DNA from: Leifsonia psychrotolerans
Lineage (GTDB): Bacteria; Actinomycetota; Actinomycetes; Actinomycetales; Microbacteriaceae
NCBI RefSeq assembly: GCF_013410665.1
Contig: NZ_JACCFM010000001.1
Span: 186,001-250,000, forward strand
DNA: 64,000 nucleotides
Direction: 5' to 3'
Positions 1 through 64,000 of the stretch are shown here, piece after piece (the stretch's first letter is position 1; each line of letters begins with the position of its first letter). Below the pieces are notes generated by a model. That model did no database searches. It saw only the letters and a list, made by a program, of their open reading frames with translations, and was not told where the DNA came from. A program made the translations under genes and the position numbers.

Positions 1-1023
1 TATCTCCGCGAGGGTGGGCAGGGAAACTCGCGCGGAGGGCGCCGCCCCCGTCACCTCGAGGTGAATCCGACGAGCGGCGCGGTGCTCGGCGTCGACCTCG
101 GCGCGCACCACGCCTCTTTCGCACTGTTTGATCTCTCCGGCGCCATCCTGGCCGAACGTCACCTGCCGATGGATATCGCCGACGGCCCCCAGCGCATTCT
201 TCAGTGGATTGCCGACCAGGCGACGTCGATGGTCGCCGAGAGTGCGGCCGAGGGGCAGGAGCTGCGCGCGATCGGGTTGGGTCTGCCCGGCCCGGTCGAG
301 TCACGCGGTCGCACCCTCGTCTCGCCGTCGCGGATGCCGGGCTGGAACGGTGTTGACGCCGCGGCCCTGCTCAGCTCGCTCAGTGGTGTGCCGGCCCTCG
401 TGGGCAACGATGCGAATCTCATGGCGATCGGCGAATATGTGAGTCTGTCGGAGCCCGTCGACCAACTTGTCTTCGTGAAGGCGGGCTCCAGTATCGGTTG
501 CGGTGTGATTGCCGCGGGTTCCCTGCATAACGGGCATCGGGGCATTGCCGGTGACATCAGCCACGTCTCGGTTCCGAACGCTCCGCATACCCTGTGTTCG
601 TGCGGGCGTTGGGGCTGCCTCGACGCGGTTGCGGGAGGCGCGGCGATCGTGACTAGCCTGCGCGCCGCGGGGGTGGACGTGTCGAACACCGCCGAGGTGA
701 TTGCGTTGGCCGAGAACGGGCATCCGCTCGCCACGCAGACGCTGCGCGAGGCGGGAACCCGCACGGGTGGGGTGCTCGCGACGATCGTGAACTTTTTCAA
801 CCCGCAACGCCTGGTGCTCGGTGGTGCGCTCAGCGAGGCCGAAGCTTTCGTGGCGGGTCTGCGCTCGGCGATCTACACCGAATGCATGCCCATGGCGACG
901 GACTATCTCGAGATCGTGGTGAGCGAGACGAAGGCGCGCGGCGGTGTGATCGGAGCTGCCTGGATGATGCTCGACCACCTCTTTGACGCGGCGGCCATCA
1001 ACGACACGCTGGCCACGGCATGA
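1..1023 (+). CDS. ROK family transcriptional regulator/sugar kinase, 5' end beyond window
   Basis: The frame is open to the first base of the window. The residues before the GTG at 61 read as the usual linker between the winged-helix domain and the ROK domain (REGGQG...GGRRP...LEVNP), so this is a ROK repressor whose DNA-binding domain lies upstream, and GTG 61 is probably not the start. The visible part has the phosphate loop GVDLGAHH, the catalytic Asp region GNDANLMAIGE and the zinc motif CSCGRWGC. ROK repressors of the XylR/NagC type sense a sugar or sugar phosphate. The stop overlaps the next start (ATGA at 1020), so it is co-transcribed with the SDR and probably controls or senses the pathway of the next two genes. 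The substrate is unknown. Confidence 0.88.
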   Translation, partial: YLREGGQGNSRGGRRPRHLEVNPTSGAVLGVDLGAHHASFALFDLSGAILAERHLPMDIADGPQRILQWIADQATSMVAESAAEGQELRAIGLGLPGPVESRGRTLVSPSRMPGWNGVDAAALLSSLSGVPALVGNDANLMAIGEYVSLSEPVDQLVFVKAGSSIGCGVIAAGSLHNGHRGIAGDISHVSVPNAPHTLCSCGRWGCLDAVAGGAAIVTSLRAAGVDVSNTAEVIALAENGHPLATQTLREAGTRTGGVLATIVNFFNPQRLVLGGALSEAEAFVAGLRSAIYTECMPMATDYLEIVVSETKARGGVIGAAWMMLDHLFDAAAINDTLATA

Positions 1024-1787
1024 GCGCGCTGTCCGCGTTTTCATTGGCCGGCAAGGTCGCCCTCGTGACCGGAGCCAGTCGCGGGCTCGGGCGAGCCATG
1101 GCTCAGGCGCTCGGAGAGGCGGGAGCGGCCGTAGCCGTGACCTCCCGGTCGATCGAGTCGGCGCGGGCTGTCGCCGATGAACTGCAGGCGCAGGGGATTC
1201 GAGCCGTCGGCGTGCGGCTGGAGGTGACCGATGTCGACGACGTGGAGCGCGCGATCGAAGAGATCACTGCGGCGCTCGGACCGATCGACGTGCTCGTGAA
1301 CAATGCGGGCATCGGAGTGAGCGGCACGGCCTTGGAGTTGCCTGACGAGAAGTGGCGCGAGGTGATGAGTACCAACGTTGACGGCGTCTGGTTCGTCAGC
1401 CGCGCGGTCGGCCGACGGATGACGGAGCGTGGAGGCGGAACGATCGTCAACGTCGGCTCGATGTCGGCAGACATCGTGAATCGACCGCGCTGGCAGGCGC
1501 CCTACCTGGCGTCGAAGGCGGCCGTGCATCAGCTGACGAAGGCGTTGGCGGCCGAGTGGGCTCCGTACGGCATCCGTGTCAATGCCCTGGCGCCGGGCTA
1601 CTTTCTGACGGAGATGTCGCCGGTGGATCAGCCGGAATATCGGGAGTGGTGCGTCGAACCGGCGGCGATGAAGCGCTATGGGATGCCGGCCGAGCTCGGG
1701 CCGGTTGTGATCTTTCTGGCCAGCGAGGCATCGAGTTTCATGACGGGCTCGATCGTCACGGTCGATGGCGGATACACGCTGTTCTGA
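1020..1787 (+). CDS. SDR family NAD(P)-dependent oxidoreductase
   Basis: A classical short-chain dehydrogenase of 255 aa, the usual length. The nucleotide-binding motif TGASRGLG is at residues 17-24, followed by NNAG, a GSMS serine, and the catalytic YLASK pair Tyr162/Lys166. The C-terminal GSIVTVDGGY is typical of the family. It is a cytoplasmic Rossmann-fold enzyme that oxidises or reduces an alcohol or sugar hydroxyl. The start ATG overlaps the stop of the ROK gene by four bases, which implies translational coupling. With a ROK regulator and an amidohydrolase beside it, oxidation of a sugar to a lactone that the amidohydrolase then opens is plausible, but the substrate is inferred, not shown. 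Confidence 0.93.
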   Translation: MSALSAFSLAGKVALVTGASRGLGRAMAQALGEAGAAVAVTSRSIESARAVADELQAQGIRAVGVRLEVTDVDDVERAIEEITAALGPIDVLVNNAGIGVSGTALELPDEKWREVMSTNVDGVWFVSRAVGRRMTERGGGTIVNVGSMSADIVNRPRWQAPYLASKAAVHQLTKALAAEWAPYGIRVNALAPGYFLTEMSPVDQPEYREWCVEPAAMKRYGMPAELGPVVIFLASEASSFMTGSIVTVDGGYTLF

Positions 1788-1881
1788 TGCGTTCCGGGCC
1801 TCCATGTTCTGTGACGCCCCTGGCGCCGCCTTGCCTGCCTTGCCTGCCTCGGACGCCGTCGAGTCTCGGGTGCCGTCGCCG

Positions 1882-2733
1882 ATGAATCGGGCCGACGCGC
1901 ACATCCATCTCTTCGAGTATGGCTTTTCGGGAACGCGCGAAGCCGGTGCCGAGCTGGCCGACTACGAACAGATCCGCACCCGGTATTCGATCGAGCATGC
2001 CCTTGTGATCGGCGTCGAGGGTGAGCCGCGATTCGCGGGCAACAATGACTACATCTTGGCGCTGGCGCGTAGGCATGACTGGATCGCGCCGCTGCTCTTT
2101 CTCGACCCGGCGGAGCCGCTTCTGCCCGCGCAGGTCGCGGACGCACTCGAGGCCGGGGCCGCCGGATTCTCGCTTGAGCTGGGGGCCGATGGCGAGGCCG
2201 TGAACGCCTTCGATTCTGACGTCTGGCGGGTGCTCGATGAGGCGAATGCGCTGCTGAGCCTCAACGTCACCCCGGCCGGAATCGCGGGAGTGCGTGAGGT
2301 TATTCGGGGACGCCGGGGCGGGGCCACGCTCCTCAGTCACCTGGGGCTGCCGGGTCCCGCTGCTGACCCTGCTGCTGATCCTGCTGCGGGCACCTCTCCT
2401 GGAGCTGCTGAGGGCCACTCGGATGAGTGGGTGGCTCGTGCGGCAGCCGTGCGTGACCTCGCCGATTGCCCGAGTGTGTTGGTCAAACTGTCCGGACTCT
2501 ACGCCATCGATCCGGTTTTCCCGCACTCTCGAGCGCAGGACGAGACCCTTCACGTGCTCTCGGAGTTTGGTGCCGAGCGGATGCTGTGGGGTTCCGACTT
2601 CGCGCCGGGCCTCGGCGCTCTCGCCGCCGAGCAGCTCTTCGACGTGCCCGACTGGTTTGTGCGGGCGGTGTCGGCGACCGAGCTTGAGCAGGTCATGCGC
2701 GGCACGCTGGCTCGGCTGCTTGCCTCCCGTTGA
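1882..2733 (+). CDS. amidohydrolase family 2 (TIM-barrel metal-dependent hydrolase)
   Basis: The protein starts with the metal-binding HxH motif (DAHIHLF, His7 and His9 from ATG 1882). It continues with LSHLGLPG, carrying a further likely ligand His, and ends with WGSDFAPGL (Asp239). This is the amidohydrolase 2 (COG3618) order seen in lactonases and decarboxylases. The frame extends upstream to ATG 1765, overlapping the SDR, or ATG 1804, but those 26-39 residues resemble no family sequence. ATG 1882 is chosen because homology begins there, although no clear Shine-Dalgarno precedes it. An Ala/Asp/Pro-rich stretch (PAADPAADPAAG) near nucleotide 2365 looks like a small insertion after the His motif. 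It is probably in one operon with the SDR and ROK genes. Confidence 0.85.
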   Translation: MNRADAHIHLFEYGFSGTREAGAELADYEQIRTRYSIEHALVIGVEGEPRFAGNNDYILALARRHDWIAPLLFLDPAEPLLPAQVADALEAGAAGFSLELGADGEAVNAFDSDVWRVLDEANALLSLNVTPAGIAGVREVIRGRRGGATLLSHLGLPGPAADPAADPAAGTSPGAAEGHSDEWVARAAAVRDLADCPSVLVKLSGLYAIDPVFPHSRAQDETLHVLSEFGAERMLWGSDFAPGLGALAAEQLFDVPDWFVRAVSATELEQVMRGTLARLLASR

Positions 2734-3530
2734 TCGTCCTACTCCGCTGACCGTCCCCACCCCGCTGATCGCCCCGTCGTGCACCCCGTCGTGCACCCCG
2801 CCGTGCACCCCGCCGTGCACTCCGCCGTTGATCGAGCCCGTCGAGATCCCCCTCCCGACCGTGCACCCGTCCGTTGATCGAGCCCACCCCGCAGATCCAG
2901 CCCACGCCGCTGATCGAGCCTGTCGAGATCCCGCGAGCCACCCTCGAGAACCGTGGCCGCGGTCTCGACAAGCTCGACCGACGGTTCAATAACCGGTCCC
3001 GCGCCCCTTCCGCAGATCCAGCCCACCCCGCAGATCCAGCCCGCACCGCTGATCGAACCCATTCCGTTGATCGAGCCCATTCCGTTGATCGAGCCCACTC
3101 CGTTGATCGAGCTCGTCGAGATCCCGTGAGCCACCCTCGAGTCCGTACCCTTCCGTTGATCGAGCTCGTCGAGATCCCGCGAGCCGCCCTCGAGACGGGG
3201 GAGCGTGGTCTCGACAAGCTCGACCCACGGTTCGGCAATCGACCCCTCGCCCCTCCGCAGATCCAGCCCACGCCGTTGATCGAGCTCGTCGAGATCCCGT
3301 AAGCCACCCTCGAGACCGTAGACCGTGGTCTCGACAAGCTCGACCCACGGTTCGGCAATCGACCCCTCGCCCCTCCGCAGATCCAGCCCACGCCGTTGAT
3401 CGAGCTCGTCGAGATCCCGTGAGCCACTCCCGAAACCGAGGAACGAGGTCTCGACAAGCTCGACCCACGGTTCGGCGCTCGAGCCCGCACCCCTTCCGCT
3501 GATCGAGCGTGTCGAGATCCTGCGCGCCAC
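2734..3530. repeat. palindromic repeat array 1 (REP-like), intergenic
   Basis: This gap holds no convincing gene. It has about seven copies of an arm resembling TTGATCGAGCnnGTCGAGATC (near 2828, 2910, 3102, 3155, 3273, 3393 and 3500) and four copies of the opposing arm GGTCTCGACAAGCTCGACC (near 2960, 3207, 3327 and 3447), so many pairs can form hairpins. Sub-repeats are also present: four 12-bp units at 2772-2819 and three 18-bp units at 3061-3114. From 3181 the array is an almost exact tandem repeat of period 120 bp: 3241-3300 and 3361-3420 are identical. The same repeat family occurs at 48076-48503 and 54938-55400. Confidence 0.9.
3181..3480. repeat. 120-bp tandem repeat within array 1
   Basis: Segments 3181-3300, 3301-3420 and 3421-3480 align without gaps. 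The second halves of the first two units (3241-3300 and 3361-3420) are identical over 60 bases, and the first halves differ at a few positions. Each unit holds one reverse arm (GGTCTCGACAAGCTCGACC) and one forward arm (TTGATCGAGCTCGTCGAGAT), so the palindromic element itself is the tandemly amplified unit. Such close copies suggest recent duplication by slippage or unequal exchange. Confidence 0.9.
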
Positions 3531-3610
3531 CCTCGAGACCCGCGGGCGAGTTTTTGGCCGCCTCAAGTTCTCGATCCCTCCACAGACACAGCTTCGAGAA
3601 CTTATCCACC

Positions 3611-3652
3611 TATACTGAGAAAAGCTCGTAATCATGTTCGTTCTTTGGGAGA
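3611..3652 (+). promoter_or_regulatory. probable promoter -10 and RBS of the DUF222/HNH gene
   Basis: TATACT at 3611-3616 is a good -10 hexamer. No convincing -35 was found at standard spacing. The Shine-Dalgarno GGGAGA at 3647-3652 sits 8 nt before ATG 3661, which favours that ATG over the in-frame ATG 3634. Confidence 0.5.
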
Positions 3653-3660
3653 ATAGAGCT

Positions 3661-5370
3661 ATGTCAATCACCCTCCCACCCCCCGTCTCCGCCCCGGAGC
3701 CGACGCCCGCCCCGGGTGCGTCGGCACCGACCGCGGCCATGGTGCTGGCGGTGCTCGAGCAGACGCAGGCGCTGTGGGCGGGGCTCGGAACGGTCAGCCC
3801 CGACCGGTTCACCGATGACGACCTACTCGGTGTGCTCGGTGCGTTCGAAGGTGTGGGCCGGCTGGTTGATGCGGGACGGGTGGCTGTGGCGGCGACGGTC
3901 GAGGAACGCTCCGGCCGGTGGCTGGGCCGGGACTCCCTCGCAGCGAAGCGGGGCTGCACCAGTGGCGTCGACCTGATCACCCGGGTCACCCGCATCTCCG
4001 GCCGGGAAGCGAAACGCCGCAGCGCCCTCGGTTTGCGAATGCGGGACACGCAGCACGTCGGAACGATCATCCCCGCCCTGTTCCCCACGGTCGGTGCCGC
4101 GGTCGCTTCGGGCTTGCTGGGGGTGGATGCGGCGGAGGTGATCATGTCCGGTCTGGCGGAGATCTCCCCGCGTGTCGCCCCCGATGATCTTGCGGCTGCG
4201 GAACGCGCTCTGGTGTCTGCGGCGACGGGCACGATTACGGCCGAGAATGAGGGTGAGCCGGGCGCGGGCTTTGCGTTCTCGGCGGACTCGATGCGGGTGC
4301 AGCTGTTGCAGTGGCAGGCGGCGCTGGACCCCGACGGGGTGGCGCCGAACGAGGTCGAGGGTGAGGCGACGAGCACGATCAGTTTCGGCCGCTTCAAAGA
4401 CGGAATCTATCCGGTGCGGGGTGGTGTGACTCCTGATCTGTACGGAATCATGAACCTCACCTTCGACGCCTTCATCGCCGCCCGCAAAACCCCCGCGTTC
4501 CCGACCGCCGCCGAACAAGCCCGCGATGAGGCACGCGACGACCGTTCCGAGCACGACGACCGTTCCGAGCACGACGACCGCGCCGAGCACGACGACCGCT
4601 CCGAGCAGGATTCTCACGACGGTCCCGACGGACACGACTTGGACGACGAGCGCGACCGCGAGCACGACGACCGTGACCACGAACGCGATGACCACGACCA
4701 CGACCATGACGACCACGGTCAGGGTTCAGCCTCGGCCGAGGCGCCTCTTCCCGGGTCGGCCGGGCACGAGTTCGATGATGTCGACACCCGTACGGCCGGT
4801 GAGAAGCGGGCCGATATTCTGCGCGGCATGTTCACCCAGTTGGCTCAGGCCGATAACACTCCCAGCATTGGTGGTGCACCGCCGACGGTGGTGGTGCATG
4901 TGAACGTGAACGATATTGAAGCCGGTCGCGGTGTCGGCTGGATCGATGGTGTCGACGCCCCCATTTCGCTTCGCACGGTGGATCAGATGATGTGTGCCGG
5001 AGGCACCCAAACGGTTCTGTTCGGTCCGAACGGTGAGGTTCTCACCCTGACCGATCCGCAACGACTGTTCAACCGTGCCCAACGCCGGGCGATCCTCGCC
5101 CGCGACGGCGGCTGCGGCGTTCCCGGCTGCGACGCCCCCACACAGTGGCTCGAATTTCATCACGTGATCCCCTGGAGCAAAGGCGGCGTCACTGAGGTCG
5201 ACAATGGTGTGGCGTTGTGTTGGCGGCATCATCACACCATCGAAACGTCCGGCTGGGAGATCATGATGGTCAACGGCCGCCCCCAGGTCAAAGCCCCGGC
5301 CTGGATCGACCCGAGCCGCACCTGGCGCGACGCCAACCGCCACCGCACCGACACCCACCGCCGCGACTGA
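3661..5370 (+). CDS. DUF222 domain-containing HNH endonuclease-like protein (13E12 repeat family)
   Basis: This 569-aa protein has an N-terminal DUF222/13E12 domain (about residues 20-280), an acidic His/Arg-rich low-complexity linker (about residues 290-370) and a C-terminal HNH nuclease domain. HNH residues visible are Cys485 and Cys490, the His500-His501 pair (FHHVIPWSKGG), Asn515, Cys520 and His523-525, so the active and zinc-binding sites look intact. The family is typically present in many copies in actinobacterial genomes and its function is not settled. The linker includes a DDRSEH hexapeptide encoded by an 18-bp tandem repeat. The gene stands alone between two repeat-rich intergenic regions, which may be meaningful. 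ATG 3661 is chosen on Shine-Dalgarno spacing; ATG 3634 would add nine residues. Confidence 0.9.
   Translation: MSITLPPPVSAPEPTPAPGASAPTAAMVLAVLEQTQALWAGLGTVSPDRFTDDDLLGVLGAFEGVGRLVDAGRVAVAATVEERSGRWLGRDSLAAKRGCTSGVDLITRVTRISGREAKRRSALGLRMRDTQHVGTIIPALFPTVGAAVASGLLGVDAAEVIMSGLAEISPRVAPDDLAAAERALVSAATGTITAENEGEPGAGFAFSADSMRVQLLQWQAALDPDGVAPNEVEGEATSTISFGRFKDGIYPVRGGVTPDLYGIMNLTFDAFIAARKTPAFPTAAEQARDEARDDRSEHDDRSEHDDRAEHDDRSEQDSHDGPDGHDLDDERDREHDDRDHERDDHDHDHDDHGQGSASAEAPLPGSAGHEFDDVDTRTAGEKRADILRGMFTQLAQADNTPSIGGAPPTVVVHVNVNDIEAGRGVGWIDGVDAPISLRTVDQMMCAGGTQTVLFGPNGEVLTLTDPQRLFNRAQRRAILARDGGCGVPGCDAPTQWLEFHHVIPWSKGGVTEVDNGVALCWRHHHTIETSGWEIMMVNGRPQVKAPAWIDPSRTWRDANRHRTDTHRRD
4537..4608 (+). repeat. 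18-bp minisatellite inside the HNH gene (4 copies)
   Basis: Four tandem 18-bp units beginning GACGACCGTTCCGAGCAC encode (DDRSEH)n in the acidic linker. The copies differ at one to three positions. The linker remains Asp/Glu/His/Arg-rich to about 4730 with degenerate versions of the same unit. Confidence 0.9.
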
Positions 5371-5417
5371 TGCGGCGCGACTGATGCGGCGCGACTGATG
5401 CGGCGCGACTGATGCGC
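5362..5417. repeat. 14-bp tandem repeat spanning the stop codon of the HNH gene
   Basis: Four consecutive copies of CGCGACTGATGCGG (the last with one change) occupy 5362-5417. The first copy contains the TGA stop of the HNH gene (5368-5370). Because 14 is not a multiple of three, each later copy offers TGA in another frame. Degenerate copies may continue to about 5455. Confidence 0.88.
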
Positions 5418-5476
5418 CGAGACTGAACCTCCGCGACCGACCCGCCGCGACTCGCCCGACGGGCCTCATCCGCCCA

Positions 5477-5504
5477 CCCCAGTCTCCACGCCCCAGTCTC
5501 CACG
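5477..5504. repeat. 14-bp direct duplication in the HNH-dedA intergenic region
   Basis: CCCCAGTCTCCACG occurs twice in direct tandem. The 233-bp convergent gap 5371-5603 otherwise holds only the stop-codon repeat. No convincing terminator hairpin was found in it. Confidence 0.8.
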
Positions 5505-5603
5505 CCCTACTCGCTGCGCCGAAGTTGCCACACCTCAACCGCCAGAACAGATGAGCAACGACATGCCAGCGGCGGAGTGACTCGTCGTAGCGGGCATCCA
5601 CAG

Positions 5604-6290
5604 TCATCCACCTGTGGTGGCGACGATGGCCAAAGCAGGAGGGCGCGCAGCGTCGTCGGGCTCACTCGAAGCGCTGCGCGGTGTCTCTCGGCGCCGGGCG
5701 AGGCGGGAGATCACCACGTCAAGCATGAAGCCGACTACCACCGCGAGCACAACGGCCAGCACAGCCCCCAGGGCCGGATTGTGCGTCAACCAAGCCCCGG
5801 CCAGTACCCCGATGAGCACCGAGTAAACCGACCAGCACAGCCCGGCGAGGGCAGCCAGCGGCAGAAAACGGCGAAACGAGAACCCGGTTGCGCCGGCCGT
5901 CATGTTGACGGCCACCCGGCCCACCGGAATGAAGCGAGCAGTGAGGAGCAGCGTTGCGGCGCGTCGGTCGAGAGCGAACATTGCACGTTCGATGGCAGCG
6001 AGTACACGTGGGCGCTGCATCCATCGAAACTGCCGCCCGCCCAGGCCTCGACCGATTGCGTAAGCGACGGCATCCCCAGCGGCTGCACCGGCCGCGACCA
6101 CGACGATCAGGCCAATGAGATGGGGAGAACCGGATGCCATGGCCAGGGCTCCCAGGGCAACGACAGCAGATTCACTGGGCAACGGAGGAAAGAAGCCGTC
6201 AATGAGAACGACGAGAAACGCGACGAGATACACCCAGGGTGAATCGGCCAGCAGGACGATGAGCGCATTGAGCGAGTCGATGAAGGGCAT
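5604..6290 (-). CDS. DedA family membrane protein
   Basis: The protein has 228 aa and several hydrophobic segments. It carries the DedA/SNARE-associated signature: an N-terminal segment ending FFPPLPSE, then GDAVAYAIGRGLG, and the conserved RFIPVGRVAVNMTAG block with its essential Arg. DedA proteins are inner-membrane proteins implicated in lipid flipping and membrane homeostasis. The charged C-terminal tail (about residues 195-228) is poorly conserved. It is transcribed toward the HNH gene and divergently from the TM2 gene. The ATG at 6290 fits the family N-terminus. Confidence 0.93.
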   Translation of the reverse strand: MPFIDSLNALIVLLADSPWVYLVAFLVVLIDGFFPPLPSESAVVALGALAMASGSPHLIGLIVVVAAGAAAGDAVAYAIGRGLGGRQFRWMQRPRVLAAIERAMFALDRRAATLLLTARFIPVGRVAVNMTAGATGFSFRRFLPLAALAGLCWSVYSVLIGVLAGAWLTHNPALGAVLAVVLAVVVGFMLDVVISRLARRRETPRSASSEPDDAARPPALAIVATTGG

Positions 6291-6376
6291 GATTTCAGGC
6301 TAGGAAAGGGCCGTCGACGCGTCGTCAGTCGTCAGAACTATGTGCGTGCTGCTACAGCATGAGATATGAACACCGC

Positions 6377-6382
6377 TACACT
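6377..6382 (+). promoter_or_regulatory. candidate -10 element upstream of the TM2 gene
   Basis: TACACT lies in the divergent region between the dedA start (6290) and the TM2 start (6472). It would give a leader of roughly 80 nt. No clear -35 was found. Confidence 0.35.
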
Positions 6383-6471
6383 GCGAGATGCGCGCCGGGA
6401 TCGGCTGCGTAGCTGTACATCGGGGGGATGGTCTGCTTCTCCCTGTTCACCTCACAATCGATGGAGAGAGA

Positions 6472-6834
6472 ATGACCAACGTTCAGAATCAGCCGTACAC
6501 AACTGCAGCGCACCAGAACGAGTCGGAGAAATCCTTTGTAGTCACTTGGCTGCTCGCAATGCTGCTCGGCTCCTTGGGCATCGACCGGTTCTACCTGGGC
6601 AAGATCGGCACCGGCATTCTGAAGCTGATCACGCTCGGTGGCTTTGGAATTTGGACGCTGATCGACCTCATTATTGTTCTTGTCGGTGCGACCCGCGACA
6701 AGCAGGGCCTGCCGCTTGCCGGCTATGCCGCAAACAAGAAGGTTGCCTGGATCGTCACCCTCGTCGTGTGGGTACTCGGAATCATTGGTGGCGCGTCCAA
6801 CGCAGCCGCCCAGCTCGCTCTGATCAACGGCTAA
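6472..6834 (+). CDS. TM2 domain-containing membrane protein
   Basis: A 120-aa protein with a textbook TM2 domain: a first hydrophobic segment, then GSLGIDRFYLGKIGTG, where the DRF motif links the two helices, a second segment, and a third hydrophobic stretch near the C-terminus. The polar N-terminus (residues 1-25) is probably cytoplasmic. The TM2 family is widespread in actinobacteria and its role is unknown. ATG 6472 is chosen because GGAGAG lies just upstream; the longer frame from 6388 adds 28 unrelated residues. A strong hairpin follows the stop. Confidence 0.9.
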   Translation: MTNVQNQPYTTAAHQNESEKSFVVTWLLAMLLGSLGIDRFYLGKIGTGILKLITLGGFGIWTLIDLIIVLVGATRDKQGLPLAGYAANKKVAWIVTLVVWVLGIIGGASNAAAQLALING

Positions 6835-6860
6835 TCACGCCGAACGACAGATCGTTATCC

Positions 6861-6894
6861 GAAGCGTCCGCTGCCTCATGCAGCGGGCGCTTCG
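6861..6894. terminator. bidirectional terminator between TM2 and GNAT genes
   Basis: The arms GAAGCGTCCGCTGC and GCAGCGGGCGCTTC form a 14-bp stem with one G-T type mismatch and the loop CTCAT. It lies between two convergent genes and has no T-tract, as is common in high-GC actinobacteria. Confidence 0.8.
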
Positions 6895-6901
6895 TGTCGC
6901 T

Positions 6902-7186
6902 CTAACGGGTGAGGAGGCCCCCTCGTTCGGGATGCGAGTCAAACCACTCGCCGACATACCAGCACATCGGTACGATGCGGAATTCGGTCGTCGCCTCGAT
7001 ATCGTTCACTGCGAACTCGACCAGGTCGCCGGCAAAACCCCGTCCCCGAAAGCTGGGCACCGTGAATGTGCGCGGAAGTGAAATTGACTGATTCACAATT
7101 GTGTAATCAACAACGCAGGCCAGCGCTCCATCGATGAGTAGTGTGTAGCGGCGGGCATCCGGTTCGTGTGCGAAAACGTGAGCCAT
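6902..7186 (-). CDS. GNAT-like N-acetyltransferase (COG2388 type)
   Basis: A small protein of 94 aa with the layout of the short Gcn5-like COG2388 family: a beta-rich N-terminus with YTLLIDG, then the acetyl-CoA loop TVPSFRGRGFAGDLV (Q/R-x-x-G-x-G/A-like), and a C-terminal VPMCWYVGEWFDSHPE strand-helix similar to the family consensus. It probably acetylates a small molecule or protein amine, and the substrate is unknown. It converges on the TM2 gene and is divergent from the nuclease/helicase gene. Confidence 0.82.
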   Translation of the reverse strand: MAHVFAHEPDARRYTLLIDGALACVVDYTIVNQSISLPRTFTVPSFRGRGFAGDLVEFAVNDIEATTEFRIVPMCWYVGEWFDSHPERGGLLTR

Positions 7187-7381
7187 ACGGCAATGCTAGC
7201 CAGCCAGGCTTGACACCGGCAGAGTGTCGGGCGATGACCTCCACCACGCAACATGGCCGGGGCCGGCGGTGCTCGGAGGGGAACCGCCACGAGTGCGAAG
7301 CGGTGCGAACGGACCCGGGCGAACAGCTCCGTTGTCGGGGGTCGCCGTTACGCTCGAGGCAAGCGCAACGAGAGGGCGTAC
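7187..7381. other. divergent intergenic region upstream of the nuclease/helicase gene
   Basis: These 195 bp separate the GNAT gene (minus) and the nuclease-helicase gene (plus). The region is open in the frame of the downstream gene, but the translation looks non-coding. AGAGGG at 7371-7376 is the likely ribosome binding site for ATG 7382. No clear promoter pair was identified. Confidence 0.5.
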
Positions 7382-10300
7382 ATGTTTGTACTCGACGGCA
7401 GCATCATCACCAGTGCGAGCGATCTGACTGCCGCTTCAACGTGTGAGTTCGCCTTTCTGCGCCGACTCGACACCAAGCTGGGGCGCCGTGCGGCCTCGAT
7501 CGAACCCGAGGATGCCATGCTCGAGCGCACCGCCAGGCTGGGGGATGCCCACGAGCTACGCGTGCTCGAGAGTTATCGTCAGAAGTTTGGCCCGAAGCAG
7601 TCCGGCGCAGGTGTTGTCGAAATTGCTCGGCCCACGCGCATGGACCGTGAGTCCATCGAGGCTGTGGCCGACGACACCGTGCGGGCGTTCGCCAGCGGTG
7701 CTGATCTGGTCTTTCAGGCCACCTTTTTCGACGAGAGCTTCATTGGCTTCGCCGACTTCATCCTGCGGCAGTCCGACGGCAGCTATCTGATTCAAGATAC
7801 CAAGCTTGCGCGACGGGCCACGGTGACGGCGCTGCTGCAGCTCGCTGCCTATGCCGAGCAGCTGGAGCGCATCGGAGTGAGGCCCGCAGCCACCGCTGAA
7901 TTGTTGCTCGGCGACGGATCGGTGAGTGTGCACCGGCTTTCCGACATCGCACCGGTTTACCGCGCTCGGCGTGCACGCCTGCTGCAGATGATCGACGAGC
8001 GGATCGCCGCCGACGAGCCAGTCTCCTGGGGCGACACGCGGTACAGCGTCTGCGGCCGGTGTGTGAGCTGCGAGGCAGAGGTGCAATCCCACCGCGACCT
8101 GCTTCTGGTGGCAGGCATGCGCGTCACCCAGCGAGCGCGGTTCGCAGCCGCGGGAATCCACACGATCGATGAGCTCGCGGCATCCGATTCGGGGGTGTCG
8201 GGCCAATCGGTCGAGGGCATCGCCGAGAACACCCTCACGACGTTGCGGAACCAAGCCCAGCTGCAGGTGGGCGCGATTCCCGGTGAGCCGCCGCCCGTAC
8301 AGGTGTGCAACCCGGCGGCACTCGCCGTGCTGCCCACGCCGAACCCGGGTGACATCTTCTTCGATTTTGAGGGCGACCCGCTGTACACCGAGGGCACGGC
8401 CGAGCATTGGGGGCTCGACTACCTCTTCGGTCTTGTCGAGACGGATGGCAGTTTTCGCGCGTTCTGGGCGCACACTTTCGCCGAAGAACGGCAGGCTTTG
8501 CGTGACTTTCTCGACTATCTGGCGAAGCGACGTGCCGAGTTTCCCGGAATGCACATTTACCATTACGCGGCCTACGAACGCACGCACCTGCTGAGCATTG
8601 CGGCTCGGCACGGGGTCGGTGAGCATGAGATCGACCAGTTACTGCGCAGCAATGCCCTCGTCGATCTCTACCCGCTGGTTCGTAAAGCACTGCGGGTGGG
8701 GTCGCGTTCCTATTCGATCAAGAAGCTCGAGCCGCTTTACATGGGTACCGAGCTGCGCACCGGTGAGGTGACCAACGCGGCTGCCTCGATCACCGAATAC
8801 GCCGATGCGCGGGAGCTGTATCTGGCCGGCGAGACGACCGAGGCTCAGCGCATGCTCGACTCGATTGCCGACTACAACCGTTACGACTGCGTCTCCACGC
8901 TGCGACTGCGCGACTGGCTGCGTGAGCAGGCCCGAGCGAGCGGCGTGCCCATCGGGCTCACCGGCGTGGTCGACGAAATGGGGGAGTTGCCCGAATCCCC
9001 CCTCCGTGACGCGTTGTTGGCTCGTGCCGGAGATCCGCTTCACCCCGACCGCACGGCAGACCAGACGGCGGCGGCGTTCGCGGCGGCCGCCCTGGACTAC
9101 CACCAACGCGAACACAAGAGCTTCTGGTGGGGGCATTTTGCCCGGCTCGAGCAGCCGATCGATGAATGGGAAGACACCCGCGACGTACTGCGCATCGACG
9201 AGGTCCGTGTCGAGACCGACTGGTTTCGTGAGGGGCGGCAGCGCACCGACCGCCGGCACCTCTGGCTGCGCGGTCGGCTCGCCCCGGGCAGCAGCATCAA
9301 ACCGGGTGACTCTGCCGGACCCTATCTGCTCTACGAATACCCGGGCCCGTACCCCGATCCGAAGGCCGCGCCCGGCGCGCGCAGTGCGCGCACGGTCACG
9401 GTGCTCGAGGTTGCTGATGACGGGGCCATCCTGATCGAAGAGACGCTGCCCAAAGACGTCGACCCCCACAGCCAGCGGCCATCGGCACTCGCGCCGAGCG
9501 CACCACCACCGGCCGGGCAGCAGAAGCCGGCAATCGAAGAGTGGGCCGAGGCGATCATCGACGCCCAGCCGGAGTGGCCGGCGGAGCCGATGGTCGACAT
9601 CCTGCGTCGCGTCGCACCGCGCACTCGATCGGGTGCATTGGCCGCCATTTCGGCTTCTCCCGAGGGTGACGAGCGCATCAAGGCCGTGATCAGTAGCCTG
9701 CTCGACCTCGATGCGTCATACCTTGCAGTGCAGGGTCCTCCTGGTACCGGCAAAAGCTACCTGGGAGCCCACGTGATCACGACGCTCGTCCGCGAGCATG
9801 GCTGGAAGATCGGAGTTGTTGCACAGTCACACGCCGTGGTCGAGAATCTGCTCGCCGCGGTGGTCAAAGCCGGTCTCGACCGTGACCTGGTGGGAAAGGT
9901 CGCCAAGTCAGGCGGATCGAAGGCCGGTTCCGACGATGAGGAGACGGCCGAAATCCCGTATACGGCACTCCTGGCCAACGGGCAGCTACTGTTTGCGCTT
10001 GACCACGCCGACACCGGTTTCGTGGTCGGTGGCACTGCCTGGGACTTCAGTAATCCGGCGCGGGTGCCGCGGCACAGCCTCGACCTACTCGTCGTCGATG
10101 AGGCCGGCCAATTCTCCCTGGCCTCCACGATTGCGGCCAGCGTCGCTGCAACGAACCTGCTGCTGCTCGGCGACCCGCAGCAACTGCCTCAGGTGAGCCA
10201 GGGCACGCATCCCGAGCCGATCGATCAGTCGGCACTGGGCTGGGTGAGTGCCGGTCACGATGTGCTTCCGGCTTCGCTGGGATATTTCCTGGCCGAGAGC

Positions 10301-10897
10301 CGTCGGATGCACCCGGCGGTGACGGCACCGGTATCTCGCTTGTCGTATGAGGGTGAGCTGCACTCGCATGAGTCTGCATCGACGCGCCACCTCGACGGAG
10401 TCACGCCGGGCCTGCATATCGTTCCAGTGCACCACGTCGGAAATGCTGTGGAATCGGTTGAAGAGGCAGCACAGGTGGTATCGCTGGTTGAATCGCTGCT
10501 CGGTACGCGCTGGAGCGACCCGACCGACCACCGCCTCGACGATGTGCTCGACGAAGGCGACCTCATCGTCGTCACGCCGTACAACGCGCAGCTGAACACG
10601 GTGAAAGACGCACTGGCAACGGCCGGCTTTGTTCGGGTGCGTGTCGGTACCGTCGACAAATTCCAAGGCCAAGAGGCCGCCATCGCGATGGTGACGCTCG
10701 CCGCCTCGTCGGCCGATGATGTGCCACGCGGACTCGGCTTCCTCATCATGAAGAACCGGTTGAACGTGGCCATTTCCCGGGCCAAGTGGGCGGCCTACCT
10801 GGTCTACTCGCCGGGGTTGGCCGAGAGCCTGCCGGTCACTCCGGCCGGAGTCGCCGAGCTGAGTGCGTTCATTACGCTGGTCGAGTCAGGGGTGTAA
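7382..10897 (+). CDS. TM0106-type RecB-like nuclease fused to superfamily 1 (DNA2/NAM7-like) helicase
   Basis: A large 1171-aa fusion. The N-terminal part is a PD-(D/E)xK RecB-like nuclease of the TM0106 family, with GFADFIL...YLIQDTKLARR and a Cys cluster CGRCVSCEAE. A predicted RNase H-like segment follows (DIFFDFEGDPLY ... YHYAAYERTHL). The C-terminal half is an SF1 helicase with Walker A GPPGTGKS (Lys791), Walker B VVDEAGQ (Asp906-Glu907), LLLGDPQQLPQ and late motifs VDKFQGQE and NVAISRAK. The architecture suggests unwinding and degradation of DNA or RNA in repair or defence. ATG 7382, preceded by AGAGGG, is preferred over an upstream in-frame ATG at 7253. A DarT-like gene follows on the same strand after 148 bp. 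Confidence 0.92.
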   Translation: MFVLDGSIITSASDLTAASTCEFAFLRRLDTKLGRRAASIEPEDAMLERTARLGDAHELRVLESYRQKFGPKQSGAGVVEIARPTRMDRESIEAVADDTVRAFASGADLVFQATFFDESFIGFADFILRQSDGSYLIQDTKLARRATVTALLQLAAYAEQLERIGVRPAATAELLLGDGSVSVHRLSDIAPVYRARRARLLQMIDERIAADEPVSWGDTRYSVCGRCVSCEAEVQSHRDLLLVAGMRVTQRARFAAAGIHTIDELAASDSGVSGQSVEGIAENTLTTLRNQAQLQVGAIPGEPPPVQVCNPAALAVLPTPNPGDIFFDFEGDPLYTEGTAEHWGLDYLFGLVETDGSFRAFWAHTFAEERQALRDFLDYLAKRRAEFPGMHIYHYAAYERTHLLSIAARHGVGEHEIDQLLRSNALVDLYPLVRKALRVGSRSYSIKKLEPLYMGTELRTGEVTNAAASITEYADARELYLAGETTEAQRMLDSIADYNRYDCVSTLRLRDWLREQARASGVPIGLTGVVDEMGELPESPLRDALLARAGDPLHPDRTADQTAAAFAAAALDYHQREHKSFWWGHFARLEQPIDEWEDTRDVLRIDEVRVETDWFREGRQRTDRRHLWLRGRLAPGSSIKPGDSAGPYLLYEYPGPYPDPKAAPGARSARTVTVLEVADDGAILIEETLPKDVDPHSQRPSALAPSAPPPAGQQKPAIEEWAEAIIDAQPEWPAEPMVDILRRVAPRTRSGALAAISASPEGDERIKAVISSLLDLDASYLAVQGPPGTGKSYLGAHVITTLVREHGWKIGVVAQSHAVVENLLAAVVKAGLDRDLVGKVAKSGGSKAGSDDEETAEIPYTALLANGQLLFALDHADTGFVVGGTAWDFSNPARVPRHSLDLLVVDEAGQFSLASTIAASVAATNLLLLGDPQQLPQVSQGTHPEPIDQSALGWVSAGHDVLPASLGYFLAESRRMHPAVTAPVSRLSYEGELHSHESASTRHLDGVTPGLHIVPVHHVGNAVESVEEAAQVVSLVESLLGTRWSDPTDHRLDDVLDEGDLIVVTPYNAQLNTVKDALATAGFVRVRVGTVDKFQGQEAAIAMVTLAASSADDVPRGLGFLIMKNRLNVAISRAKWAAYLVYSPGLAESLPVTPAGVAELSAFITLVESGV

Positions 10898-11045
10898 AAG
10901 TCACAGATTCCTGTAAATCGTCGTGAATTCGAGGGGATCTGACCCCCAACGGTATCTGGGTGTCGCGAAACCCGCGTAACGTTAACAGGTGGTTTTCAAA
11001 TCTTGATCTTCGAGGTAACGGGCTCCACATCAGAAAGGCATTACC
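10898..11045. other. spacer upstream of the DarT-like gene
   Basis: This 148-bp gap is noticeably more AT-rich than its flanks (for example GTAACGTTAACAGGTGG near 10975). It probably carries the promoter of the DarT-like gene. The 19 bases before the TTG start at 11046 include AGAAAGG at 11033-11039, a usable ribosome binding site. Confidence 0.45.
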
Positions 11046-11933
11046 TTGAGCGACGAATGTATCCACGGACTGGCTGACCGAGAGTGCGCCAGCTGCTTCC
11101 CCCAAGCCGTTCCTGAGGTCGCGCGTGTGGTGTCGAACCCATCTCAGCGTGCCAGCAAGGCACGCGAGCGCGTTGCACCGACGACTCTCCGCACGGCCCC
11201 GGTCGCGCCCAAGACTTCGGCTGGCGCAAAGGCTGCGGCCCCGGTGCGGTCCGCTGCAGTCAAAGTCGGTGACCAGCGCATCTACCACGTCACCCATATC
11301 AAGAACCTGGCCGACATCCTGGTCAGCGGCGCAGTCAATGCCATGCAGGGCGCTACGGCCACGACTCCCGTCGTCGACATCTCGTCCGAGGGCAATCGCG
11401 CATGGCGTGCTTCTACCCACATTGCCGGTGACGACAGTGCCAGCGTCGCCGATTACGTACCCTTCTTCCTCTCCCCAGACGCGAGCGTGTGGGAGAGCAT
11501 CCGTTCGGGCGCCATCGACCCGCGGCTGACGACCACCGCAACGGATGCCGCAGCTGCGGACTTCGTGATTCTGGTGAGCGCCGTCAAGAACGCCACGGCG
11601 CTTCACCCGGGCGATGTCCCGGAAGACGATACGGCCATCGTCGTGACCGACGCGGACGCAGCCCTGGAACGCACCCGTTTCGGCGCAACACGCGACGGTG
11701 CCGAGCGTCTGTTGCACACCGTGCGTTCGAACCCCGCAAGCGGAGCCATTCTCGAGGCAGAATTCCTCGTGCACGGCACGTTCCCGTTTGATCAGATCAT
11801 GCTCATCGGCGTGGCAAACGACCGGGTGCGCGATACCGTCAAGGGAATTCTCAAGCCCTCCGGCTTTCGCACGAAGGTCGCCGTGTACCCGCCGTGGTTC
11901 CTGCCGAGCGACGACGACTCACTCGACGGATAG
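11046..11933 (+). CDS. DarT-like (DUF4433) ADP-ribosyltransferase with N-terminal CxH...CxxC motif, no adjacent DarG
   Basis: Residues 80-260 of this 295-aa protein match the DarT/DUF4433 pattern: YHVTHIKNLADILVSG (80 onward), an Arg-rich region NRAWRAS, DYVPFFLSP (136 onward) and EAEFLVHG (Glu237/Glu239), where the DarT catalytic Glu lies. DarT enzymes ADP-ribosylate thymidine in single-stranded DNA using NAD+. An extra 75-residue N-terminus has Cys5-x-His7...Cys14-x-x-Cys17, a possible zinc knuckle, and a low-complexity Ala/Pro linker. TTG 11046 has AGAAAGG upstream, and the Cys motif needs this start. No DarG macrodomain gene is next to it: downstream is a convergent SNF2 helicase whose stop abuts this one. 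The toxin may be self-limited, inactive or paired with an unlinked antitoxin. Confidence 0.78.
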   Translation: MSDECIHGLADRECASCFPQAVPEVARVVSNPSQRASKARERVAPTTLRTAPVAPKTSAGAKAAAPVRSAAVKVGDQRIYHVTHIKNLADILVSGAVNAMQGATATTPVVDISSEGNRAWRASTHIAGDDSASVADYVPFFLSPDASVWESIRSGAIDPRLTTTATDAAAADFVILVSAVKNATALHPGDVPEDDTAIVVTDADAALERTRFGATRDGAERLLHTVRSNPASGAILEAEFLVHGTFPFDQIMLIGVANDRVRDTVKGILKPSGFRTKVAVYPPWFLPSDDDSLDG

Positions 11934-14900
11934 CTACGCGTCGAGGAGCCCACGAATATCGTCGGCCGTGAGCGCCGGGCTGAACACGTCGTCGTCGTCG
12001 ATGACCGCCGTGAACAGCTTGGCTTTCTTGGCCTTCAGCGCCATCACTTTCTCTTCGATGGTGCCCGCTGCGACCATACGGTAGACCATCACGTTCTTGG
12101 TCTGGCCGATGCGGTGCGTTCGGTCGATGGCCTGCGCTTCACTCGCCGGATTCCACCACGGGTCGAGCATGAACACGTAATCGGCCTCGGTGAGATTCAA
12201 ACCGAAGCCGCCGGCCTTCAGACTGATCAGAAAGACCGGAGCCTGGCCGGATTTGAATCGATCGATGACCTCCGAGCGCCGCAGAGTCGAGCCGTCAAGA
12301 TAGCAATAGGGTGTGCCGAGCGCATCAAGCCGGGCCGCAGCCTTCTTCAAAAATGAGGTGAACTGGCTGAAGACAAGTGCTCGATGCCCCTCGGCCAGCA
12401 CATCTTCGAGCTGTTCAAAGAGGGCGTCGAGTTTGCTCGAGGGCACCGTGGCATACGTGTCGTCGACCAGTGACGCGTCGAGGCTGAGCATGCGCAGCAG
12501 CGTGAGCGACCGAAAGACAATGAACCGGTTTGTGTCGAGATCCTCGAGCAGTCCGAGCAACTTCTGCCGTTCACGCTGCAAAAAAGTGTCGTAGAGCTTC
12601 TGATGCCGCGGGTTCAGCTCGATCTCGAGCGTTTGCTCTTGCTTGGCCGGCAGATCGCTGGCCACGAGCTCTTTGGTGCGACGCAGCAGAAACGGCCGGA
12701 TGCGACGGCGCAGCTTCGTGAGCCGGCCCGGGTTGGTGCCGAGCTCGATCTGGCGCACATAGTCCTCGGTGAATTTACGGGCGGATGGGAACAGCCCCGG
12801 TGCGACGACGGCAAACAATGCCCGCAGCTCCAACAGGTTGTTCTCCATCGGAGTTCCAGTGATGGCCAGTTTGAACGGGGTGTCGAGATCGACGGCGCAG
12901 GCGTGAGCCCGGCTTCCCGCGTTCTTCACAAACTGGGCCTCGTCGAGAATCAGGCCGGCCCAGGGGAGGGCCTGATAACTCTCGAAATTGAGCCGAAACA
13001 GCGTGTACGAGGTGACAATGACGTCGACCGGGCCGCGCGTTCCATCCGGTGCCGCTTCGAGGGCATCCGCAAGCGCCGTTCCCCGAGCCGAACTCGTGGC
13101 GGTGACCGAACGCACAACGAGGTCGGGAGCGAATTTACCGGCCTCTGACACCCAGTTCGAGACGACCGAGGTGGGGGCGACAACCAGGAAGGGAGCCCGC
13201 GCATCCGTCTGCTTCACGTGCAGCATGAGGGTGAGGGCTTGGAGGGTCTTGCCCAGGCCCATGTCATCAGCCAGGATGCCGCCCAGACGGTTGCGCCAGA
13301 GGAAGGCCAGCCAGCTGAAGCCGTCGGCCTGATACGGGCGCAGTTCGGCACGGAGACCCGCGGGCAGGGGAGTGGGCTCGATGCTCGCGAGGTCATTCAG
13401 CCCGGTCACGGTGCGGCGCCATGAGAGCGCTTGCTCGGTCTCGTCGGCCAGATCTTCGAAGTCGGCCCAGAGAGCGGCCTGGTGGTGGCTGATGCGCAGC
13501 CCGGTCTCCCATTCCTGCAGTGATTTGGCCTCGTCGATGAGTTCGCGCAGCTGTTCGAACTCGGGGCGCAGAAGCGAAAGATAGGAGTTGTCGACGAGAA
13601 GCAGTTTCTTGCGACCCTTCGCCAACGCGGCAAAGAGCGGGCCGAACGGAACGCTGCGCCCTGCAACGGTGACTAGCACGCCGAGATCGAACCAGTCACG
13701 CTGCTCAGATTCGACCGTCGTGAACTTCAGAGTGGGTGCGTCGTCAAGCTCGTGGTAGTCGGGTCGCTCTCCCACGATCTCGATGCGCACGCCTGGCAGC
13801 CGTTCGATCTCGCCGAGAAGGTGTGCGCTGAACTCGGCGGCGTCGATGCCCTGCAGCACGATGCTGGATTTCAGCGGTGCGAACTCGGCGGGCAGCGTCT
13901 GCTCGACGGCGTCGAGGCCGGCCTGCTCGGTCTCGGGATCGCGGCTGTCCCGCTCAGTGCGCTCGGCGGCGGGGGCCGACACGTTCGCGGAGGCATAGAG
14001 CGGTCGCCGGGGCTGCGCACTGCCGGGGTACTCCCACTCCCAGGCGAGGTGCAACGTTTGCTTCGGTCGGTAGCTGGCCACAAGCACCAGCGTGGGCCGT
14101 GGAGTCTCGGGGAAGTGCACCGAGGAATCTGAGCTGGTGACGGTGAGCACCCGATTGAGCGTGGGGTAAAAGCCGGTCATGAACTCCGGCACATCGTGTG
14201 CGGGCACAAGGACGGTGGCGCTCTGGCCGAGAAGGGCACGTTGCTCGGGGGTGAGCGCCGCGGGGGAGGGCGCGAGGGTGAACACCGTGCCGGCGGCGAA
14301 CGAATAACTGTAGATACCGTGATCCCCGATGGCTCCGGCGAATTCGGAGGAGAACGGGCTGCCATCGATGGTCAGCGCGGTGCGCAGACGCAGGCCCGCC
14401 ACTGACGCATATGGTGTCGGCGTGGCCTGGGGCGCGGCATCCGTCGTGGCGTCCGGGGCGGCATCCGTCGTGGCGTCCAAACTGAGCCGCGCTTCGGCCC
14501 CGACGACAATGACGGAGTCCTTCGCCGACCCGACGAGGGGAATGCCGAGGCGCTCGGCCTCGTGCAGCAACTGCCACAGCAGCGGACTCGTGAACTCGTC
14601 GAGGTAGAGCCAGTCGGTCTCCTGCCCGTAATACAGCGTACGCACGGCCCGATGCAGCGCCACAAATTGGCTGAACCACTCGTGATGCTGCCGTGCCAGG
14701 TTCAGTCGGGTGCCCTGATGGCTGAGGTTGGTCCAGGTCAAAGCGCCCTTCACCCAGTTGCCGGTGCGACCACGCATGACCGGGCGCACCCCGAGCCGAA
14801 AACGAGGTGACCCGGATTCAGGGTTGATGACGGTGCGCGCCGACGGTCCGCTCCAGCGTTCCAGCGTGCGTGGCATCTGCTCTCGCAGCTCAAATTGCAG

Positions 14901-15071
14901 AGCCATTGGAACCGCGTTCCCGGGGAGGGCGGCGCTCGCCGTGGCCGCCTCAGCCACACGCGCATAGCCGAAGCCAGCGGATGCCGTCGCCACGTGGGTC
15001 AGCGAGTCGACGGCCCGTTTCCAGGCGGGTTCGCCGTGGCCCGCACCTGCGGCCGCTTCGTCTGTCGACAT
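11934..15071 (-). CDS. SNF2/HepA family DEAD/DEAH-box helicase
   Basis: A 1045-aa protein whose C-terminal ~480 residues are a complete Snf2 motor: Walker A ADDMGLGKT (Lys608), LDEAQFVKN, ITGTPMENN, and motif VI AIDRTHRIGQT. The N-terminal half is a divergent accessory region with no recognised domain, typical of bacterial HepA/YqhH-like helicases. Such proteins are dsDNA translocases that remodel protein-DNA complexes and recur in repair and defence loci. A 24-bp in-frame duplication gives DATTDAAP twice near residues 197-212. The stop codon directly abuts that of the convergent DarT-like gene, with no space for a terminator. The start ATG 15071 is divergent from yghZ. Confidence 0.93.
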   Translation of the reverse strand: MSTDEAAAGAGHGEPAWKRAVDSLTHVATASAGFGYARVAEAATASAALPGNAVPMALQFELREQMPRTLERWSGPSARTVINPESGSPRFRLGVRPVMRGRTGNWVKGALTWTNLSHQGTRLNLARQHHEWFSQFVALHRAVRTLYYGQETDWLYLDEFTSPLLWQLLHEAERLGIPLVGSAKDSVIVVGAEARLSLDATTDAAPDATTDAAPQATPTPYASVAGLRLRTALTIDGSPFSSEFAGAIGDHGIYSYSFAAGTVFTLAPSPAALTPEQRALLGQSATVLVPAHDVPEFMTGFYPTLNRVLTVTSSDSSVHFPETPRPTLVLVASYRPKQTLHLAWEWEYPGSAQPRRPLYASANVSAPAAERTERDSRDPETEQAGLDAVEQTLPAEFAPLKSSIVLQGIDAAEFSAHLLGEIERLPGVRIEIVGERPDYHELDDAPTLKFTTVESEQRDWFDLGVLVTVAGRSVPFGPLFAALAKGRKKLLLVDNSYLSLLRPEFEQLRELIDEAKSLQEWETGLRISHHQAALWADFEDLADETEQALSWRRTVTGLNDLASIEPTPLPAGLRAELRPYQADGFSWLAFLWRNRLGGILADDMGLGKTLQALTLMLHVKQTDARAPFLVVAPTSVVSNWVSEAGKFAPDLVVRSVTATSSARGTALADALEAAPDGTRGPVDVIVTSYTLFRLNFESYQALPWAGLILDEAQFVKNAGSRAHACAVDLDTPFKLAITGTPMENNLLELRALFAVVAPGLFPSARKFTEDYVRQIELGTNPGRLTKLRRRIRPFLLRRTKELVASDLPAKQEQTLEIELNPRHQKLYDTFLQRERQKLLGLLEDLDTNRFIVFRSLTLLRMLSLDASLVDDTYATVPSSKLDALFEQLEDVLAEGHRALVFSQFTSFLKKAAARLDALGTPYCYLDGSTLRRSEVIDRFKSGQAPVFLISLKAGGFGLNLTEADYVFMLDPWWNPASEAQAIDRTHRIGQTKNVMVYRMVAAGTIEEKVMALKAKKAKLFTAVIDDDDVFSPALTADDIRGLLDA
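14434..14481 (-). repeat. 24-bp in-frame duplication in the SNF2 gene
   Basis: Two tandem 24-bp units beginning GCGGCATCCGTCGTGGCGTC (plus strand) differ only in the last three bases. They encode two copies of the octapeptide DATTDAAP in a non-conserved linker of the N-terminal half. Confidence 0.85.
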
Positions 15072-15152
15072 TGGTCAATGCTCTCACGCACCAGCGACAC
15101 ACGGCGTTGAGGTCGATTCCGCTTTGCGCTCGTGAGGTGCCACCATGGATCC

Positions 15153-16181
15153 ATGACTTATGTACCCAAAGACGATCGTTATGAGTCGATGCCCTACCGA
15201 CGTGTCGGACGGAGCGGCCTGAAGCTGCCCGCCATTTCGCTGGGCCTCTGGCAGAACTTCGGCGACGACACGCCGCTTCAGACCCAGCGTGAGATTCTGC
15301 GTCGAGCCTTCGATCTGGGAATCACCCACTTCGACCTCGCCAACAATTACGGTCCGCCCTACGGCAGCTCCGAGACGAACTTCGGCCAGATCATGCGCGA
15401 AGATTTCTCGGGCTTGCGCGATGAGCTGATCATCTCCAGCAAGGCCGGCTACGACATGTGGCCGGGCCCGTACGGTGACCTCGGTTCGCGCAAATACCTG
15501 CTCGCGAGCCTCGACCAGTCGCTGAATCGCATGGGCCTTGACTACGTCGACATCTTCTATTCGCACCGCGCCGACCCCGACACCCCGCTCGAAGAGACGA
15601 TGGGCGCGCTGCACACGGCCGTCACCAGCGGCCGCGCGCTCTACGCCGGCATCTCGTCGTACTCGCCGGAGCGTACGCTGCAGGCCGCACGCATCCTGGC
15701 CGACCTCGGTACCCCGCTGCTGATTCACCAGCCCTCTTACTCGATGTTCAACCGCTGGATCGAAGACGGTCTGCTCGACACCCTGCGTGACCTCGGTGTC
15801 GGCTGCATCCCGTTCTCGCCACTCGCGCAAGGCCTGCTCACCGACCGTTACCTCGGCGGTATCCCGAGCGACTCCCGCGTCGCCCGCGAGGGGTCGGCGC
15901 GCAGCGACATGCTCGACGAGGCGACCCTGGGCAGCATCCGCGCGCTCAATGAAATTGCACAGGCCCGTGGCCAGTCCCTGGCCCAGCTGGCGTTGGCGTG
16001 GACCTTGCGCAGTGACGAGGTGACGACGGCTCTGATCGGTGCATCCTCCGTCGCCCAGCTCGAGTCGAACGTCGCGGCACTCGCGAACCTGTCGTTCACG
16101 GCCGAGGAACTCGCGGCGATCGACGAGCACGCTACCGACAAGGGCATCAACCTGTGGGCGTCCTCGAGCGCGGTCAAGTAG
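15153..16181 (+). CDS. yghZ: YghZ-type aldo/keto reductase (L-glyceraldehyde 3-phosphate reductase)
   Basis: A 342-aa protein that closely follows E. coli YghZ/Gpr: FDLANNYGPPYGSSETNFG, KAGYDMWPGPYGD, YVDIFYSHR, LLIHQPSYS and the C-terminal INLWASSS. The AKR tetrad is visible (Asp and Tyr in FDLANNYG, Lys in SSKAGYDM, His in YSHR). It is a cytoplasmic NADPH-dependent enzyme that reduces L-glyceraldehyde 3-phosphate and toxic aldehydes. ATG 15153 is chosen because MTYVPKDDRYESMPYRR matches relatives; a GTG at 15132 is in frame. It is divergent from the SNF2 gene and followed by a strong terminator. Confidence 0.93.
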   Translation: MTYVPKDDRYESMPYRRVGRSGLKLPAISLGLWQNFGDDTPLQTQREILRRAFDLGITHFDLANNYGPPYGSSETNFGQIMREDFSGLRDELIISSKAGYDMWPGPYGDLGSRKYLLASLDQSLNRMGLDYVDIFYSHRADPDTPLEETMGALHTAVTSGRALYAGISSYSPERTLQAARILADLGTPLLIHQPSYSMFNRWIEDGLLDTLRDLGVGCIPFSPLAQGLLTDRYLGGIPSDSRVAREGSARSDMLDEATLGSIRALNEIAQARGQSLAQLALAWTLRSDEVTTALIGASSVAQLESNVAALANLSFTAEELAAIDEHATDKGINLWASSSAVK

Positions 16182-16203
16182 CGACGGCCCTCGCGAAACA
16201 CCT

Positions 16204-16240
16204 CACACCGCCCCATGGTCGCGTTTCATGGGGCGGTGTG
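16204..16240. terminator. bidirectional terminator between yghZ and ptrB
   Basis: A perfect 14-bp inverted repeat, CACACCGCCCCATG / CATGGGGCGGTGTG, with a 9-nt loop lies between two convergent genes. Confidence 0.92.
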
Positions 16241-16276
16241 TGGTAACTCGCGGTCGCAGGCCGGGCCAGGCCAGGC

Positions 16277-18499
16277 CTACCCCTCGCCGGTCGGCCGGGC
16301 GCGGGCCGCATCGATGATCCAGGCGTACTCGAAGGCCCGCTCGCGCCACGCGTTGTAACGGCCTGAGACGCCGCCGTGCCCGGCCGACATTTCGGTCTTG
16401 AGCAGCACATCCGCGTTCACCTCACGCAGCTTTGCCACCCATTTCGCCGGCTCCACATAGAGCACACGGGTGTCGTTGAGGCTCGTCGTGGCCAGGATTC
16501 GCGGGTAGTGCACCGGGCGCACATTTTCGACTGGCGAGTACGACTTCATGTAGGCGTACACCTCTGGATCATGCAGCGGGTCGCCCCACTCGTCCCACTC
16601 GATCACCGTCAGCGGAAGCGACGGGTCGAGGATCGAGGTGAGCGCGTCGACGAACGGCACCCCGGCGAGAATGCCGGAGAACAGGTGCGGGGTCATATTC
16701 GCCACGGCTCCCATCAGCAAGCCACCGGCGCTGCCGCCGTCGGCCACCAAACGGTCGGGCGAGGTGTAGTCGGTGTCGATCAGGTGTTGGGCGCAGGCCG
16801 AAAAATCGGTGAAGCTGTTGCGTTTGTTCAGCTTCTTACCGTTTTCGTACCAGAGCCGTCCCATCTCGCCGCCGCCCCGCACATGAGCGATCGCAAAGAT
16901 CATCCCGCGGTCGAGCAGGCTCAATCGTGGAATGCCGAACCCGGGGTCGACGCTGTGTTCGTAGGCGCCATAGCCGTAGAGCAGCGTGGGCGCAGGCGTG
17001 CCCGGCGTCACCAGATCGCGGCGGTAGACGAGGGAAATCGGGATGCGCGTGCCATCGTCGGCAACTGCCCATTCGCGGCGCTGCTCAAACAGCTCGGGGG
17101 CGAAATGACCCAACACCGGTTGTTGCTTGCGGAGCTTCAGCTCGCCGGTCGCCACGACGTAGTCATAGACGCTCGACGGGGTGACGAAGCTCGTGTAACT
17201 CAGTCGAATCGTGGGCTGCTCCCATTCCGGGTTGCCCATCGTGCCCACCGAGAAGAGCTCTTCATCGAAGGTGAGCTCCTTCAAACCGACGGTCTTGTCG
17301 TCGTCGCGACGCGCGACCGCCACCCGCGTGAGCCCTTCTTTGCGGTATTCGACCACGACGAAGTCTCGAAACGCGTCGACGCTCTCGAGGCGAATTGCCG
17401 GGTTGTGCGGCAGTAACACCCGCTTCTCGCCCTGCGGGTCGGCAGCGGGCACGCTGACCAGTTCAAAGTTGACCGCGTTGTCGTTGTGCACGATCAGGAG
17501 GCTGTCGACCCCATTGATGACCGCATGCTCGACGTCGTACTCCACGCCGTCGCGGCGCGGCCAGACGACGTGAAACTCGCCGGTCGGATCGTCGGCGGCC
17601 AGCAGACGCGTTTCGCTGGTCACGCTGGAACCGGCCTCGATCACCAGGAATGCGCGGCTGCGGGTGCGGCCGGCGCCGACCCAAAAGCTCTCATCAGGTT
17701 CGTGGAAGACGCTCACGTCGGCGTCGGCCTCCGTGCCGACTTCGTGGCGCCAGACGGTATCGGGACGCCACGCCTCGTCGACCGTTGTATAGAAGACGTA
17801 TCGTCCGCTGGGGTCGAAGAAAGCTCCGCCGGCGGTGTTCGGAATCACGTCGGCGAGGTTGTTCGCCGACAGATCGATATCGTCATCACCGTCATCCGCA
17901 ACGCTGACGGGGCGACGGATGCGCGCGGGGTCGATGTCTCGAATGCGAATCGTGTAGCGCTCATCACCGTCCGTATCGACGCTGTAGACCAGGAGGCCGC
18001 CATCGGCGCTGATGTCGAAACTTCCGAGCGAAAAGAACTCGTGCCCAACGGATTCCACGTTGTCGTCGAGCAGAATCTGCTCGCCGGGCAGACCGGGGGC
18101 ACTGGCGGCGGAGGAGGATGTCCCGACGGTGCGAACAGCGCCAGCGGGCGCCGGCACGATCACCGGGGGCTCCCAGTCGTCGGCGCTCTCGATCGGCGCG
18201 CGGCAGTGAATGCCATAGTCGAGACCTTCGACAGTGCGGGTGTAGTACCACCACTCGCCCTTGCGCACGGGAACGCTCAGGTCGGTTTCGAGGGTGCGAT
18301 CAGTGATCTCCTCGAAGATCTGCTCTTGCAAGAGCTCCAGGTGCGCCGTGCGCGCGGCCGTGTACGTGTTCTCGGCCTCGAGATGGGCGATCACCTCAGG
18401 GTCTTCCTTATTGCGCAACCACTCGTAGTTGTCGACGTAGACGTCGTTGTGGTGGATGCGTTTGACGGGCTTTTGTGCGGCGACCGGAGGAATGATCAT
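16277..18499 (-). CDS. ptrB: oligopeptidase B (prolyl oligopeptidase family S9A)
   Basis: A 740-aa serine peptidase with an N-terminal beta-propeller and a C-terminal alpha/beta hydrolase. The catalytic triad is Ser590 (GGSAGG), Asp676 (LNDTRVLYVEPAKW) and His708 (SAGHGG). The EPAKWVAKLR block after the Asp is characteristic of oligopeptidase B, which cleaves short peptides after Lys or Arg in the cytoplasm. The frame extends upstream to 18808 through the divergent dapA gene, so ATG 18499, where homology begins (MIIPPVAAQKPVKR), is the likely start. The 67-bp gap to dapA carries both promoters. Confidence 0.93.
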   Translation of the reverse strand: MIIPPVAAQKPVKRIHHNDVYVDNYEWLRNKEDPEVIAHLEAENTYTAARTAHLELLQEQIFEEITDRTLETDLSVPVRKGEWWYYTRTVEGLDYGIHCRAPIESADDWEPPVIVPAPAGAVRTVGTSSSAASAPGLPGEQILLDDNVESVGHEFFSLGSFDISADGGLLVYSVDTDGDERYTIRIRDIDPARIRRPVSVADDGDDDIDLSANNLADVIPNTAGGAFFDPSGRYVFYTTVDEAWRPDTVWRHEVGTEADADVSVFHEPDESFWVGAGRTRSRAFLVIEAGSSVTSETRLLAADDPTGEFHVVWPRRDGVEYDVEHAVINGVDSLLIVHNDNAVNFELVSVPAADPQGEKRVLLPHNPAIRLESVDAFRDFVVVEYRKEGLTRVAVARRDDDKTVGLKELTFDEELFSVGTMGNPEWEQPTIRLSYTSFVTPSSVYDYVVATGELKLRKQQPVLGHFAPELFEQRREWAVADDGTRIPISLVYRRDLVTPGTPAPTLLYGYGAYEHSVDPGFGIPRLSLLDRGMIFAIAHVRGGGEMGRLWYENGKKLNKRNSFTDFSACAQHLIDTDYTSPDRLVADGGSAGGLLMGAVANMTPHLFSGILAGVPFVDALTSILDPSLPLTVIEWDEWGDPLHDPEVYAYMKSYSPVENVRPVHYPRILATTSLNDTRVLYVEPAKWVAKLREVNADVLLKTEMSAGHGGVSGRYNAWRERAFEYAWIIDAARARPTGEG

Positions 18500-18553
18500 G
18501 CCATTGAGCGTACTTCGGAGGTGCGCGGCGCGCGTAGCGCCAGTCAGAACCGA

Positions 18554-18559
18554 TACCCT
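18554..18559 (+). promoter_or_regulatory. leaderless-type -10 box of dapA
   Basis: TACCCT ends 7 nt before GTG 18567, so transcription should begin at or next to the start codon. No Shine-Dalgarno is present. Confidence 0.6.
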
Positions 18560-18566
18560 GTAATTC

Positions 18567-19544
18567 GTGTCTACTACTTCTAATCCCTTCGGACAGGTGC
18601 TCGTCGCTCTGGTGACTCCGTTCACCGCTGACGGAGAGGTCAACTGGGCCGACGTTGAAAAGCACATCGACGACGTCATCACCGCGGGCGCCGACGGCAT
18701 CGTCGTGACCGGCACCACGGGTGAAACGTCAACGCTGACAGACCCCGAAAAGATCCGTTTGGTCGAGGTCGGTAAGGATGTTGCAGCCGGCCGGGCGAAG
18801 ATCATCACCGGCGGTGGGTCGAACGAAACCGCTCACGCCATCCACCTCGCCAAGCAGAGCGAGAAGGCCGGCGCCGACGGCAACATGATCGTCACGCCGT
18901 ACTACAACAAGCCCACGCAGGCCGGTGTTCTCACACACTTCCGCATGATCGCGGACGCGACTGATCTGCCGGTCATTCTCTATGACATCCCGGGTCGCAC
19001 CGGTATTCCGATCAACTACGAGACGATTCTGCGTGCGGCGAAACACCCGAACATCCTCGCGGTCAAAGACGCCAAGGGCGACCTGGCTCAGGTGAGCCGC
19101 GTGCTCAACCAAACCGACCTGATGTATTTCTCGGGCGACGACCCCAACGTGCTGCCGCACCTGTCGATCGGTGCCACCGGCCTGATCGGCGTCACCGCGA
19201 ACATCGCTGCAACGCCGTACCGTCAGATGGTCGACGCTGTCAACGCGGGCGATTTGAAGGCAGCCACCGCTGCTCACAAGCAGCTCGAACCGCTCGTCCG
19301 GGCCGTGATGACGCACGTTCCCGGAACCGTGGCGGCCAAATACATCCTGCACGGACTCGGACGCATCTCGAGCCCGCGCGTGCGTCTTCCCCTGGTCGGC
19401 CCCGAAGAATGGGAAGCCGCACAGATCGAAGACGAAATAGACCTGGTGAAAAATATTCCCGGCGTCGACTTTTCCAACTTCCGCCCCGACCGCAACGCCG
19501 CCGCTGGTGGCGCGTTGCCGAAGGTGGCCGGCACCACACGCTGA
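18567..19544 (+). CDS. dapA: 4-hydroxy-tetrahydrodipicolinate synthase
   Basis: DapA condenses pyruvate with aspartate semialdehyde, the first committed step to lysine and meso-diaminopimelate. The protein has 325 aa, with VTGTTGETSTL, the YDIPGRTG tyrosine region and Schiff-base Lys167 (AVKDAKGD). The C-terminal extension after about residue 290 is longer than in E. coli, as in other actinobacteria. The GTG start is supported by a -10 box 7 nt upstream and by family length. RNase J follows after 29 bp, the usual actinobacterial order, and the two are probably partly co-transcribed. Confidence 0.97.
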   Translation: MSTTSNPFGQVLVALVTPFTADGEVNWADVEKHIDDVITAGADGIVVTGTTGETSTLTDPEKIRLVEVGKDVAAGRAKIITGGGSNETAHAIHLAKQSEKAGADGNMIVTPYYNKPTQAGVLTHFRMIADATDLPVILYDIPGRTGIPINYETILRAAKHPNILAVKDAKGDLAQVSRVLNQTDLMYFSGDDPNVLPHLSIGATGLIGVTANIAATPYRQMVDAVNAGDLKAATAAHKQLEPLVRAVMTHVPGTVAAKYILHGLGRISSPRVRLPLVGPEEWEAAQIEDEIDLVKNIPGVDFSNFRPDRNAAAGGALPKVAGTTR

Positions 19545-19573
19545 ACGCGCACATAAACACCTGAGGAGGGCAT

Positions 19574-21250
19574 ATGCCCAACGACGTATACGACCCGCCG
19601 GTGCTTGCACCGGACACACTCCGCATCATCCCGATCGGTGGTCTCGGCGAAATCGGTCGCAACATGACCACGTTCGAGATCAACGGCAAGATCCTGATCG
19701 TCGACTGTGGTGTGCTCTTCCCCGAAGAGCACCAGCCCGGGGTCGACCTGATCCTGCCCGACTTCACGCCGATCAAGCACCGGCTGAAAGACATCCTCGG
19801 CATCGTGCTCACGCACGGTCACGAGGACCACATCGGTGCGGTTCCCTACCTGCTGAAGCTGCGCGCCGACATCCCCCTGATCGGCTCAGCCCTGACGCTG
19901 GCCTTCATTGAGGCCAAGCTCAAGGAACACCGCATCAAGCCGTACACCCTTGAGGTGAAGGGCGGCCAGGAAGAGAAGCTCGGCCCGTTCGATCTCGAGT
20001 TCGTGGCCGTGAACCACTCGATTCCCGACGCGCTCGCTGTGGCGATCTTCACCGACGGCGGCTCCGTGCTGCACACCGGTGACTTCAAGATGGACCAGCT
20101 GCCGCTCGACAACCGTCTCACCGACCTGCGCGATTTCGCGCGTCTCGGCGAAGAGGGCATCGACATCTTCCTGACCGACTCCACCAACGCCGACGTTCCG
20201 GGCTTCACGCCCACCGAACGCTCCATCGGCCCGGTGCTTGACGACGTCATCGCCCGCGCTCCGCGCCGTGTGATCGTGGCCAGCTTCTCGAGCCACGTGC
20301 ACCGGGTGCAGCAGGTGCTCGACGCTGCCCACGCCAACGGCCGCCGCGTCGCACTGCTCGGTCGTTCGATGGTGCGCAACATGACGATCGCCGCCGACCT
20401 CGGCTACCTCAAGGTGCCCGAAGGCGTACTGATCGACTTCAAGAAGGCCGGCAACATCCCCGACAACAAGATCGTCTACATGTCGACGGGATCACAGGGC
20501 GAGCCGATGGCTGTTCTCGCGCGCATGGTCAACAGGGACCACCAGATCGAGGTCGGCGAGGGTGACACCGTCATCCTGGCGTCCAGCCTCATCCCCGGCA
20601 ACGAGAACGCGGTCTACCGCATCATCGACGGACTGACCAAGCTCGGCGCCAACGTCGTGCACAAGGGCAACGCCAAGGTGCACGTCTCCGGACACGCCGC
20701 CGCCGGCGAACTGCTCTACATCTACAACATCGTGAAGCCGAAGAACGTGCTTCCGGTGCACGGCGAATACCGTCACCTCGTCGCCAACGCAAACGTCGCG
20801 ATCTCCAGTGGCGTGCGCAAAGAAAACACGTTCCTGGCTGAGGACGGCACCGTTCTCGACCTGCACGACGGCGTCGCGAAGATCGTGGGTCAGCTCGACC
20901 TCGGCTTCGTTTACGTCGACGGTTCCACCGTCGGCGAGATCACGGATGCCGATCTCAAGGATCGCCGCATCCTCGCCGAAGAAGGCTTCATCTCGATCAT
21001 CGTGGTCGTCGACAAGTCCACCGGCAAGGTCATCACCGGTCCTGAGATCCACGCCAAGGGCTTCGCCGAAGACGATTCGGTCTTCGACGCCCTCAAACCG
21101 AAGATCGAGGCCGCACTCGCGGAGGCCGCCGGCAACGGAGTGCGCGACACCCACGCGCTGGCGCAGTCGGTGCGTCGTGTCGCCGGACGCTGGGTCAACG
21201 TGACATTCCGTCGCCGTCCGATGATCGTTCCGCTGGTCATCGAGGCGTAG
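19574..21250 (+). CDS. rnj: ribonuclease J (metallo-beta-lactamase/beta-CASP RNase)
   Basis: A 558-aa RNase J with 5'-3' exo- and endoribonuclease activity in mRNA decay and rRNA maturation. Visible motifs are the metallo-beta-lactamase HGHEDHIGAVPY, the second metal motif LHTGDFKMD, the beta-CASP block ASFSSHVHRVQQ, and a late HVSGHAA histidine. It starts at ATG 19574 with GAGGAGG at 19563-19569. A strong intrinsic terminator follows. Confidence 0.97.
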   Translation: MPNDVYDPPVLAPDTLRIIPIGGLGEIGRNMTTFEINGKILIVDCGVLFPEEHQPGVDLILPDFTPIKHRLKDILGIVLTHGHEDHIGAVPYLLKLRADIPLIGSALTLAFIEAKLKEHRIKPYTLEVKGGQEEKLGPFDLEFVAVNHSIPDALAVAIFTDGGSVLHTGDFKMDQLPLDNRLTDLRDFARLGEEGIDIFLTDSTNADVPGFTPTERSIGPVLDDVIARAPRRVIVASFSSHVHRVQQVLDAAHANGRRVALLGRSMVRNMTIAADLGYLKVPEGVLIDFKKAGNIPDNKIVYMSTGSQGEPMAVLARMVNRDHQIEVGEGDTVILASSLIPGNENAVYRIIDGLTKLGANVVHKGNAKVHVSGHAAAGELLYIYNIVKPKNVLPVHGEYRHLVANANVAISSGVRKENTFLAEDGTVLDLHDGVAKIVGQLDLGFVYVDGSTVGEITDADLKDRRILAEEGFISIIVVVDKSTGKVITGPEIHAKGFAEDDSVFDALKPKIEAALAEAAGNGVRDTHALAQSVRRVAGRWVNVTFRRRPMIVPLVIEA

Positions 21251-21268
21251 CTTTCGCATTGTTGCTCG

Positions 21269-21304
21269 CTGCCGGCCCGGGTTGATCCCGGGCCGGCAGT
21301 TTTT
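21269..21304 (+). terminator. rho-independent terminator after rnj
   Basis: A perfect 13-bp stem CTGCCGGCCCGGG / CCCGGGCCGGCAG with loop TTGAT is followed directly by five T residues. Confidence 0.96.
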
Positions 21305-21406
21305 GTGGAGGGATCATCCTCCAGGCTGATATCGCTCGTTTCGGCCTCGCGCGCGGACGTGCTGCCCATAGGATCGACCCAATTGCCATTAATTGGGGGA
21401 GCTTCG

Positions 21407-22456
21407 TTGAACGTCGCACGCACATGGATTTTTCCGATCATCAGGATCGTGTTGGTCGCCGCTATCGCCACCGCACTGGTCAAACTCGCATTCTTTCCGA
21501 GCGGCGCGGAGGCGAGCGACCCGAACGTTCCGACCGGTCAGATCGTCGAACCGCAGATTCCAGTCGCGCTCGGCACCATCACTAATGACGTCACGCTGCC
21601 CGGCACGGTGCAGGCCGACCCGGCCGTTCCCGTGCGCGCCACGGGCGTCGGCACGGTCGATGAGGTCTTCGCGCAGGCCGGTCAGACCGTCGCTGAGGGC
21701 GACACGCTCTACGACATCAAGGTGGAGACCATCCGCGAGCCGGTCGAGACGACGGACGCCACTGGCATGGTGATCGTGACTCAGCCGCGCCCGACCATCA
21801 CGTACGCCAAGGTCTTCGCGCCGATCGCGGGCGTGCTCAGCTCCCTGACCGTGCTGCCCGGCCAATCCGTGGCGGTCGGCGACACCGGCGGGCAGATCGC
21901 GCCGCCGTCATTCTCGGTCAGCGGCTCGCTCAGCCCCGACCAGCAGTATCGGTTGCTCAATCAGCCGACCGAGGCTTCCATCACCATTACCAACGGGCCG
22001 GCGCCGTTCACCTGCACGAACCTGTCGATCACGACGCCGCTGGCCGGCGCCGACAGCGGCCGCGCGCCGGGCGACAGCGGAACGGGGTCGGCGGGTGGGG
22101 GCACGACCGTGCGCTGTGGCATCCCGTCGGACGTCACCGTCTTCTCGGGTCTGGCCGCCCAGATCACCATCGCCGGTGGAAAGGCCGAGAATGTGCTCGT
22201 CGTTCCGACCACCGCGGTCAAGGGCTCGGCCAAGACCGGCATTGTCTGGGCTGTTCTACCCGACGGAACCACCGAGGAGCGCCCGGTCACTCTCGGAATG
22301 ACCGATGGAACGAGTATCGAAATTTCGAGCGGACTGGCAGACGGCGACCTGATCAACCAGTTCGTGCCGGGCGCGGTCACTCCCGATGAGAACGGCTGCG
22401 TGACCAACGCAGACGGCAGCGTGGAGTGTGGCGGCGACATGGGAATGGGCCGATGA
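21407..22456 (+). CDS. efflux periplasmic adaptor (HlyD/MacA-like) of an ABC export system
   Basis: A 349-aa protein with one N-terminal membrane anchor (about residues 7-27) followed by an extracytoplasmic adaptor region. The biotinyl-lipoyl-like hairpin halves are at GVGTVDEVFAQAGQTVAEGD and APIAGVLSSLTVLPGQSVAVGD, and VLVVPTTAVKG marks the late beta-barrel. TTG 21407 is chosen because GGGGGA lies 6 nt upstream and the membrane anchor begins there. The end overlaps the ATPase gene by four bases, so the three genes form a MacAB-like unit. The C-terminal tail is Gly/Met-rich (GGDMGMGR). The exported substrate is unknown. Confidence 0.85.
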   Translation: MNVARTWIFPIIRIVLVAAIATALVKLAFFPSGAEASDPNVPTGQIVEPQIPVALGTITNDVTLPGTVQADPAVPVRATGVGTVDEVFAQAGQTVAEGDTLYDIKVETIREPVETTDATGMVIVTQPRPTITYAKVFAPIAGVLSSLTVLPGQSVAVGDTGGQIAPPSFSVSGSLSPDQQYRLLNQPTEASITITNGPAPFTCTNLSITTPLAGADSGRAPGDSGTGSAGGGTTVRCGIPSDVTVFSGLAAQITIAGGKAENVLVVPTTAVKGSAKTGIVWAVLPDGTTEERPVTLGMTDGTSIEISSGLADGDLINQFVPGAVTPDENGCVTNADGSVECGGDMGMGR

Positions 22457-23160
22457 CGCTCCTCCGCCTCGAGGAGGTCACTCGCACGGTGGAACTCGTC
22501 GAGGGGCCGTCGCTGACCATTCTCTCGGGTGTGAATCTCGCCGTGTCGGTCGGCGACCGTGTGTCGATCGTGGGCCGTTCGGGCTCGGGCAAGTCGACGC
22601 TGCTGAACCTGCTCGGGTTGCTTGACAAGCCGACCACCGGGGCGATGTTCTTCGACGACAAGCCCGTGAAGTCCTTCTCGGCCTCCGCCCGCGACCGTGC
22701 TCGCGGCCGCGACATCGGCTTCATCTTTCAGCAGTTCAACCTGCTGCAGGGCCGTACGGCACTCGAGAATGTGATGACTCCGCTGCTCTACGCCGAAGGG
22801 CGGCAGTTCTGGCAACGTTCGAAGATCGCCCGGGAGATGCTGGAACGGGTCGGTTTGGGCAACCGCGCACAGGCCCTGCCCGACAAATTGTCGGGCGGTG
22901 AACAGCAGCGGGTGGCGATCGCTCGCTCGCTCGTGCGGGGGCCACGTCTGATCTTGGCCGACGAGCCGACCGGCGCCCTCGACCTTGAGACCGGTGCCTC
23001 GGTCATGCACCTCCTCGATGAGGTGGCCACGGCATCCGGCGCAGCACTGGTCACTATCACTCACGATCCGGCCATCGCGGAACTCTCGTCGACGCACTAC
23101 CGCCTCGACCACGGCGTGCTCACCCCGGTGGTTTCACACCTCGAGGCGGTGCCGGCATGA
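22453..23160 (+). CDS. ABC transporter ATP-binding protein (MacB/LolD-like)
   Basis: A 235-aa ABC ATPase with Walker A GRSGSGKST, Q-loop FIFQQFNLL, signature LSGGEQQR, Walker B LILADEPTGALD and switch His (ITHD). It belongs to the LolD/MacB subgroup that works with FtsX-type permeases in mechanotransmission rather than classic translocation. ATG 22453 overlaps the adaptor stop (ATGA), and the end overlaps the permease ATG at 23157, so the three proteins are made in fixed ratio. Homology starts at MTLLRLEEVTR. Confidence 0.95.
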   Translation: MTLLRLEEVTRTVELVEGPSLTILSGVNLAVSVGDRVSIVGRSGSGKSTLLNLLGLLDKPTTGAMFFDDKPVKSFSASARDRARGRDIGFIFQQFNLLQGRTALENVMTPLLYAEGRQFWQRSKIAREMLERVGLGNRAQALPDKLSGGEQQRVAIARSLVRGPRLILADEPTGALDLETGASVMHLLDEVATASGAALVTITHDPAIAELSSTHYRLDHGVLTPVVSHLEAVPA

Positions 23161-24440
23161 GGCGGTTTCTGAGCGGCAGCTACGGCGCGTTTGTCGAAGC
23201 CTGGCAAGAGGTGCGCATCCATAAGACGCGCGTCATGATGTCCCTCATCGGCGTAGCCGTCGCCGTCTGCGCGATCACCACGGTGGTCGGGCTCGGTGCA
23301 GTGGCCGGGCAATCCATGGTCGAACAGCAGGAGACCTACGGCGGGCGTCCCGCCAACCTGCAGGTGAACGCGTCGCTGAGTGACGGCAGTCCGCCGGCGC
23401 CCGAGACGATGAACGCGCTCTGGGCGAGCACCCTGGAACGCTACGACATCACCTTCTCGACCCGCGTCATCTCCGGCAGTAACCTGGTGCAATTCGCCGA
23501 CGGTGCGGCGAATGTCCCGACCAAGGGCGTCGACGAGGACTACGCCACAATGCACCGGGTGCGCCTGACAGAGGGCCGGTGGTTCGCCGCTGCAGACGTC
23601 GAGCGCCTCGCACCGGCCGTGGTCGTGAACGAGGTGTTCTACAGCCGCCTCGGCAGCCCGGCGCTGGCGAACAACCCGACTGTGTCCCTGATCGGGCAAC
23701 AGAACACGACGGCCGTGATTGTCGGTGTCTACCCGTCATCGCAATGGGATAGCGAGCCCGGGATGTATCTGTTGACCGACGCCATGCAGGCGATTACCCC
23801 GGCCGTGGCACCGGCCCCGCCGAGCGGAGGCGGCGTCGCCTTGGGCGGCATGGGCATGAGTTACGGAATGGGCCAGCAACCGCCGATGTATGAGGCCTGG
23901 GTGCCACCAGAACTCTCGACGCAGTTCGAGAAGCTGCTGCAGCGCGACATTCAGGGCGGCCTGGGGGAGGACGCGAGTGTCTACGTGAACCGCCAGGACT
24001 ACGCGGCATACAACGACGGCATGGACCCGTTTCTGCCGATGAAGCTCATGGTCGGAGGAGTGGCCGGACTGGTGCTGCTGCTCGGCGCGCTCGGGCTGGT
24101 CAACATCGCAATGGTCACGCTCAAGCAGCGCATCCGTGAAATCGGCATCCGTCGCAGCTTTGGTGCGACGGCCGGTCGAGTGTTCTTCTCGGTGATGATG
24201 GAGAGTGTCGTGGCGACGGTCGTGGCCGGCCTGTTCGGGGTGATCGCGGCAGTGTTGATTGTGAAGAACCCCTGGGTCGAGGAGTTCATCGGCCAGGGCA
24301 TGGTCACCGACTTTCCCCCGTTCCCTGTGGAAGCCGCGATTCTTGGTCTCGTCTCGGCGACGGCGGTCGGTGCACTGGCGGGCCTGCTGCCCGCCCTCGT
24401 GGCGGTGCGGGTGAAGGTGATCGACGCGATCCGCTACTAA
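23157..24440 (+). CDS. ABC transporter permease, FtsX/MacB family
   Basis: A 427-aa permease with an N-terminal membrane helix (about residues 25-50), a large extracytoplasmic MacB-type domain, and three C-terminal helices of the FtsX domain (about 295-420) with the conserved IREIGIRRSFGAT loop. A Gly/Met-rich loop, GGGVALGGMGMSYGMGQ, lies near residues 223-240 and is not usual for the family. The start overlaps the ATPase stop by four bases. Together with the adaptor it likely exports a peptide, antibiotic or envelope molecule. Confidence 0.92.
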   Translation: MRRFLSGSYGAFVEAWQEVRIHKTRVMMSLIGVAVAVCAITTVVGLGAVAGQSMVEQQETYGGRPANLQVNASLSDGSPPAPETMNALWASTLERYDITFSTRVISGSNLVQFADGAANVPTKGVDEDYATMHRVRLTEGRWFAAADVERLAPAVVVNEVFYSRLGSPALANNPTVSLIGQQNTTAVIVGVYPSSQWDSEPGMYLLTDAMQAITPAVAPAPPSGGGVALGGMGMSYGMGQQPPMYEAWVPPELSTQFEKLLQRDIQGGLGEDASVYVNRQDYAAYNDGMDPFLPMKLMVGGVAGLVLLLGALGLVNIAMVTLKQRIREIGIRRSFGATAGRVFFSVMMESVVATVVAGLFGVIAAVLIVKNPWVEEFIGQGMVTDFPPFPVEAAILGLVSATAVGALAGLLPALVAVRVKVIDAIRY

Positions 24441-24512
24441 TATCTGCCGAAATTTGCTCATCCTGCTACAGTTCCGCACGAGAGTGGCTTGCCGAAACTG
24501 TGGGAGGCGAGT

Positions 24513-26141
24513 GTGAAGAAATGGACTGCGGTCATCATCCTGGGCATCGCCCAGTTTGTGATGGTGCTCGACAGCACGGTGATGAACGTGTCGATCTCGA
24601 CCGTCGTGAAAGACCTCGACACGTCGGTCTCGGCCATGCAGAGCGCGATCACGTTTTACACCCTCACCATGGCGGCCGTCATGTTGCTCGGGGCCAAGCT
24701 TGGTGATGTCTGGGGGCGGCGTCGCGCCTTCGTCATCGGCACACTGATCTACGCGCTCGGCTCGCTGATCACCTCGCTCAGCCCGAATATCGTAGTGCTG
24801 TTCCTGGGCTGGTCGGTGATCGAAGGCTTGGGCGCCGTACTCGTGATTCCCGCAATCGCGGCACTCGTGGCGAGCAACTACGAGGGAAAGGACCGCGTCA
24901 GCGCTTTTGCCATGATCGGTGCGATCTCGGGCGCGGCCGTCGCCGCAGGCCCTCTGATCGGCGGATTCCTCACCACCTACCTGAGTTGGCGGTACGTCTT
25001 CTCAGGCGAGACCGTGATCATGCTGCTCCTGCTTTTCGTCGTGCGTCGGGTGGCCGACACGAGCGTGCCCCAGAAGGTGCGGATCGATGTGTCGAGCGTG
25101 CTCCTCTCGGCGGCCGGACTCGTGCTCGTCGTGTTCGGGATGCTGCAGAGCAAGACCTGGGGCTGGGTGCGCCCCCTCCACTCACCGCAGATCGGAAACA
25201 CCCCGATCGCCCCGCTGGGCATCTCGCTGACGGCCTATTGCATCATCGTCGGCGCGGTGCTGCTGTGGTTCTTCTTCCTGCGGCAGGAGCATCTGGTGGC
25301 ACGGGGTCGAGCGCCGCTCGTGCAGGTCTCCATGTTTCGCATCCGGTCGCTGCGCAGTGGGCTGAGCGTGCTCGGGGCGCAATACGCCATCACCGGCGGC
25401 CTGTTCTTCATGATCCCGATCTACCTGCAGATGACGCTGGGCCTGGATGCGTTGCAGACCGGAATCCGCATCTTTCCACTGTCGATCTCGCTGATCCTGT
25501 TTTCGATCGTGGGTACGCGTCTCTCCGGGTTGTGGTCGCCGCGTGCCATCGTGATCCTTGGACAGTTCGTGTTGATCGCGTCGTCGTTCCTGCTTCTCAG
25601 CTCGGTCTCGTCAGAGCTCAAGGGATGGGCCTTCGGCATTGGGTTGTTCTTCGCCGGTGCGGCACTGGGGTTGCTTGCCTCGCAACTCGGCAACGTGAAC
25701 ATGTCCAGTGTCACCGCCGAACAGACGAGTGAGGTGGGCGGCCTGCAAGGAGTGTTCCAGAACCTGGGCTCGTCACTCGGGACGGCCCTGATCGGCTCAG
25801 TGCTCATCGCCACCCTGTCGGCTTCCTTCGTGGGGAGTGTTAATTCGAGCTCCTTGCCCAACAACGTCAAGGGCATGGTCGCCGAGCAGAGCTCGGTCGG
25901 CATCGGCATCGTGCCGGTCAATCAGGTCACGGCGATTGCCGAGAAGGCCGGGCTGTCCTCGAGCGAGGGGTCAGCGCTGACCCAGCTCTACACGGAGTCG
26001 CAGGTGTCGTCGTTGCGGTTGTCGTTCTTCGCTCTCATCGTGGTCGCCATTGCGTCGCTGCTCTTCGCGCGCGGCATTCCTGCGGCGCGCCCCGAGCGAA
26101 AACCCCGATCGGTTCGCCGGGTGGGCGAGAAGACCGGCTGA
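24513..26141 (+). CDS. MFS transporter, DHA2 family (EmrB/QacA-like, 14 TMS)
   Basis: A 542-aa membrane protein with the DHA2 signature near the first helix ([12 protein letters not shown]), motif A-like [14 protein letters not shown], and about 14 hydrophobic segments. These drug:proton antiporters export hydrophobic or cationic compounds. GTG 24513 is chosen because GGGAGG at 24502-24507 has ideal spacing, although a TTG at 24489 is in frame. It lies 72 bp after the MacAB-like permease and may share its transcript. The final ~20 residues are basic and cytoplasmic. Confidence 0.92.
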
Positions 26142-26186
26142 TTGCGCTCTTGGGCGTGGGGTACGGCCAGTGTCGGTGGGCGGCTG

Positions 26187-26192
26187 TACCGT
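26187..26192 (+). promoter_or_regulatory. leaderless-type -10 box of ftsK
   Basis: TACCGT ends 7 nt before ATG 26200, and no Shine-Dalgarno precedes that start. Confidence 0.55.
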
Positions 26193-26199
26193 TGTTTAC

Positions 26200-29070
26200 A
26201 TGGCTACGAGCACTAAGTCGACCGGCCGCGCCCGCAACGCGGCCGCGTCAGGCGGCACCACGCGGAAGCCGGCGGCCAAAACGGCAGCGCAGAAAACCGT
26301 CAAATTCCCCGTTCAAGAACCCCCGGTATCCGTGCCTGTGCGCATGTGGATGGCGCTGGCACACCTCACGGGTGGGGCAGCGCGCGCGCTCGGCCCCGAG
26401 AAACTGCAGAAAGACGAACGCCGCGACGGCCTGCCGTTCTTTCTGGTGCTGCTGGCGATTTCTGGCGCCGTCATCGAATGGTTTCTGATCAACGACTCCG
26501 TCGCCCAGACCCTTGATGCCTTCACGTTCGGCGGTCTGTTCGGCCGCGTCGCCTTCGCGCTGCCCGTGATCATGCTGATCTTCGCGATCTGGCTGTTCCG
26601 CAAACCAAGTTCCGTGCACGACAACGGGCGCATTGGAATCGGACTGTCAGTGCTGCTCGTTTCGGTCTCCGGCCTCTGCCACATCTTCGGAGGCCAGCCG
26701 GAACCCAGCCAGGGAATGGCCACCCTGGCTCTCGCGGGGGGCGTGATCGGCTGGATGATCGCGGCCCCGCTGATTCTGCTGACGACCTCGATCGGCGCGA
26801 CGATCGTGGTCATTCTGCTGCTCATCCTGAGCCTCTTCATCATCACCAAGACACCACCGAACAAGGTCGGCGAGCGGGCCAGAGAGCTGTACGTGTGGCT
26901 CTTCGGGGCGCAACTGCCCGACGCAGACGAGCGACAGGCCCAGAAGGCGGCCAAGCTCGAGAAAACCGCTCAGGTCGAGCTCGACGGCGTCGACGATGAC
27001 GGCAACGACGAAGACCCGAGTGCTCTGCCCTGGTGGCGACGCAACACGAGCAAGCGTGAGGAAGACCCTGATTTCGGTGGTGCGATGGTCACCGATCCGC
27101 ACGACGAAGACCCGGACCCGATGGCGACGCTACTCGGCGCCGGCGACGTGCGCGGCGGGTTCGACACTCCGCTCGAGCAGGCCACGGCGCGCGTCCCGCA
27201 CACCCCGCATCCGGTCGAACCCGATTATGCGGGCACCGAGGTGCTTGAAGTGCTCGACGAGTTGGCCAACGCCGAAGAAGCCGTCAAACGGTTCGTCCCC
27301 GAATCCGTGGCCCCACACGCCCCGACGACGGGCCTCACGGGCGATGACCCGTCGGGGGTCACCGACGAGCTTGCCGGTCTTGACACACTCGAGAACCCCG
27401 ATTCCGGGGGAATGGTCCCGCTGCCGCACGAGCCGCACGAGACACTGCCGTACCTGCTGCCCTCAACGGCCACGCTTGTCGCCGGACCTCCGGCGAAGGC
27501 ACGTTCCGCCGCCAACGATGACATCGTCACGTCGATTACCGAGGTGCTGCGCCAGTTCAACGTCGACGCGAAGGTCACCGGTTTTTCGCGAGGCCCCACC
27601 GTTACCCAGTACGAGATCGAGCTGGGCCCCGGCGTCAAGGTCGAGCGGGTCACGGCGCTCAGCAAGAATCTGTCGTACGCCGTCGCCTCGAATGAAGTGC
27701 GCATCCTCTCGCCCATCCCCGGTAAGAGCGCCATCGGCATCGAGATTCCCAACACCGACCGCGAGATCGTCACGCTCGGTGACGTGCTGCGATCCGGGGC
27801 AGCGACAAGCAGCACGCACCCCATGACGATCGGTGTCGGCAAAGACGTCGGCGGCGGTTACGTCGTGGCCAACCTCGCCAAAATGCCCCATCTTCTCGTG
27901 GCCGGTTCGACCGGTTCCGGTAAGTCGAGCTTCGTGAACTCGATGATCACGAGTCTCCTCATGCGGGCCAAGCCCAGCGAGGTGCGCATGGTGCTGATCG
28001 ACCCCAAACGGGTCGAGCTGGCACCGTACGCCGGGGTTCCCCACCTCATCACCCCCATCATCACCAACCCGAAGAAGGCCGCCGAAGCGCTGGCCTGGGT
28101 GGTGAAAGAGATGGACATGCGTTACGACGACCTGGCCAGCTTCGGCTTCCGTCACATCGACGACTTCAATAAGGCTGTCGTCGGCAACGAGATCGTGCTT
28201 CCGGCCGGCAGCGAGCGCACACTCAAGCCCTACCCCTACCTTCTGGTCGTGGTCGACGAGCTCGCCGACCTCATGATGGTTGCGCCGCGCGACGTCGAAG
28301 ACTCGATCGTGCGCATCACCCAGCTCGCTCGCGCCTCTGGCATCCACTTGGTGTTGGCTACCCAGCGTCCGTCGGTCGACGTCGTCACCGGCTTGATCAA
28401 GGCCAATGTGCCCTCTCGGCTCGCCTTCGCTGTCACGAGCGTCACCGACTCCCGGGTCATCCTCGACCAGCCCGGGGCCGACAAGCTCATCGGCCAGGGC
28501 GACGCGCTGTTCCTTCCGATGGGTGCATCGAAGGCCGTGCGCGTGCAGGGAGCCTGGGTCAACGAAGCCGAGATCGAAAAGGTCGTCGCGCACGTCACGC
28601 GGCAGGCTCGCCCCGAGTATCGGGCGGATGTCGCGGCAACGGCGGCGCGCAAAGAGATCGACTCTGACATCGGTGATGATCTCGAGTTGCTGCTCGCCGC
28701 GGCCGAACTCGTTGTGTCGACCCAGTTTGGCTCGACCTCGATGCTCCAGCGCAAGTTGCGTGTCGGGTTCGCGAAGGCAGGCCGCCTGATGGATCTGCTC
28801 GAATCGCGTGAAATCGTCGGCCCCTCCGAGGGATCGAAGGCGCGCGATGTGCTCGTCAATGCCGAGCAGTTGCCGAGTGTGCTCGCACGCCTGCGTGGTT
28901 CCGATGCCGAACAGCACGCGCTTGCGGCGTCTTCACCCGCCGCGGCCGCGCCAATCGAGGCACCAGACCCGCGCTACGCCGAAGACCCGGTTGGCCGTAT
29001 GACCGAGGGCTATCCTGAGGTCGAGGCTTCCGATGATGAAGACGCCTGGAACTTGACGGACAGGGATTAG
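26200..29070 (+). CDS. ftsK: DNA translocase FtsK/SpoIIIE
   Basis: A 956-aa DNA pump that clears chromosomes from the division septum. The basic Ala/Lys-rich N-terminus is followed by four membrane helices (about residues 75-225), a long acidic linker (about 240-420) and the RecA-like motor, with Walker [11 protein letters not shown] and Walker [14 protein letters not shown]. The motif [11 protein letters not shown] and a C-terminal gamma winged-helix domain (about 820-890) are present. ATG 26200 is preferred: the frame continues upstream to 26050 inside the MFS gene, but a -10 box lies 7 nt before 26200 and family sequence begins there. pgsA follows after 4 nt. Confidence 0.96.
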
Positions 29071-29074
29071 AACG

Positions 29075-29680
29075 ATGGCCACACCCGACACCCCTCATAC
29101 CCCCGCCGCAGTTCCCAGCAACTGGAACCTGCCGAACGCCATCACCGTCGTTCGAATACTTCTTGCACCACTGTTCATCTGGATGCTGTTGGCCGACGGC
29201 GGCCATGACGGCGCCCTCCGCTGGTGGGCAGCCGGTCTCTTCATCGTGGCGATCGCGACGGACGGCATCGACGGAGCCATCGCACGCCGCCAGGGTCTCG
29301 TGACCGATCTGGGAAAGCTGCTTGACCCGATCGCCGATAAGGTGCTCACTGGCGGAGCGTTGGTCGCACTGTCGATTCTCGGCGAGCTGTGGTGGTGGGT
29401 GACGATCGTCATCCTGGTGCGCGAGCTTGGCATCACAGTGTTCCGCTTCGTGATGCTGCGCGACCGGGTGATTCCGGCCTCACGTGGCGGCAAGCTCAAG
29501 ACCATTCTGCAATCGGTCGCCATCTCGCTCTATCTGGTTCCGCTCTGGCTCGTCTTTGGCGACTGGGTGCATGGGTTCAACGCCGTGGTGATGGCGCTTG
29601 CGCTCATCATGACCGTGGTCACCGGGTTCGACTATCTGCTCGCCGCCCGACGAGAGGGCCGTGTGAAGCGCGATGCTTGA
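29075..29680 (+). CDS. pgsA: CDP-diacylglycerol--glycerol-3-phosphate 3-phosphatidyltransferase
   Basis: A 201-aa integral membrane enzyme making phosphatidylglycerophosphate for acidic phospholipids. The CDP-alcohol phosphotransferase signature DG-x2-AR-x8-G-x3-D-x3-D is complete (DGAIARRQGLVTDLGKLLDP). Several membrane helices follow, and IPASRGGKLKT is typical of PgsA. It sits between ftsK and cinA as in many actinobacteria. Its end overlaps the cinA start by eight bases. Confidence 0.96.
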   Translation: MATPDTPHTPAAVPSNWNLPNAITVVRILLAPLFIWMLLADGGHDGALRWWAAGLFIVAIATDGIDGAIARRQGLVTDLGKLLDPIADKVLTGGALVALSILGELWWWVTIVILVRELGITVFRFVMLRDRVIPASRGGKLKTILQSVAISLYLVPLWLVFGDWVHGFNAVVMALALIMTVVTGFDYLLAARREGRVKRDA

Positions 29681-30206
29681 CGTCACTGATGCCACTGATC
29701 TTGGTGATTCCACTGACGCCACGGCCGATCTGATCGAGACGATGCGCGCCGCGCGCATGACGATCGGCGTCGCTGAATCGCTCACCGGCGGTCTCGTGAC
29801 GGCCGAGCTCACCCGCATTCCCGGCGCATCCGCTGTCGTCAATGGGGGAGTAGTCGCTTACCACACCGAATTGAAGAGCACACTACTCGGGGTCGACGTG
29901 TCAGTGCTCGCGGTGCACGGCGCCGTGCATCCCGACGTGGCGCTGCAAATGGCGGTCGGCGTGCGCACCGCAGTTGCGGTCGACGGGCGACGCGCAGACA
30001 TCGGTGTGGCGACGACGGGCGTGGCAGGCCCTGACTCTCAAGATGGGCAGGAGCCCGGCACCGTCTTCATCGGAGTCTCGATGGACGGAGCATCCCAGGT
30101 CGTCGCGTTGCAGCTTGCGGGAGACCGTGCGTCGATACGTTCAGAAACCGTCGTGCGTACAGTCGAAGCTGTGCGTCAGCTGATAGCGCAGACATTGGCG
30201 GAATAG
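29673..30206 (+). CDS. pncC: CinA-type nicotinamide-nucleotide amidohydrolase (PncC)
   Basis: A 177-aa protein comprising only the C-terminal CinA domain, with VAESLTGGLV, VNGGVVAY and TTGVAGPDSQDGQEPG, the PncC active-site segments. It deamidates nicotinamide mononucleotide to recycle NAD by-products. The first ~16 residues are non-conserved. ATG 29673 lies inside the end of pgsA, indicating coupled translation. This position ahead of clgR and recA is conserved in actinobacteria. Confidence 0.94.
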   Translation: MLDVTDATDLGDSTDATADLIETMRAARMTIGVAESLTGGLVTAELTRIPGASAVVNGGVVAYHTELKSTLLGVDVSVLAVHGAVHPDVALQMAVGVRTAVAVDGRRADIGVATTGVAGPDSQDGQEPGTVFIGVSMDGASQVVALQLAGDRASIRSETVVRTVEAVRQLIAQTLAE

Positions 30207-30352
30207 TTCCCAGAATCACTGGGTTACAGACAGCAGATTAACAAATAACGTCCAGTCCAATTCGGTAGTGTCATAGTGTCGGATGTATGTAGTAATGTTG
30301 GCCATCCGCCACACGGGCCCACGAGTTTGAGTGGCAAGAGAAGGAGGTTCCG

Positions 30353-30661
30353 ATGATTCTTGTTCGTCAGGAAATCGGCGATGTGCTCAGGGACTTCCGC
30401 CTGCAAAAAGGTCGTACTCTCCGCCAGGTCGCGAGCAAAGCCAGTGTGGCTCTCGGGTATCTGAGTGAGGTCGAGCGTGGTCAGAAAGAAGCCTCTTCGG
30501 AGATTCTGGCCTCGGTTGCAGATGCGCTAGATACTCCCATTTCGGTCATCATGCGTGAAGTTGGCGACCGTCTAGCCGTGATCGAAGGAATCGACAGGTT
30601 CCCCGACACAGTGCCAGACGAGCTTGTGGCAAAGTTCGACGTCGACATGATGGTGCGCTAA
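30353..30661 (+). CDS. clgR: ClgR-like helix-turn-helix transcriptional regulator
   Basis: A 102-aa XRE-type regulator: GDVLRDFRLQKGRTLRQVA forms the first helices, and SVALGYLSEVERGQKEASSE is nearly invariant in actinobacterial ClgR. ClgR activates clp protease and other protein-quality genes. ClgR is often degraded by ClpP through its C-terminus, and here the C-terminus is short and lacks the Ala-rich tail seen in some relatives. A strong AAGGAGG Shine-Dalgarno lies at 30341-30347. The 146-bp upstream gap is AT-richer and should hold its promoter. Confidence 0.92.
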   Translation: MILVRQEIGDVLRDFRLQKGRTLRQVASKASVALGYLSEVERGQKEASSEILASVADALDTPISVIMREVGDRLAVIEGIDRFPDTVPDELVAKFDVDMMVR

Positions 30662-30745
30662 GCGCCTCTTACGCAGAATGAATGTCAGCACTCACGTCGT
30701 GTTCCGCGCGGCGTGCCACACCGATTCGCCCCGGCGGCACGGTCG

Positions 30746-30970
30746 ATGAAACTGAGTGAGTTTCGCCGAGCGGTCAGCGACGAATTCGGTGCAGGCTACG
30801 GCCGCGTGGTCACGAATGATCTGATCTTGACTCCGTTGGGCGGGCGTACGGCCGAACAGGCCCTCGCCGGTGGGGTTCCCGCACGTGAGGTGTGGTTGGC
30901 GCTGTGCGCAGAGACCGATGTTCCCGAGAGTCGTTGGTACGGCGTGGGGCGTCCAGTCGTTCAGCAGTAG
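30746..30970 (+). CDS. DUF3046 domain-containing protein
   Basis: A 74-aa protein matching DUF3046: MKLSEFRRAVSDEFG, then LGGRTAEQALAGGVPAREVW and VPESRW. The family lies upstream of recA throughout the actinobacteria, and its function is unknown. ATG 30746 is chosen as the family N-terminus; an in-frame ATG at 30713 adds 11 residues that do not match. No strong ribosome binding site is present. Confidence 0.9.
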   Translation: MKLSEFRRAVSDEFGAGYGRVVTNDLILTPLGGRTAEQALAGGVPAREVWLALCAETDVPESRWYGVGRPVVQQ

Positions 30971-31025
30971 GTCGTTCGCTGCGCGACAACTGTCGACTTT
31001 TCTGGCCCGACACGCCGCGAGCCAC

Positions 31026-31054
31026 TCGAAGACCTGTTCGCATCTTGGTAAACT
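31026..31054 (+). promoter_or_regulatory. SOS (LexA) box and -10 of recA
   Basis: TCGAAGACCTGTTCGC at 31026-31041 matches the actinobacterial LexA box (TCGAAC-N4-GTTCGA) with two mismatches. TAAACT at 31049-31054 (extended TGGTAAACT) is the -10, so the operator covers the -35 region. The predicted leader is about 185 nt. Confidence 0.82.
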
Positions 31055-31246
31055 CCTCAACAGCAGGCCTCGAAAACGGTTGTGCACTGTTTTTCGCGCA
31101 CTCCGTTCACTGTCGGAGGCTCGGCGTACAGTCGCACTCGTCATCAAGACACCGCACTTGCCTTGTCGAGAGAGTTCACCGGGGTTATCCCGGGGAATGA
31201 CGCGACAGCCTATAGGCGACCGACGCACGGAAAGAAGGAGACCGAC

Positions 31247-32374
31247 ATGCCCTCAGCAGCAGATCGCGAGAAATCCCTCGAGGTAGCTCTCGCCCAGATC
31301 GACCGCCAATTCGGAAAAGGCTCTGTCATGCGCCTCGGAAGCGATGACCGTGCGCCTGTCGAGGTGATTCCCACCGGATCCATCGCGCTCGACGTCGCGC
31401 TCGGCGTTGGGGGGCTGCCGCGCGGTCGCATCGTTGAGATCTACGGCCCGGAGTCGTCGGGTAAGACCACGCTCACCCTGCATGCCATCGCCAACGCTCA
31501 GCGCAACGGCGGCATCGCCGCTTTCATCGACGCCGAGCACGCCCTCGACCCGGAATACGCTAAGAAGCTCGGCGTCGACATCGATGCGCTCCTGGTCTCC
31601 CAGCCCGATACGGGTGAACAGGCGCTTGAAATCGCCGACATGCTCGTGCGCAGTGGCTCGATCGACTTGATCGTCATCGACTCCGTCGCGGCGCTCGTTC
31701 CGCGCGCCGAGATTGAGGGCGAGATGGGCGACACCCACGTCGGCCTGCAGGCTCGCCTCATGTCGCAGGCGCTGCGCAAGCTCACCGGTGGGCTCAGCCA
31801 GACCAACACCACGATGATCTTCATCAACCAGCTGCGCGAGAAGATCGGTGTCTTCTTCGGTAGCCCCGAAACCACTGCCGGCGGTAAGGCGCTCAAGTTC
31901 TACGCTTCGGTACGCCTCGACATCCGTCGTATCGAGACCCTGAAAGACGGCACCGAAGCGGTTGGTAACCGCACCCGGGTCAAGGTCGTCAAGAACAAGA
32001 TGGCACCGCCCTTCAAACAGGCCGAATTTGACATCATCTACGGCGTCGGTATCTCTCGTGAAGGCAGCCTGATCGACTTCGGGGTGGACCAGGCAATCGT
32101 CAAGAAGTCCGGCGCCTGGTACACCTACGACGGTGACCAGTTGGGTCAGGGTAAAGAGAACTCGCGAAACTTCCTGCTGAAGAACCCCGACATCGCGCAG
32201 GAGATTGAGACCAAGATCCTCAACAAACTCGGTATCGGTGCCGAGGGCATCGCAGCCAAGGCCGCCACCGACAAGGCGGCCGCCGAAGCCGCGGCTGCGG
32301 CGGCCGCTGAGGCTCAGGCCAACGGAACCGCGCCTGTGGTGGCCACCAAGGCCTCGGCTCGCAAGAGCGCTTAG
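31247..32374 (+). CDS. recA: recombinase RecA
   Basis: A 375-aa RecA. The P-loop GPESSGKTT has Lys73, followed by [13 protein letters not shown], the L1/L2 loops and [12 protein letters not shown]. It coats single-stranded DNA, performs strand exchange and stimulates LexA self-cleavage. The Ala-rich C-terminal tail (residues ~335-375) is typical of high-GC species. ATG 31247 follows AAGGAG at 31235-31240. The frame is open upstream to 31082 but unrelated there. A LexA box lies in its promoter, a terminator hairpin follows, and recX is downstream. Confidence 0.98.
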
Positions 32375-32389
32375 GTTTCTTCGCCCCTC

Positions 32390-32437
32390 CCGTGATGCCC
32401 CGTTCGCCGCACTGCGCTGAACGGGGCATCACGGTTT
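32390..32437 (+). terminator. hairpin between recA and recX
   Basis: A perfect 16-bp inverted repeat, CCGTGATGCCCCGTTC / GAACGGGGCATCACGG, with a 13-nt loop is followed by TTT. It probably terminates most recA transcripts, with read-through to recX. Confidence 0.9.
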
Positions 32438-32480
32438 CACCGAACGTCAGCAGTGAAGTACCGAAAGGAAGGTCACGGGA

Positions 32481-33392
32481 ATGGTCCACTTCGAACCCGT
32501 CGACGACACATCCACGACTCCGGGTCTGGCACCCGTGACCTATCTGCGGAGCGCTGCTTCCCGCTCCACTCCGGGAGCGGCACCCGCGGAAGGGGTCTCT
32601 GCTGCGGGGGAGGCGTCCGCTCCGGCAACCGGGGATGAGGGCAGTCGACCCGTGCGCGCGCTTCGCAGCATGACATGCGAAAAGCCCGAGTGGTATTTGG
32701 CCGCGGGCGGTGCCGAAGCGACCCGGGCCAGCTCTCAGAGCACCTCACGTACTCCTGAAGGAGTCGCCAACATCGACGTGAACATCGACGTGAACGACAA
32801 CGTGAACGACAACGTGAACGACGACGTGAACGACGGCGCGAACGACGGCGCAAACAACGATGTTCGCGACGTCGGGGAAGCCCCGCTCGATCAGGCGGAG
32901 GAACGAGAACGGGCAGAACAACTTCTGCTCCGGCGGCTGCGCAGTCGTTCGCTCTCGCGCGCCGAAGCGGGTGTGGTGTTAGCCGGCACAGACATCGATG
33001 CTGACGAGGTCGACGAGATTCTTGAGCGCTTCGCCGAATTACACTACATCGACGAAGAGCGACTCGCCGACCAGATCATTCACAGCCACCACGAGCGCAA
33101 GGGGCTGGGACGCTCGGGCGTCGAGTCAGAGATGCGTCGGCGCAAGCTCGACCCGTTCCTGATCGAAGAAAAACTCGAGGAACTACCCGATGACGAGACC
33201 GAGCGCGCCGTTGAGCTGGCGTGTGCGCGCATCCGTCAACTCGACCGTTTTGACGACCAGACGATTGACCGTCGGCTCACTGGCTTTCTCCTGCGCAAGG
33301 GGTACGATTCGGCTGCCGTACGTGTTGCAATCACCGCCGCATTGGCCTCACGTCGCGCCGGTGGCCGGGCCCCGGGCGTGCGGTTCAGGTAG
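32481..33392 (+). CDS. recX: regulatory protein RecX with N-terminal repeat extension
   Basis: RecX modulates RecA filaments. The RecX domain is in residues ~135-300 (LLRRLRSRSLSRAEA ... LHYIDEERLADQIIHSHHERKG ... LRKGYDSAAVRVAI). The protein has 303 aa, about twice the E. coli length, because of a non-conserved N-terminus. Residues ~97-128 are an Asn/Asp/Val repeat (NIDVNIDVNDNV...) encoded by a 12-bp minisatellite. ATG 32481 has GGAAGG and ACGGGA upstream. The extension is likely disordered, and its role is unknown. Confidence 0.93.
   Translation: MVHFEPVDDTSTTPGLAPVTYLRSAASRSTPGAAPAEGVSAAGEASAPATGDEGSRPVRALRSMTCEKPEWYLAAGGAEATRASSQSTSRTPEGVANIDVNIDVNDNVNDNVNDDVNDGANDGANNDVRDVGEAPLDQAEERERAEQLLLRRLRSRSLSRAEAGVVLAGTDIDADEVDEILERFAELHYIDEERLADQIIHSHHERKGLGRSGVESEMRRRKLDPFLIEEKLEELPDDETERAVELACARIRQLDRFDDQTIDRRLTGFLLRKGYDSAAVRVAITAALASRRAGGRAPGVRFR
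32769..32864 (+). repeat. 12-bp minisatellite in recX (8 copies)
   Basis: Eight consecutive 12-bp units of the type AACGACAACGTG run in frame. The first two are identical, the third and fourth are identical, and the rest diverge progressively. Each encodes a four-residue Asn-x-x-Val/Ala unit. Confidence 0.93.
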
Positions 33393-33398
33393 GGAACG

Positions 33399-33404
33399 TA
33401 AACT
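33399..33404 (+). promoter_or_regulatory. candidate -10 box of miaB
   Basis: TAAACT ends 8 nt before ATG 33413, consistent with a leaderless or very short leader transcript. Confidence 0.5.
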
Positions 33405-33412
33405 AGCTCATT

Positions 33413-35017
33413 ATGAGCAGTGAGACCTTGGCAGCGCCGACCCCGATCGTCCGTTCGAGCGCAGCATTCGATGACGACGGACGCGCACGCACCTATGAGG
33501 TGCGCACATTCGGCTGCCAGATGAACGTGCATGACTCTGAGCGCCTCTCGGGTTCGATGGAGGCCGCCGGCTACGTGGCAGTCGCTGCCGAAACCGAAGC
33601 CGACATCGTCGTGATCAACACCTGTGCGGTGCGTGAGAACGCAGACAACAAGCTCTACGGCAACCTCGGCTACCTGGCCTCGGTCAAGCGTCGGCACGAG
33701 GGCATGCAGATCGCCGTCGGCGGCTGCCTGGCCCAGAAAGACAAGAACACCATCCTGGAGAAAGCCCCCTGGGTCGACGTCGTGTTCGGCACGCACAATA
33801 TGGGTGCACTGCCCAGCCTGCTCGAACGCGCCCGCCACAATGGTGAGGCGCAACTCGAGATTCTCGAGTCCCTGGAGACGTTCCCCTCCACCCTGCCCAC
33901 CAAACGTGACTCCAGTTACAGCGGCTGGGTGTCGATTTCGGTCGGCTGCAACAACACCTGCACCTTCTGCATCGTGCCGGCGCTCCGCGGTAAAGAGAAA
34001 GACCGCCGCCCGGGCGAGATCCTCGCCGAAATTCAGGCCCTCGTCGATGATGGCGCAATTGAGGTGACTCTTCTCGGTCAGAACGTGAACTCGTACGGCG
34101 TCGAGTTCGGAGACCGCCTGGCGTTCGGCAAGCTGCTGCGTGCGGCCGGTCAGATTCCGGGGCTGGAGCGCATCCGTTTCACCAGCCCCCACCCGGCCGC
34201 GTTTACCGATGACGTCATCGACGCCATGGCCGACACTCCAGCGGTGATGCCGCAGCTGCACATGCCGTTGCAGTCCGGCTCCGACCAGATCCTCAAATCG
34301 ATGCGCCGCTCCTACCGGTCGACGAAATTCCTCGGCATCCTCGAGCGCGTGCGCGCCCAGATGCCGGAAGCAGCGATCAGCACCGACATCATTGTCGGCT
34401 TCCCCGGCGAGACCGAAGAAGACTTTCTTGACACCCTGCGCGTGGTCGAAGAGGCCCGGTTTGCGACGGCGTTCACATTCCAATACTCCATTCGACCGGG
34501 TACTCCGGCGGCAACGATGCCCGATCAGATCCCCAAGGAGGTCGTGCAGGAGCGGTACGAGCGTCTCGTCGAGCTACAGAACCGCATCTCGTGGGAAGAG
34601 AACACGAAGGTGATCGGCCGCGAGGTCGAGCTGTTGGTGGCCAACGGCGAAGGTCGCAAAGATGCCGACACCCACCGCATGAGCGGGCGCGCACCCGACA
34701 GTCGACTCGTGCACTTCGACGTGCCGGCCGGAAGTGAGGTTCCCCGCCCCGGCGATATGGTCACCGTCGTCGTCACGCAGGCTGCACCGTTCCATCTGCT
34801 CGCCGATTCGACCGACGGTGCCCCGCTGCGGGTGCGTCGCACGATCGCCGGAGACGCGTGGGATCGCATGCAAACCGAGTCGTGCGGTGTTCCCACGCCC
34901 GCCGGGCCAGCTGCTTCGGGTACGGCCGGTCGTGTGTCACTCGGTCTGCCGTCGCTGCGCGTGCAGGGTGGCTCGACGACGATTCCGATCTATAACGCCG
35001 ACGATTCAGAACGCTAG
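33413..35017 (+). CDS. miaB: tRNA-2-methylthio-N6-dimethylallyladenosine synthase
   Basis: MiaB is a radical-SAM methylthiotransferase that modifies A37 of tRNAs after MiaA. The protein has 534 aa. It has an N-terminal UPF0004 domain with cluster cysteines ([22 protein letters not shown]), then the radical-[11 protein letters not shown] (Cys179, Cys183, Cys186) and a TRAM-like C-terminus. It is longer than E. coli MiaB (474 aa), with extensions at both ends. miaA starts one base after its stop. Confidence 0.97.
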
Positions 35018-35018
35018 A

Positions 35019-35951
35019 GTGCTGCTCGCGATCGTCGGCCCCACAGGGACCGGCAAATCCGAACTCTCGCTTGACGTGGCCGAACTCCTGGCCGCCCGGG
35101 GGCAGAGCGCCGAGATCGTCAACGCGGATGCCATGCAGCTCTATCGCGGCATGGACATCGGCACTGCGAAGCTTGCCGTCAGCGAAAGGCGCGGCGTTCC
35201 CCACCACCTCCTCGACGTGCTCGAGGTCACCGACGAAGCGACCGTGGCGAACTACCAGCGAGATGCCCGGGCGGCGATAGACGGCATCCTGGCTCGAGGA
35301 GCCGTGCCGATTCTGGTCGGCGGTTCGGGCCTGTACGTCTCGTCCGTCGTGTTCGACTTTCAGTTCCCGGGCACAGACCCGATACTGCGGGCAGAACTCG
35401 AGGCCGAGCTGACGGAAACAGGCCCCGGCGCCATCTACGCTCGTTTGAAAGCCGTGGACCCCGACGCCGCAACGCGGATCGGACCGAGCAACGGACGCCG
35501 GCTGGTGCGCGCCCTCGAGGTCGTGGCCCTCACTGGTGCGCCGCATGCCGCGGCGCTGCCCGACGAACCGGTCTACTGGCGCGAGACGCTCACGGTCGGG
35601 CTCACGACTCCACGTGAGGAGCTGACCCCGCGCCTGGACGAGCGAGTGCTCGGCATGTGGGAGAGCGGCCTGGTTGCCGAAGCTGCATCGTTGATACCCG
35701 CGGGCCTCGAGACCGGTGTGACGGCGAGCAGGGCCATCGGCTATGCCCAGGCCCTCGGACAGCTGCACGGCACGCTCACGCAACAGCAGGCGATCGAACA
35801 GACGCAGCAGCTTACGCGTCGTTATGCGCGCCGTCAGGTGAGCTGGTTCAAGCGCGCAGTCGACACCCGCTGGCTCACCGCAGCCGACCCGGATCGGGGC
35901 GCTGTGGCGCTGCGGCTCGTCGATGAGTTCGCCGCTGGCGCCGCCACCTAA
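35019..35951 (+). CDS. miaA: tRNA dimethylallyltransferase
   Basis: MiaA adds the dimethylallyl group to A37 of tRNAs reading UNN codons. The protein has 310 aa, with P-loop [25 protein letters not shown], the substrate motif LVGGSGLY and the C-terminal [11 protein letters not shown] 35019 is chosen: it is one base after the miaB stop and gives the exact family N-terminus, whereas the open frame upstream overlaps miaB without homology. dapF follows after 10 nt. Confidence 0.96.
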
Positions 35952-35954
35952 ACT
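35949..35954 (+). promoter_or_regulatory. leaderless-type -10 box of dapF
   Basis: TAAACT overlaps the miaA stop codon and ends 7 nt before ATG 35962. It suggests an additional start of transcription inside the operon. Confidence 0.55.
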
Positions 35955-35961
35955 GAGCGTC

Positions 35962-36837
35962 ATGGATCTTCACTTCACCAAAGGCCAAGGCACCGGGAAC
36001 GATTTCGTCTTGTTCGCCGATCCCGAGGGTGAGAACGAACTCAGCCCCACCCAGATTCAGGCGGTCTGCGACCGCAAATTCGGTGTGGGCGGTGACGGCC
36101 TCATTCGTGCCGTCAGATCCAGCAAACTTGCCGCCGGTGCGGCGTCGCTGGACGAAGACGCCGACGCAGAGTGGTTCATGGACTACTGGAACGCCGACGG
36201 TACCGTCTCGGAGATGTGTGGCAACGGCATCCGTGTCTATGCCCGCTATCTGATCGATCAGGGCCTGGTCGCCCTCGAGCCCGGCGATACTCTCGCGATC
36301 GGCACGCGCGCCGGCGTGCGCGATGTGCAACGCAACCGCACGGGCTTTCAGGTGGACTTGGGTCGGTGGAAGCTCGCTGGCGGTGAACCGCTCGTGCGGG
36401 CGCGCAATCTGCCCGTCGCCCGCCCCGGCCTCGGTATCAACGTGGGCAACCCGCACGTCGTCGTCGCACTCGCCGACGACGCCGAGCTTGACGCGGCGGA
36501 CCTCAGCTACATTCCACAACTCGATCCAGAACCCGCGGGCGGCACCAACGTCGAATTCGTCGTGCCGAGCGACCCTCTCGTCGTCGACGGTGTCGGTCGC
36601 ATCCGCATGCGCGTGCACGAACGGGGCAGTGGCGAGACGCTCTCGTGTGGGACCGGCGCGGTCGCGGCGGCTCTCGCGACACGGCACTGGGCCGGTGCCG
36701 GGGCGCCAAACCAATGGCGCGTCGAGGTTGCAGGTGGTGTGCTCGGCGTGCGCATGTTCCCGACGGAGGACGGCGAGCACGTGTCGCTGTCGGGCCCGGC
36801 CGAGCTCGTGTTCGACGGAGTGCTCGGCCTCGGTTGA
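35962..36837 (+). CDS. dapF: diaminopimelate epimerase
   Basis: DapF interconverts LL- and meso-diaminopimelate for peptidoglycan and lysine synthesis. The protein has 291 aa and both catalytic cysteines: Cys86 in SEMCGNGIR and Cys229 in TLSCGTGA. The N-terminal [12 protein letters not shown] is typical. ATG 35962 is preferred over an in-frame ATG at 35923 inside miaA because of the family start and the -10 box 7 nt upstream. It converges on the methyltransferase gene. Confidence 0.97.
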
Positions 36838-36840
36838 GCG

Positions 36841-37452
36841 CTACGCGTCGCGCGCAACCTTCAGCAACCGAAAGCTCTTGTTCGTCGAGTCGCGTGAGAC
36901 CGCGAACTCCTCGCTCAGATTCTCGCCGAGCCAGCGCTGCAGCGAGTCGGAGCCCAGGTTGCGTTGCACGACAAGCCAGGCATCCGAGCCCGGCGACAGT
37001 CGGGGTAACCACGTCGTCATGAGTGAGTGCAGCACCACTTTGCCGACCCGAATCGGCGGGTTCGACCAGATCGTCGCGAACGAGACGTCATCGGGAACCT
37101 CCTCGGGGAGCACCGCACGGATGTTGGTCAGCCCGAGAGCTGCCGCATTGCGGCGCACCAGATCGAGTGCGCGCTGGTTGACGTCCACGGCCCAGATTGT
37201 GGCCTCGGGGGAGGTCAGGGCCAGGTGCAGGCTGATCGGCCCCCAACCACAGCCGATGTCAAGAAAATTGCCGTTCACGGGCGGGGGTGGAGCGTTGTCG
37301 AGCAATACCCGGGTGCCCGTGTCGACGTGCTCGGGACTGAAGACGGCGTTCGCTGTCGTGACCGTGTGTGCTCGGCCAGCGAGGTGCACGGTGATCTGAC
37401 GTAGTGTGAGTTCGCTGTCCGACGCTGAAGAGAAATAGTGCTCGGATGCCAT
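36841..37452 (-). CDS. RsmC-like class I SAM-dependent methyltransferase
   Basis: A 203-aa protein with the SAM-binding motif FLDIGCGWGPISL, AVDVNQRALDLV and the base-methylating NPPIR motif, the layout of the C-terminal domain of RsmC/RlmG (16S or 23S rRNA guanine-N2 methyltransferases). It lacks the N-terminal pseudo-domain of the E. coli enzyme, as in other actinobacteria. The stop lies 3 bp from the dapF stop on the other strand, and the start is divergent from hflX, with only 41 bp between start codons. Confidence 0.88.
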   Translation of the reverse strand: MASEHYFSSASDSELTLRQITVHLAGRAHTVTTANAVFSPEHVDTGTRVLLDNAPPPPVNGNFLDIGCGWGPISLHLALTSPEATIWAVDVNQRALDLVRRNAAALGLTNIRAVLPEEVPDDVSFATIWSNPPIRVGKVVLHSLMTTWLPRLSPGSDAWLVVQRNLGSDSLQRWLGENLSEEFAVSRDSTNKSFRLLKVARDA

Positions 37453-37480
37453 AGATGGAACCTATCGGAGTTCGAGGAAC

Positions 37481-37486
37481 TAGGGT
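37481..37486 (+). promoter_or_regulatory. leaderless-type -10 box of hflX
   Basis: TAGGGT ends 7 nt before ATG 37494. This supports 37494 over the in-frame ATG 37455. Confidence 0.55.
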
Positions 37487-37493
37487 TAAAGCG

Positions 37494-39020
<1,527 letters not shown>

Positions 39021-39097
39021 CGACACAAAAAGTCACAGTCGCCCCCGTCCAGAATCGGCGTTGTTAGAGTTTCACTCAATCGTTTCCAGCCACGACA

Positions 39098-39209
39098 GGC
39101 GGTGACGAAGAGCGACAGCCGAGCCCGGCATCCGCCCGCTAGAAACCCCTGCCCATCTGCCGGCACGGGGGTGGCCATCCGGCCGCACAGCACCTCAGAG
39201 AAGGTGCTG
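39098..39209 (+). promoter_or_regulatory. structured leader upstream of metF-metE, possible SAM-type riboswitch
   Basis: The 215-bp gap before metF can fold extensively. CAGCACCT / AGGTGCTG (39188-39195 / 39202-39209) is a perfect 8-bp hairpin ending 17 nt before the Shine-Dalgarno. Upstream, the segment GAGCGACAGCCGAGCCCGGC (about 39111-39130), followed by an AACCCC...GGGGGTGGCC pairing, resembles the core of actinobacterial SAM-IV riboswitches. The outer P1 pairing of that class is not evident. This could instead be an ordinary leader or attenuator. Confidence 0.35.
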
Positions 39210-39235
39210 CTTGGCGTGTGTTGAATGAGGGAACC

Positions 39236-40222
39236 ATGACTGCAGCGAGCGTGCCAGACCTGCCCAGAAGCGGCCTGCCCTTCTCGTTCGAACTCTATCC
39301 CCCGCGTGGCGCCGCCGCAGCCGCGGCTCTGACCCACACGATCGACACGCTTGCTGCAGCGGGGCCCGAGTTCATTTCGGTCACCTACGGGGCCAACGGG
39401 TCGTCGCGTACCTCCTCGCTCGACGTGCTGCGTTACATCCTGACTGAGACGACAGTTGATCCAATGGCCCACCTCACGTGCGTGGGGTCATCTCACGCCG
39501 AGGCGAGCCGGCTGATCCGTGAATTTCTGGACGCCGGGGTGAATAGCTTTCTTGCCTTGCGGGGTGACGCCCCAGCGGGGCTGGCGGAGGGCGAAGGCTA
39601 CCTCGGCGATCTGCGCAGCGCGGGCGAGCTCGTGCAGCTGATTCATCGCGTGCAGGCCGAACGCGTCCCCTACCGGGAGAGCCCGGTACCCGGCCAGCCG
39701 GGCGCACGAACGCTACACACCGAGCGAGCCAAGGTGCGCATCGCGGTCGCGGCCTTCCCCAACGGGCACCCCCGCTCGCGGTCGACGACGCAGGACATCG
39801 ACACGCTGCTCGCAAAACAGGCGGCGGGCGCCAATCTGGCCATTACTCAGCTGTTCTTTCATGCCGATCACTACCTGAGCTTCATCCAACGGGCCAGACA
39901 CGCCGGGGTGGAGTTCCCGATCCTTCCCGGCATCATGCCGGCGACGAGTCCAGCCCGGTTGCGGCGCATTCTTCAGCTCTCCGGCGAAGAGCTGCCCTCC
40001 GAGCTCGCGATCGAGCTTGACGTCGAACCGACCGTCGAGGGCCAGCGCGACATCGGAATCCGCCACGCTGCGCGCTTGGCCACACAGCTGATTGACGGCG
40101 GCGCTCCCGGGCTTCACCTCTATGCCTTCAACGAACATGACACAGTTCTTCACGTCCTTCGGCGTTCCGGCGCTCTGCCCGCAGATTCACCAATCGTCCA
40201 ACAGGTCAAGGAGTCGGCATGA
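39236..40222 (+). CDS. metF: 5,10-methylenetetrahydrofolate reductase
   Basis: MetF makes 5-methyltetrahydrofolate, the methyl donor for MetE. The protein has 328 aa, with N-terminal FSFELYPPRG (catalytic Glu), FISVTYGANG, the FLALRGDAP flavin-binding region, AITQLFFHADHY and a C-terminal GLHLYAFNE. ATG 39236 is chosen for GAGGGA at 39227-39232. The stop overlaps the metE start by four bases, so the folate-dependent methyl supply and transfer are made together. Confidence 0.95.
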   Translation: MTAASVPDLPRSGLPFSFELYPPRGAAAAAALTHTIDTLAAAGPEFISVTYGANGSSRTSSLDVLRYILTETTVDPMAHLTCVGSSHAEASRLIREFLDAGVNSFLALRGDAPAGLAEGEGYLGDLRSAGELVQLIHRVQAERVPYRESPVPGQPGARTLHTERAKVRIAVAAFPNGHPRSRSTTQDIDTLLAKQAAGANLAITQLFFHADHYLSFIQRARHAGVEFPILPGIMPATSPARLRRILQLSGEELPSELAIELDVEPTVEGQRDIGIRHAARLATQLIDGGAPGLHLYAFNEHDTVLHVLRRSGALPADSPIVQQVKESA

Positions 40223-42540
40223 CAAAGACAGCGGTTTTCCCCACCGGAACAATTCTCGGTTACCCCCGCATCGGGCCGCGGCGTGAGTTGAAGAGCGCCG
40301 TCGAGGCCTTCTGGGCCGGCACGATCACCGCGGACGAGCTGGAGAGCACCGCCGCCGGATTGCGCGCTGACATTCGGGAACGCCTGACGGGACTCGGGCT
40401 GGGGCGCGCCGATTCATCGATTCCCGAGACGTTCTCCTTCTATGATCAGGTTCTCGATGCCCTGTGCACCGTCGGGGCGCTGCCCGAGCGCTTTGCCTCA
40501 CTCCTGGGCGCCGATGGCACGATCGACCTCGCCGCCTACTTCACGCTGGCACGGGGAGATGGCGAAAACCCGCCGCTCGAGATGACGAAATGGTTTGATT
40601 CGAACTACCACTACCTCGTGCCTGAAATCGGGCCTGAGACGCGTTTTTCACTGGCCAGCGACCGGATCGTGCGCGAGTTTGTTGAGGCGAAGCAGGGCGG
40701 ATACCTCACCCGCCCGGTCATCGTCGGCCCGGTAACCTTCCTCCTGCTCGCGAAGCCGAGCGATGCGGCGCCGGAGGGGTTCCTGCCGCTGGATCGGCTC
40801 AGAGACCTCCTTCCGGTCTATAGCGAACTTCTTGGTCGGCTGGCCGAAGCGGGAGCAGAGTGGGTTCAGCTTGATGAGCCGGGGCTGGTTTCAGAGAGCA
40901 TCCCTGTGCCCCGTGCCACGGTGTTGGCGGCGCTTCGCCACTCGACCGACACCCTCGGTCATCTCTCTACGCGGCCGGCGATCTTTGTTGCCGCGCCGTA
41001 CGGCAGCCTCGACGACGCGTTTCCGGTTCTCGCCGACGCGCCGATCGAGGCCGTCGGGCTTGACCTGGTGCGGGGCCAAACGCCGTTTGATCTCTCGGGA
41101 CTCGGTACGAAGACACTGGTGGCGGGCGTGATCGATGGCCACAATGTGTGGCGCGGCGACCTCAACGCCGCATTCGACACGGCGCAGGCAATCGCGGCCC
41201 AGGTTGCGCATCTCGCGGTGTCGACCTCGACCTCCCTGCTGCACCTTCCCCACTCCATCGACGACGAACCGGCGTTGGGAGACGGCCTCCTCAGTTGGTT
41301 GGCCTTTGCCGACCAGAAGGTTGCTCAGGTGACGACTCTTGTGCGGGGTCTGGCTGACGGCAAGGCTGCAATTTCACCGGACCTGGCCGCCGCCGCTGCA
41401 GCGCTACAGTCTCGCCAGGATGCACCGGGTGTGCGCGACAGCAGCGTGCGTGCGCGCGCGGCGGCGCTGACCGGAACCGACTTCACACGCGGGTCTTACG
41501 AGCACCGTGTTGAGGCACAGGATGCTGCACTCGGACTTCCTGCACTGCCGACCACCACAATCGGTTCGTTCCCGCAGACCACCGACATCCGTCGAGCGCG
41601 CGCCCAGCACCTGCGTGGAACGCTCTCAGCCGAGGACTATCGCGGTCTGATGCGTGCCGAGATCGCACGGGTGATCGCCCTACAGGAACAGATCGGGCTC
41701 GACGTGCTTGTGCACGGAGAGCCGGAACGCAACGACATGGTGCAGTATTTCGCTGAAAACCTCGAGGGCTTTGCGACCACGGCCAACGGCTGGGTGCAGT
41801 CGTACGGATCTCGGTGTACTCGCCCCTCGATTCTGTGGGGTGACGTGTCGAGGTCGGCTCCGATCAGCGTCGATTGGGCGAGCTACGCTCAGAGCCTCAC
41901 GGCTAAGCCAGTCAAGGGCATGCTGACCGGACCGGTGACGATTCTGGCGTGGTCGTTCGTGCGAGAAGACCAGCCACTCGGCGACACGGCGCGGCAGGTC
42001 GCGCTGGCGTTGCGCGATGAGATCGCCGACCTAGAGGCCGCAGGAATTCAGATTGTCCAGGTCGACGAACCGGCGCTCCGGGAACTTCTTCCGCTCAAGC
42101 GGGCGAATCAGGCCGCCTACCTCGACTGGTCAGTGGGAGCGTTCCGTCTGGCGACGGCGGGCGTCTCGGCCGCCACCCAGATCCACACCCATCTGTGCTA
42201 TTCGGAGTTCGGTGTCGTCATCGATGCCATCCGCAACCTGGACGCCGATGTGACCAGCATCGAGGCGGCACGCTCACGGATGGCGGTCGTGGCCGATCTC
42301 GGCACGAGCGGCTTCGATCACGGGATCGGTCCGGGCGTCTACGACATCCATTCTCCGCGTATTCCCAGCGTGGCCGAGGTGGTCGATCTGCTCGAACGAG
42401 CCCTCACAGCGCTTCCCGAGCGTCAGCTCTGGGTGAATCCGGACTGCGGGCTGAAGACGCGCGGCTACGCCGAAACCGTCGAATCGCTCACCAATGTGCT
42501 TGCGGCGACACGGCAGGTGCGCGCGCGAGTCGCCGGTTAA
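40219..42540 (+). CDS. metE: cobalamin-independent methionine synthase
   Basis: MetE transfers the methyl group from methyltetrahydrofolate (polyglutamate) to homocysteine, giving methionine. The protein has 773 aa and two TIM barrels. Zinc ligands are visible in the C-terminal barrel at His658 and Cys660 (IHTHLCYSEF) and Cys743 (NPDCGLKTRGY). The N-terminal barrel begins GYPRIGPRRELK. ATG 40219 overlaps the metF stop. A long hairpin follows the stop. Confidence 0.98.
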   Translation: MTKTAVFPTGTILGYPRIGPRRELKSAVEAFWAGTITADELESTAAGLRADIRERLTGLGLGRADSSIPETFSFYDQVLDALCTVGALPERFASLLGADGTIDLAAYFTLARGDGENPPLEMTKWFDSNYHYLVPEIGPETRFSLASDRIVREFVEAKQGGYLTRPVIVGPVTFLLLAKPSDAAPEGFLPLDRLRDLLPVYSELLGRLAEAGAEWVQLDEPGLVSESIPVPRATVLAALRHSTDTLGHLSTRPAIFVAAPYGSLDDAFPVLADAPIEAVGLDLVRGQTPFDLSGLGTKTLVAGVIDGHNVWRGDLNAAFDTAQAIAAQVAHLAVSTSTSLLHLPHSIDDEPALGDGLLSWLAFADQKVAQVTTLVRGLADGKAAISPDLAAAAAALQSRQDAPGVRDSSVRARAAALTGTDFTRGSYEHRVEAQDAALGLPALPTTTIGSFPQTTDIRRARAQHLRGTLSAEDYRGLMRAEIARVIALQEQIGLDVLVHGEPERNDMVQYFAENLEGFATTANGWVQSYGSRCTRPSILWGDVSRSAPISVDWASYAQSLTAKPVKGMLTGPVTILAWSFVREDQPLGDTARQVALALRDEIADLEAAGIQIVQVDEPALRELLPLKRANQAAYLDWSVGAFRLATAGVSAATQIHTHLCYSEFGVVIDAIRNLDADVTSIEAARSRMAVVADLGTSGFDHGIGPGVYDIHSPRIPSVAEVVDLLERALTALPERQLWVNPDCGLKTRGYAETVESLTNVLAATRQVRARVAG

Positions 42541-42543
42541 GCA

Positions 42544-42605
42544 CCGCGAGTCTGCGGGAGTTGGTGCCTCGGTCAGTGGGGCAACCAACCCCTGCAGACT
42601 CGCGG
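42544..42605. terminator. long imperfect inverted repeat between metE and lexA
   Basis: The arms CCGCGAGTCTGCGGGAGTTG and the reverse complement ending CTGCAGACTCGCGG pair over about 22 bp with two mismatches, around a 17-nt loop. It lies between convergent metE and lexA and likely terminates both. It is unusually long for a terminator and may be a dispersed palindromic element. Confidence 0.75.
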
Positions 42606-42630
42606 AAAAAGGCGCGGCAGTCGAGGCGAG

Positions 42631-43341
42631 CTAGACCGAGCGCAGTACCGCGACGATCTTGCCGAGAATCTCTGCGTGGTCGCCCATGATGGGCTCGAAG
42701 TTCGTGTTGCGGGGGAGCAACCAGGTGTGGCCATCGCGCTGACGGAACACCTTGACAGTGGCCTCGTTGTCGAGCATTGCAGCGACGATCTCGCCATTCT
42801 CGGCCGTCTTCTGCTGACGCACGACAACCCAGTCGCCATCGCAGATTGCGGCATCGATCATTGATTCACCGACGACCTTGAGCATGAACAGGTCGCCCTT
42901 GCCCACCAGCTGGCGGGGGAGGGGGAAAATCTCGTCGATCTGCTGGTCTGCCGTGATGGGGACGCCGGCGGCAATGCGGCCAACGAGCGGAACCATCGCG
43001 GCATCTCCGATCTGGATCGATCCACCCAGGATGTCCGAGTCGCCGGGCGCACCCGATGTGTCGTCGCCCGATTGGGGCAGTTCAATGAGGATCTCGAGAG
43101 CCCGGGGGCGGTTGGGGTCCCGCCGCAGGTAGCCGCTGAGTTCAAGCTGGTTGAGCTGGTGGGTGACGCTCGACAGGGATGCAAGGCCAACCGCGTCGCC
43201 AATCTCGCGCATGCTTGGCGGATAGCCCTGGCGGCTCACGGATCGCTGGATCACGTCGAGAATCGCGAGCTGTTTCTCGCTCAAGCTCTTGCGACGTCGG
43301 GTGCCGCCCTTGTCGCGCGTATTGCTGCTTTCTTTCGCCAT
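42631..43341 (-). CDS. lexA: SOS repressor LexA
   Basis: A 236-aa LexA with an N-terminal winged helix ([20 protein letters not shown]) and a C-terminal S24 peptidase. The self-cleavage bond is Ala125-Gly126 (RIAAGVPI), with catalytic Ser160 (GESMIDA) and Lys197 (ATVKVF). It represses SOS genes until RecA filaments trigger cleavage. The start ATG 43341 has GAGGAG upstream on the minus strand. The 305-bp divergent region to the LysM gene carries a LexA box near the LysM promoter and a half-site TCGAACACA near a possible lexA promoter. Confidence 0.97.
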
Positions 43342-43646
43342 CTCAATGCTCCTCGCGCCGATGAATCTGCCGTTGGACCGGCTGTCGCCCTGTCGAATTC
43401 GAGAGTCTCAGCCGGGGCTGTTTCTCGGGAATGTCGGTGGTATCTGGTTGTGTTCGAGCCGTCAACAAAACTGTAACCCCGTCCGCCCCGAAAACAAACA
43501 CTTATTCGAGTGTGTTGCGGCCGATTTTTCGAAAATATCCGTAAACAAGGTTGATTGTTCGAAGAATCGAATATATATTCGGAACAAAGATTCGCATCCG
43601 GCTCTCCCGGCCGAGAGTCGGATGCGTACTTACCAGGAGGTTCACC
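43342..43646. promoter_or_regulatory. lexA/LysM divergent regulatory region
   Basis: This gene-free 305 bp is markedly AT-rich between 43480 and 43600. For lexA (minus strand) a possible -35 TTGACG (43460-43465) and a weak -10 TACCAC (43437-43442) are 17 nt apart, with a LexA half-site TCGAACACA in the spacer. For the LysM gene the promoter and full operator at 43551-43582 are listed separately. An inverted pair TTCGA-AGAA-TCGAA lies at 43558-43571. Confidence 0.6.
43551..43582 (+). promoter_or_regulatory. promoter of the LysM gene overlapped by a LexA box
   Basis: TTGATT (43551-43556) and TATATT (43574-43579) are spaced by exactly 17 nt. TCGAATATATATTCGG at 43567-43582 matches TCGAA-N6-TTCGA with one mismatch and covers the -10, so LexA binding should block transcription. 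Confidence 0.8.
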
Positions 43647-43988
43647 ATGAGCACCACTGCTCCGCACGGATCCATTGGCACCACCCGGCTGCGTCTGACC
43701 CGGCGCGGTCGCCTCGTCTTCAGCACACTCGCGGCGGCGCCGCTGGTCGCCGTGGTTCTTGCCGCAGCGCTGAACGGCGGCGCGGCGCTCGCCTCGGGGG
43801 CCGGCACGAAAACTCACACGTTCTCCTACGTCACAATCACGGCAGGCCAGTCGCTGTGGCAGCTGGCCGAGCGTCTGGCACCGCACGACGATCCGCGCGA
43901 CGTGATCGCCGAGATCGTTGCCCTGAACCAGCTCGACTCGGCCGACGTGGTCCCGGGGCAGCGCCTCGCGCTTCCCGCGTCCGACTAG
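43647..43988 (+). CDS. LysM peptidoglycan-binding protein, probable SOS-induced ChiZ/YneA-type
   Basis: A 113-aa protein with a basic N-terminus, one membrane helix (about residues 26-52) and a C-terminal LysM domain (YVTITAGQSLWQLAERLAP ... VPGQRLALPASD). The LysM should lie outside the membrane and bind peptidoglycan. The layout (short cytosolic tail, helix, LysM) and the place beside lexA match mycobacterial ChiZ (Rv2719c) and Bacillus YneA, SOS-induced inhibitors of division. The AGGAGG at 43635-43640 fixes ATG 43647. The LexA box on its -10 makes damage induction likely. Division inhibition here is inferred. Confidence 0.85.
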   Translation: MSTTAPHGSIGTTRLRLTRRGRLVFSTLAAAPLVAVVLAAALNGGAALASGAGTKTHTFSYVTITAGQSLWQLAERLAPHDDPRDVIAEIVALNQLDSADVVPGQRLALPASD

Positions 43989-43994
43989 TACATC

Positions 43995-44022
43995 CCGCCG
44001 GGCACGCGAACGCGGCCGGCGG
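43995..44022 (+). terminator. candidate terminator after the LysM gene
   Basis: CCGCCGG / CCGGCGG form a short 7-bp stem with a 14-nt loop. There is no T-tract. Confidence 0.4.
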
Positions 44023-44072
44023 AAGGGTGCGGGAGGTAGCCGGACGTGCCAGCACCAATGAGTCGTACTCGT

Positions 44073-44099
44073 TTGCAACTCAGAACTGCCCGGTACCAT
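44073..44099 (+). promoter_or_regulatory. promoter of hisC, leaderless type
   Basis: TTGCAA at 44073-44078 and TACCAT at 44094-44099 are spaced 15 nt apart. The -10 ends 7 nt before GTG 44107. Confidence 0.55.
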
Positions 44100-44106
44100 T
44101 GCACGG

Positions 44107-45204
44107 GTGACCAGCCTCAATGACCTTCCCCTGCGCGACAATCTGCGTGGACTCGTTCCCTATGGCGCACCGCAGCTTCACGTTCCGGTGGCCCTCAACG
44201 TGAACGAGAACACTCACCCCATTCCCGAGGCTGTGGCGCACCACATCGTCGCATCGTTGGCACGAGCGGTACTCACGGTCAATCGGTATCCCGACCGCGA
44301 GTTCACCGAACTGCGCGAGAGCTTGGCAAATTATCTCGGTCACGGACTGACAGCCGAGAACATCTGGGCAGCGAACGGCTCCAATGAGGTCTTGCAGCAG
44401 GTTCTGCAGGCGTTCGGTGGCCCGGGCCGCACCCTTCTCGGTTTCGACCCGACCTATTCGATGTACTCCATTTTGGCGTCGGGAACAGACACCCGGTGGG
44501 TGGCCGGCGAACGCGACGCCGACTACGAGTTGTCGGCCGACACCGCGGCCGCCTGGGTGGCGAAGACGCAGCCCGACCTTGTCTTTCTCTGCTCGCCCAA
44601 CAACCCCACCGGCACACCGCTCGCGCTCGAGACGATCGCGGCGGTCTACGACGCGACCGACGGAATTGTCGTCGTCGACGAGGCCTACGCGGAATTCGGC
44701 GGGGCGGAGGCGCCAACGGCGCTCAGTCTGCTCCCCGGGCGCGAACGGCTTGTGGTCTCCCGCACCATGAGTAAAGCCTTCGCCTTTGCGGGCGCGCGGG
44801 TGGGCTATCTGGCCGCCGATCCTGCGGTGACCGATGCCCTTCGTTTGGTGCGGTTGCCCTACCACCTCTCCGCGCTCACCCAGGCCGCAGCAACGGCCGC
44901 CCTTGATCACACGGCCGAGATGCTGGCGATGGTCGACGACATCCGGGTTCAGCGCGACCGTATCGTGACGGAATTGCGTGACCTGGGGTACCGGCCGTAC
45001 CGGACCGGCAGCAACTTCGTGCTGTTCGGCGGCGTCGAAGATCCAGGTGCGACGTTCACGGCGCTCCTCGCGGAGGGAGTCCTGATTCGCGATATCGGAA
45101 TACCGAATCACCTGCGCGTGAGTGCTGGAACCGAAGCCGAGACGACAGCCTTTCTGGCCGCCATCTCGCGGCTCGGTGCTCCGACCGTCAGCCGAGCGGA
45201 ATAG
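44107..45204 (+). CDS. hisC: histidinol-phosphate aminotransferase
   Basis: A 365-aa PLP aminotransferase, fold type I. The PLP lysine is Lys223 in SRTMSKAFAFAGARVGY. CSPNNPTGT and VVDEAYAEF are the other family motifs, with LNVNENTHP near the N-terminus. It transaminates imidazole-acetol phosphate in histidine synthesis. The GTG start is supported by the -10 box. hisB follows after 9 nt. Confidence 0.97.
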   Translation: MTSLNDLPLRDNLRGLVPYGAPQLHVPVALNVNENTHPIPEAVAHHIVASLARAVLTVNRYPDREFTELRESLANYLGHGLTAENIWAANGSNEVLQQVLQAFGGPGRTLLGFDPTYSMYSILASGTDTRWVAGERDADYELSADTAAAWVAKTQPDLVFLCSPNNPTGTPLALETIAAVYDATDGIVVVDEAYAEFGGAEAPTALSLLPGRERLVVSRTMSKAFAFAGARVGYLAADPAVTDALRLVRLPYHLSALTQAAATAALDHTAEMLAMVDDIRVQRDRIVTELRDLGYRPYRTGSNFVLFGGVEDPGATFTALLAEGVLIRDIGIPNHLRVSAGTEAETTAFLAAISRLGAPTVSRAE

Positions 45205-45207
45205 GCT
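45202..45207 (+). promoter_or_regulatory. candidate internal -10 box of hisB
   Basis: TAGGCT overlaps the hisC stop and ends 6 nt before ATG 45214. Confidence 0.45.
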
Positions 45208-45213
45208 AGCGCT

Positions 45214-45837
45214 ATGACTTCTTCCGCACAGGAACCAGCCCCCCGTATCGCGCAGATCAGCCGCGCGACGAGCGAGTCGAGCATCGAGCTGCGCATCAAC
45301 CTCGATGGCACCGGTGTCAGTGACATTCAGACGACGGTTCCGTTCTACGACCACCTGCTCACGGCGTTCGCGAAGCACTCGCTGACCGACCTCACCGTAC
45401 GGGCCACCGGCGACACCGACATCGACGTGCACCACACGGTGGAAGACATCGGTATCGCGCTCGGCCAGGCCATCAAACAGGCGCTGGGCGACAAGTCCGG
45501 TATCTCGCGCTACGGCGACGCGACGGTTCCGCTCGACGAAGCGCTGGTTCAAGCCGTCGTCGACATTTCCGGCCGCCCGTATCTCGTGCACGAGGGCGAG
45601 CCGGAGGGTTTCGAGTATCACCTGATCGGTGGTCACTTCACCGGTTCCATGGTGCGTCACGTCTTCGAAGCCATCACGTTCAACGCGGCCCTCACCGTGC
45701 ACGTGCGTGTGTTGGGTGGGCGTGACCCCCACCACATCGCCGAGACCGAGTTCAAGGCCTTCGCGCGTGCCTTCCGTCAGGCCAAGGCTTTCGACCCGCT
45801 CGTGGTCGGCATCCCCTCCACCAAGGGTGCTCTGTGA
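45214..45837 (+). CDS. hisB: imidazoleglycerol-phosphate dehydratase
   Basis: A 207-aa monofunctional HisB dehydratase with the metal-binding repeats [12 protein letters not shown] and the later [14 protein letters not shown], and [12 protein letters not shown] near the N-terminus. No phosphatase domain is fused, as is usual in actinobacteria. The stop overlaps the hisH GTG by four bases. Confidence 0.98.
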
Positions 45838-46466
45838 CCAACGTCGTCGTTTTCGACTACGGCACCGGCAACATCCACTCCGCGGCCAAGGCTCTCGAGC
45901 AGGCTGGCGCGAACGTCACCGTGACGGCCAACCGCAAGACCGCGCTGGAGGCCGACGGCCTCGTCGTTCCCGGCGTCGGCGCGTTCGATGCCGTTATGAC
46001 GTCGTTGAAGGCGGTCTACGGTGACGAGATCATCGACCGGCGACTGGCCGGCGGCCGCGCCGTGCTCGGTATTTGCGTGGGGATGCAGGTCATGTTCGAA
46101 CATGGAGTCGAGCGCGGCGTCGACACCGAAGGCCTGGGGGAGTGGCCGGGAACGGTGACCGAGCTTCCCGCTCCTGTGCTGCCGCACATGGGTTGGAACA
46201 CCGTTGACGCTCCCGACGATTCGGTGCTCTTCCAGGGCCTGCGCGACGAACGCTTCTATTTCGTGCACTCGTACGCCGCCCAGGAATGGACGCTCGACGT
46301 CATGCCACCGTTCCCAGCACCTCGGCTTACGTGGGCTGAGCACGGTGGCCGTTTTCTGGCCGCCGTCGAGAACGGCCCCCTCACCGCCACACAATTCCAC
46401 CCCGAGAAGTCCGGCGAAGCCGGCATCCGTTTGCTGGCGAACTGGCTCGGCTCCCTGCGCGGGTAG
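45834..46466 (+). CDS. hisH: imidazole glycerol phosphate synthase subunit HisH (glutaminase)
   Basis: A 210-aa class I glutamine amidotransferase that feeds ammonia to HisF. Nucleophile Cys81 (GICVGMQ), oxyanion region PGVGAFDA, and His/Glu in TQFHPEKSG. HisF itself is not in the window. The GTG start overlaps hisB. A TAGTAT -10-like box overlaps its stop. Confidence 0.97.
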
Positions 46467-46469
46467 TAT
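46464..46469 (+). promoter_or_regulatory. candidate -10 box upstream of priA
   Basis: TAGTAT overlaps the hisH stop. The ~45-nt leader ends with TTGAGGA before ATG 46522. Confidence 0.4.
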
Positions 46470-46521
46470 CGAGTGTTCGTTTCGCCCGCGTGCGCGCGTC
46501 TTTTTCTATTGAGGACATCCC

Positions 46522-47268
46522 ATGAGTGAGTTCAACACAACGCCCCGTCTTGTGCTTTTTCCCGCCGTCGACGTGGCGGGCGGCAAGGCCGTTCGACTCA
46601 CCCGGGGCGAGGCGGGAACAGAGACCAGCTATGGCGATCCGGTCGACGCCGCCGCAGACTGGGCTGCCCAGGGCGCCGAGTGGATTCACCTCGTCGACCT
46701 GGATGCCGCGTTCGGACGTGGCAACAACACGAGCGTCATCAAGAAGGTCATTCGGCAGGTGCGCGGCGTCAACGTCGAGCTTTCGGGCGGCATCCGTGAT
46801 GACAAGTCGCTCGAGGCGGCGCTCGGCACGGGTGTGAAGCGCATCAACCTGGGTACCGCGGCGCTCGAAAACCCCGAATGGGCGGCGAGCGTGATCGCGC
46901 GTTACGGTGAGGCCATTGCCGTGGGGCTCGACGTGCGTGGTACGACTCTGGCTGCTCGTGGCTGGACGAAAGACGGCGGGGATCTCTGGCAGGTGCTCGA
47001 TCGCCTGGAGGATGCCGGCTGCCCGCGCTACGTCGTCACCGACGTCACGAAGGACGGAACGCTGCAAGGCCCGAACATCGACCTGCTGCGCCAGGTCATG
47101 GAACGCACCCACCGTCCGGTGATCGCGTCGGGCGGTATCTCGAGCCTCGACGACCTTCTGGAACTTCGCGAACTTGTGCCGTTGGGTCTCGAGGGCGCGA
47201 TCGTTGGAAAGGCGCTCTATTCCGGTGCCTTCACGCTGCCCGAGGCGCTGGATGTCTCCGGCTCATAA
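46522..47268 (+). CDS. priA: bifunctional HisA/TrpF isomerase PriA
   Basis: A 248-aa (beta-alpha)8 isomerase with catalytic Asp17 ([14 protein letters not shown]), [19 protein letters not shown], and the second Asp in [10 protein letters not shown]. Actinobacterial sequences of this type also isomerise phosphoribosylanthranilate in tryptophan synthesis, since most lack trpF. Whether TrpF is absent here cannot be judged from the window. It ends 17 bases inside the SseB-family gene. Confidence 0.93.
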
Positions 47269-48052
47269 TCTCGGCTCGACCGGCAAGCCCACAGGCCCGA
47301 CCGATTCGGCCGGGCAGCCCTGGGCCGGCCGAGAATTTGAGACCAACGAGCACTCCGACGACGACGGACAGGCTCCCGCCGCGCTGAGTGAGGCACTACG
47401 CGCTTTTCGCTCCCGTGAGGTCGGCGAGGAGGCCGTCGTTGACGCCCTGCGGGGCTCCCGACTGCTGATTCCTTTGGTCAGCGAACTCGGTGAGGCCGGA
47501 ACTTCCGAGCACGGCCTGATCATCGACAAGAGTCAGGAACTCTCGATCATCACCGTCGCCGGTCCCGATGGTCGCACTGTGCTGCCGGTGTTTTCGTCGA
47601 CGGCGGCGATGGCCGCGTGGAATCCCAACGCTCGTCCGGTGCCCTCCGACGCCGTGCGCGTGGCGCTGGCTGCCGCTCAAGAAGAAACCGAGCTCGTCGT
47701 GCTCGACCCGACGGCAGCGACCGAGTTTGTCGTGCGCCGCCCTGCGCTGTGGGCCGTCGCTCAGTCGCTGCCGTGGACGCCGAGTTATGCGAGCCAGAGC
47801 GTGGCGGATGCGTTCGCTGCGTCGATCGGTTCAGAACTGTCTGTTCTTCGCGTCGCTTTGGCACCCGGGGACCCGGACGCACGCTTGGCCGGACCCGAGT
47901 TGATCGTGCGGCTCGAACTCATCGATGGTCTCACTCAGGCCGATCTCGATGCCGTTTTGGCCCGCCTGGCCGCACGGTGGTCGGCGAACGACATCATCGC
48001 CACCGCTGTTGACTCGCTACGGGTGCAGCTGGTCGCCTCGGCTCGGGACTAA
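47252..48052 (+). CDS. SseB family protein
   Basis: A 266-aa protein whose central part fits the SseB N-terminal domain: [40 protein letters not shown] and later VLDPTA. The family is common in actinobacteria and its role is not established. The first ~45 residues are low-complexity. ATG 47252 inside the priA end is chosen, so it is co-transcribed with priA. The second palindromic repeat array begins 23 bp after its stop. Confidence 0.85.
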
Positions 48053-48075
48053 GAGTTCGCTCAGGCAGACTGCGG

Positions 48076-48503
48076 GGTCTCGACGGGCTCGACCAGCGGT
48101 GGGGGCGGCGTGCGGGGTGTCGACGGGCTCGACCAGCGGTGGGGGCGGCGTGCGGGGTCTCGACGGGCTCGACCAGCGGTGGGGGCGGCGTGCGAGGTGT
48201 CGACGGGCTCGACCAGCGGTGGTGATGTTGAACCGAGCCATCCCGTTGATCGAGCGTGTCGAGATCGGGTGATCGCGTCTGGAGGGCAGCGTGCGGGGTC
48301 TCGACGGGCTCGACCAGCGGTGGTGATGTTGAACCGAGCCATCCCGTTGATCGAGCGTGTCGAGATCGGGTGATCGCTTCTGGGGGGCGGCGTGCGGGGT
48401 CTCGACGGGCTCGACCAGCGGTGGTGGCGGCGTGCGGGGTCTCGACGGGCTCGACCAGCGGCGGGTGTCAAGCGAATCCGCTGATCGAGCGTGTCGAGAT
48501 CCG
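48076..48503. repeat. palindromic repeat array 2 (REP-like)
   Basis: Seven copies of the arm GGTCTCGACGGGCTCGACC (near 48076, 48116, 48156, 48196, 48297, 48398 and 48438) and three opposing arms TTGATCGAGCGTGTCGAGAT (near 48246, 48347 and 48479) fill the gap between convergent SseB and DUF1844 genes. The first four arms lie at an exact 40-bp period. A larger unit of about 101 bp, including GGTGATGTTGAACCGAGCC, is duplicated at 48221 and 48322. No gene is supported here. Confidence 0.9.
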
Positions 48504-48507
48504 CAGG

Positions 48508-48864
48508 CTAGTTGACCGGCCCGGTGTACTTCTCGCCGGGGCCTTTGCCGATCGGGTCGGGAATCGCACTCGCCTCGCGGAACGCGAGTTGCAGCGAGCG
48601 CAAGCCATCGCGCAGGCTCCGCGCGTGCATGTCCGAGATGTCGGGGGCGGATGCCGTCACCAGGCCGGCGAGGGCCGTGATGAGTTTGCGGGCCTCGTCG
48701 AGGTCGGTCTGGTTTTCGGGGTCGTCGGCCAGTCCGCACTTCACGGCTGCCGCGCTCATCAGGTGCACTGCCGTGGTCGTAATGACCTCTACTGCGGCGA
48801 CATCGGCGATGTCCCGAGTGGCCTGCGCCGCGTCATCCTGATCAAATGTGTTACTCACTGCCAT
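48508..48864 (-). CDS. DUF1844 domain-containing protein
   Basis: A 118-aa helical protein with the DUF1844 core LMSAAAVKCGL ... DLDEARKLITALAGLV ... LRDGLRSLQLAFREAS. The family lies next to infC in most actinobacteria; here it is divergent from infC. Function is unknown. The start ATG 48864 fits. Its stop lies 4 bp from repeat array 2. Confidence 0.9.
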   Translation of the reverse strand: MAVSNTFDQDDAAQATRDIADVAAVEVITTTAVHLMSAAAVKCGLADDPENQTDLDEARKLITALAGLVTASAPDISDMHARSLRDGLRSLQLAFREASAIPDPIGKGPGEKYTGPVN

Positions 48865-48871
48865 CCTCTGC

Positions 48872-48905
48872 TAGACTCGACGCGGCTCCGGGGCTTTGGC
48901 CCCGG
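48872..48905 (+). promoter_or_regulatory. infC operon promoter candidate and 5' leader hairpin
   Basis: TAGACT (48872-48877) is a plausible -10. The RNA would begin just before CCGGGGC-TTTG-GCCCCGG (48888-48905), a perfect 7-bp hairpin. The leader to infC is about 245 nt, long enough for IF3- or L20-type regulation. Confidence 0.45.
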
Positions 48906-49131
48906 TACGAAAGTGGATAATCTCCCACCCGCGCTTGACCGCTTAACTAGGTTACCGGGTTGTTTGCACTCCGCTGTTCTGGTGTCTTTTGGCACAAGAC
49001 AGTAGTTAGGGTGTCGTGAATCGTGTGGCGAAGTTTTCTTCGGGCATGCGATTGACGTGATTTCTCACTTCGTCTCGGGCGACATCCGTCACCTGCCAGT
49101 AGCCACGAAGATTGAGAAAGAGGAGCGACGC

Positions 49132-49708
<577 letters not shown>

Positions 49709-49716
<8 letters not shown>

Positions 49717-49903
49717 GCAGAAGACCCACTCCGGGGCCAAAAAGCGCTTCAAGATCACCGGCAGCGGCAAGGTCATGAAGCAGCAGGCCGGAATGCGTCA
49801 CAACCTGGAGGTCAAGTCTGCCAAGCGCAAGGCTCGCCTGAACCAGGACCAGGTCCTGTCAAAGGCTGACAGCAAGACCGCCAAGAAGCTTCTCGGTCAC
49901 TAA
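49709..49903 (+). CDS. rpmI: 50S ribosomal protein L35
   Basis: A 64-aa basic protein matching bL35 ([21 protein letters not shown] ... RHNLE). ATG 49709 overlaps the infC stop, with AGGAGG at 49698-49703. The order infC-rpmI-rplT is universal. Confidence 0.98.
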
Positions 49904-49935
49904 GACCCCCCGTCATCTCGTAAGGAATATATAAA

Positions 49936-50322
49936 ATGGCAAGAGTAAAGAGGGCCGTCAACGCCCACAAGAAGCGTCGCGTCATTCTTGAGCGCGCCTC
50001 GGGTTACCGCGGACAGCGTTCGCGCCTGTACCGCAAGGCAAAAGAGCAGGTCACACACTCGCTGGTATACAGCTACCGCGACCGTCGTGCCCGCAAGGGT
50101 GACTTCCGTCGCCTGTGGATCCAGCGCATCAACGCTGCATCGCGCGCCAACGGTCTGACCTACAACCGTCTGATCCAGGGCCTCGGTCTTGCAGACATCA
50201 AGGTTGACCGTCGTATGCTGGCCGAACTGGCCGTGCACGAGCCGGCCACCTTCGCCGCACTCGTTGAGTCCGCCAAGAAGGCCCTTCCGGCCGACACCTC
50301 GGCTCCGAAGGTTGCTGCGTAG
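49936..50322 (+). CDS. rplT: 50S ribosomal protein L20
   Basis: A 128-aa bL20 ([19 protein letters not shown] ... [17 protein letters not shown]). It is needed early in 50S assembly and represses its own operon in several bacteria. AAGGA at 49922-49926 precedes the ATG. The C-terminal ~10 residues (DTSAPKVAA) are an actinobacterial extension. A strong terminator follows. Confidence 0.98.
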
Positions 50323-50352
50323 TCTTTACCTCGCGCACCTCGTAACACCTCC

Positions 50353-50386
50353 GAACGGGAGCGGGCATCTGCCCGCTCCCGTTCTG
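50353..50386 (+). terminator. terminator of the infC-rpmI-rplT operon
   Basis: A perfect 14-bp stem GAACGGGAGCGGGC / GCCCGCTCCCGTTC with a 4-nt loop is located 30 bp after rplT. Confidence 0.93.
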
Positions 50387-50416
50387 TGTCTCTGCACCGC
50401 GTGTTCCGGCACCGCG

Positions 50417-50422
50417 TAAGCT
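50417..50422 (+). promoter_or_regulatory. leaderless-type -10 box of the TrmH-family gene
   Basis: TAAGCT ends 6 nt before ATG 50429, with no Shine-Dalgarno. Confidence 0.5.
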
Positions 50423-50428
50423 GGGTGC

Positions 50429-51229
50429 ATGCTTGATAACCCCCGTTCCCCGCGCGTCCGTTCCGTTGCAAAACTCGCCAAGCGCGCCGACAGGAACGAG
50501 ACGGGCCTCTTCCTGCTCGAAGGCCCGCAGGCCGTCTCTGAGGCCCTGACCTTCCGCCCCGACCTTGTCGTCGAGTTGTTTGCAACCCCGACAGCGCTTG
50601 AGCGCTACACAACCATTGCCGGCCTCGCTCACGAAGCCGACCTGGAAATCGAGTTCGTCTCCGAGCAGGTGCTCGAGGCGATGGCCGACACCGTCACCCC
50701 GCAGGGCTTCATCGCGGTCATGCACCAGTTCCCGATGTCGGTCAAGCAGATCTTCGCAAATGAGCCGAAGCTGATCGCCATCCTCGAAGAGGTGCGCGAT
50801 CCCGGTAATGCCGGCACCATCATCCGGGCAGCGGATGCCGCGGGTGCCGACGCCGTGATCCTCACGGGCCGCAGTGTTGACCTCTACAACCCCAAGGTGG
50901 TGCGGGCCACGACGGGCTCGATCTTCCACCTGCCCGTCGCCGTTGGTGCCACGCTGCAGGATGTTCGGGACCGTGCCCGTGCCGCCGGTCTTCAGGTGAT
51001 CGCCGCCGATATCAAGGGCGACGACCTGCTCGTGGCCCGCGAAGCGGGATTCCTGTCGGCGCCGACGGCGTGGCTGTTCGGCAATGAGGCCCGTGGCCTG
51101 ACCGACGACGACCTGGCCTTGACCGATCGGGCCATCTCGGTGCCGATCTACGGCCAGGCTGAGTCGCTGAACCTCGCCACAGCCGCATCCGTCTGCCTGT
51201 ACGAAAGCGCATTCGCTCAGCGCGCGTAG
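50429..51229 (+). CDS. TrmH family (SpoU) rRNA 2'-O-methyltransferase
   Basis: A 266-aa SPOUT methyltransferase. The N-terminal substrate-binding domain has FLLEGPQAVSEAL. The knotted SAM site has ILEEVRDPGNAGTIIRAADA, LFGNEARGL and SVPIYGQAESLNLATA, all conserved SpoU motifs. The target is probably 23S rRNA, but the exact nucleotide cannot be read from sequence. Its place between rplT and pheS is conserved across Gram-positives. Confidence 0.94.
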   Translation: MLDNPRSPRVRSVAKLAKRADRNETGLFLLEGPQAVSEALTFRPDLVVELFATPTALERYTTIAGLAHEADLEIEFVSEQVLEAMADTVTPQGFIAVMHQFPMSVKQIFANEPKLIAILEEVRDPGNAGTIIRAADAAGADAVILTGRSVDLYNPKVVRATTGSIFHLPVAVGATLQDVRDRARAAGLQVIAADIKGDDLLVAREAGFLSAPTAWLFGNEARGLTDDDLALTDRAISVPIYGQAESLNLATAASVCLYESAFAQRA

Positions 51230-51250
51230 CGTCAGCTTCGCTGTGTCACT

Positions 51251-51282
51251 GCGGCGTCCCTGCCTTTCGTCTGGGACGCCGC
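51251..51282 (+). terminator. terminator candidate before pheS
   Basis: GCGGCGTCCC / GGGACGCCGC form a perfect 10-bp stem with a 12-nt loop, 21 bp after the methyltransferase stop. Confidence 0.8.
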
Positions 51283-51304
51283 TGTCGTACCTGGAGCTTC
51301 GCAC

Positions 51305-51310
51305 TAAACT
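51305..51310 (+). promoter_or_regulatory. -10 box of pheST
   Basis: TAAACT ends 8 nt before GTG 51319 and supports that start over TTG 51310 and ATG 51331. Confidence 0.5.
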
Positions 51311-51318
51311 TGGGTCTC

Positions 51319-52374
51319 GTGTCAGAGCCCATGAACAGCGACCCCGCTGAAATTACCGAATCAGGCGTGAGCGCGGCCGTCGACGCCGCACTCGCCGCCC
51401 TCTCCGCAGCCACCGATTCCGCTGCACTGAAGACCGTGCGCGCCGAGCACACCGCAGAAGGCTCGCCACTGGCGAAGCTCAACGCACTCATGCGCAGCGT
51501 GCCGAACGACCAGAAGGCGGCGGCCGGCAAGCTCGTCGGCGCGGCACGCGGTCGGGTGAACCAGGCGTTGGCCGAGCGGGAAGCCACAATCGTCGAGGCT
51601 GAGGCCACGGCCCAGCTGGCCGCCGAAGCCGTCGACGTCACCGCCGCGGCCAGCACCTGGCGTGCGGGGGCGCGGCATCCGCTCACCCTGCTGCAGGAGC
51701 GCATCGCCGACGTCTTCGTCGGAATGGGCTGGGAGGTTGCCGAAGGTCCCGAGCTGGAGAGCGAATGGTTCAACTTTGACGCCCTGAACTTTGACGAGGA
51801 CCACCCGGCTCGCGCCATGCAGGACACGTTCTTCATCGAGCCGACGGATGCGCACCTCGTGCTGCGCACCCACACCTCACCCGTGCAGTTGCGTGCGCTG
51901 CTCGGCCGTGAGCTCCCCGTTTACGTCGTCGCGCCCGGCCGCGTCTACCGCACCGACGAGCTCGACGCCACCCACACTCCGGTCTTCACCCAGGTCGAGG
52001 GCATCGCCATCGACAAGGGCCTGACGATGGCGCACCTGCGCGGCACGCTCGACCACTTCGTGAAGTCGATGTTCGGTGACGAAGCCAAGGTGCGTTTGCG
52101 CCCCAACTACTTCCCGTTCACCGAGCCGAGCGCCGAACTCGACCTCTGGCATCCGACCTTCTCGGGCGGCGCGCGCTGGATCGAATGGGGCGGCTGCGGC
52201 ATGGTGAATGCCAACGTTTTGCGTTCCGCAGGAATCGACCCGGAGGTGTACTCCGGGTTCGCCTTCGGCGTCGGCGTCGAGCGGGCACTGATGTTCAGAA
52301 ACGATGTGAAGGATATGCACGACATGGTCGAAGGCGATGTTCGGTTCAGCCAGCAGTATGGGATGAACGTCTGA
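51319..52374 (+). CDS. pheS: phenylalanine--tRNA ligase alpha subunit
   Basis: A 351-aa class II aminoacyl-tRNA synthetase catalytic subunit. The N-terminal coiled coil (residues ~20-110) is followed by motif 1 (GMGWEVAEGPELESEWFNF), motif 2 (LRPNYFPFTEPSAELD) and motif 3 with GFAFGVGVERALM. It forms an alpha2beta2 tetramer with PheT. GTG 51319 is chosen on the -10 box, though ATG 51331 is also in frame. Its stop overlaps the pheT start by one base. Confidence 0.97.
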   Translation: MSEPMNSDPAEITESGVSAAVDAALAALSAATDSAALKTVRAEHTAEGSPLAKLNALMRSVPNDQKAAAGKLVGAARGRVNQALAEREATIVEAEATAQLAAEAVDVTAAASTWRAGARHPLTLLQERIADVFVGMGWEVAEGPELESEWFNFDALNFDEDHPARAMQDTFFIEPTDAHLVLRTHTSPVQLRALLGRELPVYVVAPGRVYRTDELDATHTPVFTQVEGIAIDKGLTMAHLRGTLDHFVKSMFGDEAKVRLRPNYFPFTEPSAELDLWHPTFSGGARWIEWGGCGMVNANVLRSAGIDPEVYSGFAFGVGVERALMFRNDVKDMHDMVEGDVRFSQQYGMNV

Positions 52375-54923
52375 TGCGCGTTCCTTTGAGCTGGCTCGGC
52401 GAGTACGTCGACCTGGAGCCCGGCACCACCCCCGAAGACATTCACGCCGCACTCGTGAGCGTGGGTCTCGAAGAAGAAGAGATCCACCGTTTCGATCTGT
52501 CCGGCCCGATCGTCGTCGGTCAGGTACTCGACTTCGTTGAGGAACCGCAGTCCAACGGCAAGACCATCCGCTGGTGCCAGGTGCGTGTTGCGCCCGAGGG
52601 CGTCGAACTGGCCGCCGACGGCGGCCCGGCCGTGCACGGCATCGTCTGCGGCGCCCTGAACTTCTTCCCCGGTGACAAGGTCGTCGTGACCCTGCCCGGC
52701 TCGGTGCTGCCCGGCCCGTTCCCGATCGCCGCCCGCAAGACCTACGGCCATGTCTCCGACGGCATGATCGCCTCGGCCCGCGAGCTCGGCCTCGGTGATG
52801 AGCATGACGGCATCCTGCGCCTGACCGAGCTGGGCCTCGACCCGGCGGTCGGCTCGGATGCCCTCAGCCTTCTGGGCTTGGACGATGCGGCCGTCGAGGT
52901 CAACGTGACGCCGGACCGCGGCTATGCGTTCTCGATCCGAGGCATTGCCCGCGAATACTCGCACGCAACGGGCGCGGCGTTCCGCGACCCGGCGCTCGCG
53001 ATCGCGCCGATCACTCCGGCCTCCGAGTTCTCGGTGACCATCGCCGACGACGCGCCGATCCGCGGTCGTGTCGGCTGCAGCGTGTTCACCACGCGTGCGG
53101 TGCGCGGCGTTGACCCCACCCGGCCGTCGCCCGCGTGGATGATCGCGCGTTTGAAGTTGGCCGGCATCCGTTCGATCTCACTCCCGGTGGACATCGGCAA
53201 CTACGTCATGCTCGAGCTCGGCCTGCCCGTGCACACCTACGACCTCGACAAGCTGACCGGCGGCATCACCGTGCGCCGGGCAACGCCGGGCGAAAAGATC
53301 GTCACGCTCGACGCTGTCACGCGCACGCTGAGCGGCGAAGATCTGCTGATCACCGACGAGTCGGGCCCCATCGGCCTGGCCGGAGTGATGGGTGGCGCAA
53401 GCACCGAAATCAGCGACACGACGACGAATGTGCTCGTCGAATCCGCCGTGTTCGACCCCGTGTCGATCGCCCGTGCGGCCCGCCGTCACAAGCTGCCGAG
53501 TGAGGCGTCGAAGCGCTTCGAACGCGGCGTCGACCCGGCCGTGTCGCCGGTGGCTGCCGCCCGTGTGGTGCAGCTGCTCGTGGAACTGGCCGGGGGAGTC
53601 GCCGACGATCTCGGTTCGCTGCACGACTCGACGCCGGAGGCCACGGCCATCGCCCTGCCGACCGAGTTCATCTCGGACCTGATCGGCCTCACGTACACGT
53701 CGGAGGAAGTGCGCACCTCGCTGGCCGAAATCGGCGCCTCGCTCGCCGAGACGGATGCCGGTCTGGCTGTGACGCCGCCGAGCTGGCGCCCGGACCTGAC
53801 CGACAAATGGACGCTGGCCGAAGAGGTCGCCCGTATCGTCGGCTACGACCGCATCCCGTCGGTGTTGCCCATCGCCCCACCCGGGCGTGGACTCACGCGG
53901 CCGCAGACCCTGCGCCGCGCCGTCTCGAATACCCTGGCCGCCGCCGGGGCCACCGAGGTTCTCGCCTACCCGTTCGTCTCCGAGAAGCAGAACAACCTGT
54001 TCGGTGCGGCTGTCGCGGCTGCCTCGGGTGGGTCCATTCCGCAGATTCGCGTGGCCAATCCACTCGATGGCGAGGTGCCGTTCCTGCGCACCTCGATTGT
54101 GCCGGGACTGCTGCAGATCGCGCACCGCAACCGGTCACGCGGCCTGACCAACCTGGCGATCTTCGAGCAGGGACTCGTGTTCCGGCCCGAGGCCGGCGTC
54201 ACCTACGGGGCCGCAGCGCTTCCGCCCGGAGCAGTGCGCCCGAGCACCGCCCTCGAAGCGGAATTGAATGCGGGCATCCCACCGCAGCCGCACTGGCTCG
54301 CCGCCGTGTTCACGGGAAACATCGTTGCGCACCAGCCCGGCCAGAACCCGGTTCCGGCGAGCTGGCAGGACGCCCTCGCCCTCGTCGCGCAGGTGTCTCT
54401 CGCGACCGGCGTGCAGATCCACGTGCGCCAGGGCGCGCACCAGGCGATGCACCCGGGCCGCACGGCCGAGCTGTCGATCACGACGGATGCCGGGGCTCTC
54501 GTCGTCGGGTACGCCGGTGAACTGTTGCCGGCCGTCGCCCGCGCGGCAGACCTGCCGAGCGTCGTCGCCGTGGCCGAGCTCGACCTGTCGGCCATCATCG
54601 AGAGTGGCGATGCCACGATCGTTGCACGCCCGGTCGAGACCATGCCGGCCGCCACGCAGGATCTTTCGCTCGTCGTCGACGAAGCGGTGCCGGCTGCCGA
54701 CGTTCTCGCCGCGGTGCGCGATGGCGCGGGAGGCCTGCTCGAGAGCATCGAGCTCGTCGACGACTACCGGGGAACCGGTGTCGGCTCGGGCCTGAAGTCA
54801 CTGACGTTTGCGCTGCGTTTCCGTGCATCCGACCGCACTCTGACCGCGGCTGAGGCCAGTGCGGCCAAGCTCGACGGCGTCTCGGTCGCGGCCGCGCGCT
54901 ACAACGCCGCCATCCGCGAGTAG
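52374..54923 (+). CDS. pheT: phenylalanine--tRNA ligase beta subunit
   Basis: An 849-aa subunit with an N-terminal tRNA-binding OB fold (MRVPLSWLGEYV ... VVGQVL), B3/B4 editing domain (about 210-390), B5 domain, core and C-terminal FDX-ACB anticodon-binding domain (LSLVVDEAVPAADV ... YRGTGVGSGLKSLTFALRFRA). The editing site deacylates Tyr-tRNA(Phe). The start ATG 52374 shares a base with the pheS stop. The frame extends upstream but only as overlap with pheS. A palindromic repeat lies 14 bp after the stop. Confidence 0.97.
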   Translation: MRVPLSWLGEYVDLEPGTTPEDIHAALVSVGLEEEEIHRFDLSGPIVVGQVLDFVEEPQSNGKTIRWCQVRVAPEGVELAADGGPAVHGIVCGALNFFPGDKVVVTLPGSVLPGPFPIAARKTYGHVSDGMIASARELGLGDEHDGILRLTELGLDPAVGSDALSLLGLDDAAVEVNVTPDRGYAFSIRGIAREYSHATGAAFRDPALAIAPITPASEFSVTIADDAPIRGRVGCSVFTTRAVRGVDPTRPSPAWMIARLKLAGIRSISLPVDIGNYVMLELGLPVHTYDLDKLTGGITVRRATPGEKIVTLDAVTRTLSGEDLLITDESGPIGLAGVMGGASTEISDTTTNVLVESAVFDPVSIARAARRHKLPSEASKRFERGVDPAVSPVAAARVVQLLVELAGGVADDLGSLHDSTPEATAIALPTEFISDLIGLTYTSEEVRTSLAEIGASLAETDAGLAVTPPSWRPDLTDKWTLAEEVARIVGYDRIPSVLPIAPPGRGLTRPQTLRRAVSNTLAAAGATEVLAYPFVSEKQNNLFGAAVAAASGGSIPQIRVANPLDGEVPFLRTSIVPGLLQIAHRNRSRGLTNLAIFEQGLVFRPEAGVTYGAAALPPGAVRPSTALEAELNAGIPPQPHWLAAVFTGNIVAHQPGQNPVPASWQDALALVAQVSLATGVQIHVRQGAHQAMHPGRTAELSITTDAGALVVGYAGELLPAVARAADLPSVVAVAELDLSAIIESGDATIVARPVETMPAATQDLSLVVDEAVPAADVLAAVRDGAGGLLESIELVDDYRGTGVGSGLKSLTFALRFRASDRTLTAAEASAAKLDGVSVAAARYNAAIRE

Positions 54924-54937
54924 CCTTCCGTCTTTCG

Positions 54938-55400
54938 TTGATTGAGCGTGTCGAGATCCCGTGGCGGGGTCTCGACACGCTCGACCAGCGGGGTGGGCTC
55001 GACCTGCGGGTGGGCTCGACCTGCGGGGTCCCTGAGACGGGCGGAGTTCCGTTGATCGGCAGAGCTCCGTTGATCGAGCGTGTCGAGATCCGGTGTCGGG
55101 CGTTGAGGTCGGCTTGCGAGGTCTCGACGGGCTCGACCAGCGGGGTGGGCTCGACCAGCGGGGTCCCTGAGACGGGCGGAGCTCCGTTGATCGGCAGAGC
55201 TCCGTTGATCGAGCGTGTCGAGATCCGGTGTCGGGCGTTGAGGTCGGCTTGCGGGGTCTCGACGGGCTCGACCAGCAGGGTGGGCTCGACCGGCGGGTGG
55301 GCTCGACCGGCGGGGTCCCGGAGACGGGCGGAGTTCCGTTGATCGGCGGAGTTCCGTTGATCGAGCGTGTCGAGATCCGGTGTCGGGGTCTCGAGCCTGG
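54938..55400. repeat. palindromic repeat array 3 (REP-like), pheT-argC
   Basis: The first element (54938-54988) is an almost perfect hairpin: GAGCGTGTCGAGATCCCG / CGGGGTCTCGACACGCTC. It may terminate pheT. Further forward arms lie near 55069, 55203 and 55358, and reverse arms near 55122 and 55256, with short GGGCTCGACCnGCGG sub-repeats. Larger units starting GGTCCCTGAGACGGGCGG recur at 55027, 55162 and (diverged) 55314, a 135-152-bp period. No gene is supported in this 530-bp gap. Confidence 0.9.
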
Positions 55401-55441
55401 GTCGCAGCAGGGAGGGCGCTCCACGCCGCCCGCGAGGCCGG

Positions 55442-55447
55442 TAGGTT
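55442..55447 (+). promoter_or_regulatory. leaderless-type -10 box of argC
   Basis: TAGGTT ends 6 nt before ATG 55454. No ArgR-type palindrome was recognised around it. Confidence 0.5.
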
Positions 55448-55453
55448 TAATGC

Positions 55454-56509
55454 ATGGCTTATTCGGTGGCAGTGGCGGGCGCGAGCGGTTATGCAGGCGG
55501 CGAGTTGCTGCGGCTGCTCGCCGGACACCCCGAGTTCGACGTGCGCACGGTTACCGCGAACAGCAACGCCGGCGCCCGTCTCCTCGACGTGCAGCCGCAT
55601 CTGCGCTCCCTCGCCCACCTGACGTTGGTCGAAACCACGCCCGAGACCCTGTCCGGGCACGACATCGTCTTCCTCGCTCTGCCGCACGGCAAGTCCGGCG
55701 AGCTCACCTCTCACCTGCCCGCCGACACCCTCGTGGTCGACTGCGGCGCCGACCACCGGCTGGTCAGCGAAGAAGACTGGGCGGCGTTCTACGGCGGTGA
55801 CTACTACGGCGCCTGGGCCTACGGCGTGCCCGAGCTGCCGCTGGCGGGCGGCGCCGCGGGCCAGAAACAACGCGACCGCCTCGTTGGCGCGCGCCGCATC
55901 GCGGCCCCCGGCTGCAATGCCAGCACGGTCTCGCTGGCCCTGGCCCCGGGCATCCGTGCCGGTGTGATCGAGGCCGCCGACATCGTCGCCGTTCTCGCTG
56001 TCGGTCCGTCGGGCGCCGGCAAGAGCCTCACCAACGCGAACCTCGCCTCGGAAATCCTCGGCTCGGCCAACCCCTACGCCATCGGCGGGGTACACCGGCA
56101 CATTCCCGAAATTGCGCAGAATCTGCGCTGGGCCGGTGCCGTCGCCCCGACCATCTCGTTCACGCCGGTGATCGTGCCCATGTCGCGCGGCATCCTCGCC
56201 ACCTCGACCGCGCGGATCGTGCCCGGCACGTCGGCTGCCGCCGTGCGCGCCGCCTGGGAAGAGGCCTACGCGAACGAGCCGTTCGTGCAGGTGTTGCCGG
56301 CCGGCCAGTTTCCGCGCACCGCCGATGTGCTGGGCGCGAACACAGCTTTGATCGGCCTGGCCGTCGATGAGGCCGCCGGTCGTGTCGTCACGGTCACGGC
56401 CGTCGACAACCTGGCCAAGGGCACCGCCGGTGCCGCGATCCAATCGGCCAATATTGCCCTCGGACTGCCCGAAACGTCGGGCCTCAGCGTGAATGGAGTT
56501 GCCCCGTGA
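55454..56509 (+). CDS. argC: N-acetyl-gamma-glutamyl-phosphate reductase
   Basis: A 351-aa NADPH enzyme of arginine synthesis. The nucleotide loop is [16 protein letters not shown], catalytic Cys154 is in APGCNAS, and HRHIPEI carries the conserved His. It is the first gene of an argCJBDF run with overlapping or near-overlapping starts. The start is supported by the -10 box 6 nt upstream. Confidence 0.97.
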
Positions 56510-57687
56510 GTGTCACCGCCCCCGCCGGTTTCGTCGCCGCCGGTGTCACCGCCGGACTCAAGAAGTCAGGTGGCCTCGACCTGGCCCTCGTGCAGAACCT
56601 CGGCCCGCTGCGCAGCGTCGCCACGGTCTTCACCCGCAACCGCTGCCAGGCGAACCCGGTCATCTGGAGCAAGCAGGTCATGGCTGACGGCACGGTCAGC
56701 GCCATCGTTCTGAACTCGGGGGGCGCCAACTGTTACACGGGCACCGCCGGCTTTCAGGTCACGCATGCCACTGCAGAGGCTGTCGCCGCCGCTCTCGAGA
56801 TTGCAGCGGGCGACGTGCTCGTCTGTTCGACCGGTCTCATCGGCGAGCAGCTCGACCTCGGCAAGCTCACCGGTGGCGTCGCCGAAGCAAGTGCCCTGCT
56901 GAAAACGCCTGAAGCGGCATCCGCCGACGCCGGATTGGCCGCAGCGCAGGCCATCATGACCACTGACACCCGCCCCAAGCTCTCCGAACACCGCGCGCCG
57001 AGCGGCTGGTCGCTCGGCGGCATGGCCAAGGGAGCCGGAATGCTCGCTCCGGGCCTCGCGACAATGCTCGTCGTCATCACCACCGACGCCGTCCTCAGCT
57101 CGGCTCAGCTCGACGTGGCGCTCCGTGCGGCCACCCGCGTCACGTTCGACCGTCTTGACTCGGACGGTTGCATGTCCACCAACGACACGGTCAGCCTGCT
57201 CGGCTCGGGCGCCAGCGGCGTCGAAGCCGACCTGACCGAATTCACCGACGCGCTCATCGCATTGTGCGAAGACCTCACCCTTCAGTTGCAGGCCGACGCC
57301 GAGGGCGCCGCCCATGATGTCGCGATCACGGTGCAGAACGCACAGAGTGAAGACGAAGCTGTGCTGGTCGCCCGCGCGGTCTCACGCAGCAACCTGTTCA
57401 AGGCCGCCATCTACGGCAATGACCCCAATTGGGGCCGCGTGCTGGCCGCCGTCGGCACCGTAGACGAAGCCGACGCCGCCTTCGACCCGTACGGCATCGA
57501 CGTCGCCATCAACGGCGTGCAGGTCTGCACGGCGGGGGAGCCCGATCAGCCGCGCGACCTCGTTGACCTCACCCCGCGGGCCGTCTCTGTCGTCATCGAC
57601 CTGCATGCGGGCAACGCCACGGCCACGCTGTGGACGAATGACCTCACCCACGATTACGTCGAAGAGAACAGCGCGTACTCCAGCTGA
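56506..57687 (+). CDS. argJ: bifunctional ornithine acetyltransferase/N-acetylglutamate synthase
   Basis: A 393-aa ArgJ that recycles the acetyl group. The self-cleavage site is in APGLATMLV, giving nucleophile Thr186. [10 protein letters not shown] forms the oxyanion region, and [14 protein letters not shown] and the C-terminal [13 protein letters not shown] are typical. Whether it is mono- or bifunctional cannot be told from sequence. The GTG start overlaps argC by four bases. Confidence 0.96.
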
Positions 57688-58607
57688 TGGCCGCCGACAG
57701 CACACTCATCCCGGAACAGAGCGACAACACCCCGGCCGAGGCAGCGGTCAAGGCCGCCACTCTGATCGAGTCGTTGCCCTGGCTCAAGCGTTTTCACGAG
57801 CAGATCATCGTCGTGAAGTTCGGCGGCAACGCCATGGTCAGCGAAGAGCTGCAGCGCGCGTTCGCCGAAGACATGGTCTACCTGCGTTATGCCGGTCTCC
57901 GCCCGGTCGTCGTGCACGGCGGTGGCCCGCAAATCTCGGCCATGCTCGAACGCCTCGGCATCGAGAGCGAGTTCCGCGGCGGCTACCGCGTGACCACGCC
58001 CGAAGCCATGGACGTGGTACGCATGGTGCTCACCGGCCAGATCAACCGCGATCTGGTCGGTCACATCAACGAGCACGGTCCGCTCGCCGCCGGCCTCTCC
58101 GGCGAAGACGCCGGCCTGTTCCGCGGCCGTCGACGCGGCGTCGTCCTTGACGGCATCGAGGTCGACCTGGGCCTCGTCGGCGACGTCATCGGCGTCGATC
58201 CGGAAGCGGTGCACACCCAGCTCAACGCCGGGCGCATCCCCGTGATCTCGTCGATTGCGCCCGACAGCGACGTGCCCGGGCAGTCGTTAAACATCAACGC
58301 GGATGCCGCCGCCGCCGCTCTCGCCGTGGCTCTCGGCGCCGCGAAACTCGTGATCCTCACCGATGTGGCCGGTCTCTACAGCGATTGGCCGAACCGCGAC
58401 TCGCTTGTTTCAGGCATCGACACCGAGGCGCTCCGCGCCCTGCTGCCGAGCCTGGAGTCGGGCATGATCCCCAAGATGACGGCCTGCCTGGACGCGGTCG
58501 ACGGCGGCGTTGAAAAGGCCGCGATCATCGACGGCCGCATCCCGCACTCGATCTTGCTCGAAGTGTTCACGCAAGACGGAATTGGCACCGAGGTGGTTTC
58601 AGTATGA
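57687..58607 (+). CDS. argB: acetylglutamate kinase
   Basis: A 306-aa kinase with [31 protein letters not shown] and the arginine-sensing N-terminal helix (about residues 10-35). The extension and C-terminal GIGTEVV suggest arginine feedback inhibition, as in hexameric enzymes. ATG 57687 shares a base with the argJ stop. Confidence 0.97.
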
Positions 58608-59818
58608 CCGAATCGACCCCGCAGACCGCGCAGACCCCGCAGACCGACTGGCGGACCCGCTACAGCAACGCGATGCTCCCCGTCTTCGGCATGCCGCTCG
58701 CGATGCTGGTGCGCGGGGAGGGGTGCTACGTCTGGGACGAGGATGGCACCGAGTACCTCGATTTTCTAGCCGGTATCGCCGTCAACGCGCTCGGCCACGC
58801 GCATCCGGCACTCGTAGCCGCAGTGAGCGAGCAGGTTTCCACCCTCGCCCACGTCTCGAACTACTTCGCCAGTCCGCCGCAGATCGAACTGGCCGAGCGG
58901 CTGCAGCGCCTCACGGGCGCCGGGGCGGAGGGCCGCGTCTTCTTCGCGAACTCGGGCACCGAGGCCAACGAGGCCGCATTCAAACTGGCCCGCCTCAACA
59001 CGGGCGACGGTAGCCGCACTCGCATCGTCACCCTGCAGGATTCGTTCCACGGCCGCACCATGGCCGGCCTCGCGCTCTCGGGCAAGCCCGCCATGCGCGA
59101 GCCGTTCCTGCCGGTTCCGGCCGGTGTCGACCACATCGAACGCACGCTGGAGGCTCTCGAAGCCGCCATCGACGGCACGGTCTGCGCACTCGTGCTCGAA
59201 CCCGTGCAGGGCGAAGCCGGTGTGCTTGATCTACCCGACGGCTTCCTTGCGCGCGCTCGGGAACTCTGCACCGAGCACGGCGTGCTGCTCATTCTCGACG
59301 AGATCCAGACCGGTATCGCCCGCACGGGCGACTGGTTTGCCTACCAGCGCGATGGCATCCTTCCCGATGCCCTCACTCTGGCCAAGGGTCTCGGCGGCGG
59401 TGTGCCGATCGGTGCGCTCGTCACGTTCGGTGCCGCATCCGACCTGTTCGCGCGCGGCCAGCACGGCTCGACCTTCGGCGGTAATCCGCTCGCAACGGCG
59501 GCGGCGAACGCGGTGCTCACCGTGATCGAAAACGACGACCTCGTCGCGAACGCAACGAAACGTGGCGAACAGTTGCGCGGCATCATTGCCGCGATCGACT
59601 CACCCCTCATCACCGAGGTGCGCGGACGCGGACTGTTGCTGGGCCTGGGACTGGCACGCCCGGTCGCGGCCGAGCTCGCCGCCGCGGCCCAGGCCCACGG
59701 CCTGATCGTGAACGCCCCGAACGACTCGACCATCAGGCTGGCCCCGCCGCTGATCGTCGACGACGCCGAGCTGGCCGAGTTCGAGCGACGATTCCGGGCT
59801 GCACTCGCCAGCCTCTAG
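58604..59818 (+). CDS. argD: acetylornithine aminotransferase
   Basis: A 404-aa class III PLP aminotransferase with [30 protein letters not shown] and PLP Lys261 in [16 protein letters not shown] 58604 overlaps the argB stop. It probably also serves succinyl-diaminopimelate transamination in this group, which is an inference. Confidence 0.96.
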
Positions 59819-59859
59819 AGTTGATTGATCCCCGCCGTCTGCCGTGTGAGCAGCAAGAC

Positions 59860-60828
59860 ATGACCGAAAGTGATCCCGTGACCCGCCACTTCCTGCGTGA
59901 CGATGACCTCTCTCCGGCCGAACAGGCCGAGATTCTCGACCTGGCCGTGGAACTGAAACGAGACCGATTCGCGGTGCAGCCGCTCGCCGGGCCGCAGACC
60001 GTCGCGGTGATCTTTGACAAGTCATCGACCCGCACGCGCGTGTCGTTCGCCGTGGGTATCGCCGATCTCGGCGGCAGCCCGCTGATCATCTCGACCGCCA
60101 ACAGTCAGCTGGGTGGCAAAGAGACCCCGTCCGATACCGCCCGCGTGCTCGAACGCATGGTCTCGGCCATCGTCTGGCGCACCTACGGCCAGGCCGGACT
60201 CGAAGAAATGGCTCGGGGCACCACCGTCCCCGTCGTCAACGCGCTTTCTGACGACTTTCACCCGTGCCAGCTGCTCGCCGACCTGCTCACCATGCGTGAG
60301 CACCGCGGCGACCTGGCCGGCCAAACATTGGTCTTCCTCGGCGATGGCGCCTGCAACATGGCCCAGTCCTACCTGCTCGCCGGCGCGACCGCCGGCATGC
60401 ACGTGCGTATCGCCTCGCCAGCGGGGTACACGCCGAACGCGCAGGTCGTGGCGGATGCCGCATCCATCGCCGCGCAGACCGGCGGCTCCGTCGAGCTGTT
60501 CACTGACCCCGTCGCCGCCGTCACGGGTGTCGACATCGTCATCACCGACACCTGGGTGTCGATGGGTAAAGAAGAAGAGAAGGCTGCCCGTCTGGCCGAC
60601 CTCGGCGCCTACCGCGTCGACGCTGCGCTGATGGCACACGCGAAGCCTGACGCCCACTTCATGCACTGCCTCCCGGCCGACCGCGGCTTCGAGGTCACCG
60701 CCGACGTGATCGACGGCGCACAGAGCATCATTTGGGACGAGGCCGAGAATCGTCTGCACGCTCAGAAGGCGCTACTCGTGTGGCTGCTGGCGCAGAACTC
60801 GCAGAACACCTCCTCGAACGCGGCCTGA
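59860..60828 (+). CDS. argF: ornithine carbamoyltransferase
   Basis: A 322-aa transcarbamylase with carbamoyl-phosphate motif SSTRTR, ornithine-binding DDFHPCQLLAD and the Cys loop HCLPADRGFEV. Start choices are ATG 59860 and GTG 59878 (MTRHFLRDDDL in relatives). Neither has a strong ribosome binding site, so the first six residues are uncertain. A small gene follows after 2 nt. Confidence 0.95.
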   Translation: MTESDPVTRHFLRDDDLSPAEQAEILDLAVELKRDRFAVQPLAGPQTVAVIFDKSSTRTRVSFAVGIADLGGSPLIISTANSQLGGKETPSDTARVLERMVSAIVWRTYGQAGLEEMARGTTVPVVNALSDDFHPCQLLADLLTMREHRGDLAGQTLVFLGDGACNMAQSYLLAGATAGMHVRIASPAGYTPNAQVVADAASIAAQTGGSVELFTDPVAAVTGVDIVITDTWVSMGKEEEKAARLADLGAYRVDAALMAHAKPDAHFMHCLPADRGFEVTADVIDGAQSIIWDEAENRLHAQKALLVWLLAQNSQNTSSNAA

Positions 60829-60830
60829 TC

Positions 60831-61208
60831 GTGGCGGCAACAGACCGGGCTTCCTTGGATACCGCAGCCGATCACCTCGACCGGATCGACGGCATCCTGA
60901 ATCAGGCCGACACCGACGATGAGGCGGTCCTCGCCGCGGTCGCCCCCGAACTCGCTGCGGCGCTCGACGCCATCGCGCAGGTGAGTCCGGCTGCGCGCAG
61001 CGGCGTGATCGACGAGAGCGATCTGCTCGAACTCGGCCGGCTGCGAGACCGAATCGGCGGCGCGGATGCTGGCGCCACAGCATCCGACACCGCCGCACCC
61101 CGGGCATTGCGCACCGTACTCACCACAGCGCTGATCGAACTCGAAGCCGACGTGCACGACCTGCTCGCCGACCTCGCAGACCTCGACGACGCGTCAGACC
61201 ACGACTGA
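60831..61208 (+). CDS. small acidic protein of unknown function between argF and argG
   Basis: A 125-aa protein that I do not recognise. It is acidic and Ala-rich, predicted helical, with no Cys, no membrane segment and no helix-turn-helix. GTG 60831 is 2 nt after the argF stop, implying coupled translation. In many actinobacteria argR occupies this position, but this protein has none of the ArgR features (no SRDL helix, no GT-AGDDT core). Codon use and GC resemble the neighbours, so it looks like a real gene rather than a shadow. Confidence 0.65.
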   Translation: MAATDRASLDTAADHLDRIDGILNQADTDDEAVLAAVAPELAAALDAIAQVSPAARSGVIDESDLLELGRLRDRIGGADAGATASDTAAPRALRTVLTTALIELEADVHDLLADLADLDDASDHD

Positions 61209-61273
61209 CGAGGCCGTCCGTACCACCCGGCCTGGGCCAGGCCTCCAGGACCGGCATTCGTCCGTAACCTGCG

Positions 61274-61279
61274 TAAACT
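61274..61279 (+). promoter_or_regulatory. -10 box of argG
   Basis: TAAACT lies 29 nt before ATG 61309, followed by the Shine-Dalgarno AAGGAG. Upstream, GGCCTGGGCCAGGCC (61229-61243) is a short palindrome of unknown role. Confidence 0.55.
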
Positions 61280-61308
61280 CAAACTGATCACTTTTCTGAA
61301 GGAGAACC

Positions 61309-62508
61309 ATGGCTGAACGTATCGTCCTTGCCTATTCGGGCGGACTCGACACCTCTGTCGGCATCGGCTGGCTCAAGGATGCGACCGGCAAGGAGGTCGT
61401 CGCCCTCGCCGTCGACGTGGGGCAGGGCGGCGAGAACATGGATGACATTCGTCAGCGTGCCCTTGACTGCGGTGCCGTCGAATCGATCGTCGTCGACGCG
61501 AAAGACGAGTTCGCCAACGATTACATCGTTCCCGCGCTCAAGGCCAACGCCCTCTACCAGAAGCGTTACCCGCTGGTGTCGGCGCTCAGCCGCCCGCTGA
61601 TCGCCAAGTATCTCGCCTCGACCGCCAAAGACCTCGGCGCAGACTCCGTCGCGCACGGCTGCACCGGCAAGGGCAACGACCAGGTGCGTTTCGAGGCGGC
61701 CGTGGCTGCCCTCGCACCCGACTTGACCAGCATCGCCCCCGTGCGCGACCTCGCGCTCACCCGCGACAAGGCCATCATCTACGCCGAGCAGCACAACCTG
61801 CCGATCCAGCAGTCGAAGAAGAACCCGTACTCCATTGACAAGAACGTCTGGGGCCGCGCTGTCGAGACCGGATTCCTGGAAGACCCATGGAACGCTCCGA
61901 TCGAAGACCTCTATGAGTACACCCAAGACCCGAGCGTGCACCGCGAGGCCGATGAGGTCGTCATCACGTTCGACCAGGGCGTACCGATCGCCATCGATGG
62001 CGTGCCGCACACCCCGCTCGAGATGGTGGTGGCCATGAACGCCCTCGCCGGCAAGCACGGCGTCGGACGCCTCGACATGGTCGAAGACCGTCTCGTCGGC
62101 ATCAAGAGCCGTGAGGTCTACGAGGCTCCGGCCGGCATCGCCTTGATCGCCGCGCACGAAGAGCTCGAAAACCTCACCCTCGAACGCGACCAGAACCGTT
62201 ACAAGCGCACCATCGAGTCCACGTGGTCGGAGCTCGTCTATGACGGACTCTGGTTCTCGGGTCTCAAGCGTTCGCTCGACGCGTTCATCGACCACACCCA
62301 GAAGTACGTCTCGGGCGACATCCGTCTGAAGCTGCAGGGCGGCACCGCCGTCGTCACCGGCCGCAAGTCGGAGCAGAGCCTGTACGACTTCAGCCTCGCC
62401 ACCTACGACACCGGTGACACCTTCGACCAGTCGCTGGCCAAGGGCTTCATCGACCTGTGGTCGCTGCCGAGCAAGATCTCGGCTCGCCGCGATCTCGCCG
62501 GCCAGTAG
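61309..62508 (+). CDS. argG: argininosuccinate synthase
   Basis: A 399-aa ATP-pyrophosphatase enzyme joining citrulline and aspartate. N-terminal P-loop [28 protein letters not shown] and the citrulline-binding segment [10 protein letters not shown] are present. AAGGAG at 61299-61304 precedes ATG 61309. It has its own promoter candidate. argH follows after 6 nt. Confidence 0.98.
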
Positions 62509-63951
<1,443 letters not shown>

Positions 63952-63975
63952 TTCGACACTTTTCGGGAGTCAATC

Positions 63976-64000
63976 GTGGGCCTCGACCGCACGCTGTTCC
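63976..64000 (+). CDS. start of a further gene, cut by the window end (possibly DNA-3-methyladenine glycosylase)
   Basis: GTG 63976 follows GGGAG (63965-63969) at good spacing and reads VGLDRTLF before the window ends. The short peptide resembles the N-terminus of Mpg-type 3-methyladenine DNA glycosylases, which often follow argH in actinobacteria. Eight codons are too few to be sure. Confidence 0.3.

Follow-up and report, generated by a model that had tools for sequence, protein, structure and literature searches.

A stand-alone DarT-like gene in Leifsonia psychrotolerans, probably a new and differently controlled branch of DarT-type enzymes

DarT is usually described as a toxin restrained by a dedicated adjacent eraser. 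Within the window analysed here, a 64,000-nucleotide stretch of the Leifsonia psychrotolerans genome (contig NZ_JACCFM010000001.1, positions 186,001 to 250,000), a sequence-only reading pointed to a DarT-like gene that has no DarG beside it and that carries an unusual Cys/His extension at its N-terminus. Half of the sampled Microbacteriaceae genomes keep a DarT-fold enzyme of this sort, with the core catalytic residues intact and no such neighbour, which raises the question of how the enzyme is held back without an antitoxin. The subfamily also makes it testable whether DarT-fold ADP-ribosylation of DNA, or of another target, can be a free-standing physiological mark. The literature searched here gave no report of a solitary DarT subfamily. 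The window gene probably represents a branch of DarT-type enzymes that is new and under different control; the features on which this is based are given in Table 1.

Table 1. Features of the DarT-like locus, with positions counted from the first base of the window
Feature	Position	Strand	Basis or remark
RecB-like nuclease (TM0106 family) fused to superfamily 1 helicase	7253-10897	+	Profile matches; upstream gene
CGTAACGTTAA, conserved element with -10-like TANNNT hexamer	10975-10985	+	Motif count in upstream regions
DarT-fold ADP-ribosyltransferase ORF, stop included	11046-11933	+	295 aa, TTG start
Module E4-C5-x-H7-G8-x5-C14-x2-C17-x-P19, putative zinc knuckle	11055-11102	+	Invariant in 76/76 rows
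Basic linker, residues 20-77, rich in Ala, Pro, Ser, Lys and Arg	11103-11276	+	Charge, model pLDDT
DarT (PF14487) catalytic domain, residues 78-286	11277-11903	+	Profile and fold comparison
Arg121, column of catalytic Arg51 of Thermus DarT	11406-11408	+	R in 74/76
Trp149, beside the Met78 site of Thermus DarT (Val148 here)	11490-11492	+	W in 76/76
Asp204, base-recognition site (His119 in DarT2, Asn104 in DarT1)	11655-11657	+	D in 68/76
Glu239, catalytic ART glutamate (by alignment)	11760-11762	+	E in 76/76
SNF2 helicase, convergent with the DarT-like ORF	11934-15071	-	Last bases of both ORFs adjoin

Catalytic domain and active site

The assignment of the window gene to the DarT-like enzymes is supported. 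The Pfam DarT model (PF14487) matches residues 80-285 (E 1.7e-19, 70.8 bits against a cut-off of 22.5), the sequence match in the PDB is to Thermus DarT, and the DarT fold was recovered in a comparison that took in residues 72-286. The landmarks YHVTHIKNL, DYVPFFLSP and EAEFLVHG, from which the identity had initially been read, are all present. Against the NCBIfam toxin_DarT equivalog (NF048013) the score is 80.8 bits, which is under the cut-off of 150. There is a ribosome-binding-type GAAAGG at 11033-11038, ahead of the TTG start. The last 215 residues of the DarT-like proteins have a net charge of -14 to 0.

Residues were counted over 76 aligned rows, the window protein plus 75 relatives. 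Arg51 and Glu160 are required in Thermus DarT, whose catalytic site is depicted also with His65, Tyr71, Met78 and His119 (PMC9967889). Either Glu237 or Glu239 had been proposed as the catalytic residue, and it is Glu239 that falls in the column of Glu160, where the solved mutant chain has Ala, and that is invariant; it is kept as well in all 80 named loci, the best 80 of 182 relatives. The catalytic Arg aligns too, with Arg121 in the Arg51 column, and the HxTHxxN motif is retained (His81 in 75/76, Thr83 in 74/76, His84 in 75/76, Asn87 in 73/76).

The residues around the target base are different. The window protein has Asp204 where a base-coordinating His119 (DarT2) or Asn104 (DarT1) would stand, in a profile alignment that is gap-free at this point (TDADAA versus TDRNAA). 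The Met78 of DarT2 and Met71 of DarT1, the proposed stabiliser of the oxocarbenium ion, is replaced by Val148, and the subfamily has V in 24, L in 17, R in 16 and M in only 3 of the 76 at this site; the position of Thermus His65 is mostly Ala. Profile-profile alignment with 11 other actinobacterial DarTs, each of which adjoins a macrodomain gene, gave a probability of 99.8 and an E of 4e-28, in the same register and gap-free at the changed sites. By these alignments, the core chemistry of the subfamily looks to have been kept and its choice of target looks to have been altered.

Alanine at Arg52, Met71, Asn104 or Glu152 of DarT1 leads to loss of activity (PMC11543638). Two of these four DarT1-essential residues are replaced here, so that activity on DNA could be low or absent. 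Two alternative explanations concern what the enzyme does. A changed substrate, with RNA, protein or a small molecule modified and DNA no longer so, is a rather unlikely but serious reading. It is very improbable that the gene is a DarT remnant in decay or without catalytic activity; the replaced Met and His/Asn sites and the fast divergence described below would fit such decay, but the Glu is invariant in the 76 rows and in the best 80 of the 182 relatives, the NAD-site motif and the N-terminal module have been retained, and there is no internal stop in any among the matches listed.

N-terminal module, linker and upstream element

The proposed CxH...CxxC extension is real, exceeds what chance would give and marks the subfamily. 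It was found in 75 out of 75 relatives, one set from the other 75 carrier genomes and read as DNA, and in 80 out of 80 named loci (the best 80 of 182 relatives), 64 of which differ from all 76 aligned members over the stretch compared. Since mean column identity in a 71-row alignment is merely 35%, the invariance of the module counts as strong. From the spacing of its putative ligands the module may be a zinc knuckle, although invariance by itself is no proof that metal is bound. The predicted structure has a pLDDT of 81 for residues 1-10 and 89 for residues 11-20. Residues 1-28 alone gave no sequence match in the PDB, which has little weight for so short a query.

Among the homologous proteins listed, 105 of 120 have the module and the other 15 begin after or within it. 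One of the 15, P0001, is the window's own protein as annotated; it has 268 residues, and its annotated start is therefore 27 residues late. The remaining 14 would also appear to be late start calls, and a late gene start can conceal the very module that defines the subfamily. The closest in-frame start 5' of the module is GTG in 38 members, TTG in 26, ATG in 11 and absent in one (n=76).

The linker had been described as Ala/Pro and is indeed so, being rich in Ser, Lys and Arg as well. Where the linker end matched the pattern, which was so for 66 of the 76 members, its length is 37-61 residues and its net charge lies between +3 and +9, and the model gives a pLDDT of 52-55 across residues 31-60. 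One linker motif, in a pattern picked from sequences already seen, occurs in 24 of the 76 members versus 7.4 in shuffles, while a second pattern is not enriched (24 versus 25.1 in shuffles of the same 76); neither is given weight here.

Upstream of the gene, the core CGTAACGT is present exactly in 24 of the 76 upstream regions, with 0.15 expected in shuffles, and with no more than one mismatch in 40 of the 76 (last 200 bases), where mononucleotide shuffles would give 4.75; eight of the upstream sequences had already been inspected when the core was chosen. This conserved element is read as a putative promoter. SOS control of the gene was considered and rejected, there being no SOS-type box conserved in the 76 upstream regions: a LexA-like palindrome is present in two and a RecA-NDp pattern in none, both in what we take to be their consensus forms.

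Antitoxin genes and neighbours

In none of the 76 carriers is there a macrodomain less than 29 kb from the gene along its contig; some of the DarT-like genes are near a contig end (G022, G054, G072, G114, G147). To this extent the sequence-only reading was right that a neighbouring DarG is lacking. In the 13 carriers that have the gene and a macrodomain on one contig, the nearest distance is 29.8 kb; in the other macrodomain carriers the two are on separate contigs, which limits the view of linkage. The macrodomain search of the whole genome that had been suggested was run on the genome of the window itself, a single contig of 3.82 Mb that is 99.99% complete, and found a single DarT match and no macrodomain with the PF01661 profile. 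As a control of sensitivity, this profile detected the adjacent macrodomain in 14 genomes of other families, with a lowest score of 27 bits, so that a more divergent macrodomain could escape it.

Across 150 Microbacteriaceae genomes there are 76 with the DarT gene, 44 with a macrodomain, 54 with an ARH gene and, the window's own genome included, none with NADAR. A macrodomain is present somewhere in 31 of the 76 carriers and absent from 45. It is commoner in carriers than in non-carriers (odds ratio 3.2, p 0.002), an association that does not favour full independence and that reduced-size genomes without either gene may inflate. The window's genome has an unlinked ARH-family (PF03747) gene (L031, G000:C1:2985667-2986596), but ARH genes are not associated with the DarT-like gene, being present in 30 of 76 carriers and 24 of 74 non-carriers (Fisher p 0.40). 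There are 24 of the 76 carriers with no match to macrodomain, NADAR or ARH.

It is hardly to be expected that the gene is an ordinary DarTG toxin with its antitoxin elsewhere in the genome, one of the options that the sequence-only reading had offered. The excess of macrodomains in carriers would fit it, as would the unlinked ARH-family gene and the existence of Streptomyces SCO6735, a free-standing actinobacterial macrodomain that takes ADP-ribose off thymidine (PMC9411070), and in the 31 carriers that hold a macrodomain there may be an unlinked eraser. Set against this are the carriers with none of the three classes and the complete genome of the window, where an unlinked DarG, NADAR or ARH antitoxin was rejected and the explanation is contradicted for the known antitoxin classes.

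DarTs from outside the family have a different arrangement. A DarT match is present in 21 of 396 genomes of the phylum, 18 of these outside the Microbacteriaceae, and 14 of the 18 have a same-strand macrodomain no more than 0.4 kb away, versus none of the 76 subfamily members (Fisher p 1.8e-13). Of the other four, one is at a contig end (G301), one is partial and without a macrodomain (G178) and two are weak (G394, G410). The module-type Cys/His motif is absent from all 17 outside ORFs recovered by the family profile, at least four of which are cut or partial (L189, L196, L202, L203); the 18th, L206, was not recovered. The two weak DarT-domain genes, L205 (G410) and L206 (G394), score 64-66 bits and have no adjacent macrodomain, with L205 also lacking the module, and are possibly further solitary DarT lines.

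The neighbours had been read correctly, as a nuclease/helicase upstream and a convergent SNF2 helicase. With the SNF2 gene abutting and a gap of 148 bases to the upstream gene, there is little space for a co-transcribed partner at this locus. A survey of neighbours in the relatives, which had also been proposed, found no constant partner: SNF2 is nearby in 14 of 75, two of them at 26-27% identity, and the RecB-like gene in 7 of 75. A small GNAT-like ORF at 6902-7186, identified by eye, is within about 9 kb in 12 of 75, in varying position. When 1.5 kb flanks were clustered, every family was confined to 8 or fewer of 75 loci; with 5 kb flanks the largest clusters, on either side, took in 18 of 74. 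Both clusterings used stop-to-stop frames in GC-rich DNA and include shadow frames. A conserved partner gene was rejected: the window neighbours are near some relatives and not others, their distances vary, and the flank clusters are small.

Elsewhere in the window, an open frame of 300 residues at 10872-11774, minus strand, is antisense to the DarT-like gene, with antisense frames at relatives too, and is probably a by-product of GC-rich codon use. A 120-base tandem repeat is present in three copies with 90% matches at 3153-3508, next to shorter arrays of 12-54 bases at 2726-3112 and just upstream of an HNH-endonuclease-like ORF (3634-5370, identified by eye), which is broken by an Asp/His/Arg-rich low-complexity stretch of 18-21 base repeats.

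Descent, role and comparison with known systems

The distribution of the gene within the family is patchy (76 of 150 genomes). When 297 genomes of the order were searched with the window protein, the 10 carriers were all Microbacteriaceae. A contig scan found 182 relatives, the best 80 of which bear names including Cryobacterium, Agromyces, Leifsonia, Glaciihabitans, Frigoribacterium and Microbacteriaceae bacterium, genera that we take to belong to the Microbacteriaceae, with two exceptions among the 80 labelled as Actinomycetota only. In the genomes searched here, the subfamily is limited to the Microbacteriaceae. This restriction, Asp204, the changed Met site and the conserved upstream element all go beyond the sequence-only reading.

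A FastTree tree, with Thermus DarT as its root, sets the subfamily apart from 12 other DarTs (support 0.83, stem 1.1). Of the 30 genera represented at least twice in it, 19 are monophyletic, which indicates largely vertical descent, with 11 exceptions. The DarT-like protein is 49-50% identical to those of two genomes of the same genus, in which the neighbouring SNF2 protein is 70-72% and the AKR protein 81-83% identical, and this faster divergence is as compatible with conflict or weak constraint as with housekeeping use. A phage origin for the gene was considered and rejected, viral contigs having given a single match, at 25% identity.

Patchy presence and fast divergence relative to the neighbours would also suit an antitoxin-free effector of phage defence, kept inactive by its own module or linker until an infection signal triggers modification of phage or host nucleic acid, and DarTG is known to protect against phages (PMC11543638). 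The neighbours match PADLOC models, the SNF2 protein that of DpdE at 664 bits and the RecB-like protein that of MkoA at 140 bits; these are taken as helicase-family matches, though they could favour a role in defence. However, the NCBIfam DpdE model scores the SNF2 protein at 47.8 bits against a cut-off of 500, the two neighbours are near few relatives and no other neighbour recurs, the promoter-like element is conserved, and the lone viral match is a distant one. A role in phage defence is rather unlikely but is, with a changed substrate, one of the two main rival readings.

The best explanation, at about even chances, is that the gene encodes a stand-alone DarT-fold ADP-ribosyltransferase, of the kind that founds a Microbacteriaceae subfamily, which is targeted or gated in place of having an antitoxin and which has an altered choice of base. 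Under this explanation, the enzyme would be transcribed from its own promoter, and the module would bind zinc and, with the basic linker, bring the catalytic domain to nucleic acid or gate it, so that targeting or a trigger would set the limit on activity. The base pocket, with its Asp204, would have moved off thymidine as target, and may prefer a base that bears an exocyclic amino group, for instance guanine; adducts, if formed on DNA, would be left to general repair. The likely use would be conditional marking of nucleic acid in stress or infection, as opposed to addiction. In mycobacteria, where DarG is present, DarT places ADP-ribose at the replication origin, with an effect on transcription (PMC12170906), which is a precedent for physiological use of DarT marks.

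Compared with the DarT2 of DarTG (Thermus sp. 2.9 DarT, PDB 7omv; M. tuberculosis DarT, 7yk3), the window enzyme has no DarG partner, adds the N-terminal Cys/His module and basic linker, and has Asp in place of the base-recognising His119 and Val in place of Met78, beside the invariant Trp. Compared with the DarT1 of DarT-NADAR (E. coli C7, PDB 8baq), it comes from a family in which NADAR was found in none of the 150 genomes, has Asp in place of Asn104, and is more distant in fold.

In PARPs with N-terminal zinc fingers, a PARP-like catalytic domain follows a Cys/His module and a linker. The window protein has this same order, which is an analogy and not a claim of family membership. A more speculative and rather improbable extension is that the enzyme is the bacterial counterpart of these PARPs, an antitoxin-free DarT in which the zinc knuckle and linker would sense a nucleic-acid structure or be seated on it. 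A non-thymidine base, guanine being the first candidate, would be recognised by Asp204 through an exocyclic amino group and marked as a signal and not as a poison. Unlike the zinc-finger PARPs, the module in the window protein spans just 13 residues from the first to the last putative ligand.
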